Below, piece by piece: positions 1 to 64,000 of a stretch of DNA of 64,000 nt (position 1 is the stretch's first letter; every line of letters starts with the position of its first letter). Made by a program: the position numbers and the translations under genes. Source of the stretch: a virus. The notes under the pieces are model-generated. The model had not been told where the DNA came from and searched no databases. It saw only the letters and a program-made list of their open reading frames with translations. The stretch lies in the IMG/VR virus record IMGVR_UViG_3300020420_000721, positions 1 to 64,000 of that record; one strand, written 5' to 3'.

Positions 1-237
1 TATTACTTCTTTGAACTTTTCATCTAACACAGGCATCTTTTTAAATAGTGTATCAATATCACATACTGCTTGAATGTTATTACTTGTATCAGTCCATTTT
101 ATTCTATGGGCAGACTGAAATTGTAGTAAAAGAATTTGTTCTACCTCTTCTTGTGAAAAGAAATTGTTGATAAGTTCAGCTGGTTTGAAATTATCAATAA
201 TATCCTGTCTATGATTACTACAATTTTCTTTATACAT
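1..237 (-). CDS. N-terminal part of a possible 2OG-Fe(II) oxygenase (runs off left edge)
   Basis: Open frame from an ATG at 235-237 to the window edge, giving 79 residues with no stop. The start overlaps the last 8 bases of the sufS-like gene, so the two are probably co-translated. The visible part has an N-terminal stretch of the kind 'NFKPAELINNFFSQEEVEQIL', shortened here to its core FFSQEEVEQIL, which resembles the opening helix of phage 2OG-Fe(II) oxygenases. The catalytic HxD...H residues would lie outside the window, so the family is only a guess. Partial gene. Confidence 0.5.
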   Translation of the reverse strand, partial: MYKENCSNHRQDIIDNFKPAELINNFFSQEEVEQILLLQFQSAHRIKWTDTSNNIQAVCDIDTLFKKMPVLDEKFKEVI

Positions 238-1468
238 TTTTTAAAATTTTTACTGATTTTTTTAGTGCATCAATAAATTTATCGATGTCTTCTTTTGTAT
301 TATGTATACCAACACTTGCTCTAATTGTAGGTGGAATATCCAGGTAAGTATGTAGTGGTTGAGCACAATGTTGTCCTGCTCTTACACATACCCCGAATGT
401 ATTCATTAGTGTTGCAAGGTCAATACTATTTACTTCTTTGATATAGAAACTTTGTAAACTACCCTTTGATTCACCTTTTCCTATGAATACTATATATGGT
501 AATTCACCTAATCTTGTACATAAGTATTTTAATAAAGCCCTATCATGTTTAACAATAATATCCATACCAATATTTAATAAGTATTCAACTGCCGAACCAA
601 ATGCTATTGTTTCTGCAATAGGAGGAGTACCAGCTTCAAATTTAATTGGATAAGGTTTAAATATATATCCACTAGAACTTACTTCTGCTACTGCACCTCC
701 ACCAAGTCTCATGGGTTCCATTTCTTCTAAAAGATCTGGTTTGCCATACATAAACCCGACTCCACTTGGACCATATAACTTATGTGAACTTGCTACATAA
801 AAGTCGCAATCCAACTTTTGAACATCAACCTTATAATGTACTGCACCTTGACATCCATCAATTACTGTTATAGAATTAAATTCTTTTGCTTTCCTACATA
901 TTTCAAATACTGGAAATGCTGTTCCTAAAACATTTGAAACGTGAGATATTGCAACAATCTTTGTTCGTTTATCAATAAGTTCTTCAAAATGTTTATAGTC
1001 TAGTGTTCCATTGGCATCTACTTTTACGTATCTTAATTCAGCTTTACTAAATTCACATAATCTTTGCCAAGGAATTAAATTAGCATGGTGTTCTGCAATA
1101 CTAATTACTATATTATCTCCCTCTTCGATTCTATGTCGTAATCCATAGCTAATAAAATTAATTGATTCTGTTGCACCTGAAGTAAAGACTACTGTATTTG
1201 GATCTTCTGCATTAATAAATCTTGCTACTTTTATTCTAGCTTCTTCAATTCCGTTTGTGCTTTTAACACTTAGATCATGAACACCACTATGAATGTTACT
1301 GTAATATTTTGTATAGGCTTCATTAAGTTTATCTAGAACAACCTTTGGCTTTTGTGAACTCGCGGCTGTATCAAGATATACTAAAGGCTTTTCCTGTTGA
1401 TTTATAATAGGAAACTCCTGTTTAATATTTTCTAATTCAATTTTGTCTGTGTTAAATTTTACTTTCAT
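230..1468 (-). CDS. sufS: SufS-type group II cysteine desulfurase
   Basis: Predicted PLP enzyme that removes sulfur from L-cysteine, giving alanine and a protein persulfide for Fe-S cluster or other sulfur transfer. It has 412 residues, close to the usual ~406 of SufS. Visible sites are the AEHHAN motif with H127, D204 and Q207 of the PLP pocket, the Schiff-base lysine K230 in SSHKLYGP, and the catalytic cysteine C368 in RAGQHCAQP, as in SufS rather than IscS. I start at ATG 1468 (MKVKF) because a longer reading would run through tRNA-Ser. A weak GGA site precedes this ATG. No SufE, SufU or other Suf gene is visible, so it probably works with the host machinery. The three radical SAM enzymes in this window are Fe-S proteins that could benefit from it. 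Confidence 0.93.
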   Translation of the reverse strand: MKVKFNTDKIELENIKQEFPIINQQEKPLVYLDTAASSQKPKVVLDKLNEAYTKYYSNIHSGVHDLSVKSTNGIEEARIKVARFINAEDPNTVVFTSGATESINFISYGLRHRIEEGDNIVISIAEHHANLIPWQRLCEFSKAELRYVKVDANGTLDYKHFEELIDKRTKIVAISHVSNVLGTAFPVFEICRKAKEFNSITVIDGCQGAVHYKVDVQKLDCDFYVASSHKLYGPSGVGFMYGKPDLLEEMEPMRLGGGAVAEVSSSGYIFKPYPIKFEAGTPPIAETIAFGSAVEYLLNIGMDIIVKHDRALLKYLCTRLGELPYIVFIGKGESKGSLQSFYIKEVNSIDLATLMNTFGVCVRAGQHCAQPLHTYLDIPPTIRASVGIHNTKEDIDKFIDALKKSVKILKNV

Positions 1469-1482
1469 AACATTTCCGTAAA

Positions 1483-1572
1483 TGGCGGAGGGAGTGAGAT
1501 TCGAACTCACGAAAGAGTTGCCCCTTTGCCGGTTTTCAAGACCGGTGCTTTCAACCGCTCAGCCATCCCTCC
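1483..1572 (-). tRNA. tRNA-Ser (UGA)
   Basis: Full cloverleaf with 7-bp acceptor stem GGAGGGA/TCCCTCC, a long variable arm typical of class II tRNAs, anticodon loop CTTGAAA (anticodon TGA) and TTCGAAT T-loop. The CCA end is encoded. Lies 13 bases downstream of tRNA-Gly and just before sufS. Confidence 0.95.
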
Positions 1573-1585
1573 TTAAGTTCTGTAG

Positions 1586-1660
1586 TGGAGCGGGCGAACA
1601 GGTTCGAACTGTCGACCCTCTCGTTGGCAACGAGATGCTCTACCACTGAGCTACGCCCGC
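1586..1660 (-). tRNA. tRNA-Gly (GCC)
   Basis: Cloverleaf with acceptor GCGGGCG/CGCCCGC, anticodon stem CTCGT/ACGAG around loop TGCCA (anticodon GCC), T-loop TTCGAAC and encoded CCA. Lies between the pseudoazurin gene and tRNA-Ser. Confidence 0.95.
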
Positions 1661-1674
1661 CTTTATTGTTGTGG

Positions 1675-1681
1675 TATTTAT
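1675..1681 (-). promoter_or_regulatory. T4-type late promoter box (ATAAATA)
   Basis: ATAAATA on the minus strand, overlapping the stop region of the pseudoazurin gene and 15 bases before tRNA-Gly. It could drive the tRNA-Gly, tRNA-Ser and sufS segment late in infection. Short motif in an AT-rich genome, so chance cannot be excluded. Confidence 0.4.
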
Positions 1682-2112
1682 TGTCCGTAACTGTCTAGTA
1701 GGACTTTAAGTTTCTTTTTACTCTTACCTACCATTTTTGTCTTATAGGCATCTTCTATATTTGATATGTCATCTCCTACAATAACTACGCCTATCATACC
1801 CATTGCTTTATGAGGAGTACACCAATATACGTATACACCTGGTACTTCAAATGTATATGAATATTCTTTATTCATTTTACTTTTCTTAATTTTATCTACA
1901 CCTTCAGGTACAGTTTTAAACTCTACATTATGACCTTTTGATGTTGGTAACCAAGTAATTGTATCACCTACTTGTATATCTACTAGCTCTTCGCTATAAA
2001 TCATTTTGTTACCTTTATCATCTTTGTTTAACATTTCAATTTGTATATCTGCAAATGCTTGAGCTGAAATAGTAAACATCGAAAAAATAATTGCAGTTAG
2101 TAATATTTTCAT
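1678..2112 (-). CDS. Secreted pseudoazurin (type 1 blue copper protein)
   Basis: Predicted periplasmic electron carrier of 144 residues. A signal peptide (residues 1-21, ending AFA) precedes a cupredoxin domain. The copper ligands are recognisable: H61 in GHNVEF and the C-terminal loop WCTPHKAMGM with C98, H101 and M106, which has pseudoazurin spacing. In bacteria pseudoazurins pass electrons to nitrite reductase, cytochrome oxidases and related enzymes. A phage copy is an auxiliary metabolic gene and may keep host respiration going during infection. A Shine-Dalgarno-like AGGAAAG lies 8 bases before ATG 2112. The gene sits between tRNA-Glu and tRNA-Gly, in a region of apparently acquired genes. 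The partner enzyme is unknown. Confidence 0.92.
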   Translation of the reverse strand: MKILLTAIIFSMFTISAQAFADIQIEMLNKDDKGNKMIYSEELVDIQVGDTITWLPTSKGHNVEFKTVPEGVDKIKKSKMNKEYSYTFEVPGVYVYWCTPHKAMGMIGVVIVGDDISNIEDAYKTKMVGKSKKKLKVLLDSYGQ

Positions 2113-2131
2113 ATTGTATTCTTTCCTAGTT

Positions 2132-2207
2132 TGGTAGTCCGTAGGGGAATCGAACCCCTCTTTTCGCCGTGAAAGGGCGATGTCCTGAACCGATAGACGA
2201 ACGGACC
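2132..2207 (-). tRNA. tRNA-Glu (UUC)
   Basis: Acceptor stem GGTCCGT/ACGGACT with a G-U closing pair, anticodon loop CTTTCAC (anticodon TTC), T-loop TTCGATT and encoded CCA. Three bases separate it from tRNA-Asp. Confidence 0.93.
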
Positions 2208-2210
2208 ATA

Positions 2211-2287
2211 TGGCGAGAGTGAAGGGACTCGAACCCTCGGCCTTCTGCGTGACAGGCAGACGCTCTAACCAACTGAGCTACACCCCC
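2211..2287 (-). tRNA. tRNA-Asp (GUC)
   Basis: Acceptor GGGGGTG/CACTCTC with two G-U pairs, anticodon loop CTGTCAC (anticodon GTC), T-loop TTCGAGT, encoded CCA. Lies 13 bases downstream of the small membrane-protein gene. Confidence 0.93.
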
Positions 2288-2300
2288 TTCTATTAGTGAA

Positions 2301-2693
2301 CTATTCGTGTTCACCACCTGGATCGTTTTTATCTAACGGAACTCTGTAGGGATTACCGTTTTTATCTCGGTAAATCACATACCCTCTACCTCTACCATAA
2401 GAATGATAGGTTCCAAACAACCAGGGTTTATGTTCTGCTACTTTAAATGTTGCTACTGTAATTACAGTTGCCGCAACCAATAGCACGTGTGCAAGAGCAC
2501 TTACTCCAAATGCCCATACACTTTCTGCGATCATAATCGCAAATACTGCTGACCACATGAATGCTAAAACCTGCATCACCATGTGTCTTACTTGCATATC
2601 AGGGATATGCCTTAACGGATTAACTTCCGAATTCATTACATGATTCCAACAATCATATATAAATTTACGTAATGTATACATAGAGTACTCCAT
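2301..2693 (-). CDS. Small membrane protein, function unknown
   Basis: A protein of 130 residues with two adjacent hydrophobic segments (about residues 38-57 and 65-85) and a polar C-terminal tail rich in Gly, Tyr, Lys and Asp. It probably sits in the inner membrane with the tail in the cytoplasm. I do not recognise a named family. The start at 2693 follows AAGGAT; a second ATG four codons later, preceded by GGAG, is equally possible. A consensus-like sigma70 promoter lies directly upstream, so it is probably an early gene leading into tRNA-Asp and tRNA-Glu. Confidence 0.75.
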   Translation of the reverse strand: MEYSMYTLRKFIYDCWNHVMNSEVNPLRHIPDMQVRHMVMQVLAFMWSAVFAIMIAESVWAFGVSALAHVLLVAATVITVATFKVAEHKPWLFGTYHSYGRGRGYVIYRDKNGNPYRVPLDKNDPGGEHE

Positions 2694-2710
2694 ATTCTTA
2701 ATATCCTTGT

Positions 2711-2739
2711 ATTATACGTTAACAAACCCATTTTGTCAA
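2711..2739 (-). promoter_or_regulatory. Consensus sigma70 early promoter
   Basis: Minus strand TTGACA (2734-2739), a 17-bp spacer and TATAAT (2711-2716): a perfect match to both hexamers at ideal spacing. It starts transcription toward the small membrane protein, tRNA-Asp, tRNA-Glu and pseudoazurin. It lies just after a terminator hairpin, which insulates it from the upstream tRNA-Ala unit. Confidence 0.85.
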
Positions 2740-2740
2740 C

Positions 2741-2772
2741 GAAAGAAAAAGGAAAGTTTAGAGACTTTTCCT
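2741..2772 (-). terminator. Rho-independent terminator after tRNA-Ala
   Basis: Minus strand hairpin AGGAAA...TTTCCT (2750-2772) followed by a T-rich run, just downstream of tRNA-Ala and immediately before the next promoter. The stem is short and A-T rich, so strength is uncertain. Confidence 0.6.
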
Positions 2773-2784
2773 AGGTCTTAATTT

Positions 2785-2860
2785 TGGTGGAGGATAGCGG
2801 GATCGAACCGCTGACCTCCTGAATGCAAATCAGGCGCTCTCCCAGCTGAGCTAATCCCCC
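2785..2860 (-). tRNA. tRNA-Ala (UGC)
   Basis: Acceptor GGGGGAT with matching 3' strand, anticodon stem CCTGA/TCAGG around loop TTTGCAT (anticodon TGC), T-loop TTCGATC, encoded CCA. Lies 6 bases after the stop codon of the 70-residue gene. Confidence 0.94.
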
Positions 2861-2866
2861 AAGTTT

Positions 2867-3079
2867 TTATTTTATTTCAGCACCAAAATACTTTTCCAGT
2901 ACTTCTAACTGGTCATGAAATTCAGCAATTTTCATTACTTCCTTTTCGACAGTTTCAATAATATCAGAATGCTCACCTATACCTGCGGGATTAGTGAGAT
3001 ATATTTCAACATTCTGTTTATGTTTACTGATCTGTCCTTTTGCATGATCGACTAGTGCTTGTAACATTTCTTTTCTCAT
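2867..3079 (-). CDS. Conserved small protein, function unknown
   Basis: A charged, mostly helical protein of 70 residues with no signal peptide or membrane segment. The pattern (MRKEMLQALVDHAKGQI, later a GIGEHSDI turn and a C-terminal helix with EVLEKYF) resembles a short family I associate with marine T4-like phages, without known function. It lies between tRNA-Leu and tRNA-Ala and probably shares their transcript. Confidence 0.7.
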   Translation of the reverse strand: MRKEMLQALVDHAKGQISKHKQNVEIYLTNPAGIGEHSDIIETVEKEVMKIAEFHDQLEVLEKYFGAEIK

Positions 3080-3129
3080 TTTATAACTTTTCTTCTCTAA
3101 TTTAGTTTGTTTGTGTATGTCCTAATATA

Positions 3130-3180
3130 GTGTCCTGACACCAAGTCCTATTTTGTACCACCTGTATTCGGTTATACAGG
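3130..3180 (-). other. Two inverted repeats in the tRNA-Leu/70-aa gene spacer
   Basis: The 153-base gap 3080-3232 has no credible gene. It contains two hairpins: GTGTC/GACAC (3130-3141) and a 7-bp stem CCTGTAT/ATACAGG with a 6-base loop (3161-3180). Neither is followed by a T-run on either strand, so they look like a processing or regulatory structure in the transcript between tRNA-Leu and the next gene rather than a terminator. Confidence 0.4.
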
Positions 3181-3232
3181 GCAGGAATCTCCTATGTGTT
3201 GTCTACTTTCATTGTTTCGACCTTGTTATAAA

Positions 3233-3317
3233 TGGTGCCCTCGAAGAGACTCGAACTCTTACGCCGTGAAGCACAGGTTCCTAAGACCTGCGTGTCTACC
3301 AATTCCACCACAAGGGC
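3233..3317 (-). tRNA. tRNA-Leu (UAG)
   Basis: Class II tRNA with acceptor GCCCTTG/CGAGGGC, long variable arm, anticodon stem CAGGT/ACCTG around loop CTTAGGA (anticodon TAG), T-loop TTCGAGT, encoded CCA. Confidence 0.94.
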
Positions 3318-3323
3318 ATTAAA

Positions 3324-3399
3324 TGGTGCTGGCACCAAGATTCGAACTCGGGACCTACTGATTACAAATCAGTTGCTCTACCAGCTGAGCTATGCCAGC
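3324..3399 (-). tRNA. tRNA-Thr (UGU)
   Basis: Acceptor GCTGGCA/TGCCAGC, anticodon stem CTGAT/ATCAG around loop TTGTA (anticodon TGT), T-loop TTCGAAT, encoded CCA. First tRNA downstream of the promoter at 3419-3447. Confidence 0.95.
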
Positions 3400-3418
3400 A
3401 TCTGCTCCTTATAATGTA

Positions 3419-3447
3419 ACAATAGCAAACAATAGAAAAGGTGTCAA
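3419..3447 (-). promoter_or_regulatory. Sigma70-like promoter for the tRNA-Thr/Leu/Ala unit
   Basis: Minus strand TTGACA (3442-3447), a 17-bp spacer and TATTGT (3419-3424), 20 bases before tRNA-Thr. A late box ATAAATA (3470-3476) lies just upstream, so the tRNAs may be made both early and late. Confidence 0.65.
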
Positions 3448-3469
3448 CCTATTTTATTATCTGCTACGT

Positions 3470-3476
3470 TATTTAT
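3470..3476 (-). promoter_or_regulatory. T4-type late promoter box (ATAAATA)
   Basis: ATAAATA on the minus strand between the glycine-zipper gene and tRNA-Thr. Possible late start for the tRNA unit; motif match only. Confidence 0.4.
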
Positions 3477-3483
3477 CTTGAGC

Positions 3484-4014
3484 TTAATGTACGACGTGAA
3501 CATTAACTTTGACAATTACTTCATCGCCAACGTCAAAATGTTTCTTAGTATTAAATTGAACGTGCATTCCGTTATAGTCTACATAAACTGTATAATGTTG
3601 AACGTACTGCTCTTCCTGATTCGTATATGTTGTTGTACACTTGTTAACTCTTTCATACCCAATGATCTCAGTATTAGAATTTTTATTCTTCTGATGTTCA
3701 TTTGCTAGTACGCCACCAACTACTGCACCTACTGTGCCTGCACCTGATGCTCCGCTAACTTTATTTCCTACAACACTACCCAATACACTTCCAATGATTA
3801 TTGATCCAAGATCATCACCACCTTTAGTTCTTTTATATATGGGTACATCAACTTCTGTACAAGTCTTATTAGGAGTTGATACTGTCTTCGTAGTTACAAA
3901 AGGAACAACCTTATATACTGTTGCTACCTTCTGATATGCTTGGCTACCACCGGCAAACGCCGCTGTCGTAGATAGCATTCCTGCCACAATCGCGGCAATC
4001 GCTAGTTTCTTCAT
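3484..4014 (-). CDS. Secreted glycine-zipper protein
   Basis: A protein of 176 residues with an N-terminal signal peptide (about 1-21, ending AFA) and a central glycine zipper (about 70-108, repeated GSxxGxxxG spacing) of the kind found in the rickettsial 17-kDa antigen and bacterial outer-membrane glycine-zipper proteins. There is no lipobox cysteine. The C-terminal part is beta-rich and basic. It is expected in the periplasm or inserted in a membrane. A role in lysis, envelope change or superinfection exclusion is possible, but nothing in the sequence decides. A near-perfect AGGAGG site precedes ATG 4014. Confidence 0.8.
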   Translation of the reverse strand: MKKLAIAAIVAGMLSTTAAFAGGSQAYQKVATVYKVVPFVTTKTVSTPNKTCTEVDVPIYKRTKGGDDLGSIIIGSVLGSVVGNKVSGASGAGTVGAVVGGVLANEHQKNKNSNTEIIGYERVNKCTTTYTNQEEQYVQHYTVYVDYNGMHVQFNTKKHFDVGDEVIVKVNVHVVH

Positions 4015-4033
4015 TTTAACCCTCCTAGGTTAG

Positions 4034-4321
4034 TTATGTTAACTCTGGAAACATACGTTTAACGTAATTATGTACGATAATCTTAGTTTCCTGGTTCGCT
4101 TGAGCGCCTTTAGACTTTGGGGCTTCTACTCCTTGTGTAAAGATTTCTCCTTTTGCAAGTCTTAGTAATTCCCTTTTATTAAGTCTCTGGACGCCATCAA
4201 GTGTCACCTGTTCATTTACAATAGCACTTAAAACATATTCGGCAATATCTGAATGTTCCATAGGAATTTCAATTTTCGCATTTATACGTTTTGTACCATC
4301 GTTATATATTTGTGCTCTCAT
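4034..4321 (-). CDS. Conserved small protein, function unknown
   Basis: A soluble protein of 95 residues with a basic, helical middle (RLNKRELLRLAKGEI) and a C-terminal helix ending RMFPEL. It has no recognised domain. It lies 19 bases upstream of the glycine-zipper gene on the same strand, behind a possible early promoter and palindrome, so these two genes may form one unit. Confidence 0.65.
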   Translation of the reverse strand: MRAQIYNDGTKRINAKIEIPMEHSDIAEYVLSAIVNEQVTLDGVQRLNKRELLRLAKGEIFTQGVEAPKSKGAQANQETKIIVHNYVKRMFPELT

Positions 4322-4341
4322 TTTACACCGTTCCAGTTAAT

Positions 4342-4404
4342 GTATACCGAAGTATACTTTGTTTACCAATATACTTACAATAACATATCTAGCCATAATG
4401 TCAA
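4342..4404 (-). promoter_or_regulatory. Possible early promoter plus GTATAC palindrome
   Basis: Minus strand TTGACA (4399-4404), a 16-bp spacer and TATTGT (4377-4382), followed in the leader by an inverted repeat GTATAC-CGAA-GTATAC (4342-4357). The palindrome could be an operator or a small leader hairpin for the gene starting at 4321. The -10 match is imperfect. Confidence 0.5.
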
Positions 4405-4423
4405 GTAAAATATCTTACTTTTT

Positions 4424-5632
4424 TTACAAATTATTGATTCTGTTCTGAAAGTCAGTAAAATCGGCACTTTCTGAGACTATTTGCTTCAATTCTTCAAGAG
4501 AAATAGCTGAAAGTGTAGGGTCTATTCGGGCTGAATTCTGTGCAGGAAGGGTAGAAGTTGTTACTGGATCACCAGAACTTGTTACTTCTGCTACTGCTTC
4601 TTCAGTAAATCCTATAGGTTTTCCACAATAATCATATACTGTAGTTCTTTCTGTTGGAGTTACTGTATTATCATCTTGGGCTTCTAGTTTAGCAATTAAT
4701 TCTGGCTCTAGTAAATAGTACCAAATATTATTACCATTTTCATCTACTTCATATGCTTTAAGTTGTGGATATAATGTTCTTAGTTGTGATCCAACACTAT
4801 TAGCATCTGATAAAGTTAATCCATCTACTGGAGTAATTAATCCAACATCGGTATTAACTCTGTTTACCGGAGTAAAAATACTACCACCATGATTATTTGC
4901 TGAACTAAAGTTACGTTCAAGATCCATTAAATTTCTTAAATCAGTTACTGACTGATCTAAGTTTAGTTTTATTCTATTTAATTCTTGTTGTATATCTGTA
5001 ATATTACTGTTAAGGATATTATCCCAAACATCTCCAATATCTTTTAGAGCTCCGCCTTGAAAGATTCCAAAGTTTACTCCACCGTCGCCGCCGATACAAC
5101 CTCCGACATCACTATCTAACATTGTTCCAATTCCATCTAAAATGTCTTTTCCGTTTCCGGTAAAACTACCAAACGCCTGACGTAAAACATTTGGAATTGG
5201 TTTTGGATTAATTGGCGTTGCACAGAAATTAATTAAGTTTGATATTGTAGCAATATCACTCATTATTTTATTTAATCTGTTAAATGCTTCATCAATACCA
5301 GTATGCTCCATGAATTCATCCATTGCTTTATTGGCTTCTTCAAGAGCTCCATATAATTCTCCAAGTTCATCTTTTAATCCGTTTTCACTAATTGTTTCCA
5401 ACAGTCTATTTAAATTCACTTTAATACATACTTGCAAATTTCCTAATTTCAAACCATTACCGGCTAAAAGACTACATATTAATTCTTTTAGTGTAATACT
5501 TGATTTCTGAACTTGTACTGGATTGTCTTTATCTGTAGGATCTATATCAACATTAGTTGGCACCTCAATAGTTGTTCTATCAAGATACTCATTAACGTCT
5601 TTTAGTCCGCCTATAAATTCATCTGTTGCCAT
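4424..5632 (-). CDS. Probable virion protein next to the PAAR gene
   Basis: A 402-residue acidic protein with a helical first half and a Ser/Thr/Gln-rich second half. It lies 11 bases downstream of the PAAR spike-tip gene, in one transcription unit with it. The position suggests a baseplate or spike-associated structural protein. There is no signal peptide or membrane segment. Two short glycine-rich stretches (about 170-195) interrupt helical regions, which is common in baseplate components. No Shine-Dalgarno sequence is obvious at ATG 5632, so translation may depend on coupling to the gene before. The function is inferred only from location. Confidence 0.6.
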   Translation of the reverse strand: MATDEFIGGLKDVNEYLDRTTIEVPTNVDIDPTDKDNPVQVQKSSITLKELICSLLAGNGLKLGNLQVCIKVNLNRLLETISENGLKDELGELYGALEEANKAMDEFMEHTGIDEAFNRLNKIMSDIATISNLINFCATPINPKPIPNVLRQAFGSFTGNGKDILDGIGTMLDSDVGGCIGGDGGVNFGIFQGGALKDIGDVWDNILNSNITDIQQELNRIKLNLDQSVTDLRNLMDLERNFSSANNHGGSIFTPVNRVNTDVGLITPVDGLTLSDANSVGSQLRTLYPQLKAYEVDENGNNIWYYLLEPELIAKLEAQDDNTVTPTERTTVYDYCGKPIGFTEEAVAEVTSSGDPVTTSTLPAQNSARIDPTLSAISLEELKQIVSESADFTDFQNRINNL

Positions 5633-5643
5633 AATAATTAATC

Positions 5644-5937
5644 TTATTCAAATGCAAAAACATTTTCGCTACCCTGAGTAGCATCTGGACCACAATGATG
5701 AACTGGCAATGGACATAAATTATCTGCACTTGCTGTACTTCCATTTACAACCATTTCTCTACCAGCCACAAAAACTGTACCTGGATTAATACTAGCATCT
5801 AAAGATCCACCACCGTGTGAATTTGGATCTCCTTGTACTGATACTAATTTATCATTCACATAGACTGTTTGATTGCCTGCGACCTGTGTCACGGCTCCAC
5901 ATTTTCTTTCGTCTGTGTTTCTATGTACTCCTGGCAT
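5644..5937 (-). CDS. PAAR-domain tail spike tip protein (gp5.4-like)
   Basis: A 97-residue PAAR protein. The PAAR-type beta layout is visible: PGVHRNTD at the N-terminus, a VxGDPNSHGGG turn, VFVAGREMVVNGS and a final CPLPVHHCGP with Cys and His residues suited to metal binding. In T4 the equivalent gp5.4 caps the central spike and pierces the outer membrane. Its ATG overlaps the stop codon of the preceding gene (TAATG), showing translational coupling. The next gene may encode a partner baseplate protein. Confidence 0.85.
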   Translation of the reverse strand: MPGVHRNTDERKCGAVTQVAGNQTVYVNDKLVSVQGDPNSHGGGSLDASINPGTVFVAGREMVVNGSTASADNLCPLPVHHCGPDATQGSENVFAFE

Positions 5938-6230
5938 TATTTCGCTACTGTTAGTCCTGTTGTTGCTTTTATATACATATCCGACGCATCTTTCGCCGTT
6001 TTAACTATACATATAATAGTATTTAGCTTCAACTCGAACTTCGCATCTGGTGCGACAGTAAACATAAATGGCGCTAATCCAGGACCTTTTTGGCCTGCTA
6101 CTAGCATAAATGGTTTTTTGACTATAATTGCGTCATCTTTTATTTCGTCTAGACGTGCTACCATCTCTTCACCACTTGAAATTTTGATGGAGATTGTATC
6201 GCCTACACTATAAGGTGTTTCTATTAACAT
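5937..6230 (-). CDS. Conserved small beta-rich protein, function unknown
   Basis: A protein of 97 residues, predicted all-beta (DTISIKISSGEEMVARLDEI, then paired strands), with an Sm-like or OB-like look that I cannot confirm. It overlaps both neighbours by one base pair, linking glutaredoxin to the PAAR gene. It is likely a small accessory protein seen in related marine phages. No catalytic residues stand out. Confidence 0.65.
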   Translation of the reverse strand: MLIETPYSVGDTISIKISSGEEMVARLDEIKDDAIIVKKPFMLVAGQKGPGLAPFMFTVAPDAKFELKLNTIICIVKTAKDASDMYIKATTGLTVAK

Positions 6231-6487
6231 TATAAAGTATATCCTGTTCCGTTAAAATTGTTATCTTCAATGTATTTTACTAGTTCATTATATCCACCAA
6301 TATTAGTTCCGTTAATAACAATTTGTGGAAATGTTCTAGCATTTGGAAACGTTTCTAGCATAAACTCTCTGTCAAAGTCTGGGCCTAATATTTTTTCTTT
6401 ATATTTTACGCCTAGTTTGTCTAATGTCATTTTTGCTCTTACACAATAGCCACACTGTGGCTTAGAATAAATTTGTACATCTAACAT
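6230..6487 (-). CDS. nrdC: Glutaredoxin
   Basis: An 85-residue thiol-disulfide oxidoreductase with active site C12-G-Y-C15 and the cis-proline TFPQIVI, followed by the GGYNEL glutathione-binding turn. It should reduce the C-terminal cysteine pair of the phage ribonucleotide reductase, like T4 NrdC. It overlaps nrdB by one base, consistent with a shared nrdA-nrdB-grx operon reading right to left. Confidence 0.93.
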   Translation of the reverse strand: MLDVQIYSKPQCGYCVRAKMTLDKLGVKYKEKILGPDFDREFMLETFPNARTFPQIVINGTNIGGYNELVKYIEDNNFNGTGYTL

Positions 6488-7614
6488 TAGAGTTCAAACC
6501 CTTTAAACGTTTCTTTATTTACATCTTGTTTTACTCCACCCTGAACGTAAGAAGTTATTTCAGTTTCTTGTGGAGCAACCTGCACTTCAGCACCTGAGAT
6601 CCATTTTTGAGTCCAAGGTAGTGGGTTTGCTTGAGGTACGTCATAAGGACATTTTAATCCCAGAGCTGTCATTCTTTTACAAGCGATCCATTCAATATAT
6701 TGATTTAATAAATCTACATTAAGACCAATCATTGAACCATCTTTGAACAAATACTCTGCCCACTGCTTCTCCTGTTCAACTGCATCTACAAACATCTGTA
6801 ATACTTCTGGTGCACATTCTTTTGATATTTTATCAAAATCAGGATCTTCTTTAGTTAATATTTTAGAGATCATATATTGTGTTGAAGCTAGATGCACGTT
6901 TTCATCACGAGCAATTAGTTTAATAATCTTTGCGTTTCCTTCCATTTTCTTAAGTTCTGCAAATGCCCAAGAACAGGCAAATGAAACATAAAAACGAACG
7001 CCTTCTAATATGTTAACACTATTCAATGTTAACCAAATCTTTTTCTTTAATTCATATTTACTGATTTCAACTGTTTTACCATTTACTGTATGTGTTCCTT
7101 CACCTAGTAATTGGTAGTATTGTTGATACTCAATTAGATCGTCATAATATTTAGAAATATCTCCTGCACAATCTAAAATTTCTTTACTATCCATTAATTG
7201 ATCAAATACAATACTTGGATTACTATATACGTTTCTGATAATATGTGTGTATGAACGACTGTGAATTGTTTCACTAAATGCCCAAGTTTCTACCCAAGTC
7301 TCTACTTCAGGAAGAGTGATAATTGGTAAAAAAGCTAGATTAGGTGAACGTCCTTGAACACTGTCTAATAAAATCTGTCTTTTTAAGTTTGAAGTAAAAA
7401 CGTGTTGTTCTGAATCTGTAAGATCTTTAAAATCTTTTGCATCTTTATATACGTCTACTTCTTCAGGTCTCCAAAAGAAACCTAGTTGTTTATCAGTTAG
7501 TTTCTCAAACTGTTTATATCTAACCAAGTCATAACGTTGCATACCTAAATGTTCGTCAAGAAAGGTATTGCTTTGTGTATGGTGTTTTGTGTTTTCTGTA
7601 TTAAGTACTGTCAT
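6487..7614 (-). CDS. nrdB: Ribonucleotide reductase class Ia small subunit
   Basis: Carries the diiron-tyrosyl radical centre that activates NrdA for making deoxynucleotides. The 375 residues contain all iron ligands at E. coli numbering: D84, E115, H118, E204, E238 and H241, and the radical tyrosine Y122 in SETIHSRSY. The C-terminal tail (ending FKGFEL) is the expected NrdA-docking peptide. It is 14 bases downstream of nrdA and directly followed by glutaredoxin, so deoxynucleotide supply is one unit. Confidence 0.97.
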   Translation of the reverse strand: MTVLNTENTKHHTQSNTFLDEHLGMQRYDLVRYKQFEKLTDKQLGFFWRPEEVDVYKDAKDFKDLTDSEQHVFTSNLKRQILLDSVQGRSPNLAFLPIITLPEVETWVETWAFSETIHSRSYTHIIRNVYSNPSIVFDQLMDSKEILDCAGDISKYYDDLIEYQQYYQLLGEGTHTVNGKTVEISKYELKKKIWLTLNSVNILEGVRFYVSFACSWAFAELKKMEGNAKIIKLIARDENVHLASTQYMISKILTKEDPDFDKISKECAPEVLQMFVDAVEQEKQWAEYLFKDGSMIGLNVDLLNQYIEWIACKRMTALGLKCPYDVPQANPLPWTQKWISGAEVQVAPQETEITSYVQGGVKQDVNKETFKGFEL

Positions 7615-7628
7615 TTTCCTCTTCCTTT

Positions 7629-9941
7629 TTAAATTACACAGCTTTCGCAGTAATCGTCATATTGTTGATCAGTTTCAAAATCCTCTCTTGACTTCTGATC
7701 ATCTTTAAACTCTATCTCACCTTGTCCATCATAAGTGTTAAAGTAATATAACTGTTTGCCACCATACTTGTAAAACATAAGAAGGTGTTGTAACAAAACA
7801 CTCATTGGTATCTTTTCGTCCTCGAAATATTCTGGGTTGTAGCTTGTATTAACACTAATACCTTGATCAATATATTTTTGCAAAACTGCCATAATTTTAA
7901 TATATCCTTCAGGGCTTCGTTGTTGCCACAACAAATCGTATTTATTTTTAAGGCGTGCAAAACCGGGTACGACCTGTCTTAAAACACCATGTTTGGACTG
8001 CTTCACACTTACGAAAGCACGAGGGGGTTCTACGCCATTTGTACTATTACTAATTTGTGCAGAAGTTTCTGCAGGCATAAGTGCCATTAGTGTGCTGTTT
8101 CTTATGCCAGTCCTTTTTAATTGTGTACGTAGACCTTCCCAATCCATGCGTTCGACGTGTGGAACAAGTTCATCAACTTCTTTTTTATAAGTTTGATTAG
8201 GTGTAATACCAAGGCCATATTTAGTTTCATTATTGCCTGAAATCATTCCTTTTTCCTGTGCTAAATCAGCACTTGCTTTAATTAAATAATATGACCAAGC
8301 TTCTGCCCACTCATCTATTTTAGCTAATCCTTTTTCATCTATGTCCTGATATGACATATCATTTTTTGCTATCCAATAAGCCAAGTTAATAATACCGATA
8401 CCTAAAGGGCGCCTTTTCATTGTACTTGCTTCTGCCGCTAGTACAGGATACTTCTGGTAATCTAAAAGGGCGTCTAAGGCTCTCACAGCCAGTTCACAGG
8501 GCTTTTTAAAGTCATCGGGCTTCTTAATATTACCCCAATTAATAGCACTCAATGTACATAAACTAATTTCACCATGCTCATCAACTATACTTTCTAAAGG
8601 TTTAGTAGGTAAGTTAATTTCACAACATAGATTTGATTGTTTAACAGGTGCTACTTTATCATCAAACGCACCATGTGTATTTGCGTGATCTACATTCATT
8701 AAATATACACGACCTGTATTCTTTCTTTCTTCCATAAACGCAGAAAAAATATCAATTGCTTTTACTACTTTTTTACGCAGACGAGTATTTCGTTCTGCTG
8801 TTTCATAAAGACTTTTAAATTTATCATAATCGTTAAAGAAAGCATCATAAAGTCCTGGAACATCATGAGGTGAAAATAATGTAATATCTCCACCAGAAAG
8901 CAATCTTTCATACATAAGTTTATTAAACTGTACACCATAATCTAGATGTCTAACACGATTGTCTTCTGTACCTTTATTGTTTTTAAGTACTAGTAAGTCC
9001 TCTACTTCTAGATGCCATATAGGGTAATACAGAGTACCTGCACCGCCTCTAACACCACCTTGACTACATGACTTAATTGCACTTTGAAATAGTTTATAAA
9101 ATGGAATAACACCAGTATGACTAGCATCACCATTACGTACCTTTGAACCAATAGCACGAATCTTACCAGCACCAATACCAATACCTGCTTTTTGACTTAC
9201 ATATTTAACCACTGCACTTGTAGTAGCATTAATACTATCCAAACTATCATCCGTTTCAATTAGAACGCAAGATGAAAACTGTCTTTGTGGAGTACGAAGA
9301 CCTGCCATTATGGGAGTTGGTAAACTGATATCGAAATGACTGATCGCATCATAAAAATCTTTTACGTATTTCATACGTACATCTTTTTCATAATGACTGA
9401 ATAAAGTAGCTGATATCATCATATAGCAAACCTGAGGAGTTTCATATACCTTGCCTGAAACTCTATTTTGAACAAGATATTTTCCTCTGAACTGTTCCAT
9501 ACCAGCATATGCAAGATCTTCATCTCTATCATGTTTTAGATAAGAATTAAGCTGATCAATTTCTTCCTCGTCATAACTGACAAAAAATTCTGGATCGTAA
9601 TAACCTAGCTCTACATTTGTACGAGCAATTTCACTTAGATGTGGTGGATTAAATTGATTATATACCATTTTACGTAAATGATAGTTAATTAAACGTCCTG
9701 CTACCCATTGATAGTTAGGAGTTTCTTCTGTAATTAAATCTGATGCCGCCTTAATTAATGTTTCCTGTACTTCACTAGTTGAAATACCATTAAAAAATTG
9801 TATATGACTTTTTAATTCTACCTCAGATGCACTTACCCCTGATATACCTTCACAGGCATAAAAGACTACTTTGTGCATTTTTTCTAAATCTAGGGGTTCT
9901 TTCTTTCCGTCGCGTTTTGTTACAATTATTTCATTTGTCAT
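7629..9941 (-). CDS. nrdA: Ribonucleotide reductase class Ia large subunit
   Basis: Catalytic subunit reducing ribonucleoside diphosphates. 770 residues. An N-terminal ATP-cone (about 1-95) suggests allosteric control by ATP/dATP. Active-site residues match E. coli numbering: C225, N437, C439, E441 and C462. The radical-transfer pair YY is near 732-733 and the C-terminal shuttle cysteines are C765 and C768 (CESC). First gene of the nrdA-nrdB-glutaredoxin unit. A TTAAATA box at 9975-9981 is a possible late start. Confidence 0.97.
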   Translation of the reverse strand: MTNEIIVTKRDGKKEPLDLEKMHKVVFYACEGISGVSASEVELKSHIQFFNGISTSEVQETLIKAASDLITEETPNYQWVAGRLINYHLRKMVYNQFNPPHLSEIARTNVELGYYDPEFFVSYDEEEIDQLNSYLKHDRDEDLAYAGMEQFRGKYLVQNRVSGKVYETPQVCYMMISATLFSHYEKDVRMKYVKDFYDAISHFDISLPTPIMAGLRTPQRQFSSCVLIETDDSLDSINATTSAVVKYVSQKAGIGIGAGKIRAIGSKVRNGDASHTGVIPFYKLFQSAIKSCSQGGVRGGAGTLYYPIWHLEVEDLLVLKNNKGTEDNRVRHLDYGVQFNKLMYERLLSGGDITLFSPHDVPGLYDAFFNDYDKFKSLYETAERNTRLRKKVVKAIDIFSAFMEERKNTGRVYLMNVDHANTHGAFDDKVAPVKQSNLCCEINLPTKPLESIVDEHGEISLCTLSAINWGNIKKPDDFKKPCELAVRALDALLDYQKYPVLAAEASTMKRRPLGIGIINLAYWIAKNDMSYQDIDEKGLAKIDEWAEAWSYYLIKASADLAQEKGMISGNNETKYGLGITPNQTYKKEVDELVPHVERMDWEGLRTQLKRTGIRNSTLMALMPAETSAQISNSTNGVEPPRAFVSVKQSKHGVLRQVVPGFARLKNKYDLLWQQRSPEGYIKIMAVLQKYIDQGISVNTSYNPEYFEDEKIPMSVLLQHLLMFYKYGGKQLYYFNTYDGQGEIEFKDDQKSREDFETDQQYDDYCESCVI

Positions 9942-9974
9942 TCTATTAAACCTTCTCTGTCGGACATCTAGTAT

Positions 9975-9981
9975 TATTTAA
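9975..9981 (-). promoter_or_regulatory. Possible late-type box (TTAAATA) upstream of nrdA
   Basis: TTAAATA on the minus strand, 34 bases upstream of the nrdA start. One mismatch to the core late motif; weak evidence. No convincing -35/-10 pair seen in this gap. Confidence 0.3.
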
Positions 9982-10003
9982 TCCTAAATCTTTGTTGAAA
10001 AAA

Positions 10004-10438
10004 CTAGGTTAACTGTTCTGACGTCCAAGTCTCCATTTTTACTTTTAGTGGTATAGTATCTATAGTGTTAACTTCTCCCCAATTACGGCAAAGTACCCAC
10101 TGGTTATCCACAATTACTACCAGTCCTAGGAAGTCATCTGCATGATCTTGTATCAAACTAACTTCACATTCAAGCCCCAAATAATGTAGTGTATAAAATA
10201 TACCTAGAGCTATTGCGTTCTCATCGAACTTGCCTTCATAAATTAAGTCCCAAGGACTAGGCCAGTCTTGGGAAAAATAAGGATCGATTACTCTTTTATC
10301 GAGAGGAACCATTTTCCACCAATCCACACACTTTTGCAAGTTTTCCGGTGTTGGTAATCCTTCTAAACTTTGTCTAAACTGCCTCCAATTTTGTAGGCGT
10401 TCGCGTGGTGGTAATTGCCATATTAAATTGCTTTGCAT
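10004..10438 (-). CDS. Conserved phage protein, function unknown
   Basis: A soluble protein of 144 residues, rich in Trp and acidic residues, starting MQSNLIWQLPPRERLQNWRQF. The pattern (a conserved LPPRERLxNWRQFR opening and a DPYFSQDWPSPWDLI middle) resembles a family I associate with marine T4-like phages next to nrd or nuclease genes. No catalytic motif is recognised. A late box lies 17 bases before the ATG; no clear Shine-Dalgarno. Confidence 0.7.
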   Translation of the reverse strand: MQSNLIWQLPPRERLQNWRQFRQSLEGLPTPENLQKCVDWWKMVPLDKRVIDPYFSQDWPSPWDLIYEGKFDENAIALGIFYTLHYLGLECEVSLIQDHADDFLGLVVIVDNQWVLCRNWGEVNTIDTIPLKVKMETWTSEQLT

Positions 10439-10454
10439 AGTTTAACTTACTAGC

Positions 10455-10461
10455 TATTTAT
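10455..10461 (-). promoter_or_regulatory. T4-type late promoter box (ATAAATA)
   Basis: ATAAATA on the minus strand at the stop codon of the nuclease gene, upstream of the gene starting at 10438. Confidence 0.45.
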
Positions 10462-11135
10462 TCGTTTACGTTATAGAATTCCTGTAATCTTTTCGCCCAG
10501 GAGTCCTCCCATTTCTTAAACTCATCTACTTTAACTTCGAATAATTGCCAATCACAATTTCTACTACACATAAAAATTGCAAGATTTTCAATTTTAGTTT
10601 CATAAAGTTCATTGTGTGCTAGAGCATAAGCCGCACCTTGCAAAAAATAGTCCTCAATCCATTCTCTTCTTTTAGGCTTATTGGTTTGTTTGAAGTCCAT
10701 TATAGTAGGTTTGCCCTTCCACACTCCCAATAAGTCTGCTGTACCTGCATAAAGTTGTGGATAACATAAATTTACTTCACTTCCCCACACTTCATCCAAA
10801 TCTGGTTCAATGTTTTTCTTTACAGTGTCAGCCATTAGCTTTGCCTGTAAAACCATCTTACCAGTGTACTCTTGATTCTTAACCCAGCTTTCTAGAATCT
10901 CATGCATTATTGATCCTACATTAGCCGCTTCAGTAACAATCTTTTGAGCTTCTTTTTCTCCAACCCTTTTTTTCCAATTTGCCAATGCTTTTCTTTTTTC
11001 AGCTGGCTTTGTTTTATCAAGAATTGTAGTTACACTTGGAACTGGATCGCCCCAAGGGTTTTCATACAAACGTTTTCCATTATGATTCTTTCGTTTGAGT
11101 TCCTGATAAGGATATGGAGATGTAATTTTTATCAT
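10458..11135 (-). CDS. RecB-family PD-(D/E)XK exonuclease-like protein
   Basis: A 225-residue nuclease of the Cas4/RecB type. The order of motifs is diagnostic: GSIMHE with H78, D134 in GTADLLG, D147-F-K149 in MDFKQ, and Q166...Y170 in LQGAAYA. These coordinate metal and DNA. It probably processes DNA ends during recombination or degrades host DNA. No iron-sulfur cysteine cluster is evident. The -10 element TAGTAT lies only 6 bases before the ATG, predicting a leaderless early transcript. This start agrees with the conserved N-terminal opening and no alternative is closer. Confidence 0.88.
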   Translation of the reverse strand: MIKITSPYPYQELKRKNHNGKRLYENPWGDPVPSVTTILDKTKPAEKRKALANWKKRVGEKEAQKIVTEAANVGSIMHEILESWVKNQEYTGKMVLQAKLMADTVKKNIEPDLDEVWGSEVNLCYPQLYAGTADLLGVWKGKPTIMDFKQTNKPKRREWIEDYFLQGAAYALAHNELYETKIENLAIFMCSRNCDWQLFEVKVDEFKKWEDSWAKRLQEFYNVNE

Positions 11136-11141
11136 TCTCTT

Positions 11142-11170
11142 ATACTAACTTACAATTTGTATTAAGTCAA
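11142..11170 (-). promoter_or_regulatory. Early promoter of the nuclease gene, leaderless layout
   Basis: Minus strand TTGACT (11165-11170), a 17-bp spacer and TAGTAT (11142-11147), ending 6 bases before ATG 11135. A start seven bases after the -10 box falls on the A of the start codon. The rest of the gap 11171-11247 shows nothing else clear. Confidence 0.65.
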
Positions 11171-11247
11171 GTAAGTTTTTATAGAATTATTAGAAATATG
11201 TTAATGTTTTGGAGGTTTTTAAAAAATACAACCGATAACTGTGTCTT

Positions 11248-11868
11248 CTACCAGTATATGTGCCATTTAAAGGTTTGACCAGTTGCTGTATTTGTAATTC
11301 TTTCTATCTTATAGCCTAAGTTTTGAAAATATTTTATTACTTCATTCATTTGTTGTATTTTAGCACGATCATTTAATGCACCTTGCCAAGATTGGAAGTA
11401 TTGTACACTAGCTGGATTTGTAGGAATAGCATATACACCTTGTATAAATCCTAAACTTGCATTAGCTGTACCAGCACCAATTTCATAACTCCAAACACTA
11501 TTTGCATGAACATCAATATTTAAAACTAGAAAATTGTTGTCTTTTGTTGCTACTATTCCTGGAAGATTTGCGTTATTGATATCTGCAATAATGCCATCTA
11601 GTGTATTTGCTACTACACCTAATGTCACACTCTGTCCATTAATAATAAATGTATCATTATTGTTTACTACTGGATTATTGATTGTACCAATTTTTTGAAC
11701 ACTTGGTGTTGACGTTGTCATTGTTGTTAAATCAGAAACTAATATGTCAAAATTACCATATCCACTTGCTGAAATTATTTGTTTCATTATTTCATGACAT
11801 TCTTCGAAAATAATCATGTCTTGTGAACTTTTTGCTCTAGCCTGTGCCGCGTTTAATCCTACCGTCAT
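11248..11868 (-). CDS. Probable virion protein with flagellin-IN-like motif
   Basis: A 206-residue protein. Its middle (about 80-130) runs TLDGIIADINNANLPGIVAT followed by DNNFLVLNI, strongly reminiscent of the IN motif of flagellar hook-associated proteins and flagellins, which is a small beta-alpha-beta repeat. That similarity and the surrounding run of virion-type genes suggest a tail or head adaptor protein. The N-terminus is helical (AQARAKSSQDMIIFEECHEI). I have not confirmed the match. Its ATG overlaps the stop of the preceding gene by 4 bases. Confidence 0.6.
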   Translation of the reverse strand: MTVGLNAAQARAKSSQDMIIFEECHEIMKQIISASGYGNFDILVSDLTTMTTSTPSVQKIGTINNPVVNNNDTFIINGQSVTLGVVANTLDGIIADINNANLPGIVATKDNNFLVLNIDVHANSVWSYEIGAGTANASLGFIQGVYAIPTNPASVQYFQSWQGALNDRAKIQQMNEVIKYFQNLGYKIERITNTATGQTFKWHIYW

Positions 11869-12200
11869 TTGTCTAATTCTCTTTTAACTGTCTTACGAGC
11901 CATTTGGTCAATTTTATTATCTGCCTTTTCAGGATCTGATGTCTTATCGAAAGATTTAAATGCCTTACTATGTGTATTAAAATAGACTACATCATCTTTA
12001 ATGTTATCTACTATTGCGAGGTTATTTAAAACATCAAATAGTGTAGCCTTATCTAAATTTATACCTTCTTTTGAAAGTTCTCCTAAAAGAGTTTCTAATG
12101 ATACTGTTCCTATACCCTCTCCTGACATAACTGTCAGTAGATCTATTATAGATTGCTTCGTTGTATCGTCCTCTTTAAAGATTACTTCCGAAATCAGCAT
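11865..12200 (-). CDS. Conserved small protein, function unknown
   Basis: A protein of 111 residues with an N-terminal helical part (about 10-70) of winged-helix-like layout and a charged C-terminal tail rich in Lys, Asp and Arg. Overlaps the next gene by 4 bases and lies 3 bases after the coiled-coil gene, so it is translated within the same late unit. Function not recognised. Confidence 0.6.
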   Translation of the reverse strand: MLISEVIFKEDDTTKQSIIDLLTVMSGEGIGTVSLETLLGELSKEGINLDKATLFDVLNNLAIVDNIKDDVVYFNTHSKAFKSFDKTSDPEKADNKIDQMARKTVKRELDK

Positions 12201-12203
12201 AGT

Positions 12204-12959
12204 TTATGCCTTTCTTAGTTCTTCAAAAGCCTTCTTTAGAAGTTCTTTACTTACTTTGCCATCCTTTTGTGCTTCTTTTACCATTTTAAGAGCTGATAGA
12301 TAAGCGTCTTCTTTCATTTCACGCTCACCGTCCATCTCATCAGCATTAGCCGCATCAACACCTTCAAAATCATCTGTTTCCGGTTCTGCAGGAATTTCAG
12401 GATCTGCTGGAGCATCAAGAGTAGTATCCATTTCCATATCAGTTGGAACTTCTTTACCTTGAGCTGTTAATACAGCATTATCCATTGATTCTTTTGTTGA
12501 CTTAACAGCATCTAACGCACTTTGTAGAGCAGTTTCTGCTGATGCGTTAAACGCTTCAGCTTGTTCAATACCAACTTCTTCTTTCATTTTGTCAGTAATT
12601 GCCATTAGCTCTTCAACTTGCATACTTGCTAGAGTTTCTGCCATTTTTTGTAGGTCTTCAGCCATTTGTTTAGCCGCAAGTAATACTTCTGCTTGGTCTA
12701 ATTCATTTTCCATTACAGTGTTCTTTCTTGTTTCTAATTCCTGATCTAGTCCTTCTTTTACTAATAATAGCTTTTGAAATGACTTGTCAGTGACTTCAAC
12801 ACCAGCGTCACGAAATCTTTCGATCTTTGCTGTTGTTGCTTCTCTAATTTTTTCTAATTTAGCAGTATCGGCCTTAAAATTAAAGTCCATACCGAATATA
12901 CCCTTAAGGGCAGTATCTAACTTCGAAAAGTTTTTATCATTTAATTCATCTAAATTCAT
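12204..12959 (-). CDS. Coiled-coil virion-type protein
   Basis: A 251-residue acidic, strongly helical protein with heptad-like repeats over about residues 30-170 and a Pro/Glu/Asp-rich linker near 180-215 before a C-terminal helix. I start at ATG 12959 (MNLDELND) rather than 14 codons earlier, because GAGGT lies 7 bases before it and a late box CTAAATA is upstream. The composition fits a scaffold-like or internal head protein. First gene of a late unit that continues into the next two genes. Confidence 0.65.
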   Translation of the reverse strand: MNLDELNDKNFSKLDTALKGIFGMDFNFKADTAKLEKIREATTAKIERFRDAGVEVTDKSFQKLLLVKEGLDQELETRKNTVMENELDQAEVLLAAKQMAEDLQKMAETLASMQVEELMAITDKMKEEVGIEQAEAFNASAETALQSALDAVKSTKESMDNAVLTAQGKEVPTDMEMDTTLDAPADPEIPAEPETDDFEGVDAANADEMDGEREMKEDAYLSALKMVKEAQKDGKVSKELLKKAFEELRKA

Positions 12960-12991
12960 ATGGTTAACCTCGCTATAAGTTATATATAATG

Positions 12992-12998
12992 TATTTAG
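12992..12998 (-). promoter_or_regulatory. T4-type late promoter box (CTAAATA)
   Basis: CTAAATA on the minus strand 33 bases before the coiled-coil gene. CTAAATA is the variant I associate with late genes of T4-like cyanophages. Confidence 0.6.
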
Positions 12999-13078
12999 CA
13001 AGAAAGGGCAAAATTTAAAGCATAGTTAACGTCTAACCACTCACCTCGATGCTATAATAGCTTTATTTTCAGCAAAAA

Positions 13079-13579
13079 TTACAGTAAATTTTTAATGTGT
13101 GTCTTGCATTCATTCATTCTAGATAATGATTGTCCAAATTTCGCATCAGCAATATCATATTTGTGGTTGTCTTCACCATATTGCTTCATTCTAGACTTAT
13201 GAGTTGCCGCTTCATACATATAATCGGCATATCTCTTATCATAATCAAGTATTCTTTCCACATTAATTTTTGATTTTGATTCACCAACTAGATCTTTTAC
13301 TATAGTCATTGCTGTTTCAAATAAAGAAATATCTTCATATAAAACTTCGTTGTCTTCGTTCTTAATACGATAAAACGTTTTTTCGTATAATCCAACGATT
13401 TTCTCTTTATACAATTCAACCTTAACATCTGCTACTCGGATTGTATCTCCAGTTTTTAGTCCAGTTGCGACTTCTACATTACCATCTTGTACTTCTGTGA
13501 TAACTTGTTTAGTTGCATTAGTTGTAGCTGATTGAAGTCTCTCTAAGATGGCTTTCATCTGTTTAGTATCTTCGTTCAT
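13079..13579 (-). CDS. Conserved phage protein, function unknown
   Basis: A mixed alpha/beta protein of 166 residues. An N-terminal helix (residues 5-25) precedes a beta segment (about 30-80, ATGLKTGDTIRVADVKVEL) and a C-terminal helical half ending in HIKNLL. Found in a tightly packed run with the next four genes (overlaps of 1-4 bases), so probably one structural or head-related module. No catalytic motif. Confidence 0.6.
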   Translation of the reverse strand: MNEDTKQMKAILERLQSATTNATKQVITEVQDGNVEVATGLKTGDTIRVADVKVELYKEKIVGLYEKTFYRIKNEDNEVLYEDISLFETAMTIVKDLVGESKSKINVERILDYDKRYADYMYEAATHKSRMKQYGEDNHKYDIADAKFGQSLSRMNECKTHIKNLL

Positions 13580-13788
13580 TATAGGCTCCCTTTCTTTCTA
13601 GAATAATAAGTCTTCCCATCCTTCTCTTCACGAGTAAGTATGTTTTTATTACATAGTTGACGGGCTAGTTCAACATCACGTTCGCTGAGATCTTCAGTAC
13701 ACGTTTCTTCTATAATACTCTCATAAACTTTATATTCAAAGTTATTAAGGAATACTGGAATTCCACCTACTGTTTCTACACACTTCAT
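13579..13788 (-). CDS. Small winged-helix-like protein, function unknown
   Basis: A 69-residue protein of compact helix-helix-strand layout (NFEYKVYESIIEE...ERDVELARQLCNKNIL...GKTYYSRKK) that looks like a minimal winged helix ending in a basic wing. It could bind nucleic acid, but this rests on pattern alone. Overlaps neighbours on both sides. Confidence 0.6.
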   Translation of the reverse strand: MKCVETVGGIPVFLNNFEYKVYESIIEETCTEDLSERDVELARQLCNKNILTREEKDGKTYYSRKKGSL

Positions 13789-14288
13789 GATGTTAGCTTC
13801 TTTACTAGTCCACGTAATCTCTCAAGTTCTTGAGAATTCTTTTTTGACGCATCAGCGTTTGAATCTGATTGATCTTTATTATTATCACGCTGAATATCGT
13901 CGGGATCTTTTGGAGCCGTTGTACCTGTAGGTTGAATATTGCCACCTGCTACAGATCGGTCTATTGAATTTTGTCTGGCATATTTTTGTCCTGCAATGCC
14001 AGTTAATCTATCTGTTGATTTTTGTCTAACAGTAGATTGTCTGTTTGTTGCCATACTTGCATTGTTACCGGAACCGGTACCGTATGCTTCAGTCATAGCA
14101 CTTAAATCTATAATTTCTGAAAATCTTTCTTGATCATCGTTTTTAATTGCATCAACAAGAGTAAGAGTCTGTGCAAATGATAAATTTTTAAGTTGATCTG
14201 AAACCATTTCCGCTTTTGGCTCCATTCCAAATCTTATATTTGCATAATCAATAACTGTATCTACTATACTATTATTTTTAATTTCCAT
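13785..14288 (-). CDS. Conserved phage protein, disordered C-terminus
   Basis: A protein of 167 residues with a folded helical N-terminal third (about 1-60) and a long low-complexity tail rich in Ser, Asn, Asp, Gln and Thr, closing with a helix (ELERLRGLVKKL). The order beside a basic 96-residue protein and a coiled-coil protein suggests head-related or internal proteins. Start overlaps the preceding gene by one base. Confidence 0.6.
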   Translation of the reverse strand: MEIKNNSIVDTVIDYANIRFGMEPKAEMVSDQLKNLSFAQTLTLVDAIKNDDQERFSEIIDLSAMTEAYGTGSGNNASMATNRQSTVRQKSTDRLTGIAGQKYARQNSIDRSVAGGNIQPTGTTAPKDPDDIQRDNNKDQSDSNADASKKNSQELERLRGLVKKLTS

Positions 14289-14578
14289 TATCTTCTTGCC
14301 TTGTTTAATCTTTGTACAATTTTACTTGCTGGATTCATACGTTTTGTAATTCTAGCTTTACGTTGTAAACGTCCACCCATACTAGCTTTCATACGTTTAA
14401 TAACAAAACGTTTTTTAATATCTATTGGTGCTGTACATTGTTGAGGACTAGAAACTGGTCTTCCTTTTCTTTTTCCTACTGTACAACGAAATTTTCGCAC
14501 CACTTTTTTGCCACGACGAGCAAAAATCATCTTGGCTTCAGTTATAATTCCATTGTATGTCTCATTTACTAGAAACAT
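14288..14578 (-). CDS. Highly basic small protein, likely nucleic-acid binding
   Basis: A protein of 96 residues dominated by Arg and Lys, with the runs ARRGKKVVRKFRC, KRKGRPVSSPQQC and KKRFVIKRMKASMGGRLQRK. Two cysteines (about 32 and 48) flank the second basic run. I recognise this as a family conserved among T4-like marine phages, unnamed. The strong positive charge suggests DNA binding, perhaps as an internal head protein packaged with the genome. Confidence 0.7.
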   Translation of the reverse strand: MFLVNETYNGIITEAKMIFARRGKKVVRKFRCTVGKRKGRPVSSPQQCTAPIDIKKRFVIKRMKASMGGRLQRKARITKRMNPASKIVQRLNKARR

Positions 14579-14584
14579 AATTCA

Positions 14585-14863
14585 TTATCCTACGGATATA
14601 TTACCGTTCAATGCAATCAACAGTACAACAATAGTTGATAACAGACCTGCAATAAGTGTAGCGGCGCCACCAATTATCATTCTAGTACTGGTTGACTTAT
14701 CATTTGTTCGAGTATCTGTAATCTTATTTAAAGATGTCTCTAAACGGTCAAATCTTTCGTCTAATCTGTCTAATTTATCTTCTAACACGCGATACCTCTC
14801 CGCACACAAATCAACGTGTGCTTCAAGATTTTCACGCTCTAGTCTTGACTGTTGCATTGCCAT
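14585..14863 (-). CDS. Coiled-coil protein with C-terminal membrane helix
   Basis: A 92-residue protein with an N-terminal coiled coil (about 5-50, LERENLEAHVDLCAERYRVLEDKLDRL) and one C-terminal transmembrane helix (about 63-87). This layout matches XhlA-type haemolysin/holin accessory proteins, so a lysis role is plausible. An alternative is a structural membrane protein. A TATAAATA late box lies about 80 bases upstream, consistent with late expression. Confidence 0.65.
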   Translation of the reverse strand: MAMQQSRLERENLEAHVDLCAERYRVLEDKLDRLDERFDRLETSLNKITDTRTNDKSTSTRMIIGGAATLIAGLLSTIVVLLIALNGNISVG

Positions 14864-14910
14864 AATCTAATCTCGCAATCTATGTCTCATAAAGAGCCTG
14901 TGATTTTCGT

Positions 14911-14932
14911 ATTATAGCCACTCTGTGGCTTT
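14911..14932. other. Hairpin AGCCAC/GTGGCT between two genes
   Basis: Inverted repeat AGCCAC-TCT-GTGGCT followed on the plus strand by TTTT. All adjacent genes lie on the minus strand, where no T-run follows, so its termination role is doubtful. Confidence 0.35.
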
Positions 14933-14942
14933 TTAATATATG

Positions 14943-14950
14943 TATTTATA
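14943..14950 (-). promoter_or_regulatory. T4-type late promoter box (TATAAATA)
   Basis: Perfect TATAAATA on the minus strand, overlapping the stop codon of the 148-residue gene and upstream of the coiled-coil membrane protein gene. Confidence 0.6.
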
Positions 14951-15392
14951 ACTTTTCGTTGTATATAACATATGTGTTTTTGGTTGTTCCAGTAGTAATA
15001 AATTTAGGGTCAGTTTCCCATGTATTATCTAAATCTGCGTATATTGGAACACCATCTATATCGTCTAATAGGTAAAAACTTGGATCGTCTTTTTTACGCC
15101 AAATATCCGGTTTTTCACTAGCAAATTTTAATACCCAAATATTATGTTTTCCAGAAATATCATCGCCAAAATTATACTCAGATACATCTGTATCTTCTAA
15201 CTTATTAACACTAGAAATAACAGGCAATCCACGCAAACTTAAGGCTTGTATAATACTGTTATAGTTTTGAGCCTGTAGGAAAGTTTTTGAATTACCTTTT
15301 GGGTTTGTATTTCCTGTATTTGTTATATCTATCACAGTATATATAGTGAAAAAATCCATATCACCAGTTAATACTTCTAAGCCTTTAGACAT
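14946..15392 (-). CDS. Conserved phage protein, function unknown
   Basis: A protein of 148 residues, mixed alpha/beta, with regularly spaced hydrophobic strands and no signal peptide. The part ALSLRGLPVISSVNKLED and the later DIWRKKDDPSFYLLDDIDGVP look like a small globular domain. It overlaps the sulfotransferase-like gene by 8 bases and is probably translated with it. No family recognised with confidence. Confidence 0.6.
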   Translation of the reverse strand: MSKGLEVLTGDMDFFTIYTVIDITNTGNTNPKGNSKTFLQAQNYNSIIQALSLRGLPVISSVNKLEDTDVSEYNFGDDISGKHNIWVLKFASEKPDIWRKKDDPSFYLLDDIDGVPIYADLDNTWETDPKFITTGTTKNTYVIYNEKL

Positions 15393-16092
15393 TTATATCC
15401 TCTAATAATTGTGTTATATTTTGTACTATATTTCTTTTTTCTTTTTCTGTATTAGATTTTACTGGTAAATTCCATACATTAATCTGTTCTCTTTTTGGAT
15501 ATTCTGCAAAATCTATATCTGGATTACCTGTAAAATCTTCATATTTGTATATTTTATGCCACTTGTATTTATTTTTTAAATTTTTCAAATGAGTATCACA
15601 TTTAATTAGAAATTTAATATTGTCTAAATGTATATCTCTTTTATAAACAATATTATTAGGTGTCTGTACTTCTGTATTCACCCATTTCTCCGTTTCATAA
15701 GCAATAATCCAGGATAATATTGTATCCAAAATGTTTTCTCTATATAATAATATTGCATTTGTATTTTTTACAATATCTCTTAATACAGATCCTCCTAATG
15801 GCAATAAATGTGTAATATGTGCCTGTCCTTGCCAATCATTTTTTGTTGAAATTAAATTATATACTCTATCTTTTATCTCTTGATTGGAAGAACGTCTGAT
15901 TGTTTGATCTTTTAAATTTCTGGGCCAGTATACTTTTAAAATATTATTATCAAATCTATAAACATCATTAGGATACATATGATGTAAGCATTCTCCTAGC
16001 GGTAATATCTGTAATCTTTGAGCTAATGATTCTGCACAATAATGACTTCCACTTCGAGGAGAAGTTACGATAAAATATTTACCTGTAGTCAT
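15385..16092 (-). CDS. Sulfotransferase-like protein
   Basis: A 235-residue protein of the PAPS-dependent sulfotransferase fold. The 5'-phosphosulfate loop is TSPRSGSH at residues 10-17, and the 3'-phosphate motif is around R118-S127 (LLYRENILDTILSW). These two motifs and the length resemble Stf0-type and phage sulfotransferases. The substrate is unknown; host surface glycans, lipids or a phage product are candidates. An AAGGAT site lies 7 bases before the ATG. It is in a late-type run of structural-looking genes, so it might modify the virion or host envelope. Confidence 0.75.
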   Translation of the reverse strand: MTTGKYFIVTSPRSGSHYCAESLAQRLQILPLGECLHHMYPNDVYRFDNNILKVYWPRNLKDQTIRRSSNQEIKDRVYNLISTKNDWQGQAHITHLLPLGGSVLRDIVKNTNAILLYRENILDTILSWIIAYETEKWVNTEVQTPNNIVYKRDIHLDNIKFLIKCDTHLKNLKNKYKWHKIYKYEDFTGNPDIDFAEYPKREQINVWNLPVKSNTEKEKRNIVQNITQLLEDINV

Positions 16093-16103
16093 TTAGTATC
16101 CTT

Positions 16104-16862
16104 TTAGTAACCTAATAGTTTACCAAGTCCATAACCAGCACCAAATGCGGCTGTTTTTCTAACCACTTGTTTGGCAATTTTACTTTTTAATCCAGGACCT
16201 GCAACCAGCTTGTTAGCATTAGCAAACTGCATAAACAAGGGCATAAGATCGCTTCTACGGGCATTTAATCTATAGTATTTGGCTATTTGTGTTGTTGCCA
16301 AAGTCTGCTGGTTAGTAGATAATGATGACCAATCTTGAATTAATCTACGTGCCGCACGTAATTTTGGATCTTGTATTGCCAATTGTCTTTCTAATCTAGT
16401 TAAAAACACACTAGCCTGAGATGAGCTAACTGCACCTTTTGAAATCTGTAACAGAAACGTCTTCAATCTCTGTGGTTGAAGTTGAATTTTATTGAATAAT
16501 AATGTACTTTTTTCTCCAGGAATATTTTCTGCTTGGAGTGTATGGATTGTTTGATATAAATCAGTTCCACTAGGACTAGGATTATTAAAATTACCAAAAC
16601 GAATTGTACGTTTTGCATATTCACTTGCCATAGGAGCAAAGTCATAATTTTGACTTAATACATATAAAGAAAGAATACCTACAAATGCATGATCTGCAAC
16701 ATCTCTAGCACCTGAATTTTCAATCTGTTTACGTGTTCTAAACATCTTTGCTTCACCAAGTGTTTGTATAAACTCTGCAGGTTTTACTCCGTATTGACTT
16801 TTTAGTTCAGGCACCTCGTGTCCGCCTTCCATACAAGCCTTTTGAAAATCATTAAATTTCAT
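16104..16862 (-). CDS. Conserved helical protein, function unknown
   Basis: A protein of 252 residues, nearly all helical, basic at the C-terminus with a small glycine-rich hydrophobic tail (AAFGAGYGLGKLLGY). No catalytic motif is seen. It overlaps the next gene by one base, so translation is coupled to the ligase-like protein. Possible head or tail assembly factor, inferred from location only. Confidence 0.6.
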   Translation of the reverse strand: MKFNDFQKACMEGGHEVPELKSQYGVKPAEFIQTLGEAKMFRTRKQIENSGARDVADHAFVGILSLYVLSQNYDFAPMASEYAKRTIRFGNFNNPSPSGTDLYQTIHTLQAENIPGEKSTLLFNKIQLQPQRLKTFLLQISKGAVSSSQASVFLTRLERQLAIQDPKLRAARRLIQDWSSLSTNQQTLATTQIAKYYRLNARRSDLMPLFMQFANANKLVAGPGLKSKIAKQVVRKTAAFGAGYGLGKLLGY

Positions 16863-18040
16863 TAGTTGTTCCCCGCACTGTTTGCTCTAGTAAATGTGTC
16901 TCTATTAACTAGTTTGTAATCTTTATCTACAACGTATCCTTCATGGCCACGTTCTCCGTCAGTGTATGCTATTACATCACCGTCCTGTTGATCAAGTTGA
17001 TTGATTACATAATTTTTTATTTTTTGAATCTGTTTTACAAATTGAAAAATAGCTACTAAACCTTTTTCATGTTGTTGTAACCATTGCATTATTCTATTCT
17101 TTTTTGGTTCACTTATATCTGATTGTGAAGTTATCCATTGCCCAAAATCTGAACCTAGTTCATCTAATTTTCCAGCTTTAGTTTTTGAATTTATATACTT
17201 GTACATTAAGTCATTAAAATTTTTCATTTTTAGTTCTGCAGGAATATCTAACATTTTATCAATATCTTGTGAATTAGATTGTAGAAACTGTTCTGATTTT
17301 TCTAAACCCGGTATATCAATATCTGGGGCTTGGGTTACTGTTATTGGTGGAATTACAAATAAATCTGTACTCCCAAATTTATCTTGTGGTGCTTTAGATT
17401 TATTGCCTTCCAAATCAATCATTAGATGTATAACTACACCAGCCTTACTTTGTAGCATACGTTTCCCTAAATCGCTTTTTGCATCGACTTCGTAAACTGT
17501 AGTATTTGGCTTGATTGTAACTTTACCTTTTGATTCAGTTGGCGGACTTGCATATAGTAAATCACCATGTACATATCCTCTAAAATCTTCTGGAACACCA
17601 CCTTCAAAATATGGCCATAAACTAGCCATCTTAGATGCATATACTCTTCTTCCAGGATCGTCTGATTTTCTACCCACCAGCATCGCTTCCAAGTCTTTTG
17701 GATTTGTTACTCTCCCGTTGTATGTAGATGCACCAAAGCCGGATTTATCTGTTAAAACAAATTCACCTTTATCATTACGTCCAAAAATAATTGCTGGTTT
17801 ACCGTCCCATTTAATTGTTGCGGATTGTGGGTTAGATTCTAACTGCCTTAATATGCCGATAGCCTTTTTGCCTCCCTGTGTGCCAGACCAGAGGATTAAG
17901 TCTTCTATATGTTGAATACGAGCGGAATTCGCGGCTTCTGATAGATGTTTATCATATATGCCTTTTCCTTTAATACGATGAAATCTACTGCTACGATGTC
18001 TTCTCTTTTTTGTACCACCTATAATATCTTTTATTTTCAT
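16862..18040 (-). CDS. Possible divergent covalent nucleotidyltransferase (ligase-like)
   Basis: A 392-residue protein that I associate with an uncharacterised marine-phage family (DUF6267-like). It contains a KxDG-type sequence at K77-W78-D79-G80-K81 followed by PAIIFGR, as in motif I of DNA/RNA ligases and capping enzymes. GYVHGDLLY (155-163) resembles motif III with Asp for Glu, and HEGYVVDKDYKL (about 368-379) resembles motifs IV and V. The spacing between III and IV is long, with an inserted helical region. If real, the lysine would accept AMP or GMP. The N-terminal 30 residues are very basic. The start overlaps the stop of the 82-residue gene by 4 bases. Confidence 0.6.
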   Translation of the reverse strand: MKIKDIIGGTKKRRHRSSRFHRIKGKGIYDKHLSEAANSARIQHIEDLILWSGTQGGKKAIGILRQLESNPQSATIKWDGKPAIIFGRNDKGEFVLTDKSGFGASTYNGRVTNPKDLEAMLVGRKSDDPGRRVYASKMASLWPYFEGGVPEDFRGYVHGDLLYASPPTESKGKVTIKPNTTVYEVDAKSDLGKRMLQSKAGVVIHLMIDLEGNKSKAPQDKFGSTDLFVIPPITVTQAPDIDIPGLEKSEQFLQSNSQDIDKMLDIPAELKMKNFNDLMYKYINSKTKAGKLDELGSDFGQWITSQSDISEPKKNRIMQWLQQHEKGLVAIFQFVKQIQKIKNYVINQLDQQDGDVIAYTDGERGHEGYVVDKDYKLVNRDTFTRANSAGNN

Positions 18041-18285
18041 TTATTATTCCTGATTTTTTTAACACCACGAATAAAACGGTCATTATCCCTATTCTTAATA
18101 CTTAACATAACTCTCTTCGTCAAGTCTTGGGCTAATTCACCATCAAAATTTTGTTCAATCATTTCTAAAAGATTAATTATAGCCGTAATTGCATTATTTC
18201 CACGACTCTCTAATAATTCTACTCTATTACGAGCTGGTGAAATACTATTAATTTCTTCTAGAATTGATTTGGTACGTTTTTCCAC
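18037..18285 (-). CDS. Small helical protein, function unknown
   Basis: An 82-residue, all-helical charged protein. Start codon is GTG at 18285, with GGAG 10 bases before it and a CTAAATA late box at 18308-18314. Overlaps the ligase-like gene by 4 bases, so the two may form a functional pair. No domain recognised. Confidence 0.65.
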   Translation of the reverse strand: MEKRTKSILEEINSISPARNRVELLESRGNNAITAIINLLEMIEQNFDGELAQDLTKRVMLSIKNRDNDRFIRGVKKIRNNK

Positions 18286-18307
18286 TTTGGTGTTCTCCTA
18301 TATGTTG

Positions 18308-18314
18308 TATTTAG
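18308..18314 (-). promoter_or_regulatory. T4-type late promoter box (CTAAATA)
   Basis: CTAAATA on the minus strand, 22 bases upstream of the GTG start at 18285. It separates the early replication genes (helicase, primase) from the late run to its left. Confidence 0.55.
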
Positions 18315-18328
18315 CATAAAACACCAAT

Positions 18329-19714
18329 TTAATCCTGCCGTTTTAGGATACTACGTAATCTATCGACGTTCTCTACTGCCTTTTCAACAGTATCATTCTC
18401 ACTCATATTCTGATTATGTGTAGGTTTCTTCTTCATTAAGTCATATGCCGCTGTTGCAGAGTTTGTTTCATAGTCTTTTTCACTATCATCTAAGTCAGTA
18501 ATACGTAATCCAGCTATATCAAATGCTAAATCTACTTTGTTTCCTACACCACTACTACTTCTAGTCTTCATAAATTGTACTTGATAACGCCCTCGTTCTC
18601 TCATTACTTGGCTTGTAAATATACCAATAACGTTATCTGCTGTCTGTACTTTACTTAAACCACCAGCAATATGAGAGTGATCAAACTCTATTTCTTCTAC
18701 TGCACTTCTATTCAACTGCGATGCCGTTGCAAATAATAAATCCATTTCAACTGCAAAATTACGTAACTCTTCAGAAACAAACTTATCTTTAATAAACAAA
18801 TCACTTGCACTAATTCTTTTTTGTGCAGGCATCATTAGATCTAAATAATCAAGTAACATACAATCTACTTTAATTCCTGTTTTTACTTGATACTCTCTTA
18901 AATAAGAATTTAATTGATTTACTGTAATACCACTAGGCATTTGTACAATCTGTAAACTACCTGCTTTTTTACCTTGTAGACGTACTTTTAAATCAACATC
19001 TTCTACATTACGAAATACATCTTTTGTAGTATATCCTGTTAGCATACTATCAAGTCTCATACTACATAATTCTTCACTTAATTCTAAACTTACGTATATA
19101 ACATTAAGCCCTTGAAGAGCCCAGTTCAAACCTAAGTTCTGTAAAAATAAACTTTTACCACCACCGGATGCCGCCGCAAAAATATTTAATTCACCTCTGT
19201 TAAATCCACCATATAATTTGTTATCAATATCTTTCCAACCTGTACTAACACCACCACGTTGACTTCTTACTTTTTCAATACGAGCTGAAGGACTTTCCCA
19301 ATAATCTGTCCCCATATGTTTTGCTAGTCCAACCTGAACTGCATCTTTTACTAGCTTTTCTACTGCTGAATATTGTCCTTTTTCTAACATATCAGTACTA
19401 GTTAGAATTGCTTTTTCTAATGCCTTATGCTGACAGAATTGTTCAAACTCATCTATAAACCAATCTTTATGTCTGTCATCTATTTCTGTACTTAAACCAT
19501 TAAGTTCAGTTCCTGTAGTTGCTTTTATCTGTTCTTGGCTAGGCAATGCATTATATTTTCCGGCGTGTTCACGGATAAACTCAACTGTCTTACGTAATGT
19601 TCTATCAAAGAAATCATTTTCAATAATTCCATTCACACGTACAAATAAATCTTGATCATGTGCCAAGAACTCCAAGAATAATTTTTGCATCTCTAGATTA
19701 TAATCTTTTTCCAT
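18329..19714 (-). CDS. 41: Replicative DnaB-type helicase (gp41-like)
   Basis: Hexameric 5'-3' helicase of the replisome, partner of the primase just upstream. About 461 residues, near T4 gp41 (475). Walker A is AAASGGGKS in the RecA-like C-terminal half, Walker B is CMLLDYLDL, and a SQLNRSAVEE stretch matches the helicase core. The start at ATG 19714 (MEKDYN) is chosen because it overlaps the primase stop as TAATG; a TTG three codons earlier is less likely. Translation is therefore coupled to primase. Confidence 0.95.
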   Translation of the reverse strand: MEKDYNLEMQKLFLEFLAHDQDLFVRVNGIIENDFFDRTLRKTVEFIREHAGKYNALPSQEQIKATTGTELNGLSTEIDDRHKDWFIDEFEQFCQHKALEKAILTSTDMLEKGQYSAVEKLVKDAVQVGLAKHMGTDYWESPSARIEKVRSQRGGVSTGWKDIDNKLYGGFNRGELNIFAAASGGGKSLFLQNLGLNWALQGLNVIYVSLELSEELCSMRLDSMLTGYTTKDVFRNVEDVDLKVRLQGKKAGSLQIVQMPSGITVNQLNSYLREYQVKTGIKVDCMLLDYLDLMMPAQKRISASDLFIKDKFVSEELRNFAVEMDLLFATASQLNRSAVEEIEFDHSHIAGGLSKVQTADNVIGIFTSQVMRERGRYQVQFMKTRSSSGVGNKVDLAFDIAGLRITDLDDSEKDYETNSATAAYDLMKKKPTHNQNMSENDTVEKAVENVDRLRSILKRQD

Positions 19715-20727
19715 TATGCACAATATCCTTTCATTTTTACTTTTATTTTCACAGGGTTTTTTATAGCATTATCTAGTATAGTTCTTATAGTATAAAGTCT
19801 GCCATATTTTAACATTGCATCTGATGCATCTTTGCAATTACTCCATTCTGGAAAACTAACTTTCCAGCCACGATCAATTGCTGTATGAACTGAATCACGA
19901 CCAGATTCATCTGCATCCGGCAATAGTATAACATCTTTATTTAAGTTGTCAATAATGTCTGCCTGTTGTTCATTTATATTATTATTACCTATGGCTACTC
20001 CATCTGTTACAATAGCATCTATAGGACCTTCAGTTACAATTACTACTTTTTTATCTTTTTGTCTATCTAATCCATAAACAAAATTATTTTTTGGTTGCTG
20101 ATTAAAATATTTAGCAGTACCTTCAGGCACATCTCCAATCCATCGAGCAGTATACCCTACTACTTTTCCTTTATATGTAAATGGTATAATAAATCTTTTC
20201 TTCATTAAGCCAGGTCTGACTGCATCACTATACATAAATCTTTGATCACCAGGATTGAAACCTCTTTTTGCAAGATACTCTATAGCTTCTAACATTTCAT
20301 CTGTAGCTTTATCATCTTCCCATTCAGTAAATGGTTTTGCATTACTAGGAAGTTTCATTTCCTCCCAATCTATAATTACTTTCTTTTTAGCTTTCTTTTT
20401 CTCAATTATAGTAGAAACATCTTCTTCACGTAAAAGTTCTAATGCAAGTCTTTGTATATCAGCTTCTTGCACTCCAAATTGCTGAAGTAACTTTTTTAAT
20501 TTACCACTAAATCTTGAACCAGGTTCCCATCTGGCAGTATAGCCACAATTAAAACAATGATAGCCAAATCCTTCACCATCAAATTTAAATCCGCCTCTAC
20601 CTTTTGAGTCAGGTCTGCTTTCGCCATTTACAATGCATACAGGACAATTTCCATGTATCCATCCACTTGGCGCCTGAGCCCAATTTACAGGAATAAGCTG
20701 TCGTACGTAATCTGTCAATACTGGCAT
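19714..20727 (-). CDS. 61: DNA primase (gp61-like)
   Basis: Makes RNA primers for lagging-strand synthesis with gp41. 337 residues. An N-terminal zinc finger with C28, C31, C58 and C61 is followed by a TOPRIM domain with TEGPIDAIV and DADESGRDS, the metal-binding motifs. A promoter at 20736-20762 places its -10 box 8 bases from the ATG, predicting a nearly leaderless early transcript. Confidence 0.94.
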   Translation of the reverse strand: MPVLTDYVRQLIPVNWAQAPSGWIHGNCPVCIVNGESRPDSKGRGGFKFDGEGFGYHCFNCGYTARWEPGSRFSGKLKKLLQQFGVQEADIQRLALELLREEDVSTIIEKKKAKKKVIIDWEEMKLPSNAKPFTEWEDDKATDEMLEAIEYLAKRGFNPGDQRFMYSDAVRPGLMKKRFIIPFTYKGKVVGYTARWIGDVPEGTAKYFNQQPKNNFVYGLDRQKDKKVVIVTEGPIDAIVTDGVAIGNNNINEQQADIIDNLNKDVILLPDADESGRDSVHTAIDRGWKVSFPEWSNCKDASDAMLKYGRLYTIRTILDNAIKNPVKIKVKMKGYCA

Positions 20728-20735
20728 AGTAGTAT

Positions 20736-20762
20736 ATTATAGTCTAATTACTACTTTGTCAA
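20736..20762 (-). promoter_or_regulatory. Early promoter for primase-helicase, leaderless layout
   Basis: Minus strand TTGACA (20757-20762), a 15-bp spacer and TATAAT (20736-20741). Both hexamers are perfect, though the spacer is short. The -10 box ends 8 bases before ATG 20727, so the leader would be about two bases. It lies inside the end of the next gene. Confidence 0.65.
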
Positions 20763-21564
20763 GTGATCCTTGCCCGTTTTGGTGTTTTGTACGCAGAAAT
20801 TTTAGATTTGATTTTAAACTAAAGGGTTCAATACCAGTTTCATTAGTAAAATAGTGGAATTTTTGTTGTACCGATAGCTCTAGGTCGAACCAATCACTAG
20901 TACTTGGAGAATCACTAGTTGTACCTTGTAAATAAAATTCACCAGTATAGTTATCTGTATATACTGCAAATGTCACTAACCCAGAGTTTTTACCCCAATA
21001 TGTTGGTCCATAAAATACCTTGCTAATACTATAACCATCTCCCTGATCAAAGAAGTCTTTTTCAACCTGTGTTAATAAAGGAATGTAGTTATTTTCGTCA
21101 CTAATCTCACACTGATAATGTGGTGTTAAATTTTGATCTGTAAATAGAGGAAGAGTTTCCCCTCTTTCATTTGTATATGTTAATACAACATCAACTAGAC
21201 TTGGTGCATCTAGTCCATGAATATCAGCTGTATCAATTGTTACTTTTACTTCGCCTCTGTCAGGATCTACTACTTCACATTTTTTATTAACAATACTAGT
21301 TTTTTGCCTACGTGTTACAATACTAATATTAACATGAGCTCCATGTAAGGGAAGTGGTTTTCTGTCTTGATCTCTAACAAAGAATCTTAGAGCATTATGT
21401 AGTCCTTTGAATATTTTTAGTCTTCTATAATTTAAAGGTGACTGAATAGTTGTACCTCTAGCACTACTATATTGGCTAAATCCAGCACGTGTTCTGTTGT
21501 CTTGTAGGGCGAATAAATCACCTGTTTGTGTTATATCATACCCTGTACTAAAGTTTTGACTCAT
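20737..21564 (-). CDS. Probable beta-rich virion protein
   Basis: A 275-residue protein made mostly of beta strands, with several aromatic and charged surface patterns of the type common in virion proteins. GGAG lies before ATG 21564. It follows the 45-residue gene in one late unit started by ATAAATA at 21728-21734. The function is unknown; a tail or baseplate component is likely. Its 3' end contains the primase promoter, so the region is compactly built. Confidence 0.6.
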   Translation of the reverse strand: MSQNFSTGYDITQTGDLFALQDNRTRAGFSQYSSARGTTIQSPLNYRRLKIFKGLHNALRFFVRDQDRKPLPLHGAHVNISIVTRRQKTSIVNKKCEVVDPDRGEVKVTIDTADIHGLDAPSLVDVVLTYTNERGETLPLFTDQNLTPHYQCEISDENNYIPLLTQVEKDFFDQGDGYSISKVFYGPTYWGKNSGLVTFAVYTDNYTGEFYLQGTTSDSPSTSDWFDLELSVQQKFHYFTNETGIEPFSLKSNLKFLRTKHQNGQGSLDKVVIRL

Positions 21565-21573
21565 CTATTTCTC

Positions 21574-21711
21574 CTAGAATATAGCTTGTAATAGTAATAC
21601 TATTAGAACACCTTTAAAAAATGATACCCAATATATACCGTAGTGAGACATCTTCATCATTTGTCTACACTTCTCACAATAATTCTTATGCCATTGAATA
21701 ATCTTATTCAT
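21574..21711 (-). CDS. Short membrane-associated protein (45 aa)
   Basis: Reading the minus strand from ATG 21711 to TAG gives MNKIIQWHKNYCEKCRQMMK, then a tyrosine-glycine turn and a hydrophobic segment (about residues 26-44, rich in Val, Leu, Ile and Phe). GGAG lies 5 bases before the ATG and a late box ATAAATA at 21728-21734 precedes it. CxxC near residue 12 could bind metal. A real small gene seems likely because promoter, ribosome site and start are in order. Confidence 0.6.
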   Translation of the reverse strand: MNKIIQWHKNYCEKCRQMMKMSHYGIYWVSFFKGVLIVLLLQAIF

Positions 21712-21727
21712 ATCGACTCCTTAATGG

Positions 21728-21734
21728 TATTTAT
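21728..21734 (-). promoter_or_regulatory. T4-type late promoter box (ATAAATA)
   Basis: ATAAATA on the minus strand, 16 bases before the 45-residue gene, with GGAG between. Drives that gene and the beta-rich virion protein after it. Confidence 0.55.
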
Positions 21735-21772
21735 CCGAAACTCGACTTTCTTCTATGCTAAATAGAAGTAAG

Positions 21773-22144
21773 ATGAAAACAGATTACCAAGAACTTTTAC
21801 AAAACTACCCGTTTTTAACCTTAATCAACTATGCAGAAGTTGAATATTTAGGTATCTTGCAGAATGTAGACACACAAATTGCTAGTATGTATATGTACGA
21901 GCGATTACGTTCTGTAGAGGAAAAAGCAAGATTTCTAAAACTTGGTGAAGAATGGTGGTGGGAAACAAATAGAAAATTACCCATCAATATAGCACTTCTC
22001 AATCGTTGGCCTTTTCAATATGCTATTCAAAGTTTCTCAGTAAAACAAATGGAAATCTTACAAGGACCAACAGTAAAATTAGCAAATTCAATTACGAAAA
22101 GAATTAAAAGACGTTCAATTAGTCTTGTAAAGAAAAACCTTTAG
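21773..22144 (+). CDS. Conserved small protein on the opposite strand
   Basis: The only plus-strand gene in the left 51 kb. 123 residues from ATG 21773 (MKTDYQELL), with conserved-looking patterns FLTLINYAEVEYLGILQN, LGEEWWWETNRKLP and a basic C-terminus (KRIKRRSISLVKK). I recognise this as a family of marine T4-like phages without a known function. A CTAAATA box (21758-21764) ends 8 bases before the ATG, so the leader is very short. Its 3' end overlaps the end of the DnaE-like gene by 26 bases in the opposite direction. Confidence 0.75.
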   Translation: MKTDYQELLQNYPFLTLINYAEVEYLGILQNVDTQIASMYMYERLRSVEEKARFLKLGEEWWWETNRKLPINIALLNRWPFQYAIQSFSVKQMEILQGPTVKLANSITKRIKRRSISLVKKNL

Positions 22145-22703
22145 TCAACATATTTAATTGTAAAACAATCGCATGAGCATATGCAAACGCATGAGCTTTT
22201 TTAAAGTAATAATCGTCACCCTTTGGCTTGATCCATACTTCATGTAAAATTGTATCCCAATCTTTATCTAATAGATATCTTTTTGCTGGACGGATTACTG
22301 CTAAAACTGCGGCTAATTGTTCTATATTTTGTGGTTTTAGTTTCCTGACTATCTCAAAATGATTGTGTATATGGAATAACTGTTCAACTACTTCTTTATG
22401 TTCTAATAATTCCCACATGGGTTCCATGTCTAATAGTTCATCTAGTTGTTCTTTACTCTCTATATTTTTATAGATACTAACATTAAGAATATCTAATTTA
22501 AAATATCCTAGTTCTTCAGCTTCTTTATAATCAACTGTTGACAAACCATTAAATGGATTTTCAGGAATCTTATGAAAATAAACACCTGTGTTATGTTTTC
22601 TAATCTTATTTTTTTCATTAATAGTTGCCGGAGTATGTTTAATAAGTGTTAGTAACTTATTTCTATCTGCAACATCAATATCAATATCTGTATTAACTAT
22701 CAT
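22119..22703 (-). CDS. DnaE/PolIII-alpha-like fragment protein
   Basis: A 194-residue protein containing pieces that look like bacterial DNA polymerase III alpha: EELGYFKLDIL, AAVLAVIRPAKR (compare the LRPGP element) and FKKAHAFAYAHAIV (compare the KSHSxAYA element). No polymerase catalytic Asp triad is visible. A stand-alone domain derived from DnaE may bind DNA or another replisome part. I start at ATG 22703 because it overlaps the previous stop as ATGA; seven codons of apparent extension begin with TTG. A similar family is familiar from marine T4-like phages. Confidence 0.7.
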   Translation of the reverse strand: MIVNTDIDIDVADRNKLLTLIKHTPATINEKNKIRKHNTGVYFHKIPENPFNGLSTVDYKEAEELGYFKLDILNVSIYKNIESKEQLDELLDMEPMWELLEHKEVVEQLFHIHNHFEIVRKLKPQNIEQLAAVLAVIRPAKRYLLDKDWDTILHEVWIKPKGDDYYFKKAHAFAYAHAIVLQLNMLTKGFSLQD

Positions 22704-23440
22704 ATTTTTAAAATATTCCCACAATAAGCCAAGTATATCTTATACTGTTTTTCCATTTCTTCTGTATATATACATTCTAATTTACTACATAATTCTTTAA
22801 TGTCAAGAGCAAATATATCAACCCATATGTCAGCTGGATATGGATTTGAATTATCAGAAGCTATTTCCAATGCTTTTTCTTTATCTGCATCAGTTACGCA
22901 TCTATCAAATCCCCAATGAAATGCACATTGTAACTTCCAAAAAGGTATAGTATCTTCTTTAAAATAATCAGAATAAGTATCATACATATGTTTTTTATAT
23001 GCTGGATCATCTTGATGATGATCGTGTATATGCATATCAAAGGCTCGTTTTGGATTAAGAATTATTCTTTCCATATAGTTTTTCCACCAATATTTAAATA
23101 CTTTAGGCTTTCCTTTAATACCAAGTTTTATAGCAGGAGTTTCCCATGTATCACTATGCCACATACCATAACTTATTCCCCAAACACCAGGTTGATTTCC
23201 CGAAGCCATTATGTCATTTAGTTTATCAAAACTTGTTTGACTTTCCTGTATTTCAATCCATTTATGTGACCAGTGTTCTGGATCTGCATTATGATTATCC
23301 CAAGGATCACTCTGTGTTGAAGTTAACTGTTCTTCATTACATAAAAAATTATTTGTTTTATAAGAAGGACTTTGTTCAAGAATCCATCCAAGTATTCCTA
23401 CCTCTGCTCCAAATGTTCCGTAGACGTGTACATTTTTCAT
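22700..23440 (-). CDS. Conserved phage protein, function unknown
   Basis: A 246-residue protein with the start MKNVHVYGTFGAEVGILGWIL, rich in His, Trp and Asp through the middle (MHIHDHHQDD). ATG 23440 overlaps the zinc-finger gene's stop as ATGA. The His/Asp-rich middle may bind metal. The N-terminal GxxxAEVG pattern is not a clear P-loop. No family assigned. Confidence 0.6.
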   Translation of the reverse strand: MKNVHVYGTFGAEVGILGWILEQSPSYKTNNFLCNEEQLTSTQSDPWDNHNADPEHWSHKWIEIQESQTSFDKLNDIMASGNQPGVWGISYGMWHSDTWETPAIKLGIKGKPKVFKYWWKNYMERIILNPKRAFDMHIHDHHQDDPAYKKHMYDTYSDYFKEDTIPFWKLQCAFHWGFDRCVTDADKEKALEIASDNSNPYPADIWVDIFALDIKELCSKLECIYTEEMEKQYKIYLAYCGNILKI

Positions 23441-24111
23441 TTCATTCCTGCCTCTTCTAATACTTTTCCAACCCAATTATAATCTTCTGGACGTCTTTTA
23501 ATTATACTTTTCCAACTGTCTGGATCAATATAATCTAATACCATATTAATCTGTTCTTGGTTAAGTTTACTAATTAATGATTCAGCCTGTGAACTTGAAT
23601 ATATAAGCCATGGACTAATCTTGCCACTACAAATATGAAATACTGCTACATTAGTTGGCACCTGAATAAAATAATTACTCCATTCTGTATTGTTTTGTTC
23701 ACCCCATTCACGTAGAAATAATATAGTTCTTTCTAATGCTCTATCTGCTGATTCTCTCTTTAATCTAGATTTGATCCATGTTTTAAAATGTGTATCTCTA
23801 CCCCAATGATCTAGTTTTACTTGATTCTTTAGTAAATATTCTGTAAAATCTGAGATATCATCAACACGTAAATCTTCACAATAAGTTCCAAACTTACAGA
23901 ATGCTGAATAATATTGACTACCTACAAAGTCATCATATGTTTTATCTGCTTTAGAATTTGTACCAATCTTATAAAATAGTTGATATGCTCTGAAACCTAA
24001 TTGAACTGATTTATCATTTTTCTGTAAATGTCTACGTTTTGGTTCACACGTATGGACTGCCAGAGTATTTTCTCTTTTAAATTCTCTTCCACAATATTCA
24101 CATTTAAACAT
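23437..24111 (-). CDS. N-terminal zinc-finger protein, function unknown
   Basis: A 224-residue protein starting with a C2H2/C2HC-type finger (C4, C7, H20, C22) followed by a basic KRRHLQ stretch and a long helical domain rich in aromatic residues. DNA or RNA binding is likely. The architecture matches a conserved marine T4-like phage family. It overlaps cupin and the 246-residue gene by a few bases each, so this is a translationally coupled chain. Confidence 0.75.
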   Translation of the reverse strand: MFKCEYCGREFKRENTLAVHTCEPKRRHLQKNDKSVQLGFRAYQLFYKIGTNSKADKTYDDFVGSQYYSAFCKFGTYCEDLRVDDISDFTEYLLKNQVKLDHWGRDTHFKTWIKSRLKRESADRALERTILFLREWGEQNNTEWSNYFIQVPTNVAVFHICSGKISPWLIYSSSQAESLISKLNQEQINMVLDYIDPDSWKSIIKRRPEDYNWVGKVLEEAGMK

Positions 24112-24452
24112 TAATGATTTCGTTTCCCATCAAATACACAGACAAAATAACAACCATCTTTACCTGCATGAACCCTATGAAAGAATCCATCTTTTATTAA
24201 AACTATACTGCCAGGTTCAACATCATGTATTATCTTTTCTGCGTTTGGACTAATTAATTCTATTTTACCTTCACCTTTAACAAAATAGTAAACTTCTTCT
24301 TGTCCACTATGTGCATGACCCGTAGTACTCTTTCCAGGTTTGAGATCAGTACTACTTAACACTAAATTGTTAAGAGTCTTGTTGTCTTTTAATGTATATG
24401 TTTCATTATCTTTTATGACATCTCCTCCGATGTCTAGTACGTTTAATTTCAT
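24111..24452 (-). CDS. Cupin-domain protein
   Basis: A 113-residue single cupin with metal-binding residues H46, H48, E52 and H92 (TTGHAHSGQEEVYYF and GFFHRVHA). Cupins include isomerases, dioxygenases and sugar-binding proteins. The one here may act on a small metabolite or sugar. Overlaps neighbours by 1-4 bases in the chain that ends with UvsW. Confidence 0.85.
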   Translation of the reverse strand: MKLNVLDIGGDVIKDNETYTLKDNKTLNNLVLSSTDLKPGKSTTGHAHSGQEEVYYFVKGEGKIELISPNAEKIIHDVEPGSIVLIKDGFFHRVHAGKDGCYFVCVFDGKRNH

Positions 24453-24916
24453 TTGAATAACTTTTTTACTTCCTTTAATTCCATACCATGTTGTAACATA
24501 AGATCCTGTATTTCCTCTTTTGGTGTCAAAGAAATATATAGATCACACTCATCATCATTCCATTCAGGATTTTGTTCCTTTACCCATTTTAAAACCTTAT
24601 TGTCCTTACCACGTTTGCCTGGAGCAAGCCACGGATGAAATTGTGCTTTACCTAAGCCTACTACTTGCATTAATTTAAATTGTAATTCAGGATGTGTTCT
24701 AAGAATATTAGAATGTGTATTAACTAATTCATTTGTCCATTCAATGTAATGTGTTTCAAAGTCTTTAATACTATGTTTGACACTACTTAGATATCTAGTG
24801 AGTACCCAGATATTAAGACTTTTCTTTTCTTCATCAGTAAGACTATTGTACCACGTTCTATTCTTAGTATCAATAGCCTGCATTTCAGTTTTAATTGTTA
24901 GTGTAGCTTTATTCAT
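24449..24916 (-). CDS. Conserved phage protein, function unknown
   Basis: A 155-residue helical protein with many tryptophans and lysines. It has the pattern TRYLSSVKHSIKDFETHYIEWTNE and a basic FHPWLAPGKRGKDNK stretch. It seems conserved among marine T4-like phages without assigned role. Lies one base after the 166-residue gene in the coupled chain. Confidence 0.65.
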   Translation of the reverse strand: MNKATLTIKTEMQAIDTKNRTWYNSLTDEEKKSLNIWVLTRYLSSVKHSIKDFETHYIEWTNELVNTHSNILRTHPELQFKLMQVVGLGKAQFHPWLAPGKRGKDNKVLKWVKEQNPEWNDDECDLYISLTPKEEIQDLMLQHGMELKEVKKLFK

Positions 24917-25417
24917 TTACCATATCTCATTTATAGATAATTGCTCTGGAACCTTATTTGCTTCTTTAATAAACAATGCACATGGAGGATTTGCTCCATC
25001 ACATAATGGCACAACCAAAAAATGTCCAAATTTTAATTTAGGAGCATACCATTTATAATCAGTATATACGTTTTCTATTGAAACGTCAAGATATGAAGGG
25101 TTATACCCTTTAATTGGATTAATAACAAAGGCTGTAAATCCTCTATCATTAAGACTCATTAAACTTACTACTTCTGGTTCCCCAACTTCTGCATCACTGA
25201 TAACGATACTCCAGTCTAACGGCACTTGTATTTTATATTCACCTATAGTCATAACTGCCGCTGGGCTATAGAAGCTCTCTAAGAATACTAAAGGAATAAA
25301 ATAGTAATCTATGTTTCCTGGATTTGAATAGTCTAATATACCATATCTTAAATCTTCTACTTGTTCAGGAACTTCATCTAATTCATAGGTGACGTTTTCT
25401 GCTGTCAATATTTTCAT
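24917..25417 (-). CDS. Conserved phage protein, function unknown
   Basis: A 166-residue protein, mostly beta, with the pattern VPLDWSIVISDAEVGEPEVVSLMSLNDRGF. No motif for catalysis. It follows UvsW with a 4-base overlap, and may work in replication or recombination by association. Confidence 0.65.
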   Translation of the reverse strand: MKILTAENVTYELDEVPEQVEDLRYGILDYSNPGNIDYYFIPLVFLESFYSPAAVMTIGEYKIQVPLDWSIVISDAEVGEPEVVSLMSLNDRGFTAFVINPIKGYNPSYLDVSIENVYTDYKWYAPKLKFGHFLVVPLCDGANPPCALFIKEANKVPEQLSINEIW

Positions 25418-26865
25418 TTATAATTAACCTTTTCTATACTGAATGGATAGTTCGCCTCCTTGTAAAATCGTTTACGTTCAGTTAAATGTTTTTTCGAATA
25501 TTTCGCACTAGACGTTATATCCCAAATCTCGACATGGTCCTTATCTTTTGCCTTACGAACTCCACGTCCTATACTTTGTATTACTCTTACAAAACTTTTA
25601 CCAGGCTCAATGAGAACAAGATTAAAAATACGAGGTATATTAATACCCACAGAGGCAACGCCGTATGTAGCGATAACCACATGATTAGTTCCTTCATTAA
25701 TCTCATCATATGCATCTTTCCTATCTGTTGTTTTCATAACCCCACTAACAAATTGAGCATCAGGAAGATACTCAATTAGTAATTCACCAGCTTTAATTCT
25801 ATCAACTAAAACTAAAGTGTTTCCGCTATCAGATATTCTTTTTATCAATTGGCTGATATATTGCATTCTAATTTTATCTGTAGTCAAGTATGTCAATTCA
25901 GTTTGATAATTATTATATACGGCTGTTTCCAGCATTTGGATAACATTTACATGACATTTAGATAAAACTCCTTTATCTTGTAATTCACTTGCTCCTAATC
26001 TGTGTGTTACTTCACCTAAACTAGAAATAAGTCCACATTGTTCATATTCTTCTTTTGGTATTGTACCAGTTAGTCCCCAACGTAAGGGAACGTTAGAAAA
26101 ATCTTTAGTTAACAATTCTTTTAACACCTCGGCTTTTGCCTGATGTACTTCATCTACTATTACACAAACAACATCTTCAGCAAAATCCTGTAGACTGAAT
26201 TCTGATTGTGCTTCTCTAAATTTCTTTTTAATTTGATTTAAACTTTGCCAAGTACAAATTGTGTGAGTTTTTCCAAAATCTTTTCTATCACCAAAATATA
26301 CTCCAACATCTAATCCCATATTTTTATAGTCTTCATAAGTTTGTGTTACAAGACTTTTATTAGGAACAATAACAATAGTTCTACCATACTGTTCTACTTG
26401 ATGACTAAGAGCGGCTGTGATAAGTGTTTTACCTGCACCTGTAGCAATTTCTTGTAAACAGTGAGGAGTAGCCAGATATTTGTTAATAACTTCTACTTGA
26501 TAATCTCTTAACTCTATAGGTTGTCCTTCTGCAGGATGTCCTTTAGGCCATGATATTTCTTTATATGTGTCTTTTGTAATTTCTGGAAAATCCCAAGTAT
26601 ATTGTTTTCTATTATCTACAATAACTGGTTCATATCCTGCATCTATTATAGTTGGTAATATCTTTTCTAATAGATTAATAAATGTAACCCCACCTACTGT
26701 GAAATAACTGATGCAACCGTCCCAACGTCCTAACTTATAGGCTGGTACATGATAAGCATAAGGCAGAAAGAACTTTAGTTTCTTTTCACACTTTCTCCTA
26801 GTGTCAAGATCCAAGCCCTCAACCTTACAATTTACCTCATCTTTCAGAATTATCTCACATCTCAT
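25414..26865 (-). CDS. uvsW: UvsW-type recombination helicase
   Basis: Superfamily 2 ATP-dependent helicase that remodels branched DNA and controls the switch from origin to recombination-dependent replication in T4. 483 residues. Walker A is ATGAGKTLI, the DEVH box is VDEVHQAK and the arginine-containing motif VI is QSIGRGVRKAK. The N-terminal domain (about 1-110) corresponds to the UvsW DNA-binding part. Promoter 26873-26900 puts the -10 box 7 bases before the ATG. Confidence 0.95.
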   Translation of the reverse strand: MRCEIILKDEVNCKVEGLDLDTRRKCEKKLKFFLPYAYHVPAYKLGRWDGCISYFTVGGVTFINLLEKILPTIIDAGYEPVIVDNRKQYTWDFPEITKDTYKEISWPKGHPAEGQPIELRDYQVEVINKYLATPHCLQEIATGAGKTLITAALSHQVEQYGRTIVIVPNKSLVTQTYEDYKNMGLDVGVYFGDRKDFGKTHTICTWQSLNQIKKKFREAQSEFSLQDFAEDVVCVIVDEVHQAKAEVLKELLTKDFSNVPLRWGLTGTIPKEEYEQCGLISSLGEVTHRLGASELQDKGVLSKCHVNVIQMLETAVYNNYQTELTYLTTDKIRMQYISQLIKRISDSGNTLVLVDRIKAGELLIEYLPDAQFVSGVMKTTDRKDAYDEINEGTNHVVIATYGVASVGINIPRIFNLVLIEPGKSFVRVIQSIGRGVRKAKDKDHVEIWDITSSAKYSKKHLTERKRFYKEANYPFSIEKVNYK

Positions 26866-26872
26866 ATTGTTT

Positions 26873-26900
26873 ATTATACAGGTATTACCATAATTGTCAA
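26873..26900 (-). promoter_or_regulatory. Early promoter of uvsW, leaderless layout
   Basis: Minus strand TTGACA (26895-26900), a 16-bp spacer and TATAAT (26873-26878). The -10 box ends 7 bases before ATG 26865; no Shine-Dalgarno is present between. Strong promoter sequence for the seven-gene coupled chain below it. Confidence 0.75.
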
Positions 26901-26941
26901 TGTATTTAACCGTCTAGAACCGGTTTTAGAATAAAAAAGTA

Positions 26942-26970
26942 GAAAAAAAGGCCCACCGAAGTGGGCCTTC
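26942..26970 (-). terminator. Rho-independent terminator of the AAA+ gene
   Basis: Nine-bp stem AAGGCCCAC/GTGGGCCTT with a 4-base loop, followed on the minus strand by a run of T. It closes the AAA+ gene (stop at 26988) and sits before the uvsW promoter. Confidence 0.92.
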
Positions 26971-26987
26971 CAAGTTAAAAGGGGGAG

Positions 26988-27839
26988 TTAGACCCTTTTC
27001 ATGCAAGTTGCTTGAACCATTGCCTGCCATTTAGCTGACATTGACTTCTTAAGATCAGCAACCTTACAAACCATTCTTAAGGATATTTCTCTCATCCTAT
27101 CCTTATTATCGAAGATGTAATCTAGAATTTCCTGTTCCTCTTCTTTACTGAACTGGTATTCTTTAAGCATACCATCAGCAACAATTTGTTTACATCTTAG
27201 CATTTTCTCCCTAGTAGTATCCATTGTCAAATCCAAATAGTGACATCTTGACATAATAGCATCTAGGTGATCTTTAATTTTACCTCTAACATTATCAAAT
27301 TTAAGGTTAGTAATAAAAATAACTGAACCATTAAATTCGAAAGTATCAGGAATACCTTCACGTCTTAGTAAAGAGGAATCTGTGTTCCAGCTTAACTTTC
27401 TTTTCTTACTTGAGTCTAAAGCCGCCTTAAGTAAGTTCAATGAAGTCTCATCATATAGTACTGTATCACAATCATCAAGTACTAGAACATTAGACTTATC
27501 TGAATATGTGTAAAGTAACTTGTACAAACCAATTGCACTAGCGGCACCTTTTTCAATAGCAAACCTAAGTTTGTTACCAGCAAGTTTGTCAAACAAGTTA
27601 TTCTTTTCTAAAACTTCTTCAACACCAAAACTTTTACCAACACCTGGAGGGCCAGTTACTACCATACCTCTAACAACACCATCTATTGAAGCCTGTGTCA
27701 TTTCAGTTAGTATTTCAAATCTATCTCTCAATCGAGAAATAATCTGTTCATCTGTTTCTTTTGGATTATCAACTGCTTGGTTGACTACCTCTAAAAGAAC
27801 CTCACCTTTTTTATTTTTTCTTTGTAGCTTGGTTTTCAT
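26988..27839 (-). CDS. AAA+ family ATPase
   Basis: A 283-residue ATPase. Walker A is GPPGVGKS (63-70), Walker B is VLVLDDCD and a C-terminal helical lid follows. It resembles a phage family of small AAA+ proteins; the target is unknown. It is not the gp44 clamp loader by length. GGAG lies before ATG 27839, and a duplicated early promoter segment starts it (27840-27961). The clear terminator right after its stop makes this a single-gene unit. Confidence 0.88.
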   Translation of the reverse strand: MKTKLQRKNKKGEVLLEVVNQAVDNPKETDEQIISRLRDRFEILTEMTQASIDGVVRGMVVTGPPGVGKSFGVEEVLEKNNLFDKLAGNKLRFAIEKGAASAIGLYKLLYTYSDKSNVLVLDDCDTVLYDETSLNLLKAALDSSKKRKLSWNTDSSLLRREGIPDTFEFNGSVIFITNLKFDNVRGKIKDHLDAIMSRCHYLDLTMDTTREKMLRCKQIVADGMLKEYQFSKEEEQEILDYIFDNKDRMREISLRMVCKVADLKKSMSAKWQAMVQATCMKRV

Positions 27840-27961
27840 TTTAACTCCTTTTGTTTAACTTATATATACTACTCTATACTAAGATGCCTTACTTGTCAAG
27901 AAAAAAGTTGATCTATAACCCCTTGATTTTACTGACTTTTCGAAAAAAGTTGAAAAAGATT
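27840..27961 (-). repeat. Promoter segment, copy 1 (duplicate of 29218-29338)
   Basis: This intergenic segment and 29218-29338 share the leader (AACTCCTTTTGTTTAACTTA on the plus strand), the -35 region with TGTCAAGAAAAAAGTT and T-rich stretches beyond. Copy 1 has TTGACA (27894-27899), a 17-bp spacer and TAGAGT (27871-27876). The spacer carries TAAG...CTTA half-sites. It drives the AAA+ gene. Confidence 0.7.
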
Positions 27962-27969
27962 TCACTTTT

Positions 27970-28671
27970 TTATGCATCTAGTACCTTAACTCTGTTAAAC
28001 ATTGTCTCTTTACAACGTGTATATTTGCTAATTTCGTGTTTATTGACTGTACCACGAATCTTAATAATCTTCCCATCTAGTATATCACTAAGATCTGGTT
28101 GATCTCTCCACCAAAACTTAATAACATCTTCCTTATTATGGACAGTAGTAATCATATATACACTACTACTCTGGATAAACTTTACATCAATAACTTCAAC
28201 TTCAATATCATAACGTTTACGAGCATCACCAAAAAACTTACTAGAAGCACGTAACTTTTCATAACGATCTTCAACTTCTGCACGTTTACGATCTATATTA
28301 TGCATATGAGGCAAACTTGCTAGAACACTAACATGAAAGTTTGAAAGCTCTGGAGCATTTAAAGCATCAGCAAGACCTTTTTCAAAACTTTTTAGTTCAC
28401 CACCAAACTTCTTCATCATAAGTTTTCCATTAAACTTATCTACAATAGACTTGGCATCTTCCATAAATGTATCTGCACGTGAACCATTTTCAACTAGTTC
28501 ATTAATAACTGTTTTGTTATCTTTAATAACAGTTTTCTTATCACCATCAACTTTAGTATAACCCTCGCCACTACGAATAAATCCTTGTTTACGATAAACC
28601 TGAAGAGCAAGAGCAGTGATATCCATTGCTGAATAGTCAGAAAATTTATTAGTCTTTTTATTTTTAGGCAT
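27970..28671 (-). CDS. Possible OB-fold protein, function unknown
   Basis: About 233 residues. N-terminal helical half, C-terminal half beta-rich (EVEVIDVKFIQSSSVYMITT...GKIIKIRGTV), resembling an OB-fold with basic residues. ssDNA or RNA binding is plausible. Several start ATGs lie close together; I take 28671 (MPKNKK), 6 bases after GGAG. It overlaps the preceding small gene. Confidence 0.65.
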   Translation of the reverse strand: MPKNKKTNKFSDYSAMDITALALQVYRKQGFIRSGEGYTKVDGDKKTVIKDNKTVINELVENGSRADTFMEDAKSIVDKFNGKLMMKKFGGELKSFEKGLADALNAPELSNFHVSVLASLPHMHNIDRKRAEVEDRYEKLRASSKFFGDARKRYDIEVEVIDVKFIQSSSVYMITTVHNKEDVIKFWWRDQPDLSDILDGKIIKIRGTVNKHEISKYTRCKETMFNRVKVLDA

Positions 28672-28864
28672 TTTCATCTCCATTCCTTTTCATAAGAGCT
28701 TTCCAATCCTCATATGGGATATACATATCTGTATCTGGATCATAATATGATCCTTCTGTGGCATCATAATATACTACTTTGCCAGCGGCAGTTTGGAAAG
28801 GACCCTCAAGTCCTTGCCTTGCTACATATTTCTTTGGGATATCTGGAAGGATATAGTAACCCAT
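28664..28864 (-). CDS. Small acidic protein, function unknown
   Basis: 66 residues from ATG 28864 (MGYYILPDIP), which has GGAG 8 bases before it; an upstream ATG reading is unlikely because it lies inside the preceding gap and lacks a site. Tyr/Asp-rich with two YYD motifs. It overlaps the OB-like gene by 8 bases. Confidence 0.65.
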   Translation of the reverse strand: MGYYILPDIPKKYVARQGLEGPFQTAAGKVVYYDATEGSYYDPDTDMYIPYEDWKALMKRNGDENA

Positions 28865-28878
28865 TAAACAATCTCCTA

Positions 28879-29217
28879 TTAGTTTAAGTAAAGTGGACCT
28901 GTCCATCTAACAGTATATCCACCATCTAAAATGTTACCTCTTGGGGCATTCATAGCAGGTGCATTCCAACCTGCGGCTTTTAGGATATCACCTTTTCTAA
29001 ATTTTGGATGATTATCTGTAGCAACAATAAAACCCCAAACACTGTTTTCTCTGATAATTTTAATGTATTTCTTACCCTGCTTCACTTGAACATTATCATA
29101 AAAATTATCTAATACACCTTGGCTATATGAACTAATTTCCCTTTTGCCATTCTGTGTAGTCCAGTTTTCGTAATCTTTTTTGATATCTGCTAAAAGTGTG
29201 TCTATTTGGTTTTGCAT
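28879..29217 (-). CDS. Conserved small protein, function unknown
   Basis: A protein of 112 residues with an N-terminal helix and a C-terminal beta part that ends in VRWTGPLYLN. The pattern GDILKAAGWNAPAMNAPRGNIL suggests a small enzyme-like or binding fold, but I cannot name it. First gene after promoter copy 2; an early unit of three genes with the next two. Confidence 0.65.
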   Translation of the reverse strand: MQNQIDTLLADIKKDYENWTTQNGKREISSYSQGVLDNFYDNVQVKQGKKYIKIIRENSVWGFIVATDNHPKFRKGDILKAAGWNAPAMNAPRGNILDGGYTVRWTGPLYLN

Positions 29218-29338
29218 TGTAACTCCTTTTGTTTAACTTATACTCTTATAATATAGTAAGATGTCTTACCTGTCAAGAAAAAAGTTCGATAAAAAAGCCA
29301 ATAAAATCAAGGCCTTTCAAAAAAAGTTGAAAAAAAGT
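29218..29338 (-). repeat. Promoter segment, copy 2 (duplicate of 27840-27961)
   Basis: Minus strand TTGACA (29271-29276), a 17-bp spacer and TATTAT (29248-29253). The spacer is an inverted repeat GTAAGA-CA-TCTTAC, an operator-like palindrome; copy 1 keeps the inner part. A terminator-like hairpin (29290-29318) lies upstream. Confidence 0.75.
29290..29318 (-). terminator. Terminator-like hairpin after the oxygenase gene
   Basis: Minus strand AAAGGCC...GGCTTT with one bulged base, followed by T-run. Ends the operon whose last gene stops at 29339. Moderate stem. Confidence 0.5.
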
Positions 29339-29968
29339 TTATATTTTTGGAAGTTTTTTGCGAGAGCCAAACCCTATTATGGATAATTTCCAGGGTCCTC
29401 CCATTTTTGAGGGTAGTTCTTTGTCTTTTAAGAACCAACTGCTATTATGCCATTGTTTTGTATTAAAAACATATGCTGTCTGTGTATTCCATTTGTATAT
29501 GTCTAATGCTTTTAAGTCATATACTTGTTTTCTATATTTTACGCCTTTTGGAAAGTGTAAAAATAATTGAGGATCAAAAAATTCTTTAGTCTGCCAATCT
29601 ATTATATTACTGTCATCTTCATTTCTCATTGCATTATGTTTATACATAAGTTTATCTTCTGTAAATTTATCATAACTAATAGTGTATGGGTGTAAACAAG
29701 TCCAGTATAAAGGAATAATAACTCCAGCTACTAACTCATAACCTTTTTCATCTACAGTATAATCAGTGTGTAAACCTACTGGAACACTACTTTGAAAATA
29801 TTCAAAATTCCAGTTAAGTCCTGGCAGTAGATCTATTTTGTCATCTACTGGTGCAAATTTATTTAGATTTTTATATCCACGACGTTTAACTTCTTTAGAA
29901 ACCATTAAGCCCATGGCTTTCTTTTTATGATATTCAATATCTAAATCGTGTTCATATGTACCAAACAT
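29339..29968 (-). CDS. Possible 2OG-Fe(II) oxygenase
   Basis: A 209-residue protein with the first iron motif H67-x-D69 in GLHTDYTVD and a candidate third ligand H174 in KQWHNSSW, separated by a beta-rich core. A basic residue near 194-203 (KLSIIGFGSRK) could bind 2-oxoglutarate. The spacing is suitable for the double-stranded beta-helix family. It is the last gene of the six-gene radical SAM operon; it follows the 80-residue gene by an overlap in the ATAAATG junction. Confidence 0.6.
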   Translation of the reverse strand: MFGTYEHDLDIEYHKKKAMGLMVSKEVKRRGYKNLNKFAPVDDKIDLLPGLNWNFEYFQSSVPVGLHTDYTVDEKGYELVAGVIIPLYWTCLHPYTISYDKFTEDKLMYKHNAMRNEDDSNIIDWQTKEFFDPQLFLHFPKGVKYRKQVYDLKALDIYKWNTQTAYVFNTKQWHNSSWFLKDKELPSKMGGPWKLSIIGFGSRKKLPKI

Positions 29969-30211
29969 TTATTCTTTAAATTTTTCCATTTGTTCTTTAG
30001 TCCATCTATTACCTTTGTAATCTCTATCACGAAAGGGTAAAGGCATTCTGTCTACATAAAGTTTATTAGGACATGAATACTCTTTTAGTGTTCTAGCGAA
30101 CTCTTTTGTTGAGTCTATACATTGATAAAAACAAAGTAGATCTTTTTCAACAATCATTTCATTCTTTATAGAGCATTGTAACATTCCTGCTACTGCTAGT
30201 TCTAATACCAT
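29969..30211 (-). CDS. Small Cys-containing protein, function unknown
   Basis: An 80-residue protein with four cysteines (about 13, 27, 31 and 47), a hydrophobic N-terminus and a very basic/acidic C-terminus. It is between DadA-like and oxygenase genes and overlaps DadA by one base. Candidates are an enzyme partner or substrate peptide of the radical SAM operon; neither can be shown. Confidence 0.55.
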   Translation of the reverse strand: MVLELAVAGMLQCSIKNEMIVEKDLLCFYQCIDSTKEFARTLKEYSCPNKLYVDRMPLPFRDRDYKGNRWTKEQMEKFKE

Positions 30212-31362
30212 TAGTTATCCTTTCCAATTTGTTTTGCTATCAACGATGCAGTATAAGCTGATAATGTCCAACCTAAATGCCCGTGACCAGTATTATAGTA
30301 TATATTCTTATTGTACTTATTCTGTTTAATTATGGGCATCATATTTGGTGTCATGGGCCTTAACCCTGCCCAAGGAGTAATGTGTTCTGTATTAATTCCA
30401 GGAAACATTCTTTCGCTCCAATTTATTAATGGCATAATTCTACTTCGTATAATATCTGTATTATATCCATTAAATTCTGCGGTACCTGCTACTCTTAATC
30501 TATCCTCACCTAATCTACTTGTAACAATTTTCGCTTCATCGTCTAGCATACTTGTCCATGGTGCTACATCAGGATTTTGAATAGTTATAGAATATCCTTT
30601 TACAGGATATATAGGTAAATCATCACCTACTGTTTTTGCCAATTCTCTACTATGAACTCCTGCACAAACAACAATAGGAATATTCAATCTTATACTTGTA
30701 AGTTCTGCTTGTATATGTTTTACTTTATATTTTGTTTGTAATACATGAAACAAATTAATACAAAATTTATGAATATCTCCTGTAAAGTCAGTTTCGTTAA
30801 AAAACCCACCTAATAGTTTAGGAGGTGGAACTAATGCTGGTTCTATTTCTAAACATTCTTTTGCTGATACTTGCCACCTATCCAGGCCTGCTTTTCTGTA
30901 TAGTTTATTAACTTTTTTAGCATTATCAAATTCTTTTTGATTAGTATAGATATGTAGAATACCTTTTTCAACCATATCAAACTGTATATCTTCTTCTTTT
31001 GCTATTTGTTTATAAAGTGTATGAGCTTTTAATGCCCATTCGCAAGTTTTACTTGTATTATGATTTGCTTCAGGAATAGCTCTTATAAATTTGTAAATCC
31101 AACTGTATTTGTCTATACTAAAACTTGGATTAAACTTTAAAGGAGCATCATCTTTTAGAAGCCATTTAATTCCTTTGCCTATATTCCGCCAACTATTCCA
31201 GGTTTCAGCATTGCTGGCACTGAGTTGACCACCATTTGCATAACTGGTCGCCATTGCTGGATATTTTCTCTTGTCGTAAATTACTACTTCGTGACCTGCT
31301 TTCGCTAGGAAGTAAGCAGTGGTGATACCTGTAATTCCGGCACCAACTACGGCAATTTTCAT
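30211..31362 (-). CDS. FAD-dependent amine/D-amino acid oxidoreductase (DadA-like)
   Basis: A 383-residue flavoenzyme of the DadA/glycine oxidase type. The N-terminal dinucleotide motif VVGAGITGITTAYFLAKAG binds FAD; SYANGGQLS matches the DadA start; the C-terminus has GLRPMTPNMMPII and NTGHGHLGW. It should oxidise an amino acid or amine, passing electrons to an acceptor. In DadA the substrate is a D-amino acid. GGAG lies 11 bases before ATG 31362. It sits between the PLP enzyme and the 80-residue protein in a tight operon. Confidence 0.85.
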   Translation of the reverse strand: MKIAVVGAGITGITTAYFLAKAGHEVVIYDKRKYPAMATSYANGGQLSASNAETWNSWRNIGKGIKWLLKDDAPLKFNPSFSIDKYSWIYKFIRAIPEANHNTSKTCEWALKAHTLYKQIAKEEDIQFDMVEKGILHIYTNQKEFDNAKKVNKLYRKAGLDRWQVSAKECLEIEPALVPPPKLLGGFFNETDFTGDIHKFCINLFHVLQTKYKVKHIQAELTSIRLNIPIVVCAGVHSRELAKTVGDDLPIYPVKGYSITIQNPDVAPWTSMLDDEAKIVTSRLGEDRLRVAGTAEFNGYNTDIIRSRIMPLINWSERMFPGINTEHITPWAGLRPMTPNMMPIIKQNKYNKNIYYNTGHGHLGWTLSAYTASLIAKQIGKDN

Positions 31363-31380
31363 GATACATTATTCTCCTTG

Positions 31381-32250
31381 TTATTTGTTGTCCCACTTTT
31401 TGTCAATTAATAGACGCATAGGTAGTCGTGTACCTACATTTATATCATTATGTTTAGCAATATGAATTGCATCTGTTTCTTCTAGTCCTAAATCATAACA
31501 CACTCTTGAATAGGTGTCACTATATTTGTTCCACAAAAAATCGGAACTAAAATGTTCCATCATCTTTATACCTATCCATTGATCACTAACATTGTGATAA
31601 CCATATTCATTCATTATACTAATAGGTCCTTTTATTTTTTCTCTACTGTATCTTATTCCAATACGTTGATTGCCCATTGCTAGGCTTTTACTTAAACTGA
31701 TACTCACTGTTTGGATAGCTGGATGACTACAGTCTAATTCAAAATTACGAACACAACCAAACCAAGCACCATCTATATGTACTGCTATTTTATTATGCCA
31801 ACAATGATCCAACATACTATACATATCTTGAATATAGTTAGTAGTGAAACAATTTGGTAAACTGACAATTAAAATATCCCCTGGCTGTAATTGAGTATAG
31901 TGTTCAATAACTTTTATTTTTTGTTCTAATCTCCAATGATATTTATACTCAAAGTTATATACTGCAATGTTACCTTTATGTAAAAAATGCAATTCATCAA
32001 GAGTGTGTGTTACTCCCAATATTGAATCTTTGTAGGGGAAACTATCAAGACCAAAATATTCACATTGTTTATGACTTTTTATCCAGCTATCAATTTGAGA
32101 TAGAAATTCTGCATTATATTCTTTTCCTCTTTTAGGATAAGTTTCTAATGTTAATTTTTTTCTAAATTTAATAAACTCATCTAAATTAATAGGTCTAGGA
32201 CGATGTGTTCTTAAATCATCTAATGTTATGCTCTGATAGGTTCTTTCCAT
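31381..32250 (-). CDS. PLP-dependent aminotransferase-like protein
   Basis: A 289-residue fold-type I PLP enzyme, compact compared with usual aminotransferases (~400). Visible PLP residues are N133 (LPNCFTTN), D160 and W163 (VHIDGAWFG), K188 (SLSKSLA, Schiff base) and R197 nearby. Activity on an amino acid, perhaps transamination or decarboxylation, is likely. It overlaps the preceding radical SAM gene by 25 bases. Confidence 0.75.
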   Translation of the reverse strand: MERTYQSITLDDLRTHRPRPINLDEFIKFRKKLTLETYPKRGKEYNAEFLSQIDSWIKSHKQCEYFGLDSFPYKDSILGVTHTLDELHFLHKGNIAVYNFEYKYHWRLEQKIKVIEHYTQLQPGDILIVSLPNCFTTNYIQDMYSMLDHCWHNKIAVHIDGAWFGCVRNFELDCSHPAIQTVSISLSKSLAMGNQRIGIRYSREKIKGPISIMNEYGYHNVSDQWIGIKMMEHFSSDFLWNKYSDTYSRVCYDLGLEETDAIHIAKHNDINVGTRLPMRLLIDKKWDNK

Positions 32251-33137
32251 TTTTCTATTATCGCGTCTAATTTACAAGGACAATATGTTACATTACACGT
32301 TATCTCCTTTTCTGGCATCTCATATTCTCCAAATATATTACCAATTTTTCCGCCAACTGTTTGTGTACATCTATATATGTCACCAGTTTTATCAACAAAT
32401 AATCTCTTTAATCCTGCCATACATTTCCAACCATTAAATTTATGTTGATCATTAGCTTGTAATTCAGCCCAATGTTTTTTGTAGCCATCAACAAAAATTT
32501 TACGTGGAATATCCCATTCAATACCAAACGGTTTTTGTCCAATGTGTCTGGCGTTTATAGCCCAATCTTTTTGTTCTTGATTGAAGTCCATAAGGTCAGG
32601 TTTCTCAATATTTTGCCGTGTTAGTCTAGGTATCACACTTACCTTTAATTGTTTTAATCTGTTATGTAATTTTTTAGCACGTTCAAAGTTTTCTGGAGTA
32701 ACCATTAACGGAACATTTACAGTAGTTCTTTCATGTAATACTTCTGCTACACGATAAAAATGATCATCATCAGCTTCTTCACTATGCCAACTTAAAAAAA
32801 TAAAACAATTCTTTTTAGTATGAAAATTTTCCCAATAACGAATTGTACGACTTGCATTTGTAGAAAATTCTATAAACGTATTGTCGTTACTAATAGTATC
32901 TATGAAATCTGAAAATTTTGGTTGCAATGTTGGTTCGCCTCCTAATATTTCAACATAGACATACTTATTACGTTTTTCAACTTCCTTAATAAAATTTATC
33001 CATGGAGTCCAGTTATCACTCCAACGGTAACTACCATCTCTATGATAATCGTTACAATATGAACAATTATAATTACAGACATTGTGTGTGAATAAAGTAA
33101 CTATTGCACAATCAGGATTATTATTATCTAGACGCAT
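32226..33137 (-). CDS. Radical SAM enzyme A, SPASM-like
   Basis: A 303-residue radical SAM protein. The 4Fe-4S motif is C21-x3-C25-x2-C28 (CNYNCSYC), followed by GGEP (66-69). C-terminal cysteines (WKCMAG, YRCTQ, TCNVTYCPC) may hold an auxiliary cluster as in SPASM enzymes, many of which modify peptides. It overlaps enzyme B by 14 bases. GGA lies before its ATG. The substrate is unknown. Confidence 0.85.
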   Translation of the reverse strand: MRLDNNNPDCAIVTLFTHNVCNYNCSYCNDYHRDGSYRWSDNWTPWINFIKEVEKRNKYVYVEILGGEPTLQPKFSDFIDTISNDNTFIEFSTNASRTIRYWENFHTKKNCFIFLSWHSEEADDDHFYRVAEVLHERTTVNVPLMVTPENFERAKKLHNRLKQLKVSVIPRLTRQNIEKPDLMDFNQEQKDWAINARHIGQKPFGIEWDIPRKIFVDGYKKHWAELQANDQHKFNGWKCMAGLKRLFVDKTGDIYRCTQTVGGKIGNIFGEYEMPEKEITCNVTYCPCKLDAIIEKWKEPIRA

Positions 33138-34164
33138 TTTGTTCCTTTGCTAATACTTGTTTGTTAACTAGATATGAACCTTTATCACCACAAGTTAAAA
33201 TACATCTTTGTATATATTCAGGATGTTCAGAATACCATCTGGACTTTAACGTTTTATAAAAATCATTATTTAAAATATCTATAATATTATGTTTGTAAAG
33301 ATTATTCCAACCTTCTGGATAGTTCTCTAACCATTTTATATTTTTCCTAATTGAACCATCAGCAATATAACAACAGGGCCAAACATTACCACTAGCTGAT
33401 ATATAAATTTCTGGAGTATTAAGATGTTTACAAGTTATAGTTGGAATTTTTGAATCTAAAAGTTTGTAATCTCCCTTTGCTGATGCCTTATAAAAATTTT
33501 TAATTTGTGACATATCTTTAGGGTTTACGTGTTGGTCTCCACCATCTCTAATCATTACCTTTTCTGTTTCTTTTTTCTTTGTTTTTAATTTTTTCTTTGC
33601 CGCCCATATAACATTTCTACCACTAGTTCTAACAGTAAAACGAATCCCTAATCTTTCTGCATGAGCTTGAGCTACCGGTAAATCGTCTTGATTGTGTTCA
33701 AAACTAATAAACTGCCAACGGCCATCTCCTCCAGCACCAACAAATGCTTCTAGATTTCTTATAACATTTTGCCATTTAACATTTTGCCTATAGATATGAT
33801 TAGTATGTTCATGTCCATCTATACAAAAATCAACGCCTACTCTAGGAATTTTTGCAAATTCTTTCCACCAGTCAGTAGTATTAATACCACCATTTGTGCT
33901 AATAAAAACTTTGCATTTTTTATCACTAAAAAATTTAACAATTTCGAATAACTCTGGATTTAGAATAGGATCTCCAGATACCCCACATAACTTTATTTCA
34001 ACGCCTTCCATTTCCTCATTTTTAAAAATATTGTATAGAAGATCAAAAGGCAAGTTATTATTACCACGAAGTGGCATATTCAGTCTAGTTCTGATGCATA
34101 ACGGACAAGCCGCATTGCAGTCTGAACTTACTTCTAATTCATACTCTCGGAAATGCTCTAGCAT
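33124..34164 (-). CDS. Radical SAM enzyme B, SPASM-like
   Basis: A 346-residue radical SAM protein with C16-x3-C20-x2-C23 (CNAACPLC), a GVSGDPILNP variant of the GGEP motif, and C-terminal cysteines (ITCKHL, WPCCY, QRCILTC) suggesting auxiliary Fe-S clusters. First gene of the six-gene operon. Its start follows a late box with only 5 bases between, so the transcript probably begins at the start codon. Confidence 0.85.
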   Translation of the reverse strand: MLEHFREYELEVSSDCNAACPLCIRTRLNMPLRGNNNLPFDLLYNIFKNEEMEGVEIKLCGVSGDPILNPELFEIVKFFSDKKCKVFISTNGGINTTDWWKEFAKIPRVGVDFCIDGHEHTNHIYRQNVKWQNVIRNLEAFVGAGGDGRWQFISFEHNQDDLPVAQAHAERLGIRFTVRTSGRNVIWAAKKKLKTKKKETEKVMIRDGGDQHVNPKDMSQIKNFYKASAKGDYKLLDSKIPTITCKHLNTPEIYISASGNVWPCCYIADGSIRKNIKWLENYPEGWNNLYKHNIIDILNNDFYKTLKSRWYSEHPEYIQRCILTCGDKGSYLVNKQVLAKEQNASR

Positions 34165-34169
34165 ATCGA

Positions 34170-34176
34170 TATTTAT
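34170..34176 (-). promoter_or_regulatory. Late promoter box placed for a leaderless start (radical SAM B)
   Basis: ATAAATA followed by TCGAT and ATG 34164. With T4 late promoter spacing the first base of the RNA is the A of the start codon. Only Shine-Dalgarno-free sequence lies between. Confidence 0.6.
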
Positions 34177-34183
34177 GCTAGTA

Positions 34184-34642
34184 TTAGAGTCCTATATCTT
34201 CAAGACCTGCGGCTCTAAGTTTAACTATGTTGTTAATTTGGAATTGTTTAGCATCTAGGGCTTTCATTACACCTAGAAATCTATTACGTACTAGACTAAA
34301 ATCATTAATAAGATATTGAAGCGATACAACATCTTCTTCGCCATCTACATACTTTTCTGCATCTCTACTTGTTAGTGCCTTATTATAATTTTCCAAGTAT
34401 TTACGAAATGTTTTACTTCGTAATTTTCGCATCTCAGTATTTAGATATTCCAGTATCGCTTCTACTTCTTGTAACTGATTAAATCTATGTTCTACAATAC
34501 CTGGCATATCTCTACTCTGCTTTTCTAAATTGCCTTTCATTCCACATTCATATTTTGCTTCATCTATTTGTGCTTCAAAGTATGTAATTGCTGGAACAAT
34601 ATCCGCCATATCAGCAGTAACTTTTCTATACCAAGTACTCAT
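34184..34642 (-). CDS. uvsY: UvsY-like recombination mediator
   Basis: A 152-residue helical protein, near T4 UvsY (137). The C-terminal part (SLQYLINDFSLVRNRFLG...AKQFQINNIVKLRAAG) aligns by eye with the end of T4 UvsY, including SLQY and the basic AxxH/N-I pattern. In T4, UvsY loads UvsX onto gp32-covered ssDNA. Its position just after UvsX and gp32 supports this. Confidence 0.7.
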   Translation of the reverse strand: MSTWYRKVTADMADIVPAITYFEAQIDEAKYECGMKGNLEKQSRDMPGIVEHRFNQLQEVEAILEYLNTEMRKLRSKTFRKYLENYNKALTSRDAEKYVDGEEDVVSLQYLINDFSLVRNRFLGVMKALDAKQFQINNIVKLRAAGLEDIGL

Positions 34643-34643
34643 A

Positions 34644-34916
34644 TTACCATCTATCCTCGTCGTCTTCGTCTATATATTCACCTTCTTCTTCGTATTCATC
34701 TTCCTCTTCTTGCTCTAACCATTCATCTAATGCATCAGATAAAAATGAATCATGATCAGCTATGTCTGCAAAACAAGCCTTAACGTCAAATCCAAAATCA
34801 ACCAGATGTCTGATAAACTCCGTAGCATACTTTTCACGTACTTTATCTTCCATCATGTTGGTTGATGTATCATAAATTGTTAATATAAATTCAATGTCAC
34901 CATCACTCAGATTCAT
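34644..34916 (-). CDS. Acidic small protein between uvsX and uvsY
   Basis: A 90-residue protein with a helical N-terminal domain and a C-terminal tail almost entirely Glu/Asp (about 66-90). The acidic tail could mimic DNA or bind basic partners such as UvsX or UvsY. It overlaps uvsX by 14 bases. No family name known to me. Confidence 0.65.
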   Translation of the reverse strand: MNLSDGDIEFILTIYDTSTNMMEDKVREKYATEFIRHLVDFGFDVKACFADIADHDSFLSDALDEWLEQEEEDEYEEEGEYIDEDDEDRW

Positions 34917-36015
34917 TAACGTTTCCTTCTGTTAAGTTTTCAGGAGCCTCCTCCTGAGGCATCGCATCTTGTATTTCTTCAGGTTGTTTATTCCATTCTT
35001 CCATCATAGTATCTAAAATACCATCTTCATTTAAAGATAATGCTTTACGGAATTTAGCAGTAGCTTCTCCTGTTACTGGACTGGTATATTCTAAACGATT
35101 TCCTGTTTTCTTTAGAATACCTTTTGCTTCAAAGAAATCTACAAGTCCACTATAAGGACTCATTCCAGTTTCATAAGGAATTTCAACCTGTACACTTTCA
35201 AAAGGTTTAGAATATCTTGTTTTCATAACTTTACAAGCCGCTCTAATACCTTTTACATCAGTTGTTTTGTTACCATCTGCATCGATTTTTAATTTAAGTT
35301 TTCGCATTGCAATAACAATACTTGATGCATAGATAAATCCTTGTCCACCTGATATTTTATCATCTGGATCAAACATATCTTGCGAAGCATATGTATGATT
35401 AGTTGCTACAAGACCTACATTAAATTCACCAAACATATTAACACAATTTCTTACAAGTGCGGTTAGTGCTTTAGGTTTTCTACCCATATCACCTTTTAAA
35501 TCACCTTTTCCAAACTGATCAACATCTGTTGGCGTTAATAACATACCTAATGAATCAACTACAAATAAAACTTTTGGACGATCTTCATTTGGTTTCTCTG
35601 CATATTCTGCTTTATAGTCTTTCATAAAGTCTGAAATAACTTTTGCAACATCATCTATCATTGCTAGATTAAGTTTAAGAAGTTTCTTTTCATCTGTATC
35701 AACTTGTAAAGCATGAAGCCATTTTTCATCAAGGGCATTTTCACTATCAATTAGTACAACAAAAATTCCTTGATCTTGTGCATTTTTAACAATATTACCA
35801 GCCGCAATAAAACTTTTACCTGCTCCTGATTCTCCTGCAAGTACTGTTACCTTACCTAAAGGAATACCTTTATTAAAATCATTACTAACTAGTTTATTAA
35901 GTGTATAATTACCTGTGTTTATCCATGTATCTGGATCATTGAAGCCAACACTAAGACCAGGCACTGCCTTAGTAATGCTTTTTCTAAACTTACTTACATC
36001 GAATGGTTTTACCAT
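34903..36015 (-). CDS. uvsX: UvsX recombinase (RecA-like)
   Basis: ATP-dependent strand-exchange protein that starts recombination-dependent replication. 370 residues (T4: 391). Walker A GESGAGKS in LAGESGAGKSFIAAG, Walker B LFVVDSLG, and the L2-region SGGQG. I start at ATG 36015 (MVKPFDV), which has GGAG 8 bases upstream; an apparent earlier ATG includes that ribosome site. A leader hairpin (36041-36059) lies between it and gp32. Confidence 0.95.
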   Translation of the reverse strand: MVKPFDVSKFRKSITKAVPGLSVGFNDPDTWINTGNYTLNKLVSNDFNKGIPLGKVTVLAGESGAGKSFIAAGNIVKNAQDQGIFVVLIDSENALDEKWLHALQVDTDEKKLLKLNLAMIDDVAKVISDFMKDYKAEYAEKPNEDRPKVLFVVDSLGMLLTPTDVDQFGKGDLKGDMGRKPKALTALVRNCVNMFGEFNVGLVATNHTYASQDMFDPDDKISGGQGFIYASSIVIAMRKLKLKIDADGNKTTDVKGIRAACKVMKTRYSKPFESVQVEIPYETGMSPYSGLVDFFEAKGILKKTGNRLEYTSPVTGEATAKFRKALSLNEDGILDTMMEEWNKQPEEIQDAMPQEEAPENLTEGNVNESE

Positions 36016-36040
36016 GTTTATTATCTCCTTCAAGTAGTAG

Positions 36041-36059
36041 GAGAGTGTATCTACACTCC
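36041..36059 (-). promoter_or_regulatory. Hairpin between gp32 and uvsX
   Basis: Minus strand GAGTGT-AGAT-ACACTC hairpin directly after gp32, before the uvsX ribosome site. No T-run follows, so it may be a processing or translation control element rather than a terminator. Confidence 0.4.
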
Positions 36060-36079
36060 CCTTACACTTATATTATTAA

Positions 36080-37093
36080 TTATCCTTCTTTACGTTTACG
36101 GATCATTTGTAAAATGTCCTGTGCAGATGGCTTCTCGCCACTAGCTGAAGGAGCATCAACTGCCGGTTCTACTTTTGCAGGCTGTACTGGAGCCGCTTGT
36201 GCCTCTGCTACTGGAGCAGGAGCCGCCGGAGCAACAGGTGCCGCCGGAGCAACAGGTGCCGCCTTTGGAGTAGAAGTTATAGTAGAACGTTTATTAGGAT
36301 TTTCTACACCATAAGGACGATAGAAATCTGCAAAACGTTCTGGATCATATAATTGACCATCTACAGATGCTTCAAACATTTCAAAAATAGCATTAAGCTC
36401 TTCTGCATTTGGTTTCTTAGGAAGATAATCGTTAAGAGTAAACAACCCGTGTGCATTAATAGCATCACGTTCTGTTTGATCTAAACTTCTCTCCTTACGA
36501 GACCAGTTTGAAGTACTGTAATCAGCATATTGACCTTTAGTAGACTTTATAACTTTAAAGTCTGTACCTGCGTCATAGTCTGTTGGAATTTCTGGGAAGT
36601 CTGGGTCCATCAGTGCTTGAGAAATAATTTTAAAGATTTGTGGACTAATAACAAACCTACGAATTGGATTTTCAGGAACTGTATCTTCTTGAAGTTCACT
36701 GTTAACCACAAAACCTTGGAAGATATAAGATCTCTTCTTCCAATATTTACGACCCATGTCCTCTAGTTTAGGATCTTTAAACCATGGACGAATTTCGGCG
36801 TGTACTGGACACTGATCATTCCACATTTCTACACATGGAACTTGAACAGTTACAGGACGAGATTCCTCGCCACCTTTAACACCTGGGAATTCTAATCGAA
36901 TCATCTGACGCTCTTTCCAAAAGAAAGTATTATTTTCGTCTGCGTCAGGTAAAAAACGCACCACTGCGTTTGTACCTTCTGGAATATTCCAGTGAGGGAA
37001 AATAGCTTTATCGTTGCTATTGTTAGAACTTTTACGTTCTGAACGGGTTTCTTGCTCGAGCAGTTTAGCTCGAATTTCACTTAGAGTAGCCAT
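36080..37093 (-). CDS. 32: Single-stranded DNA binding protein (gp32)
   Basis: Coats ssDNA in replication and recombination. 337 residues (T4: 301). The core contains a zinc site including C87, C95 and H98 in VPCVEMWNDQCPVH. The C-terminus has a long Ala/Pro linker (about 275-315, many APVAPA repeats) leading to an acidic end, as in phage gp32 partner-binding tails. GGAG lies before ATG 37093 and a consensus early promoter is upstream. Confidence 0.9.
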   Translation of the reverse strand: MATLSEIRAKLLEQETRSERKSSNNSNDKAIFPHWNIPEGTNAVVRFLPDADENNTFFWKERQMIRLEFPGVKGGEESRPVTVQVPCVEMWNDQCPVHAEIRPWFKDPKLEDMGRKYWKKRSYIFQGFVVNSELQEDTVPENPIRRFVISPQIFKIISQALMDPDFPEIPTDYDAGTDFKVIKSTKGQYADYSTSNWSRKERSLDQTERDAINAHGLFTLNDYLPKKPNAEELNAIFEMFEASVDGQLYDPERFADFYRPYGVENPNKRSTITSTPKAAPVAPAAPVAPAAPAPVAEAQAAPVQPAKVEPAVDAPSASGEKPSAQDILQMIRKRKEG

Positions 37094-37169
37094 AAATTTT
37101 CTCCTTTAATAGCCTATAATAGTATATAACAATCTCTTGATTGTAGTATTTGCCTTTGTTAGCCTTTAC

Positions 37170-37197
37170 AGTATATAGTTTTTTTGCCTACTGTCAA
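37170..37197 (-). promoter_or_regulatory. Early promoter of gp32
   Basis: Minus strand TTGACA (37192-37197), a 16-bp spacer and TATACT (37170-37175), 76 bases before ATG. The intervening leader may be translationally regulated as in T4 gene 32, which is inferred only. Confidence 0.65.
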
Positions 37198-38450
37198 GCA
37201 ATTTTTTTGTATATATTTGCTTCTACAATTGACTCAATTGCAGATTCTTGCTTTTTTCTGCCAGTTACCTTAGAATTATTTCTAAGATACTTAACAATTT
37301 TTACCACAAACTTCTGTTCTTTAGGATTCATGTCCCCAAAGTCAGACGACATTTGTGCTAAACCGTTTGATAGTCCATCGTTTTTAGTGTTATCACCTAA
37401 AAAGCTGATCATAGCAACCATTTTTGCATATTCACCCATTGGACCACTGTACTTTACAGGATCTTCATTATTCGGATGGTCTGGATCATTGACATCATAT
37501 GTAATTCCTAGATCTTCTTTTCTGTTGATAATATCTACAATACGTTGTAAGTTCTCTCTACGTAATTCAGCCATTTTGTCAGCCTCTGCAACAATTATAC
37601 CAACTCTGTCAAGGACTTTAGCAAAATCCTCTTTAGTAAACGTATTATATAAGAATTTGTCCTGTATGTCAACACCTTTTTCATCTTTTTCTTCATTAAC
37701 TTCAAAAGAGCTATATCCTCTTTGTGTTGATAAGTTATCAATGCTATGTTTTAAGTTGCTGTATTTTGTTTTCACTGCATCTACGATATCTTCATTTGTC
37801 TCATTTACTAGTTTATTTGTTCTTACGTGTCTTAAAAACTTATTTAGATCTGCAATTTCTTCACACATTGCAAGAATAGAAGTTCCTTTTTCATCATAGG
37901 GTGTACCACCATTACTTACGTGTGTTGTCATTGCTTTAGCACCACTCATATACTTGAATGGAAACTTAAATTTTTCACCCTGTGAGTTTTCAATAAACAA
38001 AGAATGTATGTTACGACTACGTGAGCCTTTAACCTCTTCGTCAACTGTTTTTGTATGTTTAATTATTAATTTTGTTGCATTTGGAAATTGTCTATAACTA
38101 GTCTTTGTTGATCCAAATGCAGGACCAAAGCCTTCAGCAACAAAGTCTTTTGGTTCAATTTTTTTATTAAATTTTCTCACAGTAAACTCTCCTAAATTTT
38201 TGTGTGCAACCTTTTTTAAGATATTAAGTAAATCTTGGTTACTTGTAAAGTCATAATCTTGGCCGCCTTGTGCAAGTACTTCTATATCTGTACCTTCAGT
38301 ACGAATAGTGATCATTAAATCCTGATCATAAGCATAGAAACGTGTAGCTAATGCAGGGTCTGTTACAGATTGCCCATTTGTATCATATAGCTTAATTTTA
38401 TACTTTTTACCTTTTAGTATATTAAATATTTCTTTGCTTATTTCTTCCAT
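37194..38450 (-). CDS. Conserved phage protein, function unknown
   Basis: A 418-residue protein with an N-terminal alpha/beta part (about 1-110), a middle (HTKTVDEEVKGSRSRNIHSLFIENSQG) rich in charges, and a C-terminal helical domain. It looks like an uncharacterised family of T4-like marine phages. Behind a late box and GGAG; it lies next to the large terminase and gp32. A structural role is possible but unproven. Confidence 0.65.
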   Translation of the reverse strand: MEEISKEIFNILKGKKYKIKLYDTNGQSVTDPALATRFYAYDQDLMITIRTEGTDIEVLAQGGQDYDFTSNQDLLNILKKVAHKNLGEFTVRKFNKKIEPKDFVAEGFGPAFGSTKTSYRQFPNATKLIIKHTKTVDEEVKGSRSRNIHSLFIENSQGEKFKFPFKYMSGAKAMTTHVSNGGTPYDEKGTSILAMCEEIADLNKFLRHVRTNKLVNETNEDIVDAVKTKYSNLKHSIDNLSTQRGYSSFEVNEEKDEKGVDIQDKFLYNTFTKEDFAKVLDRVGIIVAEADKMAELRRENLQRIVDIINRKEDLGITYDVNDPDHPNNEDPVKYSGPMGEYAKMVAMISFLGDNTKNDGLSNGLAQMSSDFGDMNPKEQKFVVKIVKYLRNNSKVTGRKKQESAIESIVEANIYKKIA

Positions 38451-38468
38451 TGCACTCTCCTTGTATCG

Positions 38469-38476
38469 TATTTATA
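38469..38476 (-). promoter_or_regulatory. T4-type late promoter box (TATAAATA)
   Basis: Perfect TATAAATA on the minus strand, 18 bases before ATG 38450 with GGAG in between. Confidence 0.7.
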
Positions 38477-38485
38477 CAAAACTGC

Positions 38486-40048
38486 TCAAATAAGCATCGG
38501 CATAGGATCTATATAGTCATCATCATCGCCCTCACCGTCATTTAACAAAGAATTATAACTTCCTTCATCATATTTTGCAGTTTCATGGGCCATTCTAACT
38601 ATTAATACCAAAGCCATAACCAAATCATCAGTTTCACCTTCCTTGGCCGCATAACTATTTCCCCTAGCTATAAATGTCTTAATTTCACGTAAAAGATTTT
38701 TACTTGCTACTTCAATTTTACTTGTTTCTATCCAATGTTTCATTTTTGAACAAGCTGATATTTTAGATTTGTGTGTTGTAGTGAATCCTCTTCTATTTAG
38801 ACTAGGTCTTCCTTTTCTTTTAGGTTCTGACAAAAATGTTCCGTATATATTGTCTTCACCAAGTTCGTCAATTACTACTAATGCCGCTTCTCCTAGTGTA
38901 TTGTTTTCAACACTGTAGTATATTTCAGCTTTTCCATCTGTTTCATCATTAATATATTTACATAGCTGTTGAATTATTCTAACTTGTCTTTGTACTGGTG
39001 TCCTATTATGTTGCCATTCTGCTACTTGTTTCATAGAAGGTAATTCATAAACTTGTAGAGCCGCATAGTCTCCACCTGTACCTAAACTTGGATCAAGAGC
39101 TACCAAATATATTGCTCCTGGCTCTGGATTCTTATACCATCTTATTTCACCATGTTTAGCAATAGGATCTCTTCCTTGCATATTTGATAATTTTATACTA
39201 TCAACTAGAGTTTCATCAAATGCAATAAATTCATTTAAGTGTTCACGTCTAAATCTTTCTTCACCAATTTTACCACGCTCTTCATCTGCCCATTCCTGAT
39301 CTCTATCTGGATGCTGTTTCCAATCTGCTGAAAATGCCTTAAATCCATTTCTACCTAATTTTACATTATTGCCGTGATCATCAATAGTCCTATTTGCATC
39401 ACGCCAAATCTGTGCAAACTGATCATCGTCCTGATTGGGAGTACTTGTAATAATACATTTACCACCTGTACTTAATGTTGGAGAAAGTGAGGTCCAAAAT
39501 TCTCTGGCTATATTAGGTCTAACGAATGCAAACTCATCTAGATATGCTAATGAAATAGATAAACCTCTACCAGTATTTTCTGTTGTTGCTTGTGAAATAA
39601 TACGTGAACCGTTATCAAATTCTAAACTTCCTTTATTGTAACTTGTAACACCGGCACGTATAAAGTTTGGTAGAGTTTCATATGCAAATCTTATACGTTG
39701 CATAATTTCCTGAGCACCTGAATATTTGTGTGCCGCTATAAGAATAGTTTGATCAGGATTAAACATAGCATACCATAATAGATATCCAGCCGCCGCTGTT
39801 GACTTTCCCATTTGTCTAGAAATAAGAGCAATGCTATATTTGTTATCGTGATATGTATCTACTAATCCTCTTTGAAAATCAAATAGATCAAATTTCATAC
39901 GCCCTTTTGTTGGGTGTTGAATATAACAATACTTTGTAAGGAAATATTTTGGATCTTTAGCACATTTGGCTATTTCTTCAATATCCTGTTTTGTATATTG
40001 TTCTTTTGTATATGGTGCTTTTGTTAATTTTGTATCTTGTGTACTCAT
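38486..40048 (-). CDS. 17: Terminase large subunit (gp17)
   Basis: Motor ATPase and nuclease that packages DNA. 520 residues (T4: 610). Walker A SRQMGKST at 77-84, Walker B AYLDEFAFV, and nuclease-site acids in VALDPSLGTGGDY, in ENNTLGEAALVVIDE and in GETDDLVMAL. It has its own late promoter and lies downstream of a strong hairpin, so it is a separate late unit from the genes to the right. Confidence 0.95.
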   Translation of the reverse strand: MSTQDTKLTKAPYTKEQYTKQDIEEIAKCAKDPKYFLTKYCYIQHPTKGRMKFDLFDFQRGLVDTYHDNKYSIALISRQMGKSTAAAGYLLWYAMFNPDQTILIAAHKYSGAQEIMQRIRFAYETLPNFIRAGVTSYNKGSLEFDNGSRIISQATTENTGRGLSISLAYLDEFAFVRPNIAREFWTSLSPTLSTGGKCIITSTPNQDDDQFAQIWRDANRTIDDHGNNVKLGRNGFKAFSADWKQHPDRDQEWADEERGKIGEERFRREHLNEFIAFDETLVDSIKLSNMQGRDPIAKHGEIRWYKNPEPGAIYLVALDPSLGTGGDYAALQVYELPSMKQVAEWQHNRTPVQRQVRIIQQLCKYINDETDGKAEIYYSVENNTLGEAALVVIDELGEDNIYGTFLSEPKRKGRPSLNRRGFTTTHKSKISACSKMKHWIETSKIEVASKNLLREIKTFIARGNSYAAKEGETDDLVMALVLIVRMAHETAKYDEGSYNSLLNDGEGDDDDYIDPMPMLI

Positions 40049-40075
40049 ATGTTTACCATTAATTATCTATAGTTA

Positions 40076-40083
40076 TATTTATA
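40076..40083 (-). promoter_or_regulatory. T4-type late promoter box of gp17 (TATAAATA)
   Basis: Perfect TATAAATA on the minus strand, 27 bases upstream of the terminase start, just after the hairpin 40096-40123. Confidence 0.75.
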
Positions 40084-40095
40084 CATCATGAAAAT

Positions 40096-40123
40096 GGCGT
40101 TGTCAACCGAAGTTAACAACGCC
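40096..40123 (-). terminator. Stable hairpin between the acidic gene and terminase
   Basis: Twelve-bp stem with TTCG loop on the minus strand (one T-G pair), followed by a short ATTTTC. It is a likely terminator or RNA end-protecting element for the gene ending at 40136. Confidence 0.65.
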
Positions 40124-40135
40124 TGTGCCTGGGGA

Positions 40136-41146
40136 TTATTTTTGAGATTCGTTTTTCTTAGCCTCGTATGCCGCTTTCATATTATCAACTGTATGTGTTG
40201 CTTCTTTAATTTGAACGCCCATATCTTTAGCTTTTAAATATTTTTTTAAACTTAAATTTACTGCTTGAGCAAATTCATAGTTATCTTCGCCGCCATGAAC
40301 TCTAGGCTCAATTTCACCTACGCCTGCAGGTGTATTAGCCCATTCGTCAAGTTTTTTATTAATTTGTTCTTCGTTCATTCCTGCGTTTTTTAATAGTGTA
40401 ATTAGTTGTGTTGTATCCATTGTTGGTGCCTCTTCAATTGTTTCGGAATCAGTTTTTTCTTCAACTGCTTCTGATTTTGTTTTATCACCAGTAACTTTAT
40501 ATTTTTTACCGTCGATTTCAAACTCATCTTTACCAGCATCAATAGCATCTTGTCTAGCTTTAGCAAACTCATTACCTTCTTCAACATCTTCTTCTGGTAA
40601 TACTTCTTCAGCTGGTGCTTCACTTTCACTTGTTTCCATTTCAATATACTTGTCGCACATATCTGGATCAACGCCATACTTTTCACAAGCCTGATCGTGT
40701 GCGTCTTCTGGTTCCATACCTTTGTCAACTAAATCCATTTTCATTTTTGAAATCATAGGATATACTTTTGCAATTTCATGATATTGATCAATGTCTGATT
40801 CGTTTGCAAGTTCTTCTGCTTCTGCTTCTACTTCTACAGCTTCTTCTGGATTTTCTACTCCATTACCAAAATCATGAACTCTACGATACTCGTCTACAAA
40901 GTCCTTAATTGTATCACCATCTAAATATCTAATTAGATCACTGTATACTGGATGCTCTGCTTCACAACCTAATTCATCACATAAATCATAAATTGGATCT
41001 GCAAATTTACCTACTGCTTCAGTAGCTGGTGCTTCTGCAGGGATACCTGTATCTTTTAATTCTCTCTCGCTAGTCTCTTCTTTTGCCACCTCATTATTGT
41101 CAGCAACAAGACCAGCAAGTGTTTTAATTCTATTTGTTTCCATCAT
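40136..41146 (-). CDS. Acidic protein near terminase, function unknown
   Basis: A 336-residue strongly acidic protein with Glu-rich linkers (about 110-135 and 195-215) between small helical domains. It lies between terminase large and small subunit genes and could be a scaffold-like or accessory packaging protein. No known domain. Overlaps the next gene by 17 bases. Confidence 0.6.
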   Translation of the reverse strand: MMETNRIKTLAGLVADNNEVAKEETSERELKDTGIPAEAPATEAVGKFADPIYDLCDELGCEAEHPVYSDLIRYLDGDTIKDFVDEYRRVHDFGNGVENPEEAVEVEAEAEELANESDIDQYHEIAKVYPMISKMKMDLVDKGMEPEDAHDQACEKYGVDPDMCDKYIEMETSESEAPAEEVLPEEDVEEGNEFAKARQDAIDAGKDEFEIDGKKYKVTGDKTKSEAVEEKTDSETIEEAPTMDTTQLITLLKNAGMNEEQINKKLDEWANTPAGVGEIEPRVHGGEDNYEFAQAVNLSLKKYLKAKDMGVQIKEATHTVDNMKAAYEAKKNESQK

Positions 41147-41627
41147 TGCCTTTTTCCTTTTCTTTGCGTAGCTTTAATAATTCTTGAACGAATGAAGTAT
41201 TATACTTGTCACCGTAAAAGTCGTCGGTCTTTACTTTTTCTGCATCAGAGTATTCGTCATCTTCAAGAACTGATTTAGCTTCTTTGTCGGTAGCAGGTTG
41301 TTCGTCTGGCTCATGTGCGCCACGAACTTTCATCAAACCATCACCTATACCAATTAGTTTTTTTAATTCTTCTTGTATTTGAAATGCACTAGCTGGTAAT
41401 GCTGTAGAAAATTCAATTACTTGAATTTCAATTCCACGCATTGTTGGGAAATCTTTATGTTCGCTCTGTAACATAAGTTTTTTAGGTGCTGAAAACTTTT
41501 GTACATCATACTTTAACAAGTGTCTTTCAATTCTATCTACTTGTTCGTCTGTACATCCTTTTGCAATTTTGATACGAAAATCGTATGTATGTTTTGCTTC
41601 TTTTAAATATTGTTTATATGACTTCAT
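41130..41627 (-). CDS. Conserved phage protein, function unknown
   Basis: A 165-residue protein with an N-terminal beta-alpha domain (TYDFRIKIAKGCTDEQVDRIERHLLKYDV) and an acidic disordered C-terminus. The fold looks like a small ferredoxin-like domain. It lies next to the small terminase and probably works in head assembly or packaging. A late box (41650-41656) precedes it. Confidence 0.65.
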   Translation of the reverse strand: MKSYKQYLKEAKHTYDFRIKIAKGCTDEQVDRIERHLLKYDVQKFSAPKKLMLQSEHKDFPTMRGIEIQVIEFSTALPASAFQIQEELKKLIGIGDGLMKVRGAHEPDEQPATDKEAKSVLEDDEYSDAEKVKTDDFYGDKYNTSFVQELLKLRKEKEKGNDGNK

Positions 41628-41648
41628 AATATGGTTCTCCCGACAATA

Positions 41649-42197
41649 CTATTTATCGTCTTCCTTAATTTTGGACATGATTTCGTTCACAAGGGACGTT
41701 CTATCGCCCATTAATTGCCCGTCTACGATGTCTACCGTCTCATCTTTTACATCTAATTTAGCATCTGTACGTCTAGTCTCTAATTCTATCTTTGCTTGAC
41801 GTTGCTGAAGCTCTAACATCTTTAATTTTTTATCAATTTTAGCTTGTTTAGCTTGTAATGCTCCGTTTAACATTTTGCTGGCACTATCAAATATAGGCCC
41901 TGCGTGTCTATCCTCAACGTTTCTACCTAAATCAACTAAATCTTCAAATGTTTCCATTGCTTTTTTAGCATATTCATCCATCTCACGTTCTAATGTATCT
42001 AGTCCTTTGACTACTGGTAATGCTATATCAACTCTTTCTGATACTGCTAATTCGTTATTGATAGTTTCTATTTCTCTCTTAGAGTCTTCAACTGTTTTTT
42101 CTTCTACCTCATTATCCTTTGATTTTTCTTCTAAATCTTTAGGATCAATATTTTCTATTGGAGGTAAGTTAAATTCATCTTCTAATTTTTTTGTCAT
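41649..42197 (-). CDS. 16: Terminase small subunit (gp16-like)
   Basis: Recognises phage DNA and controls packaging with gp17. 182 residues (T4: 164). The central helices with EDRHAGPIFDSASKMLNGALQAKQAK and the long helical C-terminus resemble the gp16 pattern in which PRHMEVFATLMGQM is followed by coiled helices. Overlaps gp4 by one base, in the packaging cluster. A GAGGAAG site precedes the ATG. Confidence 0.75.
   Translation of the reverse strand: MTKKLEDEFNLPPIENIDPKDLEEKSKDNEVEEKTVEDSKREIETINNELAVSERVDIALPVVKGLDTLEREMDEYAKKAMETFEDLVDLGRNVEDRHAGPIFDSASKMLNGALQAKQAKIDKKLKMLELQQRQAKIELETRRTDAKLDVKDETVDIVDGQLMGDRTSLVNEIMSKIKEDDK
41650..41656 (-). promoter_or_regulatory. T4-type late promoter box (ATAAATA)
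   Basis: ATAAATA on the minus strand at the stop codon of the small terminase gene, 22 bases before ATG 41627. Confidence 0.5.
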
Positions 42198-42640
42198 TAC
42201 TTCTTCCTCTTACTGTTTTGAGGTTTATTAAATATTTCTCTTTCCGTTAAAACACGAAAACCTAAACCATGTTTTCTACACCACGCTCTGGCCGCCTCCC
42301 ATTTAGCTTGATTTAAAACAGCCGCCATTTTTTGTTGTTGAGTTTTAGCTTCTCCTAGTATCTGTTTACTTGGTTTTATCTCAACCATTTCAGCGTGTTT
42401 TTGTCCATCTCTATCATGATATACCATGAGTAAATCAGGAACATATCTTGAAGGTCTTCCTGTTAAAGGATTCCTATATGGAATACTATGTGTTTCACTT
42501 CCCCATCCTAATATTCCTGGATGATTATCACACATACGAAATACTGCTAATTCCCAACCTGATCTATATGTGGGTATTCCTTTTCCTATATACTTTTTAG
42601 GATTCTTAGGAGTATATCTTCCTTGTTGAAACTTTGCCAT
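42197..42640 (-). CDS. 4: Head completion protein gp4 (nuclease fold)
   Basis: A 147-residue protein with the TnsA-like PD-(D/E)XK layout: E30, D69 (PDLLM) and E87-x-K89 (VEIKP). T4 gp4 is 150 residues and joins head to tail. The first genes of the packaging/neck set start here. The late box ATAAATA is exactly 5 bases before ATG 42640, so the mRNA should be leaderless. Confidence 0.85.
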   Translation of the reverse strand: MAKFQQGRYTPKNPKKYIGKGIPTYRSGWELAVFRMCDNHPGILGWGSETHSIPYRNPLTGRPSRYVPDLLMVYHDRDGQKHAEMVEIKPSKQILGEAKTQQQKMAAVLNQAKWEAARAWCRKHGLGFRVLTEREIFNKPQNSKRKK

Positions 42641-42645
42641 GTTAG

Positions 42646-42652
42646 TATTTAT
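42646..42652 (-). promoter_or_regulatory. Late promoter box placed for a leaderless start (gp4)
   Basis: ATAAATA then CTAAC and ATG 42640. The predicted first base of the RNA is the A of ATG. No ribosome binding site could fit between. The box ends at the stop codon of the tail-tube paralogue. Confidence 0.6.
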
Positions 42653-43302
42653 TAACTTGAAATACTAGTTGGCATATTGCCAGATCTTGTTTCAATGTTA
42701 TAACCTGAATATTGTATACTTAAATTATATTGAACAAAATCACTGTTAGAATACTCTAACTGATCGTGATCTACTGAACCAATAAAAGGTTCATAGACTG
42801 TAACTACATTATGCTCGTCAGCTATATCTTGACGAAAAATTTCAATCTTCTCAAAGAAATGTTTATCAAAAGGAAGTTTATAACCTCTGTTACTTGATAT
42901 ATCTCCGGGAAATTCAAAACTATTTAAATTCTTATCTGTTGCTTTAACTGTAAAACCTTCATTATAATAATGAAGCGAATACTTTCTAATAAAATCTTCT
43001 AACCTACCATCTCTATCTTCAAGTAGTCTAATACTAATTGGTTGATAATCAACACCAGTTTGAATTGTTACTCTTCTATTATATGCGTTTAGTGTATTTG
43101 TACGAAAAGCGACACTCGGCATTTGTACCGAGGTCGCTGTTTCAAATAGTGTTGATGTATAACCACCAGTTGAGTCTAGGTGTGTAAAAGTAACTTGGTA
43201 ATTAAATTTATGCCTAGGTAAAAGTGACTGTACTTGATTGCCACCTTGAGGAGATTCACCGAAATATACACGAGTTGCATGATCTCCCAAGAACTTAGAC
43301 AC
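42652..43302 (-). CDS. Tail tube-like protein (second gp19-type paralogue)
   Basis: A 216-residue protein that resembles phage tail-tube proteins: N-terminal RVYFG...LLPRHKFNYQVTF, a central beta core with FEFPGD, and C-terminal YEPFIGSVDHDQLEYSNSDFVQYNL. The GTG start at 43302 follows GGAG by 7 bases. A second tube-like protein beside a classic gp19 could form a tube end or initiator (compare T4 gp54 near gp19). Confidence 0.7.
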   Translation of the reverse strand: MSKFLGDHATRVYFGESPQGGNQVQSLLPRHKFNYQVTFTHLDSTGGYTSTLFETATSVQMPSVAFRTNTLNAYNRRVTIQTGVDYQPISIRLLEDRDGRLEDFIRKYSLHYYNEGFTVKATDKNLNSFEFPGDISSNRGYKLPFDKHFFEKIEIFRQDIADEHNVVTVYEPFIGSVDHDQLEYSNSDFVQYNLSIQYSGYNIETRSGNMPTSISS

Positions 43303-43317
43303 CTAGTTACTCCTAAA

Positions 43318-43938
43318 TTATGCTGGTGCTCCACCAGCTGGGTTAGAACCTGTTTCATCAACCGCTACGGCTGAAAGTAAGTCAGTACTTGATCCAGTTA
43401 GTGTGTGCGATGCGTTATCGAAACGTATAGTTGCTGTAATTTGTACCATATCACTTGATGAATAGTTTAAATCACCGTATGTAATTGTTGGTATAAAACA
43501 ACCAGCTAGTGTCCATTTATCTAAAACGTTAGCGTCTTCGATTGGACCGTTAGCACCATCTAGTGTCTCGATGTGCATTGCAAATTTATAGTTACCACCT
43601 GCTTGTGGTGATGATTGAGTATTGTGGTTAACTTGTCTTGATAATTGTTTATCAAAAAGAGTTACGACATTACCATCTACGTCATCACGAAGAATAAGTG
43701 TAATATCTTGCCACGTATGTTTTCCTAACATACGAATTTTTGAGTTGTATGTATCAATTGTTACATCTTCATGGTCAATACCTGGACGTGTAATTGAAAT
43801 AACGTTAGAAGTAGCAAGGTTACCTGATGAACCTGATACACCTAAGTTTTCAAATGTTACTCTAAAACGATACTGAAGTTTAGGCATCAGTGTCGAAGAA
43901 GAACCAGTTGATAGACCAAAATTGCTAATTACTGCCAT
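43318..43938 (-). CDS. 19: Tail tube protein (gp19)
   Basis: Forms the inner tail tube. 206 residues (T4: 163). The pattern LMPKLQYRFRVTFENLG, then a central GKHTWQDITLILRDDVDG and YGDLNYSSSDMVQITATIRFDNA matches gp19. It follows the sheath gene and has its own late promoter. Confidence 0.88.
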   Translation of the reverse strand: MAVISNFGLSTGSSSTLMPKLQYRFRVTFENLGVSGSSGNLATSNVISITRPGIDHEDVTIDTYNSKIRMLGKHTWQDITLILRDDVDGNVVTLFDKQLSRQVNHNTQSSPQAGGNYKFAMHIETLDGANGPIEDANVLDKWTLAGCFIPTITYGDLNYSSSDMVQITATIRFDNASHTLTGSSTDLLSAVAVDETGSNPAGGAPA

Positions 43939-43982
43939 TGTTAATCTCCTTTTTTATTAAACAGTGTATATCTGTTATATTG

Positions 43983-43989
43983 TATTTAT
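43983..43989 (-). promoter_or_regulatory. T4-type late promoter box of the tail tube gene
   Basis: ATAAATA on the minus strand, 44 bases upstream of ATG 43938. A TTGACA with TATAAC (16-bp spacer) overlaps, so a second sigma70-like start is possible. Confidence 0.5.
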
Positions 43990-43999
43990 CGTTTTTGTC

Positions 44000-44034
44000 A
44001 AAAAAATAGCGGTGCCCTTATTTGGACACCGCTT
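44000..44034 (-). terminator. Rho-independent terminator of the sheath gene
   Basis: Minus strand AGCGGTG...CACCGCT hairpin with an extra two-pair end, followed by a T-run of seven. Separates gp18 from gp19. Confidence 0.9.
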
Positions 44035-44046
44035 TTATATTGTATT

Positions 44047-46467
44047 TTAGCTTAATTCGCCTGTATTTACGATACGTACCGGAATATAGATAAATTCTGC
44101 TGATTTAGTAGGTTCTACTGCTACATCAATATATAATTCATTTCTATCGATTCTTGCAGGAGTGTTGTTTGTTTCATCACAAACTACAGCATAATCATAT
44201 ACACCTCTTTGAGCTAAGATATTTGCTAAGAAGCCGTTAAATGTTGAAGCCGCATTAGCACGAGTTTGAGTGTCATTTTGCTCGAATAAGAATGGACGAC
44301 CAATAATTGCAAATCTTTCTCTTAGATATGCAGTTAGACGTGCCACGTTTACACGATCAAGAGCACTTGCCACTGGGCTTAATGTTTTCTGACCATATAC
44401 AATAACACCATCACCTGGTAAGTTAGCGATTGGGTTAAGTTCAGCTTCGTACATAACATCTCTGTGACCTTGTGTTAGTGAAACTGGAGTAAACTCACCT
44501 TCACTATTTAGGTAACCAACATTTGATGCATTCTGTACTATACCACGAGTCAAACCTGCTGGTGCAAACCATTGGAATGATACGTTATCACTGTATGCAT
44601 ATGTGTATAGTGCTGAGTGTGATGCCGGAGCAATAACACTTGCACCTGATACTGGATCAGTTGTTAGAACTGGTGGATAGTAAGCCGCCGCGTATGCGTT
44701 TTTGCTTACAAGACCATCTACACCGTTCTCTACGGCGCCATTTCCGTTAACCCATTGAATTGCTTCTGTTGGGTTTAGTTTAAATGGAGTATCAATAATA
44801 ATAAATGCAGTTTCATTTCTGTCTGCATTTAAAGTTGTCATTTCATCCATTAGCTCTGGATATCCAGGAGCCGCTAATAAACGGAATTGAATTGTTTCTT
44901 CACGTATTTGTTCGCCAGCAAATGATGCCTGCATACCCATTACAATGACTTTACGTTGAGCTTTTGAACCAAAGCTACCTGCGCCTGACATTGCATTTGA
45001 TGCCGCGTTTCTCCACTTCCAAGAAGTAGTTGCTGATGCGTCATAAACACGAACTGTATTTGCTGAACGACACATATTAATCGCTGACATACCAACTGGG
45101 TAGAATAATGGATCTGGACCATCAGCAATAATATCTGCTGAGCCAACGAATGAGTTCGCCGCTTTTGCATCTGCTGTAATGTCACCAAATACTACACCAT
45201 CTGGAGTTGATTGGTCTGTGTTGTTCTTCGCAACCCACGCACTACCATTGTATCTGTAAATTACTGGATATGCTGATTCGTTTGTATCAACCCAATAATC
45301 ACCGTCAGCCAATGCACCACCTGATGAATTAGTTAGTGGAGCCGCTGAACCGTAAAGTACGTGTTCTACTTTTTTCCATTCCTGATCTGAACCATTCATA
45401 GCCACTTCAAAAATGTCTAAGTTGTTCAATGCATCATCAAACCAATATGTTCCATTAGCTGGATTACCAACAGGCATTGCTGTTGCTACGTTCATGATAT
45501 AGCCACCAGTTGATGCTGAAGCATCTGTGCCTACCATATCCCACTCATTTTGTACTGAGTCCCATCTTTTGAAAACAATTTTACCATTTACTGCGTCAAC
45601 AACAAGAGCTAAATCGCCTTCTAGTAGTGTTCTACCAGAGTTTGCTGAACCATCATGTAAAACGTCTGATGCCGCACCAGTTGGATCAAAGTCCTGTGCG
45701 TATAAGATTTGTTGCTCAACAAATGAACCTGCTGAAGTAGTGTATAGACGTGCGTCTAAATCTAAACCACCGCCAGGTGTTGTTGTTTTTACCCACATAG
45801 AAGTTGCTGGAACTGCATAGTGAGGAGCAAAAGTGATGTCAGCTGTAATTGGATTCCAGCCTGCACCATCATGTTTGTAATATTCTATTTCTGTTTCTGT
45901 TGCACCGTTTACTATCGCTACTAGATAGTCTCCAGAAGTACCTGAAGAAGTTGGTGCTCCGCCTGAAGTAATTTCTACCACAGGAGTTTTTGCATTCCAG
46001 TCCTGACCGTCATATTCGAAAATTCCGAATTTTGAAGTAGATGGATTCATCCAATATGTATTGTTTGCCGCAGGACCTTTAGGTTCTGCTGATACTGGAC
46101 GAAGTGCTACTGAATCAACATCAGCTCTTACAATGTAAGCCGCTGAAGATTGGCCTAGGAATGAATATGCGGCAAGCAAACCGTAGTCATTAGTCTCATC
46201 GCCCTGTACAACCGCTCCGCCAACAGTACGAAAGTCAACTTCACCGAAGTATTGTGTTAGTTCACGTTGAGATGTTACAAGAACTGGTTTGCCGGCATTA
46301 GCTGATTTTGTGTATTTTGCAATACCGTCAGCCTCTGTGCCAGTAGGATCTACTTTGTCTTGGCCAGTTGCAATGAATAACATTGGCACTGTACCAGAAC
46401 CAGCTGGACCGTATACTGACTCATCTGTTACTGATACCTGGACACCAGGTGAAACTAGATTTGCCAT
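44047..46467 (-). CDS. 18: Tail sheath protein (gp18) with repeat insertion
   Basis: Contractile outer tail tube. 806 residues, longer than T4 gp18 (659). N-terminal MANLVSPGVQVSVTDES and the C-terminal RLTAYLRERFAIIGRPFLFEQND are typical of gp18. Residues about 125-430 form an insertion of six repeats with the pattern G-x-Y-W-V...I-x-x-Y...G-x-x-W. The same short module occurs in gp14 and gp15. Late box and ribosome site precede; a strong terminator follows. Confidence 0.9.
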   Translation of the reverse strand: MANLVSPGVQVSVTDESVYGPAGSGTVPMLFIATGQDKVDPTGTEADGIAKYTKSANAGKPVLVTSQRELTQYFGEVDFRTVGGAVVQGDETNDYGLLAAYSFLGQSSAAYIVRADVDSVALRPVSAEPKGPAANNTYWMNPSTSKFGIFEYDGQDWNAKTPVVEITSGGAPTSSGTSGDYLVAIVNGATETEIEYYKHDGAGWNPITADITFAPHYAVPATSMWVKTTTPGGGLDLDARLYTTSAGSFVEQQILYAQDFDPTGAASDVLHDGSANSGRTLLEGDLALVVDAVNGKIVFKRWDSVQNEWDMVGTDASASTGGYIMNVATAMPVGNPANGTYWFDDALNNLDIFEVAMNGSDQEWKKVEHVLYGSAAPLTNSSGGALADGDYWVDTNESAYPVIYRYNGSAWVAKNNTDQSTPDGVVFGDITADAKAANSFVGSADIIADGPDPLFYPVGMSAINMCRSANTVRVYDASATTSWKWRNAASNAMSGAGSFGSKAQRKVIVMGMQASFAGEQIREETIQFRLLAAPGYPELMDEMTTLNADRNETAFIIIDTPFKLNPTEAIQWVNGNGAVENGVDGLVSKNAYAAAYYPPVLTTDPVSGASVIAPASHSALYTYAYSDNVSFQWFAPAGLTRGIVQNASNVGYLNSEGEFTPVSLTQGHRDVMYEAELNPIANLPGDGVIVYGQKTLSPVASALDRVNVARLTAYLRERFAIIGRPFLFEQNDTQTRANAASTFNGFLANILAQRGVYDYAVVCDETNNTPARIDRNELYIDVAVEPTKSAEFIYIPVRIVNTGELS
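45178..46095 (-). repeat. Six-fold protein repeat in the tail sheath
   Basis: Encodes about residues 125-430 of the sheath. Each repeat runs about 30-50 residues, with YWM/DYL/MWV/DLA/TYW/DYW strand starts and closing DGQDWN, DGAGWN, SGAGSFV, VQNEWD, DQEWKK and NGSAWV. Probably exposed beta modules on the outside of the tail. Confidence 0.65.
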
Positions 46468-46527
46468 TTTGGAGTTCTCCTATTTTTCATATTTAATCCT
46501 ACATACTTATAGTATGTTTCGTATGTG

Positions 46528-46534
46528 TATTTAT
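46528..46534 (-). promoter_or_regulatory. T4-type late promoter box of the sheath gene
   Basis: ATAAATA on the minus strand, 60 bases upstream of ATG 46467; a GGAG site is near the ATG. Confidence 0.55.
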
Positions 46535-46565
46535 TTGAAATTAAGGAAAAAGTGCTATTATAGAA

Positions 46566-47195
46566 TTAACTTAATAGTTTAATTGTCTGTGTTTCTAGCG
46601 ATTCTAGGGTATCTGTGTTGCTAAGGGTAACATCAAAGTTCCAACCTGCCCAACGCCATTCTGACTGATGAACATCAGGAAATACCACTTTCATAGTATG
46701 ATTTGAATTAGGATCAACGTTATTTGTGTTTATATTTTCCGCAGTAGCCCACCATTCTGGTTTTTCATGCCTCCATACAACGGCAGTTGTACCACCTAAT
46801 TTTTTAATTGCTTTTAATTCATTAAAAAAACGGCAGTCACTAATTACTACATTTTTTTCAGATTGTAATACTTGTCTTTCACAAGCCGCAACCCATATAT
46901 CAGGATGAAAATGTGTTCTTAAAACATCAGTACCTATAAATTGTAGTACATATCTAGGAGTAAGATTTGGAATATCTAAACGATTAGCCCACCATTTATC
47001 AACTGTTTCACGCCATACTCTACTTTCTGGAGTATTACCTTCTAATAATATTCTATCCCAACCAAATAATGAAGATACTGTATCTTTTAAGACACCTGCA
47101 AAACTAATTCTGTCATAACCATGTTTAATTAAAGCACCGGCTACACTATCTTTACCATGTCCTATTAGTCCACATATCCCTACAATTTTTTTCAA
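46566..47195 (-). CDS. 1: Deoxynucleoside monophosphate kinase (gp1-like)
   Basis: A 209-residue P-loop kinase with GLIGHGKDSVA (residues 9-19) at the N-terminus, phosphorylating dNMPs (T4 gp1). It appears in a structural region, which is unusual. The start is TTG at 47193-47195 directly after the TAA of the previous gene (TAATTG). No ATG fits, because upstream would run into the membrane-protein gene. Confidence 0.85.
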   Translation of the reverse strand: MKKIVGICGLIGHGKDSVAGALIKHGYDRISFAGVLKDTVSSLFGWDRILLEGNTPESRVWRETVDKWWANRLDIPNLTPRYVLQFIGTDVLRTHFHPDIWVAACERQVLQSEKNVVISDCRFFNELKAIKKLGGTTAVVWRHEKPEWWATAENINTNNVDPNSNHTMKVVFPDVHQSEWRWAGWNFDVTLSNTDTLESLETQTIKLLS

Positions 47196-47519
47196 TTAAG
47201 TTACCTTTATTACAATATTAAATAATATTACTGTTACAATTAGTCCTAGTGAAACACTATACCAAAAACCTATATGCGTAACAGTATAACTAAAGATAAC
47301 AAAAAATATTAAACTTGTCAAGACAAATTTTATAGTTTCCCACGCCCATTTAGCCATTTGGGCATCTGCAATTCCTTGATAATGCATAAAAACCATTGCA
47401 ATTAGGGCAGTTGTAGGAATACCCATAAGTATTGCCGCCAATGTTATATTTCTTTGACTTATTATACTAATCATAGCAATGATAACACCTGCAACCAGGC
47501 TTTTTATTACAAGTTCCAT
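47196..47519 (-). CDS. GlpM/DUF3147-like membrane protein
   Basis: A 107-residue integral membrane protein with four hydrophobic stretches. The motif RNITLAAILMGIPTTALIAMVFMHYQG resembles GlpM-type membrane proteins (NYYIAGLxPLFPTFALIAHY). Function in hosts is unclear. Possibly a holin, but the family link argues for a small transporter-like protein. Lies between neck protein and kinase genes. Confidence 0.7.
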   Translation of the reverse strand: MELVIKSLVAGVIIAMISIISQRNITLAAILMGIPTTALIAMVFMHYQGIADAQMAKWAWETIKFVLTSLIFFVIFSYTVTHIGFWYSVSLGLIVTVILFNIVIKVT

Positions 47520-47527
47520 AATGTAGA

Positions 47528-48265
47528 TTAACCTATTACGAATCCAAGACCAGTTGAACCATCATTAAACAATGTTAGTTCTTGTTCTAGCTTGTCTATT
47601 TCTGTTTGAGCATCCTGACGAAGTTGATCTGCGTTCATTGTAGTACCACCTTGTGGGCCTGCTATCTGTGCAAACTTACCACGAGCTTCAGCTAACATTA
47701 AACGACATTGAGCAAAGGCATAATCTTTTAGCCAAGGACCTGAATATGTGTCTGTTAGTAAACTTTCATCTGGACGATAATTATAACAATGTAGGTATAC
47801 ATTGTCTGCTGATTTAATTTTTCTTTGTAATATTAATTTGCTTTCCTGTGGACGCCAAGTAAACATAATTTCTGCACCAAATAATCTTCCCATTGTTTCT
47901 CTATTTTGCATTAAGAAATCAAAACTTGATAATCCACCACGTCTATGTGATCCTAGGAGATAAGTGTTCATATAAGCCGCCTGAAAAGGTTCTATATCAT
48001 TTCCTGAATTACTACTTACACCAGTTGTTCTTCTGTAAATATCTTTTACTTCCATTACCTCTTTTGGTAATGTATATTCATTTACATCTTCAACTAATGT
48101 TAATCCTAGAAAACTTTCTTCTACGGCATTTTCAGCACGTTGACGATATTTCTGTAATGATTTATTAACTGCTAGTTCATAATGTTCTGGATCTAGCTCA
48201 ACGTCAACCATGCCTCCACCGAGACGTAGTTCCATTTCTTTGATTAAGTTATCATATGCGGCCAT
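47528..48265 (-). CDS. 13: Neck protein (gp13-like)
   Basis: A 245-residue protein with the pattern LGGGMVDVELDPEHYELAVNKSLQKYRQRAENAVEE, shortened here to the core VELDPEHYELA, and the C-terminal GPQGGTTMNADQLRQDAQ. It matches the neck/connector proteins of marine T4-like phages; T4 gp13 is 309 residues. Late box plus GGAG precede the start. It is near gp14 and gp15, which lie on the opposite strand. Confidence 0.75.
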   Translation of the reverse strand: MAAYDNLIKEMELRLGGGMVDVELDPEHYELAVNKSLQKYRQRAENAVEESFLGLTLVEDVNEYTLPKEVMEVKDIYRRTTGVSSNSGNDIEPFQAAYMNTYLLGSHRRGGLSSFDFLMQNRETMGRLFGAEIMFTWRPQESKLILQRKIKSADNVYLHCYNYRPDESLLTDTYSGPWLKDYAFAQCRLMLAEARGKFAQIAGPQGGTTMNADQLRQDAQTEIDKLEQELTLFNDGSTGLGFVIG

Positions 48266-48282
48266 AATATTCTCCTATACTG

Positions 48283-48289
48283 TATTTAT
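48283..48289 (-). promoter_or_regulatory. T4-type late promoter box of gp13
   Basis: ATAAATA on the minus strand, 17 bases before ATG 48265, with GGAG between. Confidence 0.6.
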
Positions 48290-49566
48290 TAAAATACCGC
48301 CAAGAGAATCGTATCTGCATTTATACGCCCATTCATTTTAGTATCTGTTGTTTTTAACCCATCAAATAGTTTAAGTGTTTTAGGTTTTGTAGCTTTTCTA
48401 AGCTCTGGTAGTAGTTCATCGGGCTTACGGATAGTCTTCTGTAAGCTCTTTTGCTCATCATACCCTGTTATAGTAGTACCTTTAACATTAAGCCCTGTAC
48501 CAGCTCTTTGAAGCTTCTGAGGGTCTATTACTTTAGCATGATATATACCGAACTTTCTGGTTTTAGTATTGAATACTGCTAGTACTTCACATTTTGGAAT
48601 CTTTACAGCCGGAACACTTGCTAGTCCATACTTCTCATCTGATTGTTTGTACTTTAGCTTTTTAACTACTTGTTCAGCTGACTTTTCTTTAACTTTTCTT
48701 GGTTTACGATTAGCCTTACTTTCTGCTTCTAAAATATCACAAGCATCTAAAATCTTTTTGTATAATTCTAAGGATAATTTTTGACTTTTCTTATCCATGA
48801 ATTCATATGCTTCTTTTAACTGTGACCATTGATCCTGTTCCCATTCACTTAACTCTTTGAGTCTGGAAGATGTTGGATAATTAATCAGGTTAAAATATTC
48901 TTCATATGCAGGTTGATAGTAATTACGAATAATCTGAGCGTGTTTTCCTTTACAACCTAATCGTCTCAACATCACAACAGGACGAAAATCTTTAACAGTT
49001 TTTTCGTTATAATTCTTTTCCCATTTAAAAATTTCTTCTTCTAAAGGATCAGTCATAGCCATAGCTGACTTATACATTACCTGCTGAATAGAAGGTTTTG
49101 CTAATTCAATCTTTTGTTCTTTTTCTTGCTTTTCCTTTTTTTCCTGTAAAATCACTTTACCTCTTTTTATGTTATCTTCAGTTTGTTTTTTCATATAATC
49201 TGTAACAGGTTTAACATTTCCCATTGTACCCGCTAACGTCTGCCAGTAGTCATCTTCCTTTTGGTTGAAGTCTGGCATACCCGTTTGTAGTTGACGGGCA
49301 TATACGCCCATATACGGGCTACTCTTGATGCATTTTACAGCACTTATGTCTTCTTTACTGTACTTTTCTGCTTTTAACCATTCATGGTAGTAGGTTTCGA
49401 GCTTTTCCCTTGGAACTTCAGTATAATAACTTTGTGTTGACCATTGTCTTTTACGATGGTATTGTTCACCAGTCCATTCTTGCCATCCGTCCCAATTAAC
49501 TTCTTCAAAACCAAGTTTCCGATGTACGGTACGAGGCTTCTTTCTTCTCACCTGTTTTAAAGGCAT
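48289..49566 (-). CDS. Conserved phage protein, function unknown
   Basis: A 425-residue basic, helical protein rich in Lys, Trp and Tyr. It has coiled-coil-like stretches in the middle (KKEKQEKEQ, about 145-160) and a beta-rich C-terminal part (CEVLAVFNTKTRKFGIYHAKVID). No signal peptide. It may bind nucleic acid because of its high charge. An early-type promoter and GGAG precede the ATG; early expression in a structural region suggests regulation or DNA work rather than structure. Confidence 0.6.
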   Translation of the reverse strand: MPLKQVRRKKPRTVHRKLGFEEVNWDGWQEWTGEQYHRKRQWSTQSYYTEVPREKLETYYHEWLKAEKYSKEDISAVKCIKSSPYMGVYARQLQTGMPDFNQKEDDYWQTLAGTMGNVKPVTDYMKKQTEDNIKRGKVILQEKKEKQEKEQKIELAKPSIQQVMYKSAMAMTDPLEEEIFKWEKNYNEKTVKDFRPVVMLRRLGCKGKHAQIIRNYYQPAYEEYFNLINYPTSSRLKELSEWEQDQWSQLKEAYEFMDKKSQKLSLELYKKILDACDILEAESKANRKPRKVKEKSAEQVVKKLKYKQSDEKYGLASVPAVKIPKCEVLAVFNTKTRKFGIYHAKVIDPQKLQRAGTGLNVKGTTITGYDEQKSLQKTIRKPDELLPELRKATKPKTLKLFDGLKTTDTKMNGRINADTILLAVF

Positions 49567-49605
49567 CGATACTACTCCTAATATAAATTACAATCAGTAT
49601 ATATC

Positions 49606-49635
49606 ATACTACGGCATGACATACTGTCTTGTCAA
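49606..49635 (-). promoter_or_regulatory. Sigma70-like promoter of the 425-residue gene
   Basis: Minus strand TTGACA (49630-49635), an 18-bp spacer and TAGTAT (49606-49611), 39 bases before ATG 49566. Perfect -35, fair -10. Confidence 0.6.
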
Positions 49636-49654
49636 CCTTTTTTAGAGTTTTCGG

Positions 49655-50830
49655 TTAATTATGTGTCCAAGAGTATAGTTGAGGATTCACTTCTTTGAGT
49701 GTAAACTTTGTTCTAGGATCGAAAACTTCTGTAAATTTTCTAAATGCTAACAAGTGTTTTTCTTCCATCTTAACTTGTTTTGCATTTAGTTGTCGACAAA
49801 TAAAATCTTTTGTTTTAACATTATATATCGATTCTACAATTTTCTTACACTCTTCTATTTGTTTTTCTGTTAATACTTGTCTAGCATTAACTATTGCAGG
49901 GTTATATGTCCATGAATCAAATACCCTACCCATATAGCCTGACTTTTTAGCCCAGTCATCAAACTCATTTACTTTATTAATACTCCAAATAGTATGAGTT
50001 GCCTGGATTCTTGTTTTAATATTTGTATGTTGCTCTGATAATTCCATCCATTTGTTGGTATTTTTTTCAAATAAATTCCAATTCAATCCATTTCTAATAT
50101 ATTCTGCTAAATTTCCAACAGCTTCAGTACTACATCTTAAATCAACTTTGCCAAATTTACAAAGAATATCTAAAATTTTCTGTTTTGGAAATATAGTAGC
50201 ATTAGTATTAATCTGTATTTGTAAATTGGATAATTTTGTTTTTTCTGCTAACATATCAATAAACGTTTCAAAATTTCTAGTCATAAAAGGTTCGCCTCCG
50301 AACACTCCTACGTGTGCTAACCATCTTAAATCTGCGTTTCTTAATTCTTCAATTAATTTTAATTCAAATTTAAATGTATCTTCTTTTCTTAATGTGATTT
50401 CTTTGTTTTCTAAAAAATCTAAATCAATATTATTTTCTTCTGCCCATTCTATTTCGTCATTCCATGAAGTACTTTGAGCAGGACCACAATATTTACATTT
50501 TAGATTACAAAAACTACTAAATCCTGCTTGAATTTGAACTAGTTTGCCTGGTGGATACTTTACTCCTGTTCTTCCAAAACCTTGTTGCCTTAAAGAAGTA
50601 ACATTAGACTCTTCAGCTATTCGACATCTACTACAAGAAGTATCTTTTAAATTTTCATATGAATATGTTGGATCGTTTACTGCTTTGTCTAGCATTTCTT
50701 CTAGATCTTTATGCCTATAAGTCATCCTACAACAAGATGTAACGTACCCAGATTCCTGTGCTGAAGGTCTAAAATGGACTCCGTTTGTAAGCCAGGCACA
50801 TCCTTTATCAGTTGATAACATATTTTTCAT
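49655..50830 (-). CDS. Radical SAM enzyme C with extra N-terminal cysteines
   Basis: A 391-residue radical SAM protein: CxxxCxxC at C108, C112, C115 (CNLKCKYC) followed by FGGEPF. N-terminal cysteines C33, C34, C66 and C69 could hold a second cluster, of the twitch/SPASM kind but at the N-terminus. A single gene, not in the operon of enzymes A and B. It is transcribed from its own late promoter, which lies just 5 bases before its ATG, again leaderless. Confidence 0.85.
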   Translation of the reverse strand: MKNMLSTDKGCAWLTNGVHFRPSAQESGYVTSCCRMTYRHKDLEEMLDKAVNDPTYSYENLKDTSCSRCRIAEESNVTSLRQQGFGRTGVKYPPGKLVQIQAGFSSFCNLKCKYCGPAQSTSWNDEIEWAEENNIDLDFLENKEITLRKEDTFKFELKLIEELRNADLRWLAHVGVFGGEPFMTRNFETFIDMLAEKTKLSNLQIQINTNATIFPKQKILDILCKFGKVDLRCSTEAVGNLAEYIRNGLNWNLFEKNTNKWMELSEQHTNIKTRIQATHTIWSINKVNEFDDWAKKSGYMGRVFDSWTYNPAIVNARQVLTEKQIEECKKIVESIYNVKTKDFICRQLNAKQVKMEEKHLLAFRKFTEVFDPRTKFTLKEVNPQLYSWTHN

Positions 50831-50831
50831 G

Positions 50832-51308
50832 CTAATATTTATAAGAATATATGAACCAAATAATACCTATCAAAAGAGCAGATAACATAAGAAGTAGAGC
50901 TACTATAAAAACACCTTCCAATATACTTCTCTTTAACTCCTGTATTCTATAAACTTCTTTATCACGTTTCTTTTTAATCTCGCGACGTAAATCTATCATT
51001 TCTTTCCAAGTACCATACCCAAATCTATAGTTTAAAAGAGCCGCTAATTCTTTTTCTTGTTCCTGTAGCTTTTTTTCATGAATAATAAGTTGTAAAGCCT
51101 CAGCTTCTACACTTCCTGATGCTAAAAAACGTTTATATAATGGAGGATTATTATTGTATGATTGTGCTTTTCTTATATCTGAAGCCGCTGAATACCATTT
51201 GGAGAGTTGTCCGACACACCTTTCTAGATCCTGGCCGTGTGAAACCAGCGATTGGATGCTTTTGTAAGCCGCGGTAGCCGCCGCGATTGCACTTATCGGG
51301 TCCAACAT
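50832..51308 (-). CDS. Conserved protein with C-terminal membrane helix
   Basis: 158 residues from ATG 51308 (MLDPISAIAAATAAYKS). Coiled-coil middle (about 75-125) and a C-terminal transmembrane helix (about 130-152). Family conserved in marine T4-like phages, unnamed. The start codon follows a TTAAATA box by 5 bases; an upstream GTG would be inside that promoter. The stop lies 2 bases before radical SAM C's start region. Confidence 0.7.
   Translation of the reverse strand: MLDPISAIAAATAAYKSIQSLVSHGQDLERCVGQLSKWYSAASDIRKAQSYNNNPPLYKRFLASGSVEAEALQLIIHEKKLQEQEKELAALLNYRFGYGTWKEMIDLRREIKKKRDKEVYRIQELKRSILEGVFIVALLLMLSALLIGIIWFIYSYKY
50836..50843 (-). promoter_or_regulatory. Late promoter box placed for a leaderless start (radical SAM C)
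   Basis: Perfect TATAAATA followed by TTAGC and ATG 50830: predicted RNA begins at the start codon. It overlaps the end of the preceding gene. Confidence 0.65.
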
Positions 51309-51313
51309 ACAAG

Positions 51314-51320
51314 TATTTAA
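51314..51320 (-). promoter_or_regulatory. Late-type box placed for a leaderless start (membrane protein)
   Basis: TTAAATA followed by CTTGT and ATG 51308, same 5-base spacing as three other genes. Part of a divergent promoter region with the plus-strand box 51353-51360. Confidence 0.5.
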
Positions 51321-51352
51321 GTAATCCACTCACTTATAAACAAACCAGTTAA

Positions 51353-51360
51353 TATAAATA
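51353..51360 (+). promoter_or_regulatory. T4-type late promoter box of gp14-gp15-Nudix
   Basis: Perfect TATAAATA on the plus strand; ATG 51383 follows with AAGGAAGGA between. Divergent from the minus-strand genes. Confidence 0.75.
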
Positions 51361-51382
51361 CACTATATAAAAGGAAGGATTC

Positions 51383-52447
51383 ATGCCAAGATTAAGTTTA
51401 TATAAACCATACAAAGGTAATGACTATAAGTTTCTTGATCGAAATATCAAAGAACAATTTGATATAGGTGGAACCGCTGTTCACGTTCACAAATATGCAG
51501 GACCTAAAGTTCAATCAGACAAGGGAGATCCTAGTGAACCAAATTATAGTGGTGGCACAGAAACAGATCCATTAGGTAACGAAAGTAATCCAAGTGGAAC
51601 AATCAATGAAACTAAGATTCAAGACTTATTATTTATGGAAAACCGAGATCGTAAATACGAACCAGATATTTACGAGTTAAGAGGTATATATAATGTAAGT
51701 GATAATGACTTTGACTTATCTCAATTTGGTCTTTTCTTAACAAATGATACTTTATTCATTACGTTCCATATCAACGATATGATAGATAAATTGGGACGTA
51801 AACTTATGCCAGGTGATGTTTTAGAATTACCCCATTTACGTGACGAATTACTATTAAGCCAAGACAGGAATGCTGTAAATAAATTTTATGTAGTACAGGA
51901 CGCCGCACGTGGAGCAGAAGGTTTTTCACAAACTTGGTTCCCTCATATTTGGAGAGTTAAGGTAGCACCACTAACAGATACACAAGAATACGCAGATATA
52001 CTTGGTACTGCTGATGATCCTAATTCATTAAAACAGGATCTATCATCATACAAAACTGAAATTAATATTTCAGATGCTATTGTTAAGAGTGCTGAAACAA
52101 ATGATCCAAAAGGTGAACCATTAAGAGATCACCTATTTAACGAACCAGAAAAAGTTGAAGAATATCAACATGGCGAAGCTATTCCGTCAGGAGATCAGTT
52201 TCCAGTACAACCAAATGAAGGTGACTACTTTATAAGAAATGATTTTGTTCCTAACAGAATGTTTGTTAGAAGAGGATCAAGATGGCATAGACTATATGAT
52301 AATATAGTTGAACAAACCTGGACTGATAAAACTTATAATGCTTCTGGATTTATTAATAATGAAAATACAGTTGTTGTTGATGATGTTGAAAAACCAGAAC
52401 GTCAAGCATTAAGTAAAGTAATTAAACCTAAGAGTGATTTTGAATAA
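51383..52447 (+). CDS. 14: Neck protein (gp14-like)
   Basis: A 354-residue protein corresponding to phage gp14 (T4: 256), which with gp13 forms the neck. The middle has LFMENRDRKYEPDIYELRG and FLTNDTLFITFHINDMIDKLG, and MPGDVLELPHLRDELLL. About residues 280-310 (GDYFIRNDFV...MFVRRGSRWHRL) hold one Y...G-S-x-W module as in the sheath. Ends in a 1-base overlap with gp15. Confidence 0.75.
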   Translation: MPRLSLYKPYKGNDYKFLDRNIKEQFDIGGTAVHVHKYAGPKVQSDKGDPSEPNYSGGTETDPLGNESNPSGTINETKIQDLLFMENRDRKYEPDIYELRGIYNVSDNDFDLSQFGLFLTNDTLFITFHINDMIDKLGRKLMPGDVLELPHLRDELLLSQDRNAVNKFYVVQDAARGAEGFSQTWFPHIWRVKVAPLTDTQEYADILGTADDPNSLKQDLSSYKTEINISDAIVKSAETNDPKGEPLRDHLFNEPEKVEEYQHGEAIPSGDQFPVQPNEGDYFIRNDFVPNRMFVRRGSRWHRLYDNIVEQTWTDKTYNASGFINNENTVVVDDVEKPERQALSKVIKPKSDFE

Positions 52448-53802
52448 TGGCTGAGATGCAATATTTTTATGATAAACAGGTACGTAGGTACATTCAACAA
52501 TTTATAAGATTGTTTAGTGGCTTTAGTGTACAAATGGGTGAAAGTGATGAAAAATTACCTGTCATGCAAAAAGTTCCTGTGCGTTATGGTGATATTAATA
52601 GAATGGCGGCACATATAACTCGTGAAAATTCTGAGAATATTGTAAATACTGTTCCATTTATTTCATGTTATATTAATACACTTAATCTAGCACCTGAACG
52701 TAGAACTTATCAACAAAGTGTTGATAGTGTACAAGTTTTTGAAAAGGCAACAGATGAGTCTACTGGAGAATATACAGATAATATAGGATCAACATATACT
52801 GTACAAAGACATAATCCAGTTCCTTATATGATGGAAATGAATGTAGATGTATGGACTTCTAATACAGATCAAAAACTTCAATTACTTGAACAGATATTAG
52901 TATTATTCAATCCAACATTAAATATTAGAACTAGTGATAATCCATTTGACTGGACTAGTTTAAGTTATGTTGAAATGACTAATATACTTTGGAGTAGTAG
53001 AAGTATTGGTTCAACAATCGATGATATTATTGATGTTGCAACAATGACTTTTCAGGTTCCAGTATTAATTACGCCACCAGCAAAACTTAAAAAACAAACT
53101 CTTATTCATACTATTATTGATAAGTTACATAATACAGATGATCCGAACTTAGATTTATTTAGAGAGAACGAACCATTTGAAGCTCAAACAAATTATGTTG
53201 TTATAGCATTTAAAGATAGAAGATTAGAATATATAAATGGTGTTGCTAGAATATTAAACAATGCAGGTAAACCATTAAATGATGATGGTACTTCTTTAAC
53301 CTGGGAACAAGTATTAAAACCTTATGGTCAATTACGTCCTGGAATTAGTCAAGTACGTTTAAGAAAAAGTAACGATATAGAAGATGCTTCAAATGATATT
53401 GTTGGTAAATTATCTTTTTCAACAAATGATAATGAACTAGCTGTTGATATTGATACTGATACATTACCAACAAATACTCTAAATCCTGTAGATGGAGTTT
53501 TAGATCCTACAAAAAATATTCCTGGTCAAGGAAATGTCCCTAGTCCTACTATGGGAAATCGTTATATTATTACTAAAGACTTAACTGACATTGCTATTTG
53601 GGGAGGATTAAAAGCCAAAGCAAATGATATTATAGAATATAATGGCAGTGATTGGGTAGTTAGTTTTGTAAGTAGTCAAGTATCATTACAACAATATGTT
53701 AAGAATATTAAGACTGATGATCAATTAGAATGGAATGGTTCTGATTGGTTTAATAGTTTTGAAGGTTTGTATAAACCTGGTTTTTGGCGTATATATCTAT
53801 AA
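52447..53802 (+). CDS. 15: Tail completion/sheath stabiliser (gp15-like)
   Basis: A 451-residue protein (T4: 272) starting with FYDKQVRRYIQQFIRLFSG, then VPVRYGDINRM and a beta core with PYMMEMNVDVWT, matching gp15, which caps the tail and joins the neck. The C-terminal ~85 residues are an addition with two modules (DIIEYNGSDWVVSF, LEWNGSDWFNSF), related to the sheath repeats. Confidence 0.8.
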   Translation: MAEMQYFYDKQVRRYIQQFIRLFSGFSVQMGESDEKLPVMQKVPVRYGDINRMAAHITRENSENIVNTVPFISCYINTLNLAPERRTYQQSVDSVQVFEKATDESTGEYTDNIGSTYTVQRHNPVPYMMEMNVDVWTSNTDQKLQLLEQILVLFNPTLNIRTSDNPFDWTSLSYVEMTNILWSSRSIGSTIDDIIDVATMTFQVPVLITPPAKLKKQTLIHTIIDKLHNTDDPNLDLFRENEPFEAQTNYVVIAFKDRRLEYINGVARILNNAGKPLNDDGTSLTWEQVLKPYGQLRPGISQVRLRKSNDIEDASNDIVGKLSFSTNDNELAVDIDTDTLPTNTLNPVDGVLDPTKNIPGQGNVPSPTMGNRYIITKDLTDIAIWGGLKAKANDIIEYNGSDWVVSFVSSQVSLQQYVKNIKTDDQLEWNGSDWFNSFEGLYKPGFWRIYL

Positions 53803-53820
53803 TAATTAAGAACAATAACA

Positions 53821-54270
53821 ATGGATAAAAGAGTTATAAAAGCCAGTGGCTGTCTTGTACTAGCAACCGATACTGGAAGAATATTAATGCAACAACGGGG
53901 TGTAGAAGCAAATCATCCTCGTACCTGGTGTTTCTTTGGTGGTAAAAGTTATAAAGGTGAAAGACCAATCCAAACATTAAAAAGAGAATTAGAAGAAGAA
54001 ATAGGAATGATTCCAGATATGGAAAAAATTATTCCTGTTCATCAGTATACTAGTGGTGATAAAAAGTTTGTCTATAATACTTTTGTTGTATTGGTACAAG
54101 AAGAATTCTTGCCTGTTCTTAATAATGAGAGTGATGGATATGCCTGGATAAAAGTAAATAACTGGCCTCGCCCTCTTCATCCAGGAGTTAAAAACCAGTT
54201 ATTCAATAAAGAGTTTATAAAAAAGGTACAAACTGTTATAGAAAGTAATGTTAGTGGTATACTAAATTAA
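53821..54270 (+). CDS. Nudix hydrolase
   Basis: A 149-residue protein with a full Nudix box: G41, E47, R55-E56-L57, E59-E60 and G62. These enzymes clear modified nucleotides or metabolise NDP-sugars or NAD-like molecules. Nothing shows the substrate. Third plus-strand gene after gp15, 18 bases downstream. It converges with the glycosyltransferase-like gene, overlapping by 4 bases. Confidence 0.92.
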   Translation: MDKRVIKASGCLVLATDTGRILMQQRGVEANHPRTWCFFGGKSYKGERPIQTLKRELEEEIGMIPDMEKIIPVHQYTSGDKKFVYNTFVVLVQEEFLPVLNNESDGYAWIKVNNWPRPLHPGVKNQLFNKEFIKKVQTVIESNVSGILN

Positions 54271-55364
54271 TCAGTTCTTACTTTCTTTTTCATAGACTCA
54301 ACGAATTGCGTTCTCAGCCATTCGTAATCATTAATCTTGTTTAGTTCTTCAACATTATCCTTATTAGCTTCACCAAAAGCTCTACCCTCTAATGCACCTT
54401 TAATACAATATCTACCAAAACGTCCGCCATTGTCAACTGTACACCATGTGTCAAGACGTTCTGTTGTATCTTTACTAGGAGCATTTGGATTAATCTTTGA
54501 TGCTAATTTAGCACATTCACGGAAAGCACTTCTCCATGTTCTATAAGGATCTTTATTAAATGCAGTTGTATTAGATACTTCTTTAACAGGTTGGTAAAAA
54601 GATACTCCTGTTGTATAGTCTGGAAGTTCATGACCTAAATCAACTAGTTGTTGTCTTGGAAATAATTTTACTGCACCATATCCATAAACAAGATCATTAA
54701 TAGGATTTCTTGCCTGCCATACATAAGTTGTATTAGCTCTTTTATTCATCGGTGGTATGTAGTCAAATTTAAAATCATCTGCAATAAGAGCATCAGCATC
54801 AACAATATAAACCATTTCTGATTTAGATTTAATACCTGCTTCTCTGTGTGCATTTCCTATACCCTGAACATTTTTAATATGTTGGATATCTGGAAAACGT
54901 TGTTTAAGTTTTATAAAATTTTGGTCTGCTTCTTCTTCATGGAATGAAATCATAAAGATATCAAAGTCTGCTTCATGATAACTTCCGATAATATTACTAC
55001 TGATGATGCCTAAGTTTGCACCGTTTGTTGGTACAAGTTTAATATCTCCGTAGTCTACTGGTCGACGAGTACGTCTTACTACTCTTGGGAATTCATGTAT
55101 AACTGCACGTTCAAGGTCATTTGGTCTATAGTGCCACGGAAAGTCATCTCTTGGAGTTGCTTTTTCATCTACAACCCAAGCCATATCACTTTCACCTCTA
55201 TGTCTCCATGCAAGTTGAAGAGCATCTTCTTCTGTTTTTGTACGAGGTGCGGTAACAACCGGATATGAACCAAAAATATGTTTCTTTAATCTGTCCCAAG
55301 GTGTAACAACGTTTTGTCCTGTGTACTCAAAAAGTTGAGTATGTTTCATGTTAAGTTTCTTCAT
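54267..55364 (-). CDS. GT-A glycosyltransferase-like protein 1
   Basis: A 365-residue protein with a GT-A type core: FDIFMISFHEEEADQNF and IVDADALIADDF with the D-x-D pair near 188-192. N-terminal and C-terminal additions are of unknown function. Start at ATG 55364 (MKKLNMKH) is preceded by GGTG; a GTG three codons earlier is an alternative. The sugar and acceptor are unknown. It pairs with the next gene, overlapping by 14 bases. Confidence 0.75.
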   Translation of the reverse strand: MKKLNMKHTQLFEYTGQNVVTPWDRLKKHIFGSYPVVTAPRTKTEEDALQLAWRHRGESDMAWVVDEKATPRDDFPWHYRPNDLERAVIHEFPRVVRRTRRPVDYGDIKLVPTNGANLGIISSNIIGSYHEADFDIFMISFHEEEADQNFIKLKQRFPDIQHIKNVQGIGNAHREAGIKSKSEMVYIVDADALIADDFKFDYIPPMNKRANTTYVWQARNPINDLVYGYGAVKLFPRQQLVDLGHELPDYTTGVSFYQPVKEVSNTTAFNKDPYRTWRSAFRECAKLASKINPNAPSKDTTERLDTWCTVDNGGRFGRYCIKGALEGRAFGEANKDNVEELNKINDYEWLRTQFVESMKKKVRTD

Positions 55365-56010
55365 TGCAATCACCTTGTATTGTGTAAGCTCTAGTTCCTA
55401 CATGAGCAACCTGCTTACTTATATCTTGTTCAAGCCAGATATCAAATCCAGCTTCTCGGGCTTTAAAACAGAAATATATATCCTCGCCCATTAATGAAGT
55501 ATAATCATCTAACCATTTTACACTAAAGAATGGTTTTTCTAGTTTTTCAAATACTTCTCTTTTTACTAGCATGGCTCCCATGCCAACTGCTTCTACCATT
55601 TCTAAACCAGTACCATCATAAACACGTTTATCTAAATTATAAACATCTTTAAATGCAACCGGTTTATGTGGTGGCACTCTTGTACTATAGTTACAAGCAA
55701 TAATGTCTTTCTTGTGTGATAAAAGTGCCTGTAATAAGTTACTAGGAAATCTCATATCACTATCTATCCAAAGTATGTGTGTAAAATCTGTTTCAGCTAA
55801 TGCATCAACGGCTAGTTGTTGTCTTTGCATTGCTACTTCACTTCCTTGTAACATTCTTAATTCAATATGTTGACCATCTTGTCCACATTTTTTCATTAAG
55901 TTTGCAATAGAAAATGTATAAGCAGAAGTTACATAGTCCCTTACTGGAGTTGCTATTATAACCTTTGTGTTAAGTACTTTTTCATAATGAAACTTTGGTA
56001 CTGTTACCAT
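55351..56010 (-). CDS. GT-A glycosyltransferase-like protein 2
   Basis: A 219-residue protein of GT-A fold with WIDSDMRFP (D83-S-D85) as the metal/nucleotide-sugar motif and GEDIYFCFKAREAG near the C-terminus, similar to the family 2 GED/catalytic acid. It may glycosylate virion or host envelope components with protein 1. Confidence 0.8.
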   Translation of the reverse strand: MVTVPKFHYEKVLNTKVIIATPVRDYVTSAYTFSIANLMKKCGQDGQHIELRMLQGSEVAMQRQQLAVDALAETDFTHILWIDSDMRFPSNLLQALLSHKKDIIACNYSTRVPPHKPVAFKDVYNLDKRVYDGTGLEMVEAVGMGAMLVKREVFEKLEKPFFSVKWLDDYTSLMGEDIYFCFKAREAGFDIWLEQDISKQVAHVGTRAYTIQGDCNEET

Positions 56011-56018
56011 TACTTACC

Positions 56019-56450
56019 TTACTTTGCAAGTTCATCTGGTACTAGATCACTTCCAAGTTCTGCTTCAATTTCTTTAACAGATGTATTTAATGATTTTGCC
56101 AAAGTAGTTGCTGACTTAACTGTTGATGCAAATGCTTCATCAGAAAGTGCAACCATATAATTCATATGTTCTGGCTGTACTTTACCAAGTGTCAAAATAT
56201 CAATAGCGGCTAGTTTTGCTAAACGCTCTACCCAATATTGTTCTTCTTCTGATTCAATTGATTTTAGTAGATCTTCTACATTGTGTTCTTTTGAGAACTC
56301 CTCATATACTTCTTCGAGTACTGGGAGGTCTGGATGATTTTGCTCACGTGCTTGGTTTAAGTCAGCTATCAAAGCCTGTGCTTTACGAGCTGGCGTTGGA
56401 TGAGCACCAAGGACGAAAGTTTTAATTTCGAATTTAGTACGAATACTCAT
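56019..56450 (-). CDS. Conserved phage protein, function unknown
   Basis: A 143-residue helical, acidic protein with pattern KFEIKTFVLGAHPTPARKAQALIADLNQ. No motif. First gene of a unit with the glycosyltransferases, behind a combined early and late promoter. GGAG precedes the ATG. Confidence 0.65.
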   Translation of the reverse strand: MSIRTKFEIKTFVLGAHPTPARKAQALIADLNQAREQNHPDLPVLEEVYEEFSKEHNVEDLLKSIESEEEQYWVERLAKLAAIDILTLGKVQPEHMNYMVALSDEAFASTVKSATTLAKSLNTSVKEIEAELGSDLVPDELAK

Positions 56451-56504
56451 TGTTTTCTCCTATTAATTTCTGGCTGAGTTTACAGTTTATATTAGATATA
56501 ATCA

Positions 56505-56538
56505 TATTTATTATATGTAAATTGTAGGAGGTTGTCAA
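56505..56538 (-). promoter_or_regulatory. Combined early (TTGACA/TATAAT) and late (ATAAATA) promoter
   Basis: Minus strand TTGACA (56533-56538), a 17-bp spacer, TATAAT (56510-56515), and ATAAATA (56505-56511) overlapping the -10 box. The -35 box is part of the hairpin 56527-56559. Confidence 0.7.
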
Positions 56539-56559
56539 TATATTTATTGACAAACCCCC
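56527..56559 (-). terminator. Hairpin with an embedded -35 box
   Basis: Long stem GGGGG..TGTCAATA / TATTGACA..CCTCC on the minus strand, after the 85-residue gene (stop 56572). No good T-run. The TTGACA of the next promoter is in its 3' arm. Confidence 0.5.
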
Positions 56560-56571
56560 TAATAATTCTAT

Positions 56572-56829
56572 TTAGTAGTTTGATGAGCCTGGTTCATCTA
56601 GTGACGGATCTACGCCTGAAGATGTACCCCATTTATTCTGGTTTTGCCAGCCACCAAATGTAGCTGAAACTTTAATGTTAGTCAGTACTTGCGGACTAAT
56701 GAAAGCACCAAGTGTATATAGTGAAATTTGACCACTTAACCCAAAATAATTACGGATAGAACTCATTGACAACATACTACCTGTTGCTGGTAGCGATGTT
56801 CCTGTGTAATCTTGTGTTGTTGTTGACAT
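56572..56829 (-). CDS. Small fibre-region protein, function unknown
   Basis: 85 residues from ATG 56829 (MSTTTQDYTG), with GGAG 8 bases upstream; a start 10 codons earlier has no site. Ser/Thr/Gly-rich with a hydrophobic middle (SIRNYFGLSGQISLYTLGAF). A small virion protein is likely, from the position beside the fibres and a late promoter at 56897-56904. Confidence 0.65.
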   Translation of the reverse strand: MSTTTQDYTGTSLPATGSMLSMSSIRNYFGLSGQISLYTLGAFISPQVLTNIKVSATFGGWQNQNKWGTSSGVDPSLDEPGSSNY

Positions 56830-56896
56830 TAGGCTTTCTCCTATAGGATTTTTTTGCAAAAATTAGAGCTATATCTTCACGATTTTGCTCACAATG

Positions 56897-56904
56897 TATT
56901 TATA
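56897..56904 (-). promoter_or_regulatory. T4-type late promoter box (TATAAATA)
   Basis: Perfect TATAAATA upstream of the 85-residue gene. A further CTAAATA (56960-56966) lies in the same gap. Confidence 0.65.
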
Positions 56905-56977
56905 CATTTATAAAATATAAAACCACATTGTTAACTTAAAAATACTATAATTTGTACGATATTTAGCTCAAAAGAAT

Positions 56978-57007
56978 GGAGGGTGAGCACCAAGCAGTTC
57001 ACCCTCC
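56978..57007. terminator. Hairpin after the S74 fibre gene
   Basis: Nine-bp stem GGAGGGTGA/TCACCCTCC with a 12-base loop. On the minus strand only ATTCTTTT follows; on the plus strand TAATATTTTT. Probably bidirectional, moderate strength. Confidence 0.6.
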
Positions 57008-57063
57008 TAATATTTTTAACCCTTATTTGATCAATACCTGGCCGTATAAATCCAAGGTCCTAA

Positions 57064-59157
57064 TTATTTCTTAGCTTTTAGCTCAGCTACCTGTGCAGAC
57101 AGCTCTTTTACAGCTTCAATTAGAAGACCTGTAATGTTACCATATGCTACTGATTTTAAACCATGTGCGTCAGTTTTCACAGCTTCAGGAAGTACTGCTT
57201 CAAGTTCTTGAGCAACAACACCAGTTGATGTTGAACCGTCGTTAATTCTATCAAATGTGATACCACGGATTGATTCAACTTTACCTAGTGCGCCATCAAT
57301 AGTTTTGATGTTTGTTTTTAAGCTCTCGTCTGAGTATGCTGTAACATCACCTGTTGCATATACAGAACCGAATGTTACATCTGAAGTAGTTGTAACGTTT
57401 TGGTTCATTGCATCTGCGTATGCGTTATCAGTAAATCTACCGTCTAAGTCAACTGTAAGATCGCCTGATGTACGTGTGAATGTAACTACACCTGTACCTG
57501 TATTAAATGATACACCTGTAATATCACGATTGTCTGAGTGTGATGTTGCCGCTGTTTGAGCCGCATTCGCTTTTGTAGTTGCGTCTGCTGATGCTGTTGA
57601 AATTGCATCTGCTTCTGCCGCATCTGCTTTAGTTGTTGCGTCAACTGATGCAGTTGAGATTGCTTCTGCTTTCGCTGTTGCAATATTGTTAACTACTGTT
57701 GCTGAGAAGTTTGCATCATCGCCCATTGCCGCCGCTAGTTCATTTAGAGTATCTAGTGCGCCTGGAGCAGATGCAATTAAGTCTGCAATTTTTCCGTCAA
57801 CGTATGATTGCGAAGCCATATCTGAACCACCTACTGACATACCTGTACCTGATGCTGAAATGTCTACACCACCTAGGTCAATTGTTGAACCTTTTAGGAA
57901 TAGTTTGTTCCAACGTTTATCAGCTGAACCTAAGTTATAAGTTTCAGTTGCTGAAGGAAGAATGTCTGCATCAACATAACCAAGTTTAGTGTCTACTCTA
58001 TCATTTGTAAAGTATAGGTTAGTTGTACCTTCTGCTACGTCATCAGTTGTAAGAGCATTAATTACTGCTGTAATTGCTGTCTCACGAGCATTTGTGTATG
58101 TCTCTGCTGTTGAAACTGCGTCTGCTTCTGCTGTATCTGCGTATGTTTGATAAGCTGAAGTAATTGCTGTCTCACGTGTGTTTGTGTACGCTTGAGCTGT
58201 AGCCGTTGCGTTTGCTTCTGCGTTGTTAGCTTTAGCAGTTGCGTCTGCTGAAGCTGTAGATATTGCGTTTGTAATTGCTGTAGAATTTGCCGCAATGTCA
58301 GTTGCATTGTTAGCTGTTGTAGTTTGTAACACGCCGATTGCCGCTGTGTTAGTTGCAATGTTTGTATTTGCTGTAGTGATATCACTGTCGTTGCCAGCGA
58401 TTTCAGTTTTCAGTTCGTTAATTGCGCCTGTTACATTCTGTGAAGTTGTATTAAGTGTCGCTGTACCCATAGTAAGTTCTAGGGCATCAATGTCACTTTC
58501 AACACCTGTTAGCTGTGATGAAACATCGATTCCTGCTATCTGAGCATCTACATAAGCAATAGAAGCCTTAGCCGCTAATGCTGTTGTGATAGTTGAAGCA
58601 TAGTTAGCGTCGTCACCTAAAGCCGCCGCCAACTCATTTAGAGTGTCGAGTGCCGCTGGTGCTCCGTTAATTACGTCATCAAACTTATCATCTACGTATG
58701 TTTTGTTGGCGGCGTCTGTGCCGTCAACTGGTGTTGTAACGTTAATAATTCTATTCGAATCCATGTCAATTTTATCACCAAATTTAACAGCTGAACCAGC
58801 TGAGTCAGTGATTGCTGATCCTGTTTGGATCTGCATTGTTGACATTATTTGAATGTTACCGGTACCTGCAGGTAGTAGTTCAATAGAACCAACACCTGTT
58901 GTTTTGAAACGTAGATCTTGGTCTGCGTCAGTTCCTAGTGTAATAGTATCGCTATCATCTTCGATAACTTTTTTACCATTAACATATAAAGAACCTGGAC
59001 CTACGTACACGTCTTTCCATTGCTTCGTCGGCGAACCTAAGTCATATGTGATGTCCGCTGAAGGAAGAATGTGACCTGTCATCTCAAGATTACCAGTGAT
59101 AAGCGAATCATCATTTACGCTAAATCCACCGTCGATAATAAATCTTTTTTGTGCCAT
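57064..59157 (-). CDS. Tail fibre with C-terminal S74 chaperone domain
   Basis: A 697-residue fibre. N-terminal MAQKRFIIDGGFSVNDDSLITG, then Ala/Thr/Asn/Asp-rich coiled regions, with two copies of a module ALDTLNELAAAxGDDAN (near 165 and 460). The end carries the S74 intramolecular chaperone: SDESLKTNIKTIDGALGKVESI, whose Ser-Lys likely act in self-cleavage, then GVVAQELEAVLPEAV. Trimeric receptor-binding or fibre protein. Late box upstream. Confidence 0.88.
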   Translation of the reverse strand: MAQKRFIIDGGFSVNDDSLITGNLEMTGHILPSADITYDLGSPTKQWKDVYVGPGSLYVNGKKVIEDDSDTITLGTDADQDLRFKTTGVGSIELLPAGTGNIQIMSTMQIQTGSAITDSAGSAVKFGDKIDMDSNRIINVTTPVDGTDAANKTYVDDKFDDVINGAPAALDTLNELAAALGDDANYASTITTALAAKASIAYVDAQIAGIDVSSQLTGVESDIDALELTMGTATLNTTSQNVTGAINELKTEIAGNDSDITTANTNIATNTAAIGVLQTTTANNATDIAANSTAITNAISTASADATAKANNAEANATATAQAYTNTRETAITSAYQTYADTAEADAVSTAETYTNARETAITAVINALTTDDVAEGTTNLYFTNDRVDTKLGYVDADILPSATETYNLGSADKRWNKLFLKGSTIDLGGVDISASGTGMSVGGSDMASQSYVDGKIADLIASAPGALDTLNELAAAMGDDANFSATVVNNIATAKAEAISTASVDATTKADAAEADAISTASADATTKANAAQTAATSHSDNRDITGVSFNTGTGVVTFTRTSGDLTVDLDGRFTDNAYADAMNQNVTTTSDVTFGSVYATGDVTAYSDESLKTNIKTIDGALGKVESIRGITFDRINDGSTSTGVVAQELEAVLPEAVKTDAHGLKSVAYGNITGLLIEAVKELSAQVAELKAKK

Positions 59158-59207
59158 TTTTCGATTCCTTTATTTGATCAAATAAAAGCGTTGCTCATGC
59201 AACGTAG

Positions 59208-59214
59208 TATTTAG
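59208..59214 (-). promoter_or_regulatory. T4-type late promoter box of the S74 fibre gene
   Basis: CTAAATA on the minus strand, 50 bases upstream of ATG 59157. Confidence 0.5.
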
Positions 59215-59278
59215 TTGCTAATTCTTCGTATTAAGTACTTTGCTAATATAATTGGTGTTTTCAAAGTACTTTTTAGCC

Positions 59279-59307
59279 AAAAAAAAGGGCGGTGTTTCCA
59301 CCGCCCC
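59279..59307 (-). terminator. Strong terminator of the long fibre gene
   Basis: Eight-bp GC-rich stem GGGCGGTG/CACCGCCC, 4-base loop and an uninterrupted T-run on the minus strand, 19 bases after the stop at 59326. Confidence 0.95.
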
Positions 59308-59325
59308 AAAGTTTTAGTCTACTTA

Positions 59326-62300
59326 TTATACATCTATGTAAGTTGAGATAACTTTAACAGTTACATTACCGCCATTTGATGTGTAGAATAGCTGTACGTC
59401 ATTACCATTCATTGCTACTGTAGCATCACCTAATAGAGCCGCTCCTGTGTATACAAGTGCATACTCAGTGATGTAGGCTGTTGTTCCATCGTGTACTACT
59501 AGAGCTTCACGAGTTTCGTATTCACCTGCACCATTGTCTACTTGAATGATGTATTTTGCTGAACGATATGCTGTACCAGAGAAAGTATCAACTGGTGTAC
59601 CGCCATTAGTTGCTGTTACTGCTGATTGCTGTACATATGCTTTGATATCTGCAGAAAACTTATCGAATGTTACAGAAGCTGTTTCTAAGTAAGGTACCGC
59701 TCCTAACATATGGGAGATAACAACCGCTTGAGAGCCAGTTGGAATTGGATCAGTAAATGTGATCGTACCCGCTGTACTGTCAATTGAGTAGTGAGTTGTT
59801 GGATCCTGTACAACACCGCCTACGAAAACCATCGCCGCGACTTGAGTTGTATCAAAGCCTAGTGCGAATGTTTGTGTAGTGCCATCACCATTAATAGTGA
59901 TACGATTTGCGTTAGCAAATGCAAGGTGTGAAACATCGATTAGTTCCATTCCAGTTTCTGCGCCATTTACGGCAAGAACTTTACCTTCTTGACCAGCAAA
60001 TGTAGTATCTGTGACATCAGTAGCATCTAGTACTGAGTGGTCTGCATTAACACTGATAACACCTGTTGAGCTGTCGTATGAAGCAACGCCACCACGTGTT
60101 GTTGAGTCTACAAGCGAAATAGCCGCTCTTGAACGTGAGTCTAGGTAGTATAAGTTACCTGCACCCTCAGCAAGATCATCAGACGTAAATGCTGAGATAT
60201 GTTGTGAGCTTAGGCTTGATGTTAAGTAACCTAGGTTGACTGCATCACCCGCAAGTGTTGGAGCCGCCACGTTAGATATGCCATTTGAACCCATGTCAAT
60301 TGCACCAGCCATTGTACCGCCTGCTTTTTCTAGTCTAGCCGCAATAGCTGTATCATGAGCCGCATCAGCCGCTTTGTAAGCTGTGTCAACTGCTTTAATA
60401 GCAGTATCTAAAGCTTCGTCTGCGTTTGATAGACTTGATGCTGTAGCAAGATAGTTTGTTCCTGCTGGTGCAGTATACGTACCATCTGTGCCTAAACCAG
60501 CACCAGTTTCGATTGCATTGATTTCGTTTAAGTTTGCAGTAACGAGACCTGTAAGTGTTGAGTCTGCATTCTGGAACTCTGTAACGATTTCAGTTAATGA
60601 ATCGAGAGCCGCTGGATCAGTGTTTGAAATGATGTTGTTGATTGATGCTAGGTTAGTAGCAATATCACCTTCTGCTACTGTAAGTCTTGCGTCAATAGCA
60701 TCTGCTTCACCATGCATTTCATTAACCGCGCCTGCTAGTGTAGCTGAAGTTGTATCTAGAGCAGTACCTTCACCTGTGAAAGTTTGTAGAGAATCTACTT
60801 CACCTTCAGCAGTTGTTAGTCTTGTATCTAGAGCACCTTCTGCCGCTATCGCACGGTCATCTGCTGTTTTAAGAGCAGTATCTAGCTTCTTGTCAGCGTC
60901 TTTTAGCGAAGTACCTGCTGACAGATAGTTAGTAGTTGCATCTGCCGCATATGTACCGTCTGCCGCTAATCCAGCACCAGTTTGTGTTGCTGTAATTTCG
61001 CCTTCTGCTGAAGTTAGACGAGTATCAAGTGCACCTTCTACGCCTTGAGCACGAGCTGATTCAGCATCGATATTGTTTTGTAAAGTAGTATCAGCATTTC
61101 CTCTTGCTGTTGCTTCTGCTGTTACTGCTGAAATTCTATCTGCAATTTCAGTTGTAAGATTATCAGCATTCGCTTTAGCTTGAGTATCTAATGCTACTAG
61201 ACCTGCTTTAACTGTAGCAGTTGTGCCTAAGTAGTTAGATGTTGCTGGTGCAGTGTAAGATCCATCTGCGTTTAAGCCGATTGAACTTTCTGCTGTATCG
61301 ATAGCTTGAGTTAGTACAACGTCTGCCGCTTCGTAATCTGAGACTATGCCTGCATCAGCCGCTTGGAAAGCAGTTGTTACAGCCGCATCACCAGTTGTGA
61401 TAGCATTGGCGTTAGTTGCAATAGCTGAGTCAAGTGCTGTTAGAGCACCCTTCATAGTTGTTGCATCATCTAAGTGGTTTGAACCAGTATGTGCTGAGTA
61501 TGATCCGTCAGCGTTTAGTCCAAGTGCCGCTTGAGTATTAGCAACCTCTGTTAAGTTAGCATCTATTTCTCCGTGAATTTCATTGATAGCACCACCAAGT
61601 GATGTTGCTGTAGTTGCTAACGGTGTAGAAGCGACATCACCAACTAGTGCTTCTAGTGATGAGATATCGCCTTCAACTGCATCCATTTCATTATTTAAAG
61701 TTGTAATGGCTGTGCCGTTGTTTGTTATTAGTGTTTGTAGACTTGAATCCGCCGCCGCAAATGCGTCGCCGATTTCTTTCAACGTATCTAGAGCGCCATC
61801 AGCACCTTGAAGGATATCGTCAATTCTTCCTTTTTCAATGTTGATGTTACCTTCTGCTGTAGTCATTCTTCCGTCTAATGTTGTAATATTACCAGCATTA
61901 GTTAGAATGTCAGCAGTATGTACTGCGTCTGCCGCTGTAGAACGAGTTACTTCGTTATCAATTTTAGTTTCGATACGAGCTTCTTCGCCTTCTGCACGTG
62001 CTTGTTCTGCATCTACATCAGCTTCACGATCTACTATTTCTGCCGCGATAGCATCTGCATTAACTTTACTTTGCGTATCTAGTTTTTCTGTAGCATCTTT
62101 TAAAGATGTTGCAGTTGGTAGATAGTTAGTTGTTGCATTCGCAACATAAGAACCATCAGCCGCTAGACCTGCGCCTGTTTGAGTATCATCTACTTCACCA
62201 GAAAGTGTGTCAATGTTACCTTGTAATGTTAAGTCAGCCGCCGCAAATTCAGAACGGATATTTGCTCTGTCTGTTGTTGCTGAAGCGATATCGCCTTCGT

Positions 62301-64000
62301 TAGTAGTTACTCTGCCTTGTAAAGCAGTCATTTCGCCATCAGTAGTTGCGATTTCAGAATCTAAATTATCTTGTACGACTTTAATCGCCGCATCTAATTT
62401 ATTATCTGCATCAACCATTGATGTTGCTGTTGAAATGTGGTTAGCAGTAGCTGACGGTGTGTATGAACCATCTGCACCAATACCGAGACCGGTTTGTGTT
62501 GCATCTAATTCAGTTTGAATTGCACCTTCTGCCGCTGTAGCACGAGTTTCCTCTGCATCTACATCTGCTACTCTTGCTGTAGTTTCCGCCGCGATAGCAT
62601 CTGCATTTGTTTTAGCTTGAGTATCAAGTAATCCTAATGCCGCTTTTGTTGACGTTGCTGAGTCAATGTAGTTAGATGTTGTGTGAGGAGCATAAGTTCC
62701 GTCAGCATTTAAGCCAACAGATGCTTCTACAGTATTTACAGCCGCCGCGTTTGCGTTAACTAAACCAGTTAGAGTTGTATCAGCTGTTTGGAATGCTGAA
62801 ACGATCTCTGCTAGTGAGTCTAGAGCCGCTGGGTCTGTATTTGATATAATGTCGTTGATTGACGCTAGGTTAGTTGCAATGTCGCCTTCTGTAGTTGTTA
62901 GACGTGTGTCTAATGCATCTACTTCGCCGTGTACTTCATTGATAGCACCGCCAATAGTTGTAGCAGTTGTATCTAATGGAGTAGAACCTAAGTCACCAAG
63001 TACATCTTCAATAGCTTGGACTTCAGTCTGTAGAGTGTCAACGTTTCCTTCTTCAGTAGTTAGACGTGTATCTAAATTTCCGTCTGCTACAATACGAGCA
63101 TCTTCTTCAATTGCTAAAGATGAGTCTAATACTTCAATAGCACTTTTAAGTGATACTGCCGCACCTACATAAGTTCCTGTAGCAATCGGCATGAATGAGC
63201 CGTCGTCTTCTAAGCCTGCGCCTTGCTGTGTTAAATCAAGTTCGCCTTGAATGTTGCTGTCCGCCGCCGCAAAATCAGTTCTTATTGATGTATCTGCCGC
63301 CGCTCTTGCGTTAGTTTCAGTCACCAAGTTAGCCGCAATTACGCCTTCTGCTGTTAGTGCTCTTGAAGCTTCGGCATCTACTTCGCCGTGTACTTCGTTT
63401 AAGCCAGCTGATAAGTCAGTAGCTGTAGTATCTAGAGCCGCTGTACCAATCTTGTTAGCGTTTGCTGTAATTGATGTTTGTAGTGTAGTGTCTGCCGCTT
63501 TGTATGCAGTATCAACAGCTTTAAGAGCCGTGTCAATTGCTACAGTTGCGCCATGAAGCGAAGTTGAAGTTGCGATGTAATTGGCTGTGCCAGAAGCAGT
63601 ATAACTTCCGTCTGCCGCTAAACCTGAACCTACTTGTGTTGCGTCGAGTTCTGATTGTGTTGCATCTACTTTGCCTTCTATACGTGCTTCTTCGCCAGTT
63701 GCACGTGTAGTTTCTGTAGTAATTAATCCAGTGTTTGCTATTACAGAAGCTTCTAATGCAGTATCAGCTGTTTGAAAAGATGATACAATTTCTGTTAGCG
63801 AGTCAAGTGCCGCTGGATCAACATTGTTAGTTATGAAATCAACCTGGTTTTGTAGACTTGTATCAGCCGCCTGGTATGCTGTGTCTACTGCCTTGATTGC
63901 CGCGTCAAGTTTACCATCTGCATCAACTAATGAAGTTGCTGTTGCTAGATAGTTAGTTGTCGCATCTGCAGAGTACGTACCATCTGTACCTAAACCTGCA
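59326..64000 (-). CDS. Long repetitive tail fibre (runs off right edge)
   Basis: Open in one frame from the stop at 59326 to the window edge; I read it through 63328-64000 with no stop, so the TTG at 63327 is not the start and the protein has at least 1557 residues, its N-terminus missing. It is built of at least ten copies of a module of about 38 residues (G-L-x-x-DG-S/T-Y ... NYL ... A-T-S-x-K-x-A...LD), joined by coiled-coil linkers and by copies of DPAALDSLxEIV. The C-terminal ~250 residues are a beta-rich end domain with no S74 signature. Typical long trimeric fibre. Confidence 0.88.
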   Translation of the reverse strand, partial: AGLGTDGTYSADATTNYLATATSLVDADGKLDAAIKAVDTAYQAADTSLQNQVDFITNNVDPAALDSLTEIVSSFQTADTALEASVIANTGLITTETTRATGEEARIEGKVDATQSELDATQVGSGLAADGSYTASGTANYIATSTSLHGATVAIDTALKAVDTAYKAADTTLQTSITANANKIGTAALDTTATDLSAGLNEVHGEVDAEASRALTAEGVIAANLVTETNARAAADTSIRTDFAAADSNIQGELDLTQQGAGLEDDGSFMPIATGTYVGAAVSLKSAIEVLDSSLAIEEDARIVADGNLDTRLTTEEGNVDTLQTEVQAIEDVLGDLGSTPLDTTATTIGGAINEVHGEVDALDTRLTTTEGDIATNLASINDIISNTDPAALDSLAEIVSAFQTADTTLTGLVNANAAAVNTVEASVGLNADGTYAPHTTSNYIDSATSTKAALGLLDTQAKTNADAIAAETTARVADVDAEETRATAAEGAIQTELDATQTGLGIGADGSYTPSATANHISTATSMVDADNKLDAAIKVVQDNLDSEIATTDGEMTALQGRVTTNEGDIASATTDRANIRSEFAAADLTLQGNIDTLSGEVDDTQTGAGLAADGSYVANATTNYLPTATSLKDATEKLDTQSKVNADAIAAEIVDREADVDAEQARAEGEEARIETKIDNEVTRSTAADAVHTADILTNAGNITTLDGRMTTAEGNINIEKGRIDDILQGADGALDTLKEIGDAFAAADSSLQTLITNNGTAITTLNNEMDAVEGDISSLEALVGDVASTPLATTATSLGGAINEIHGEIDANLTEVANTQAALGLNADGSYSAHTGSNHLDDATTMKGALTALDSAIATNANAITTGDAAVTTAFQAADAGIVSDYEAADVVLTQAIDTAESSIGLNADGSYTAPATSNYLGTTATVKAGLVALDTQAKANADNLTTEIADRISAVTAEATARGNADTTLQNNIDAESARAQGVEGALDTRLTSAEGEITATQTGAGLAADGTYAADATTNYLSAGTSLKDADKKLDTALKTADDRAIAAEGALDTRLTTAEGEVDSLQTFTGEGTALDTTSATLAGAVNEMHGEADAIDARLTVAEGDIATNLASINNIISNTDPAALDSLTEIVTEFQNADSTLTGLVTANLNEINAIETGAGLGTDGTYTAPAGTNYLATASSLSNADEALDTAIKAVDTAYKAADAAHDTAIAARLEKAGGTMAGAIDMGSNGISNVAAPTLAGDAVNLGYLTSSLSSQHISAFTSDDLAEGAGNLYYLDSRSRAAISLVDSTTRGGVASYDSSTGVISVNADHSVLDATDVTDTTFAGQEGKVLAVNGAETGMELIDVSHLAFANANRITINGDGTTQTFALGFDTTQVAAMVFVGGVVQDPTTHYSIDSTAGTITFTDPIPTGSQAVVISHMLGAVPYLETASVTFDKFSADIKAYVQQSAVTATNGGTPVDTFSGTAYRSAKYIIQVDNGAGEYETREALVVHDGTTAYITEYALVYTGAALLGDATVAMNGNDVQLFYTSNGGNVTVKVISTYIDV
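60400..64000 (-). repeat. Ten-copy fibre module array
   Basis: In-frame imperfect repeats inside the long fibre; the DG-S/T-Y core recurs ten times between about 60.4 kb and the right edge, with variable linkers of 60-150 residues between. Coding repeats, not CRISPR. Confidence 0.8.

Follow-up and report, generated by a model that had tools for sequence, protein, structure and literature searches.

The window, a 64,000-nucleotide (64-kb) stretch of viral DNA, carries six tightly packed genes on its minus strand. An ORF check verified the whole operon, with junctions (overlaps of 14, 25 and 1 bases; gaps of 18 and 0 bases) that agree exactly with an earlier, sequence-only reading of this DNA. 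The genes and the features around them are:

34170-34177, minus strand: late-promoter-like box CATAAATA on the coding strand, 5 nt ahead of the rS1 ATG
33124-34164, minus strand: rS1, radical SAM protein with a SPASM domain, 346 aa, array family F5
32226-33137, minus strand: rS2, radical SAM protein, 303 aa, array family F3
31381-32250, minus strand: PLP, predicted miniature fold-type I PLP enzyme, 289 aa (AlphaFold2 and Foldseek)
30211-31362, minus strand: DadA, D-amino-acid-dehydrogenase-like FAD enzyme (DadA/PRK12409), 383 aa
29969-30211, minus strand: 80-aa protein, an orphan between DadA and 2OG
29339-29968, minus strand: 2OG, predicted Fe(II)/2-oxoglutarate-type oxygenase, 209 aa (AlphaFold2 and Foldseek)
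29278-29340, minus strand: terminator-like hairpin with U tracts, 8 bp, -8 kcal/mol, following the 2OG stop
29276-29248, minus strand: sigma70-type promoter TTGACA-17-TATTAT (11/12), driving the next unit
49655-50830, minus strand: third radical SAM gene (PF04055), 391 aa, outside the operon

The operon lies on an 86-kb contig of a T4-like phage, where uvsX, uvsY and a gp32-like gene adjoin it and gp23 is found at 67617-68591 (E 6.4e-98); gp23 was also present in 8 of 25 other records tested. The nearest relatives of the contig's UvsX are those of jumbo phages. A SufS-like gene is also located on the contig, and the third radical SAM gene, about 15 kb from the operon, is 31% identical to array family F38.

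Transcription of the operon had been attributed to a late box upstream and a terminator-like hairpin downstream. Both elements are present; however, the coding strand's 21 NATAAATA boxes (one more lies on the opposite strand) are no excess over the 26.6 expected from composition, although 11 of them are no more than 60 nt from an ORF start, and the hairpin showed a modest gain over shuffled sequences (z -1.66) and was not called by a consensus terminator scan. Because the rS1 box is 5 nt from the ATG, a message started there would be nearly leaderless, and read-through from uvsY, across a gap of 19 nt, is an alternative to the late box. The sigma70-type promoter of the following gene supports an operon boundary after 2OG. 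Expression of the operon would presumably be late.

Four of the six genes recur together in other phages. PLP homologs of at least 44% identity were found on 46 other viral contigs; the family was recovered via a two-sequence alignment (A1), a scan with the single PLP sequence of the operon having given no match. Most PLP loci are arrays rich in radical SAM genes, with up to 17 radical SAM matches per record in G008 and G009 and 22 in G019. Among the 36 PLP loci with at least 4 kb of flank on each side, 2OG lay downstream of PLP within five genes in 32, rS2 lay upstream within four genes in 24, both flanked PLP in 24, and the order rS1-rS2-PLP-2OG was the same as in the operon in 14. rS2 remained a neighbour of PLP even where PLP was inverted (L125-L129), and remote PLP homologs (25-31% identity) often adjoined a short HxD...H-type protein (L033, L084, L091 and L094; motifs read by eye). 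Furthermore, PLP and 2OG distances co-varied (r = 0.61, 0 of 5000 permutations), while co-variation with rS2 was weaker (r = 0.35 and 0.42; 54 and 50 of 5000 permutations); all distance correlations were computed without the operon sequences, which as an outgroup inflate the correlation. Thus, many divergent contigs retain rS1, rS2, PLP and 2OG as a group and in a conserved order, which refutes a scattered and independent distribution for these four. The proposal that all six genes form one system holds for them and fails for DadA and the 80-aa protein.

The conserved module usually sits within a large radical SAM array, whose partners, a QueC-like PP-loop protein, a methyltransferase, a B12-radical SAM protein and a nitroreductase, are small-molecule-type enzymes; the methyltransferase is fused to 2OG in L038, L057 and L081. 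Two twitch-type radical SAM families, F1 and F4, which are usually placed between rS1 and rS2 and occur upstream of PLP in 33/36 and 26/36 loci, are missing from the operon. As the window's third radical SAM gene is F38-like and 15 kb away, we regard the operon as a reduced variant, and the missing families mean that it may hold a partial pathway or a different one. Moreover, since the contig is a fragment and its UvsX is nearest to that of jumbo phages, further parts may lie elsewhere.

Both radical SAM assignments of the sequence-only reading were borne out by Pfam, with PF04055 above cut-off in rS1 (35.7 bits) and rS2 (39.8 bits) and the SPASM family PF13186 above cut-off in rS1 (22.4 bits). 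rS1 is 29-36% identical to the homologs that head the arrays, and rS2 is 46-57% identical to 22 array homologs, in all of which its CX3CX2C motif and C239, C257, C281, C286 and C288 are invariant. In tblastn searches of isolates, Campylobacter phages gave the top match for rS1 and the only match for rS2.

Neither PLP nor 2OG matched any Pfam family above cut-off, profile searches of PDB sequences with each gave no match, and tblastn of phage records with the operon PLP, 2OG and 80-aa proteins gave none. Structure prediction nevertheless confirmed the two enzyme assignments that had been proposed. The AlphaFold2 model of PLP (pLDDT 92.3) matched ACC synthase, HisC and CobD in Foldseek (E to 3.9e-10), and D160, S185-x-S187-K188, R196-x-G198 and R279 are invariant in 32 sequences; PLP belongs to the A2 family and is 43-55% identical to 30 array members. 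The 2OG model (pLDDT 93.9) is a double-stranded beta-helix with Foldseek matches to SnoN and prolyl-4-hydroxylase, and H67-x-D69, H174 and K194 are invariant in 25 sequences. The models thus identify PLP as a miniature fold-type I PLP enzyme and 2OG as an Fe(II)/2OG oxygenase, each with its predicted catalytic residues intact, and the module enzymes are presumably active; as the PLP family lacks a PDB sequence match, the type of reaction assigned to PLP is a guess. A pattern scan of 84,980 cellular species genomes with A2 returned nine matches, none of them a relative of the core PLP. The pathway may therefore be viral in its present form, although the scan patterns were strict and make this weak evidence of absence from cells.

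The DadA-like flavoprotein was correctly recognized: it scores 513.7 bits against NCBIfam NF009074 (PRK12409 D-amino acid dehydrogenase; cut-off 494), its nearest solved structures are glycine oxidases, and it is by sequence a putative D-amino-acid oxidising enzyme. Its distribution, in contrast, differs from that of the module. The gene recurs singly in 29 other phage loci, in T4-like phages without the cassette, often near nrdA/nrdB or a glyA-like gene, and a search of 21 array records that recovered DadA in the operon contig as positive control detected it in none of them; an earlier search of 38 array records, run without that control, also found none. A search for DadA as an established gene of marine phages yielded nothing of use. 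DadA matches labelled 'Acinetobacter phage MD-2021a' were set aside as bacterial-looking sequence (30-47% identity). DadA is thus an independent phage gene outside the conserved module. For the 80-aa protein, neither the family searches nor tblastn of phage records at E 1 gave a match, and the fetched loci contain no relative; it is an orphan that likewise stands outside the module.

Our preferred reading, in which we place middling confidence, is that rS1, rS2, PLP and 2OG represent, in minimal form, a module by which marine T4-like phages make or tailor an amino-acid-derived product, either a small molecule or a group on a carrier. PLP would act on an alpha-amino group, rS1 and rS2 would carry out hard C-H or C-C changes, and 2OG would hydroxylate or desaturate the product. 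DadA, a separate phage gene, and the 80-aa orphan would have been inserted between PLP and 2OG, where DadA may contribute an amino-acid oxidation step or may simply be co-expressed. We infer the class of substrate, the order of these steps and the benefit to the phage. A bolder possibility, which we hold tentatively and think doubtful, is that marine T4-like phages, some of whose genomes contain over 15 radical SAM genes, encode a virus-specific pathway that makes a complex amino-acid-derived natural product during infection, of which the operon would be the minimal core.

A somewhat unlikely alternative is that, late in infection, the SPASM-type radical SAM enzymes and 2OG modify a small peptide or a structural protein of the phage. 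The SPASM domain of rS1 is above cut-off, rS2 retains five extra invariant cysteines, and SPASM-type domains suit a peptide or protein substrate equally well; the 2OG model resembles a prolyl-4-hydroxylase acting on EF-Tu (4iw3), and the arrays hold QueC-like proteins, whose family is reported, for type IV CBASS, to conjugate nucleobases to proteins (PMC11996544, PMC13279940). However, a PLP enzyme is atypical for peptide-modifying systems, no conserved short precursor was found among the array families and no conserved short ORF within the module, and the short ORF of the operon is the orphan. The lone recurrent 74-aa ORF (F12) was rejected as an acyl carrier or precursor, as it is external to the module, shows conservation along its full length and is missing from the 64-kb window. 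We judge it unlikely that the module remodels the host-surface glycan or LPS, making an unusual sugar or substituent for host range or superinfection exclusion. The distant homologs in Pelagibacter phage Mosig adjoin tail-fibre genes, an ArnB-like aminotransferase, an epimerase and a carbamoyltransferase, and excerpts of PMC7029224 place pelagimyophage radical SAM cassettes in a hypervariable host-recognition region beside tail-fibre and LPS genes, but the operon adjoins uvsY rather than tail fibres, and glycosyltransferases and nucleotide-sugar enzymes are not recurrent array members.

Chance adjacency of unconnected auxiliary genes in a plastic late region would fit DadA and the 80-aa gene; for the operon as a whole it is already disfavoured and most improbable, given the conserved order of the other four genes and the co-variation of PLP and 2OG. 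In hypermodified-thymidine phages, 5-hydroxymethyl-dU is acted on by radical SAM, PLP and FAD enzymes, and by analogy the same enzyme classes in the operon could point to hypermodification of a DNA base, via 5-hydroxymethyl-dU or 7-deazaguanine. QueC matches, weak or strong, were obtained in seven array records, among them G012, which has a clear QueC gene apart from its array. Yet the thymidylate-synthase family PF00303 of the base hydroxymethylase was found neither in the whole operon contig (G000) nor in G007 and G020 (array phages of 169 kb and 182 kb), G004, G012 or G013, all of which may be fragments, and QueD was above cut-off only in G019 among the array or PLP-carrying records, which may likewise be fragments. 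With no match to PF00303, PF01242 (QueD) or PF06508 (QueC) in the operon contig, itself a fragment, neither the thymidine nor the deazaguanine route is supported. A lack of the hydroxymethylase had already been held to weaken the DNA-base reading; it is now weaker than then supposed, and we consider it very unlikely. Of the settings once proposed for an amino-acid-derived group, namely DNA, a peptide or a metabolite, the metabolite and the peptide or protein stay in play, as does a surface glycan.

Reports of large radical SAM arrays in phages go back at least to 2010, and those of T4-like phages were already on record with their function left unassigned. Excerpts of PMC5332604 describe a T4-like marine phage contig with 12 radical SAM genes (TARA_ERS488813_N000010) and a link between such arrays and Fe-S assembly genes. 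The operon contig resembles the arrays in the excerpts of PMC5332604 and PMC7029224 in phage type, radical SAM genes and its SufS-like gene; it differs in that the operon holds two of its radical SAM genes while another lies apart, and in the DadA insertion. These excerpts describe no rS2-PLP-2OG core or pathway, and as far as we could find the core has been neither described nor named. Campylobacter phages CP220 and CPt10, with 11-12 radical SAM genes (PMC2853527), share the clustering, whereas their identity is 23-30% over part of rS1 and rS2 and tblastn gave no PLP match. DadA, although above the PRK12409 cut-off, belongs with the independent phage genes described above. Pelagibacter phage Mosig EXVC030M (MT647606), whose host is cultured, has distant homologs of PLP, rS1, rS2 and the array nitroreductase and methyltransferase in one region; it differs in identity (~23-29%), in carrying the genes on two strands, and in TauD, desaturase and carbamoyltransferase genes, none of them in the window. 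Should the product be a small molecule, the module would represent complex viral chemistry inside abundant marine bacteria. Mosig makes the module testable, and the conserved core, its four-gene minimal version and the homologs in a cultured pelagiphage together open an old oddity to expression and assay.

The six operon genes lie at 29339-34164 on the minus strand, and by their checked ORF coordinates neighbouring genes either overlap, by 14, 25 and 1 bases, or stand 18 and 0 bases apart; the tight six-gene layout described in the sequence-only reading matches these coordinates exactly. The genes and their flanking signals are as follows:

33124-34164, minus strand, radical SAM gene rS1
32226-33137, minus strand, radical SAM gene rS2
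31381-32250, minus strand, PLP, miniature fold-type I enzyme gene
30211-31362, minus strand, DadA gene
29969-30211, minus strand, 80-aa gene
29339-29968, minus strand, 2OG, Fe(II)/2-oxoglutarate-type oxygenase gene
34170-34177, late-type box CATAAATA, 5 nt ahead of the operon's first ATG
directly after the last operon stop, weak U-tailed hairpin
start of the next transcription unit, strong sigma70-type promoter

Of the signals proposed to delimit the operon, the late-type box was thus seen before the first ATG, and the closing hairpin is present but weak. Three NATAAATA boxes lie exactly 5 nt ahead of ORF starts (50836-50843, 42646-42653 and 34170-34177), and late messages from them are perhaps leaderless. 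The virus record containing the window comprises 86,039 bases and carries a T4-like gp23, and uvsX, uvsY and a gp32-like gene adjoin the operon. Its UvsX is most similar to that of jumbo phages, Atu_ph07 and Phosso among them (65-69%), so there may be a much larger genome of which this record is a piece.

Both rS1 and rS2 gave radical SAM matches above the Pfam cut-off, with a SPASM domain on rS1, and the CX3CX2C motif and five further cysteines of rS2 were invariant in 23 sequences. A third radical SAM gene (49655-50830, minus strand), kin of array family F38, stands alone amid structural genes. A SufS/cysteine-desulfurase-like class-V aminotransferase gene (window 230-1510, minus strand; PF00266, 442.6 bits) could supply sulfur for radical SAM Fe-S clusters, and the phage also encodes a plastocyanin/azurin-type copper protein (1678-2112, minus strand; PF00127). 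The PLP protein matched no Pfam family; Foldseek of its AlphaFold2 model (pLDDT 92.3) returned fold-type I PLP enzymes with 10-17% identity, ACC synthase, HisC and CobD among them. Its D160, S185-x-S187-K188, R196-x-G198 and R279, invariant in 32 sequences, are expected to bind PLP by analogy with aminotransferases. Likewise, the 2OG protein had no Pfam family above cut-off, and its AlphaFold2 model (pLDDT 93.9) is a double-stranded beta-helix resembling SnoN and prolyl-4-hydroxylase (Foldseek), with H67-x-D69, H174 and K194 kept in 25/25 sequences. The structure searches therefore bear out both enzyme identities first assigned from sequence. In three loci (L038 6169-7296, L057 8915-10156 and L081 8921-10054) a methyltransferase-like domain is fused to the 2OG oxygenase, which hints at a shared pathway for these two activities.

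Viral contigs queried with a two-sequence PLP alignment yielded 59 loci, 46 at ≥44% identity, and most were surrounded by radical SAM gene arrays. In the subset of 36 loci flanked on both sides by 4 kb or more, 2OG lay at most five genes downstream of PLP in 32, rS2 at most four genes upstream in 24, and both were found in 24; the full order rS1-rS2-PLP-2OG, as in the window, occurred in 14/36, so that these genes do co-occur in other phages. Radical SAM families F1 and F4, upstream of PLP in 33/36 and 26/36 loci, are both absent from the window operon. QueC-like PP-loop proteins, methyltransferases, B12-radical SAM proteins and nitroreductases also recur in the arrays, and a highly conserved 73-78-aa ORF stands at array heads (L043 1147-1371, L047 442-678, L048 625-852 and nine other loci). 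Array records hold up to 17 radical SAM matches within about 100-150 kb (G008, G009), and the jumbo-size record G019 (518,643 bases, holding L081) combines an array, 22 such matches and a full-length gp23. Of 26 records searched for gp23, nine have it, one of them being this contig, so at least these nine are T4-like phages; some gp23-less records are fragments.

Across array loci without the window, PLP and 2OG distances were correlated (r = 0.61, 0/5000 permutations), whereas correlations with rS2 were weaker (0.35 and 0.42). In L125-L129 PLP is inverted yet still adjoins rS2, and in L039, a 157-kb T4-like record, PLP and 2OG occur together without rS2. Beside remote PLP homologs (25-31%) there is often still a protein in whose translation HxD...H-type motifs were recognised by eye.

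The DadA protein scored above the curated D-amino acid dehydrogenase cut-off, with glycine oxidases as nearest solved structures; the 80-aa protein had no relative in phage records or fetched loci. DadA homologs occurred in 29 viral loci (56-81% identity), often after nrdA-nrdB-glutaredoxin genes or adjoining a serine-hydroxymethyltransferase-like gene (names read from translations). The former arrangement was seen in L009, L011-L017, L023, L024 and L026-L032, such marine phage loci often having a conserved 58-61-aa protein immediately upstream of the DadA-like gene, and the latter, directly or nearly directly upstream, in three phage contigs (L018 6636-7775, L020 and L021). Of 21 further records with DadA, only L033 yielded the cassette PLP gene, as a distant homolog, and DadA was found in 0/21 array or PLP-carrying records by a search that did recover it in this contig. 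It thus appears that DadA and the 80-aa gene were inserted between PLP and 2OG. The proposal that all six genes form one system is supported for rS1, rS2, PLP and 2OG, which recur in order, but not for DadA, which recurs independently, or for the 80-aa gene, for which no relative was found.

These data demonstrate the genes, folds, catalytic motifs, conserved order and DadA independence, and we infer that the four enzymes share one pathway on an amino-acid-derived substrate. The PLP enzyme would act on its alpha-amino group, hydroxylation or desaturation would fall to the 2OG protein, and unactivated carbons would be the target of the radical SAM enzymes. A peptide or protein and a surface glycan are both live rivals as the substrate of the four enzymes. 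Among the substantive readings, DNA-base modification ranks lowest: no thymidylate-synthase-family gene was found in this contig or in the array records G007 (169 kb) and G020 (182 kb), and neither QueD nor QueC in this contig, negatives that are limited by the fragmentary state of records. The lack of a hydroxymethylase first noted for the window thus extends, for that family, across the whole contig.

A literature search, in which subscription journals were poorly covered, found no published naming of the rS2-PLP-2OG core. Multiple radical SAM genes have been described in other phages, in each case with no pathway given: a marine T4-like genome has 12 (PMC5332604), pelagimyophages bear cassettes of them in their hypervariable region (PMC7029224), and Campylobacter phages have 11-12 (PMC2853527). 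The cultured Pelagibacter phage Mosig EXVC030M carries distant homologs of PLP, rS1 and rS2 within one region, where they are accompanied by oxygenases, nitroreductases and methyltransferases; the Mosig locus (MT647606 50000-72000, L176) is a roughly 20 kb biosynthetic region on two strands, adjoining tail-fibre genes.
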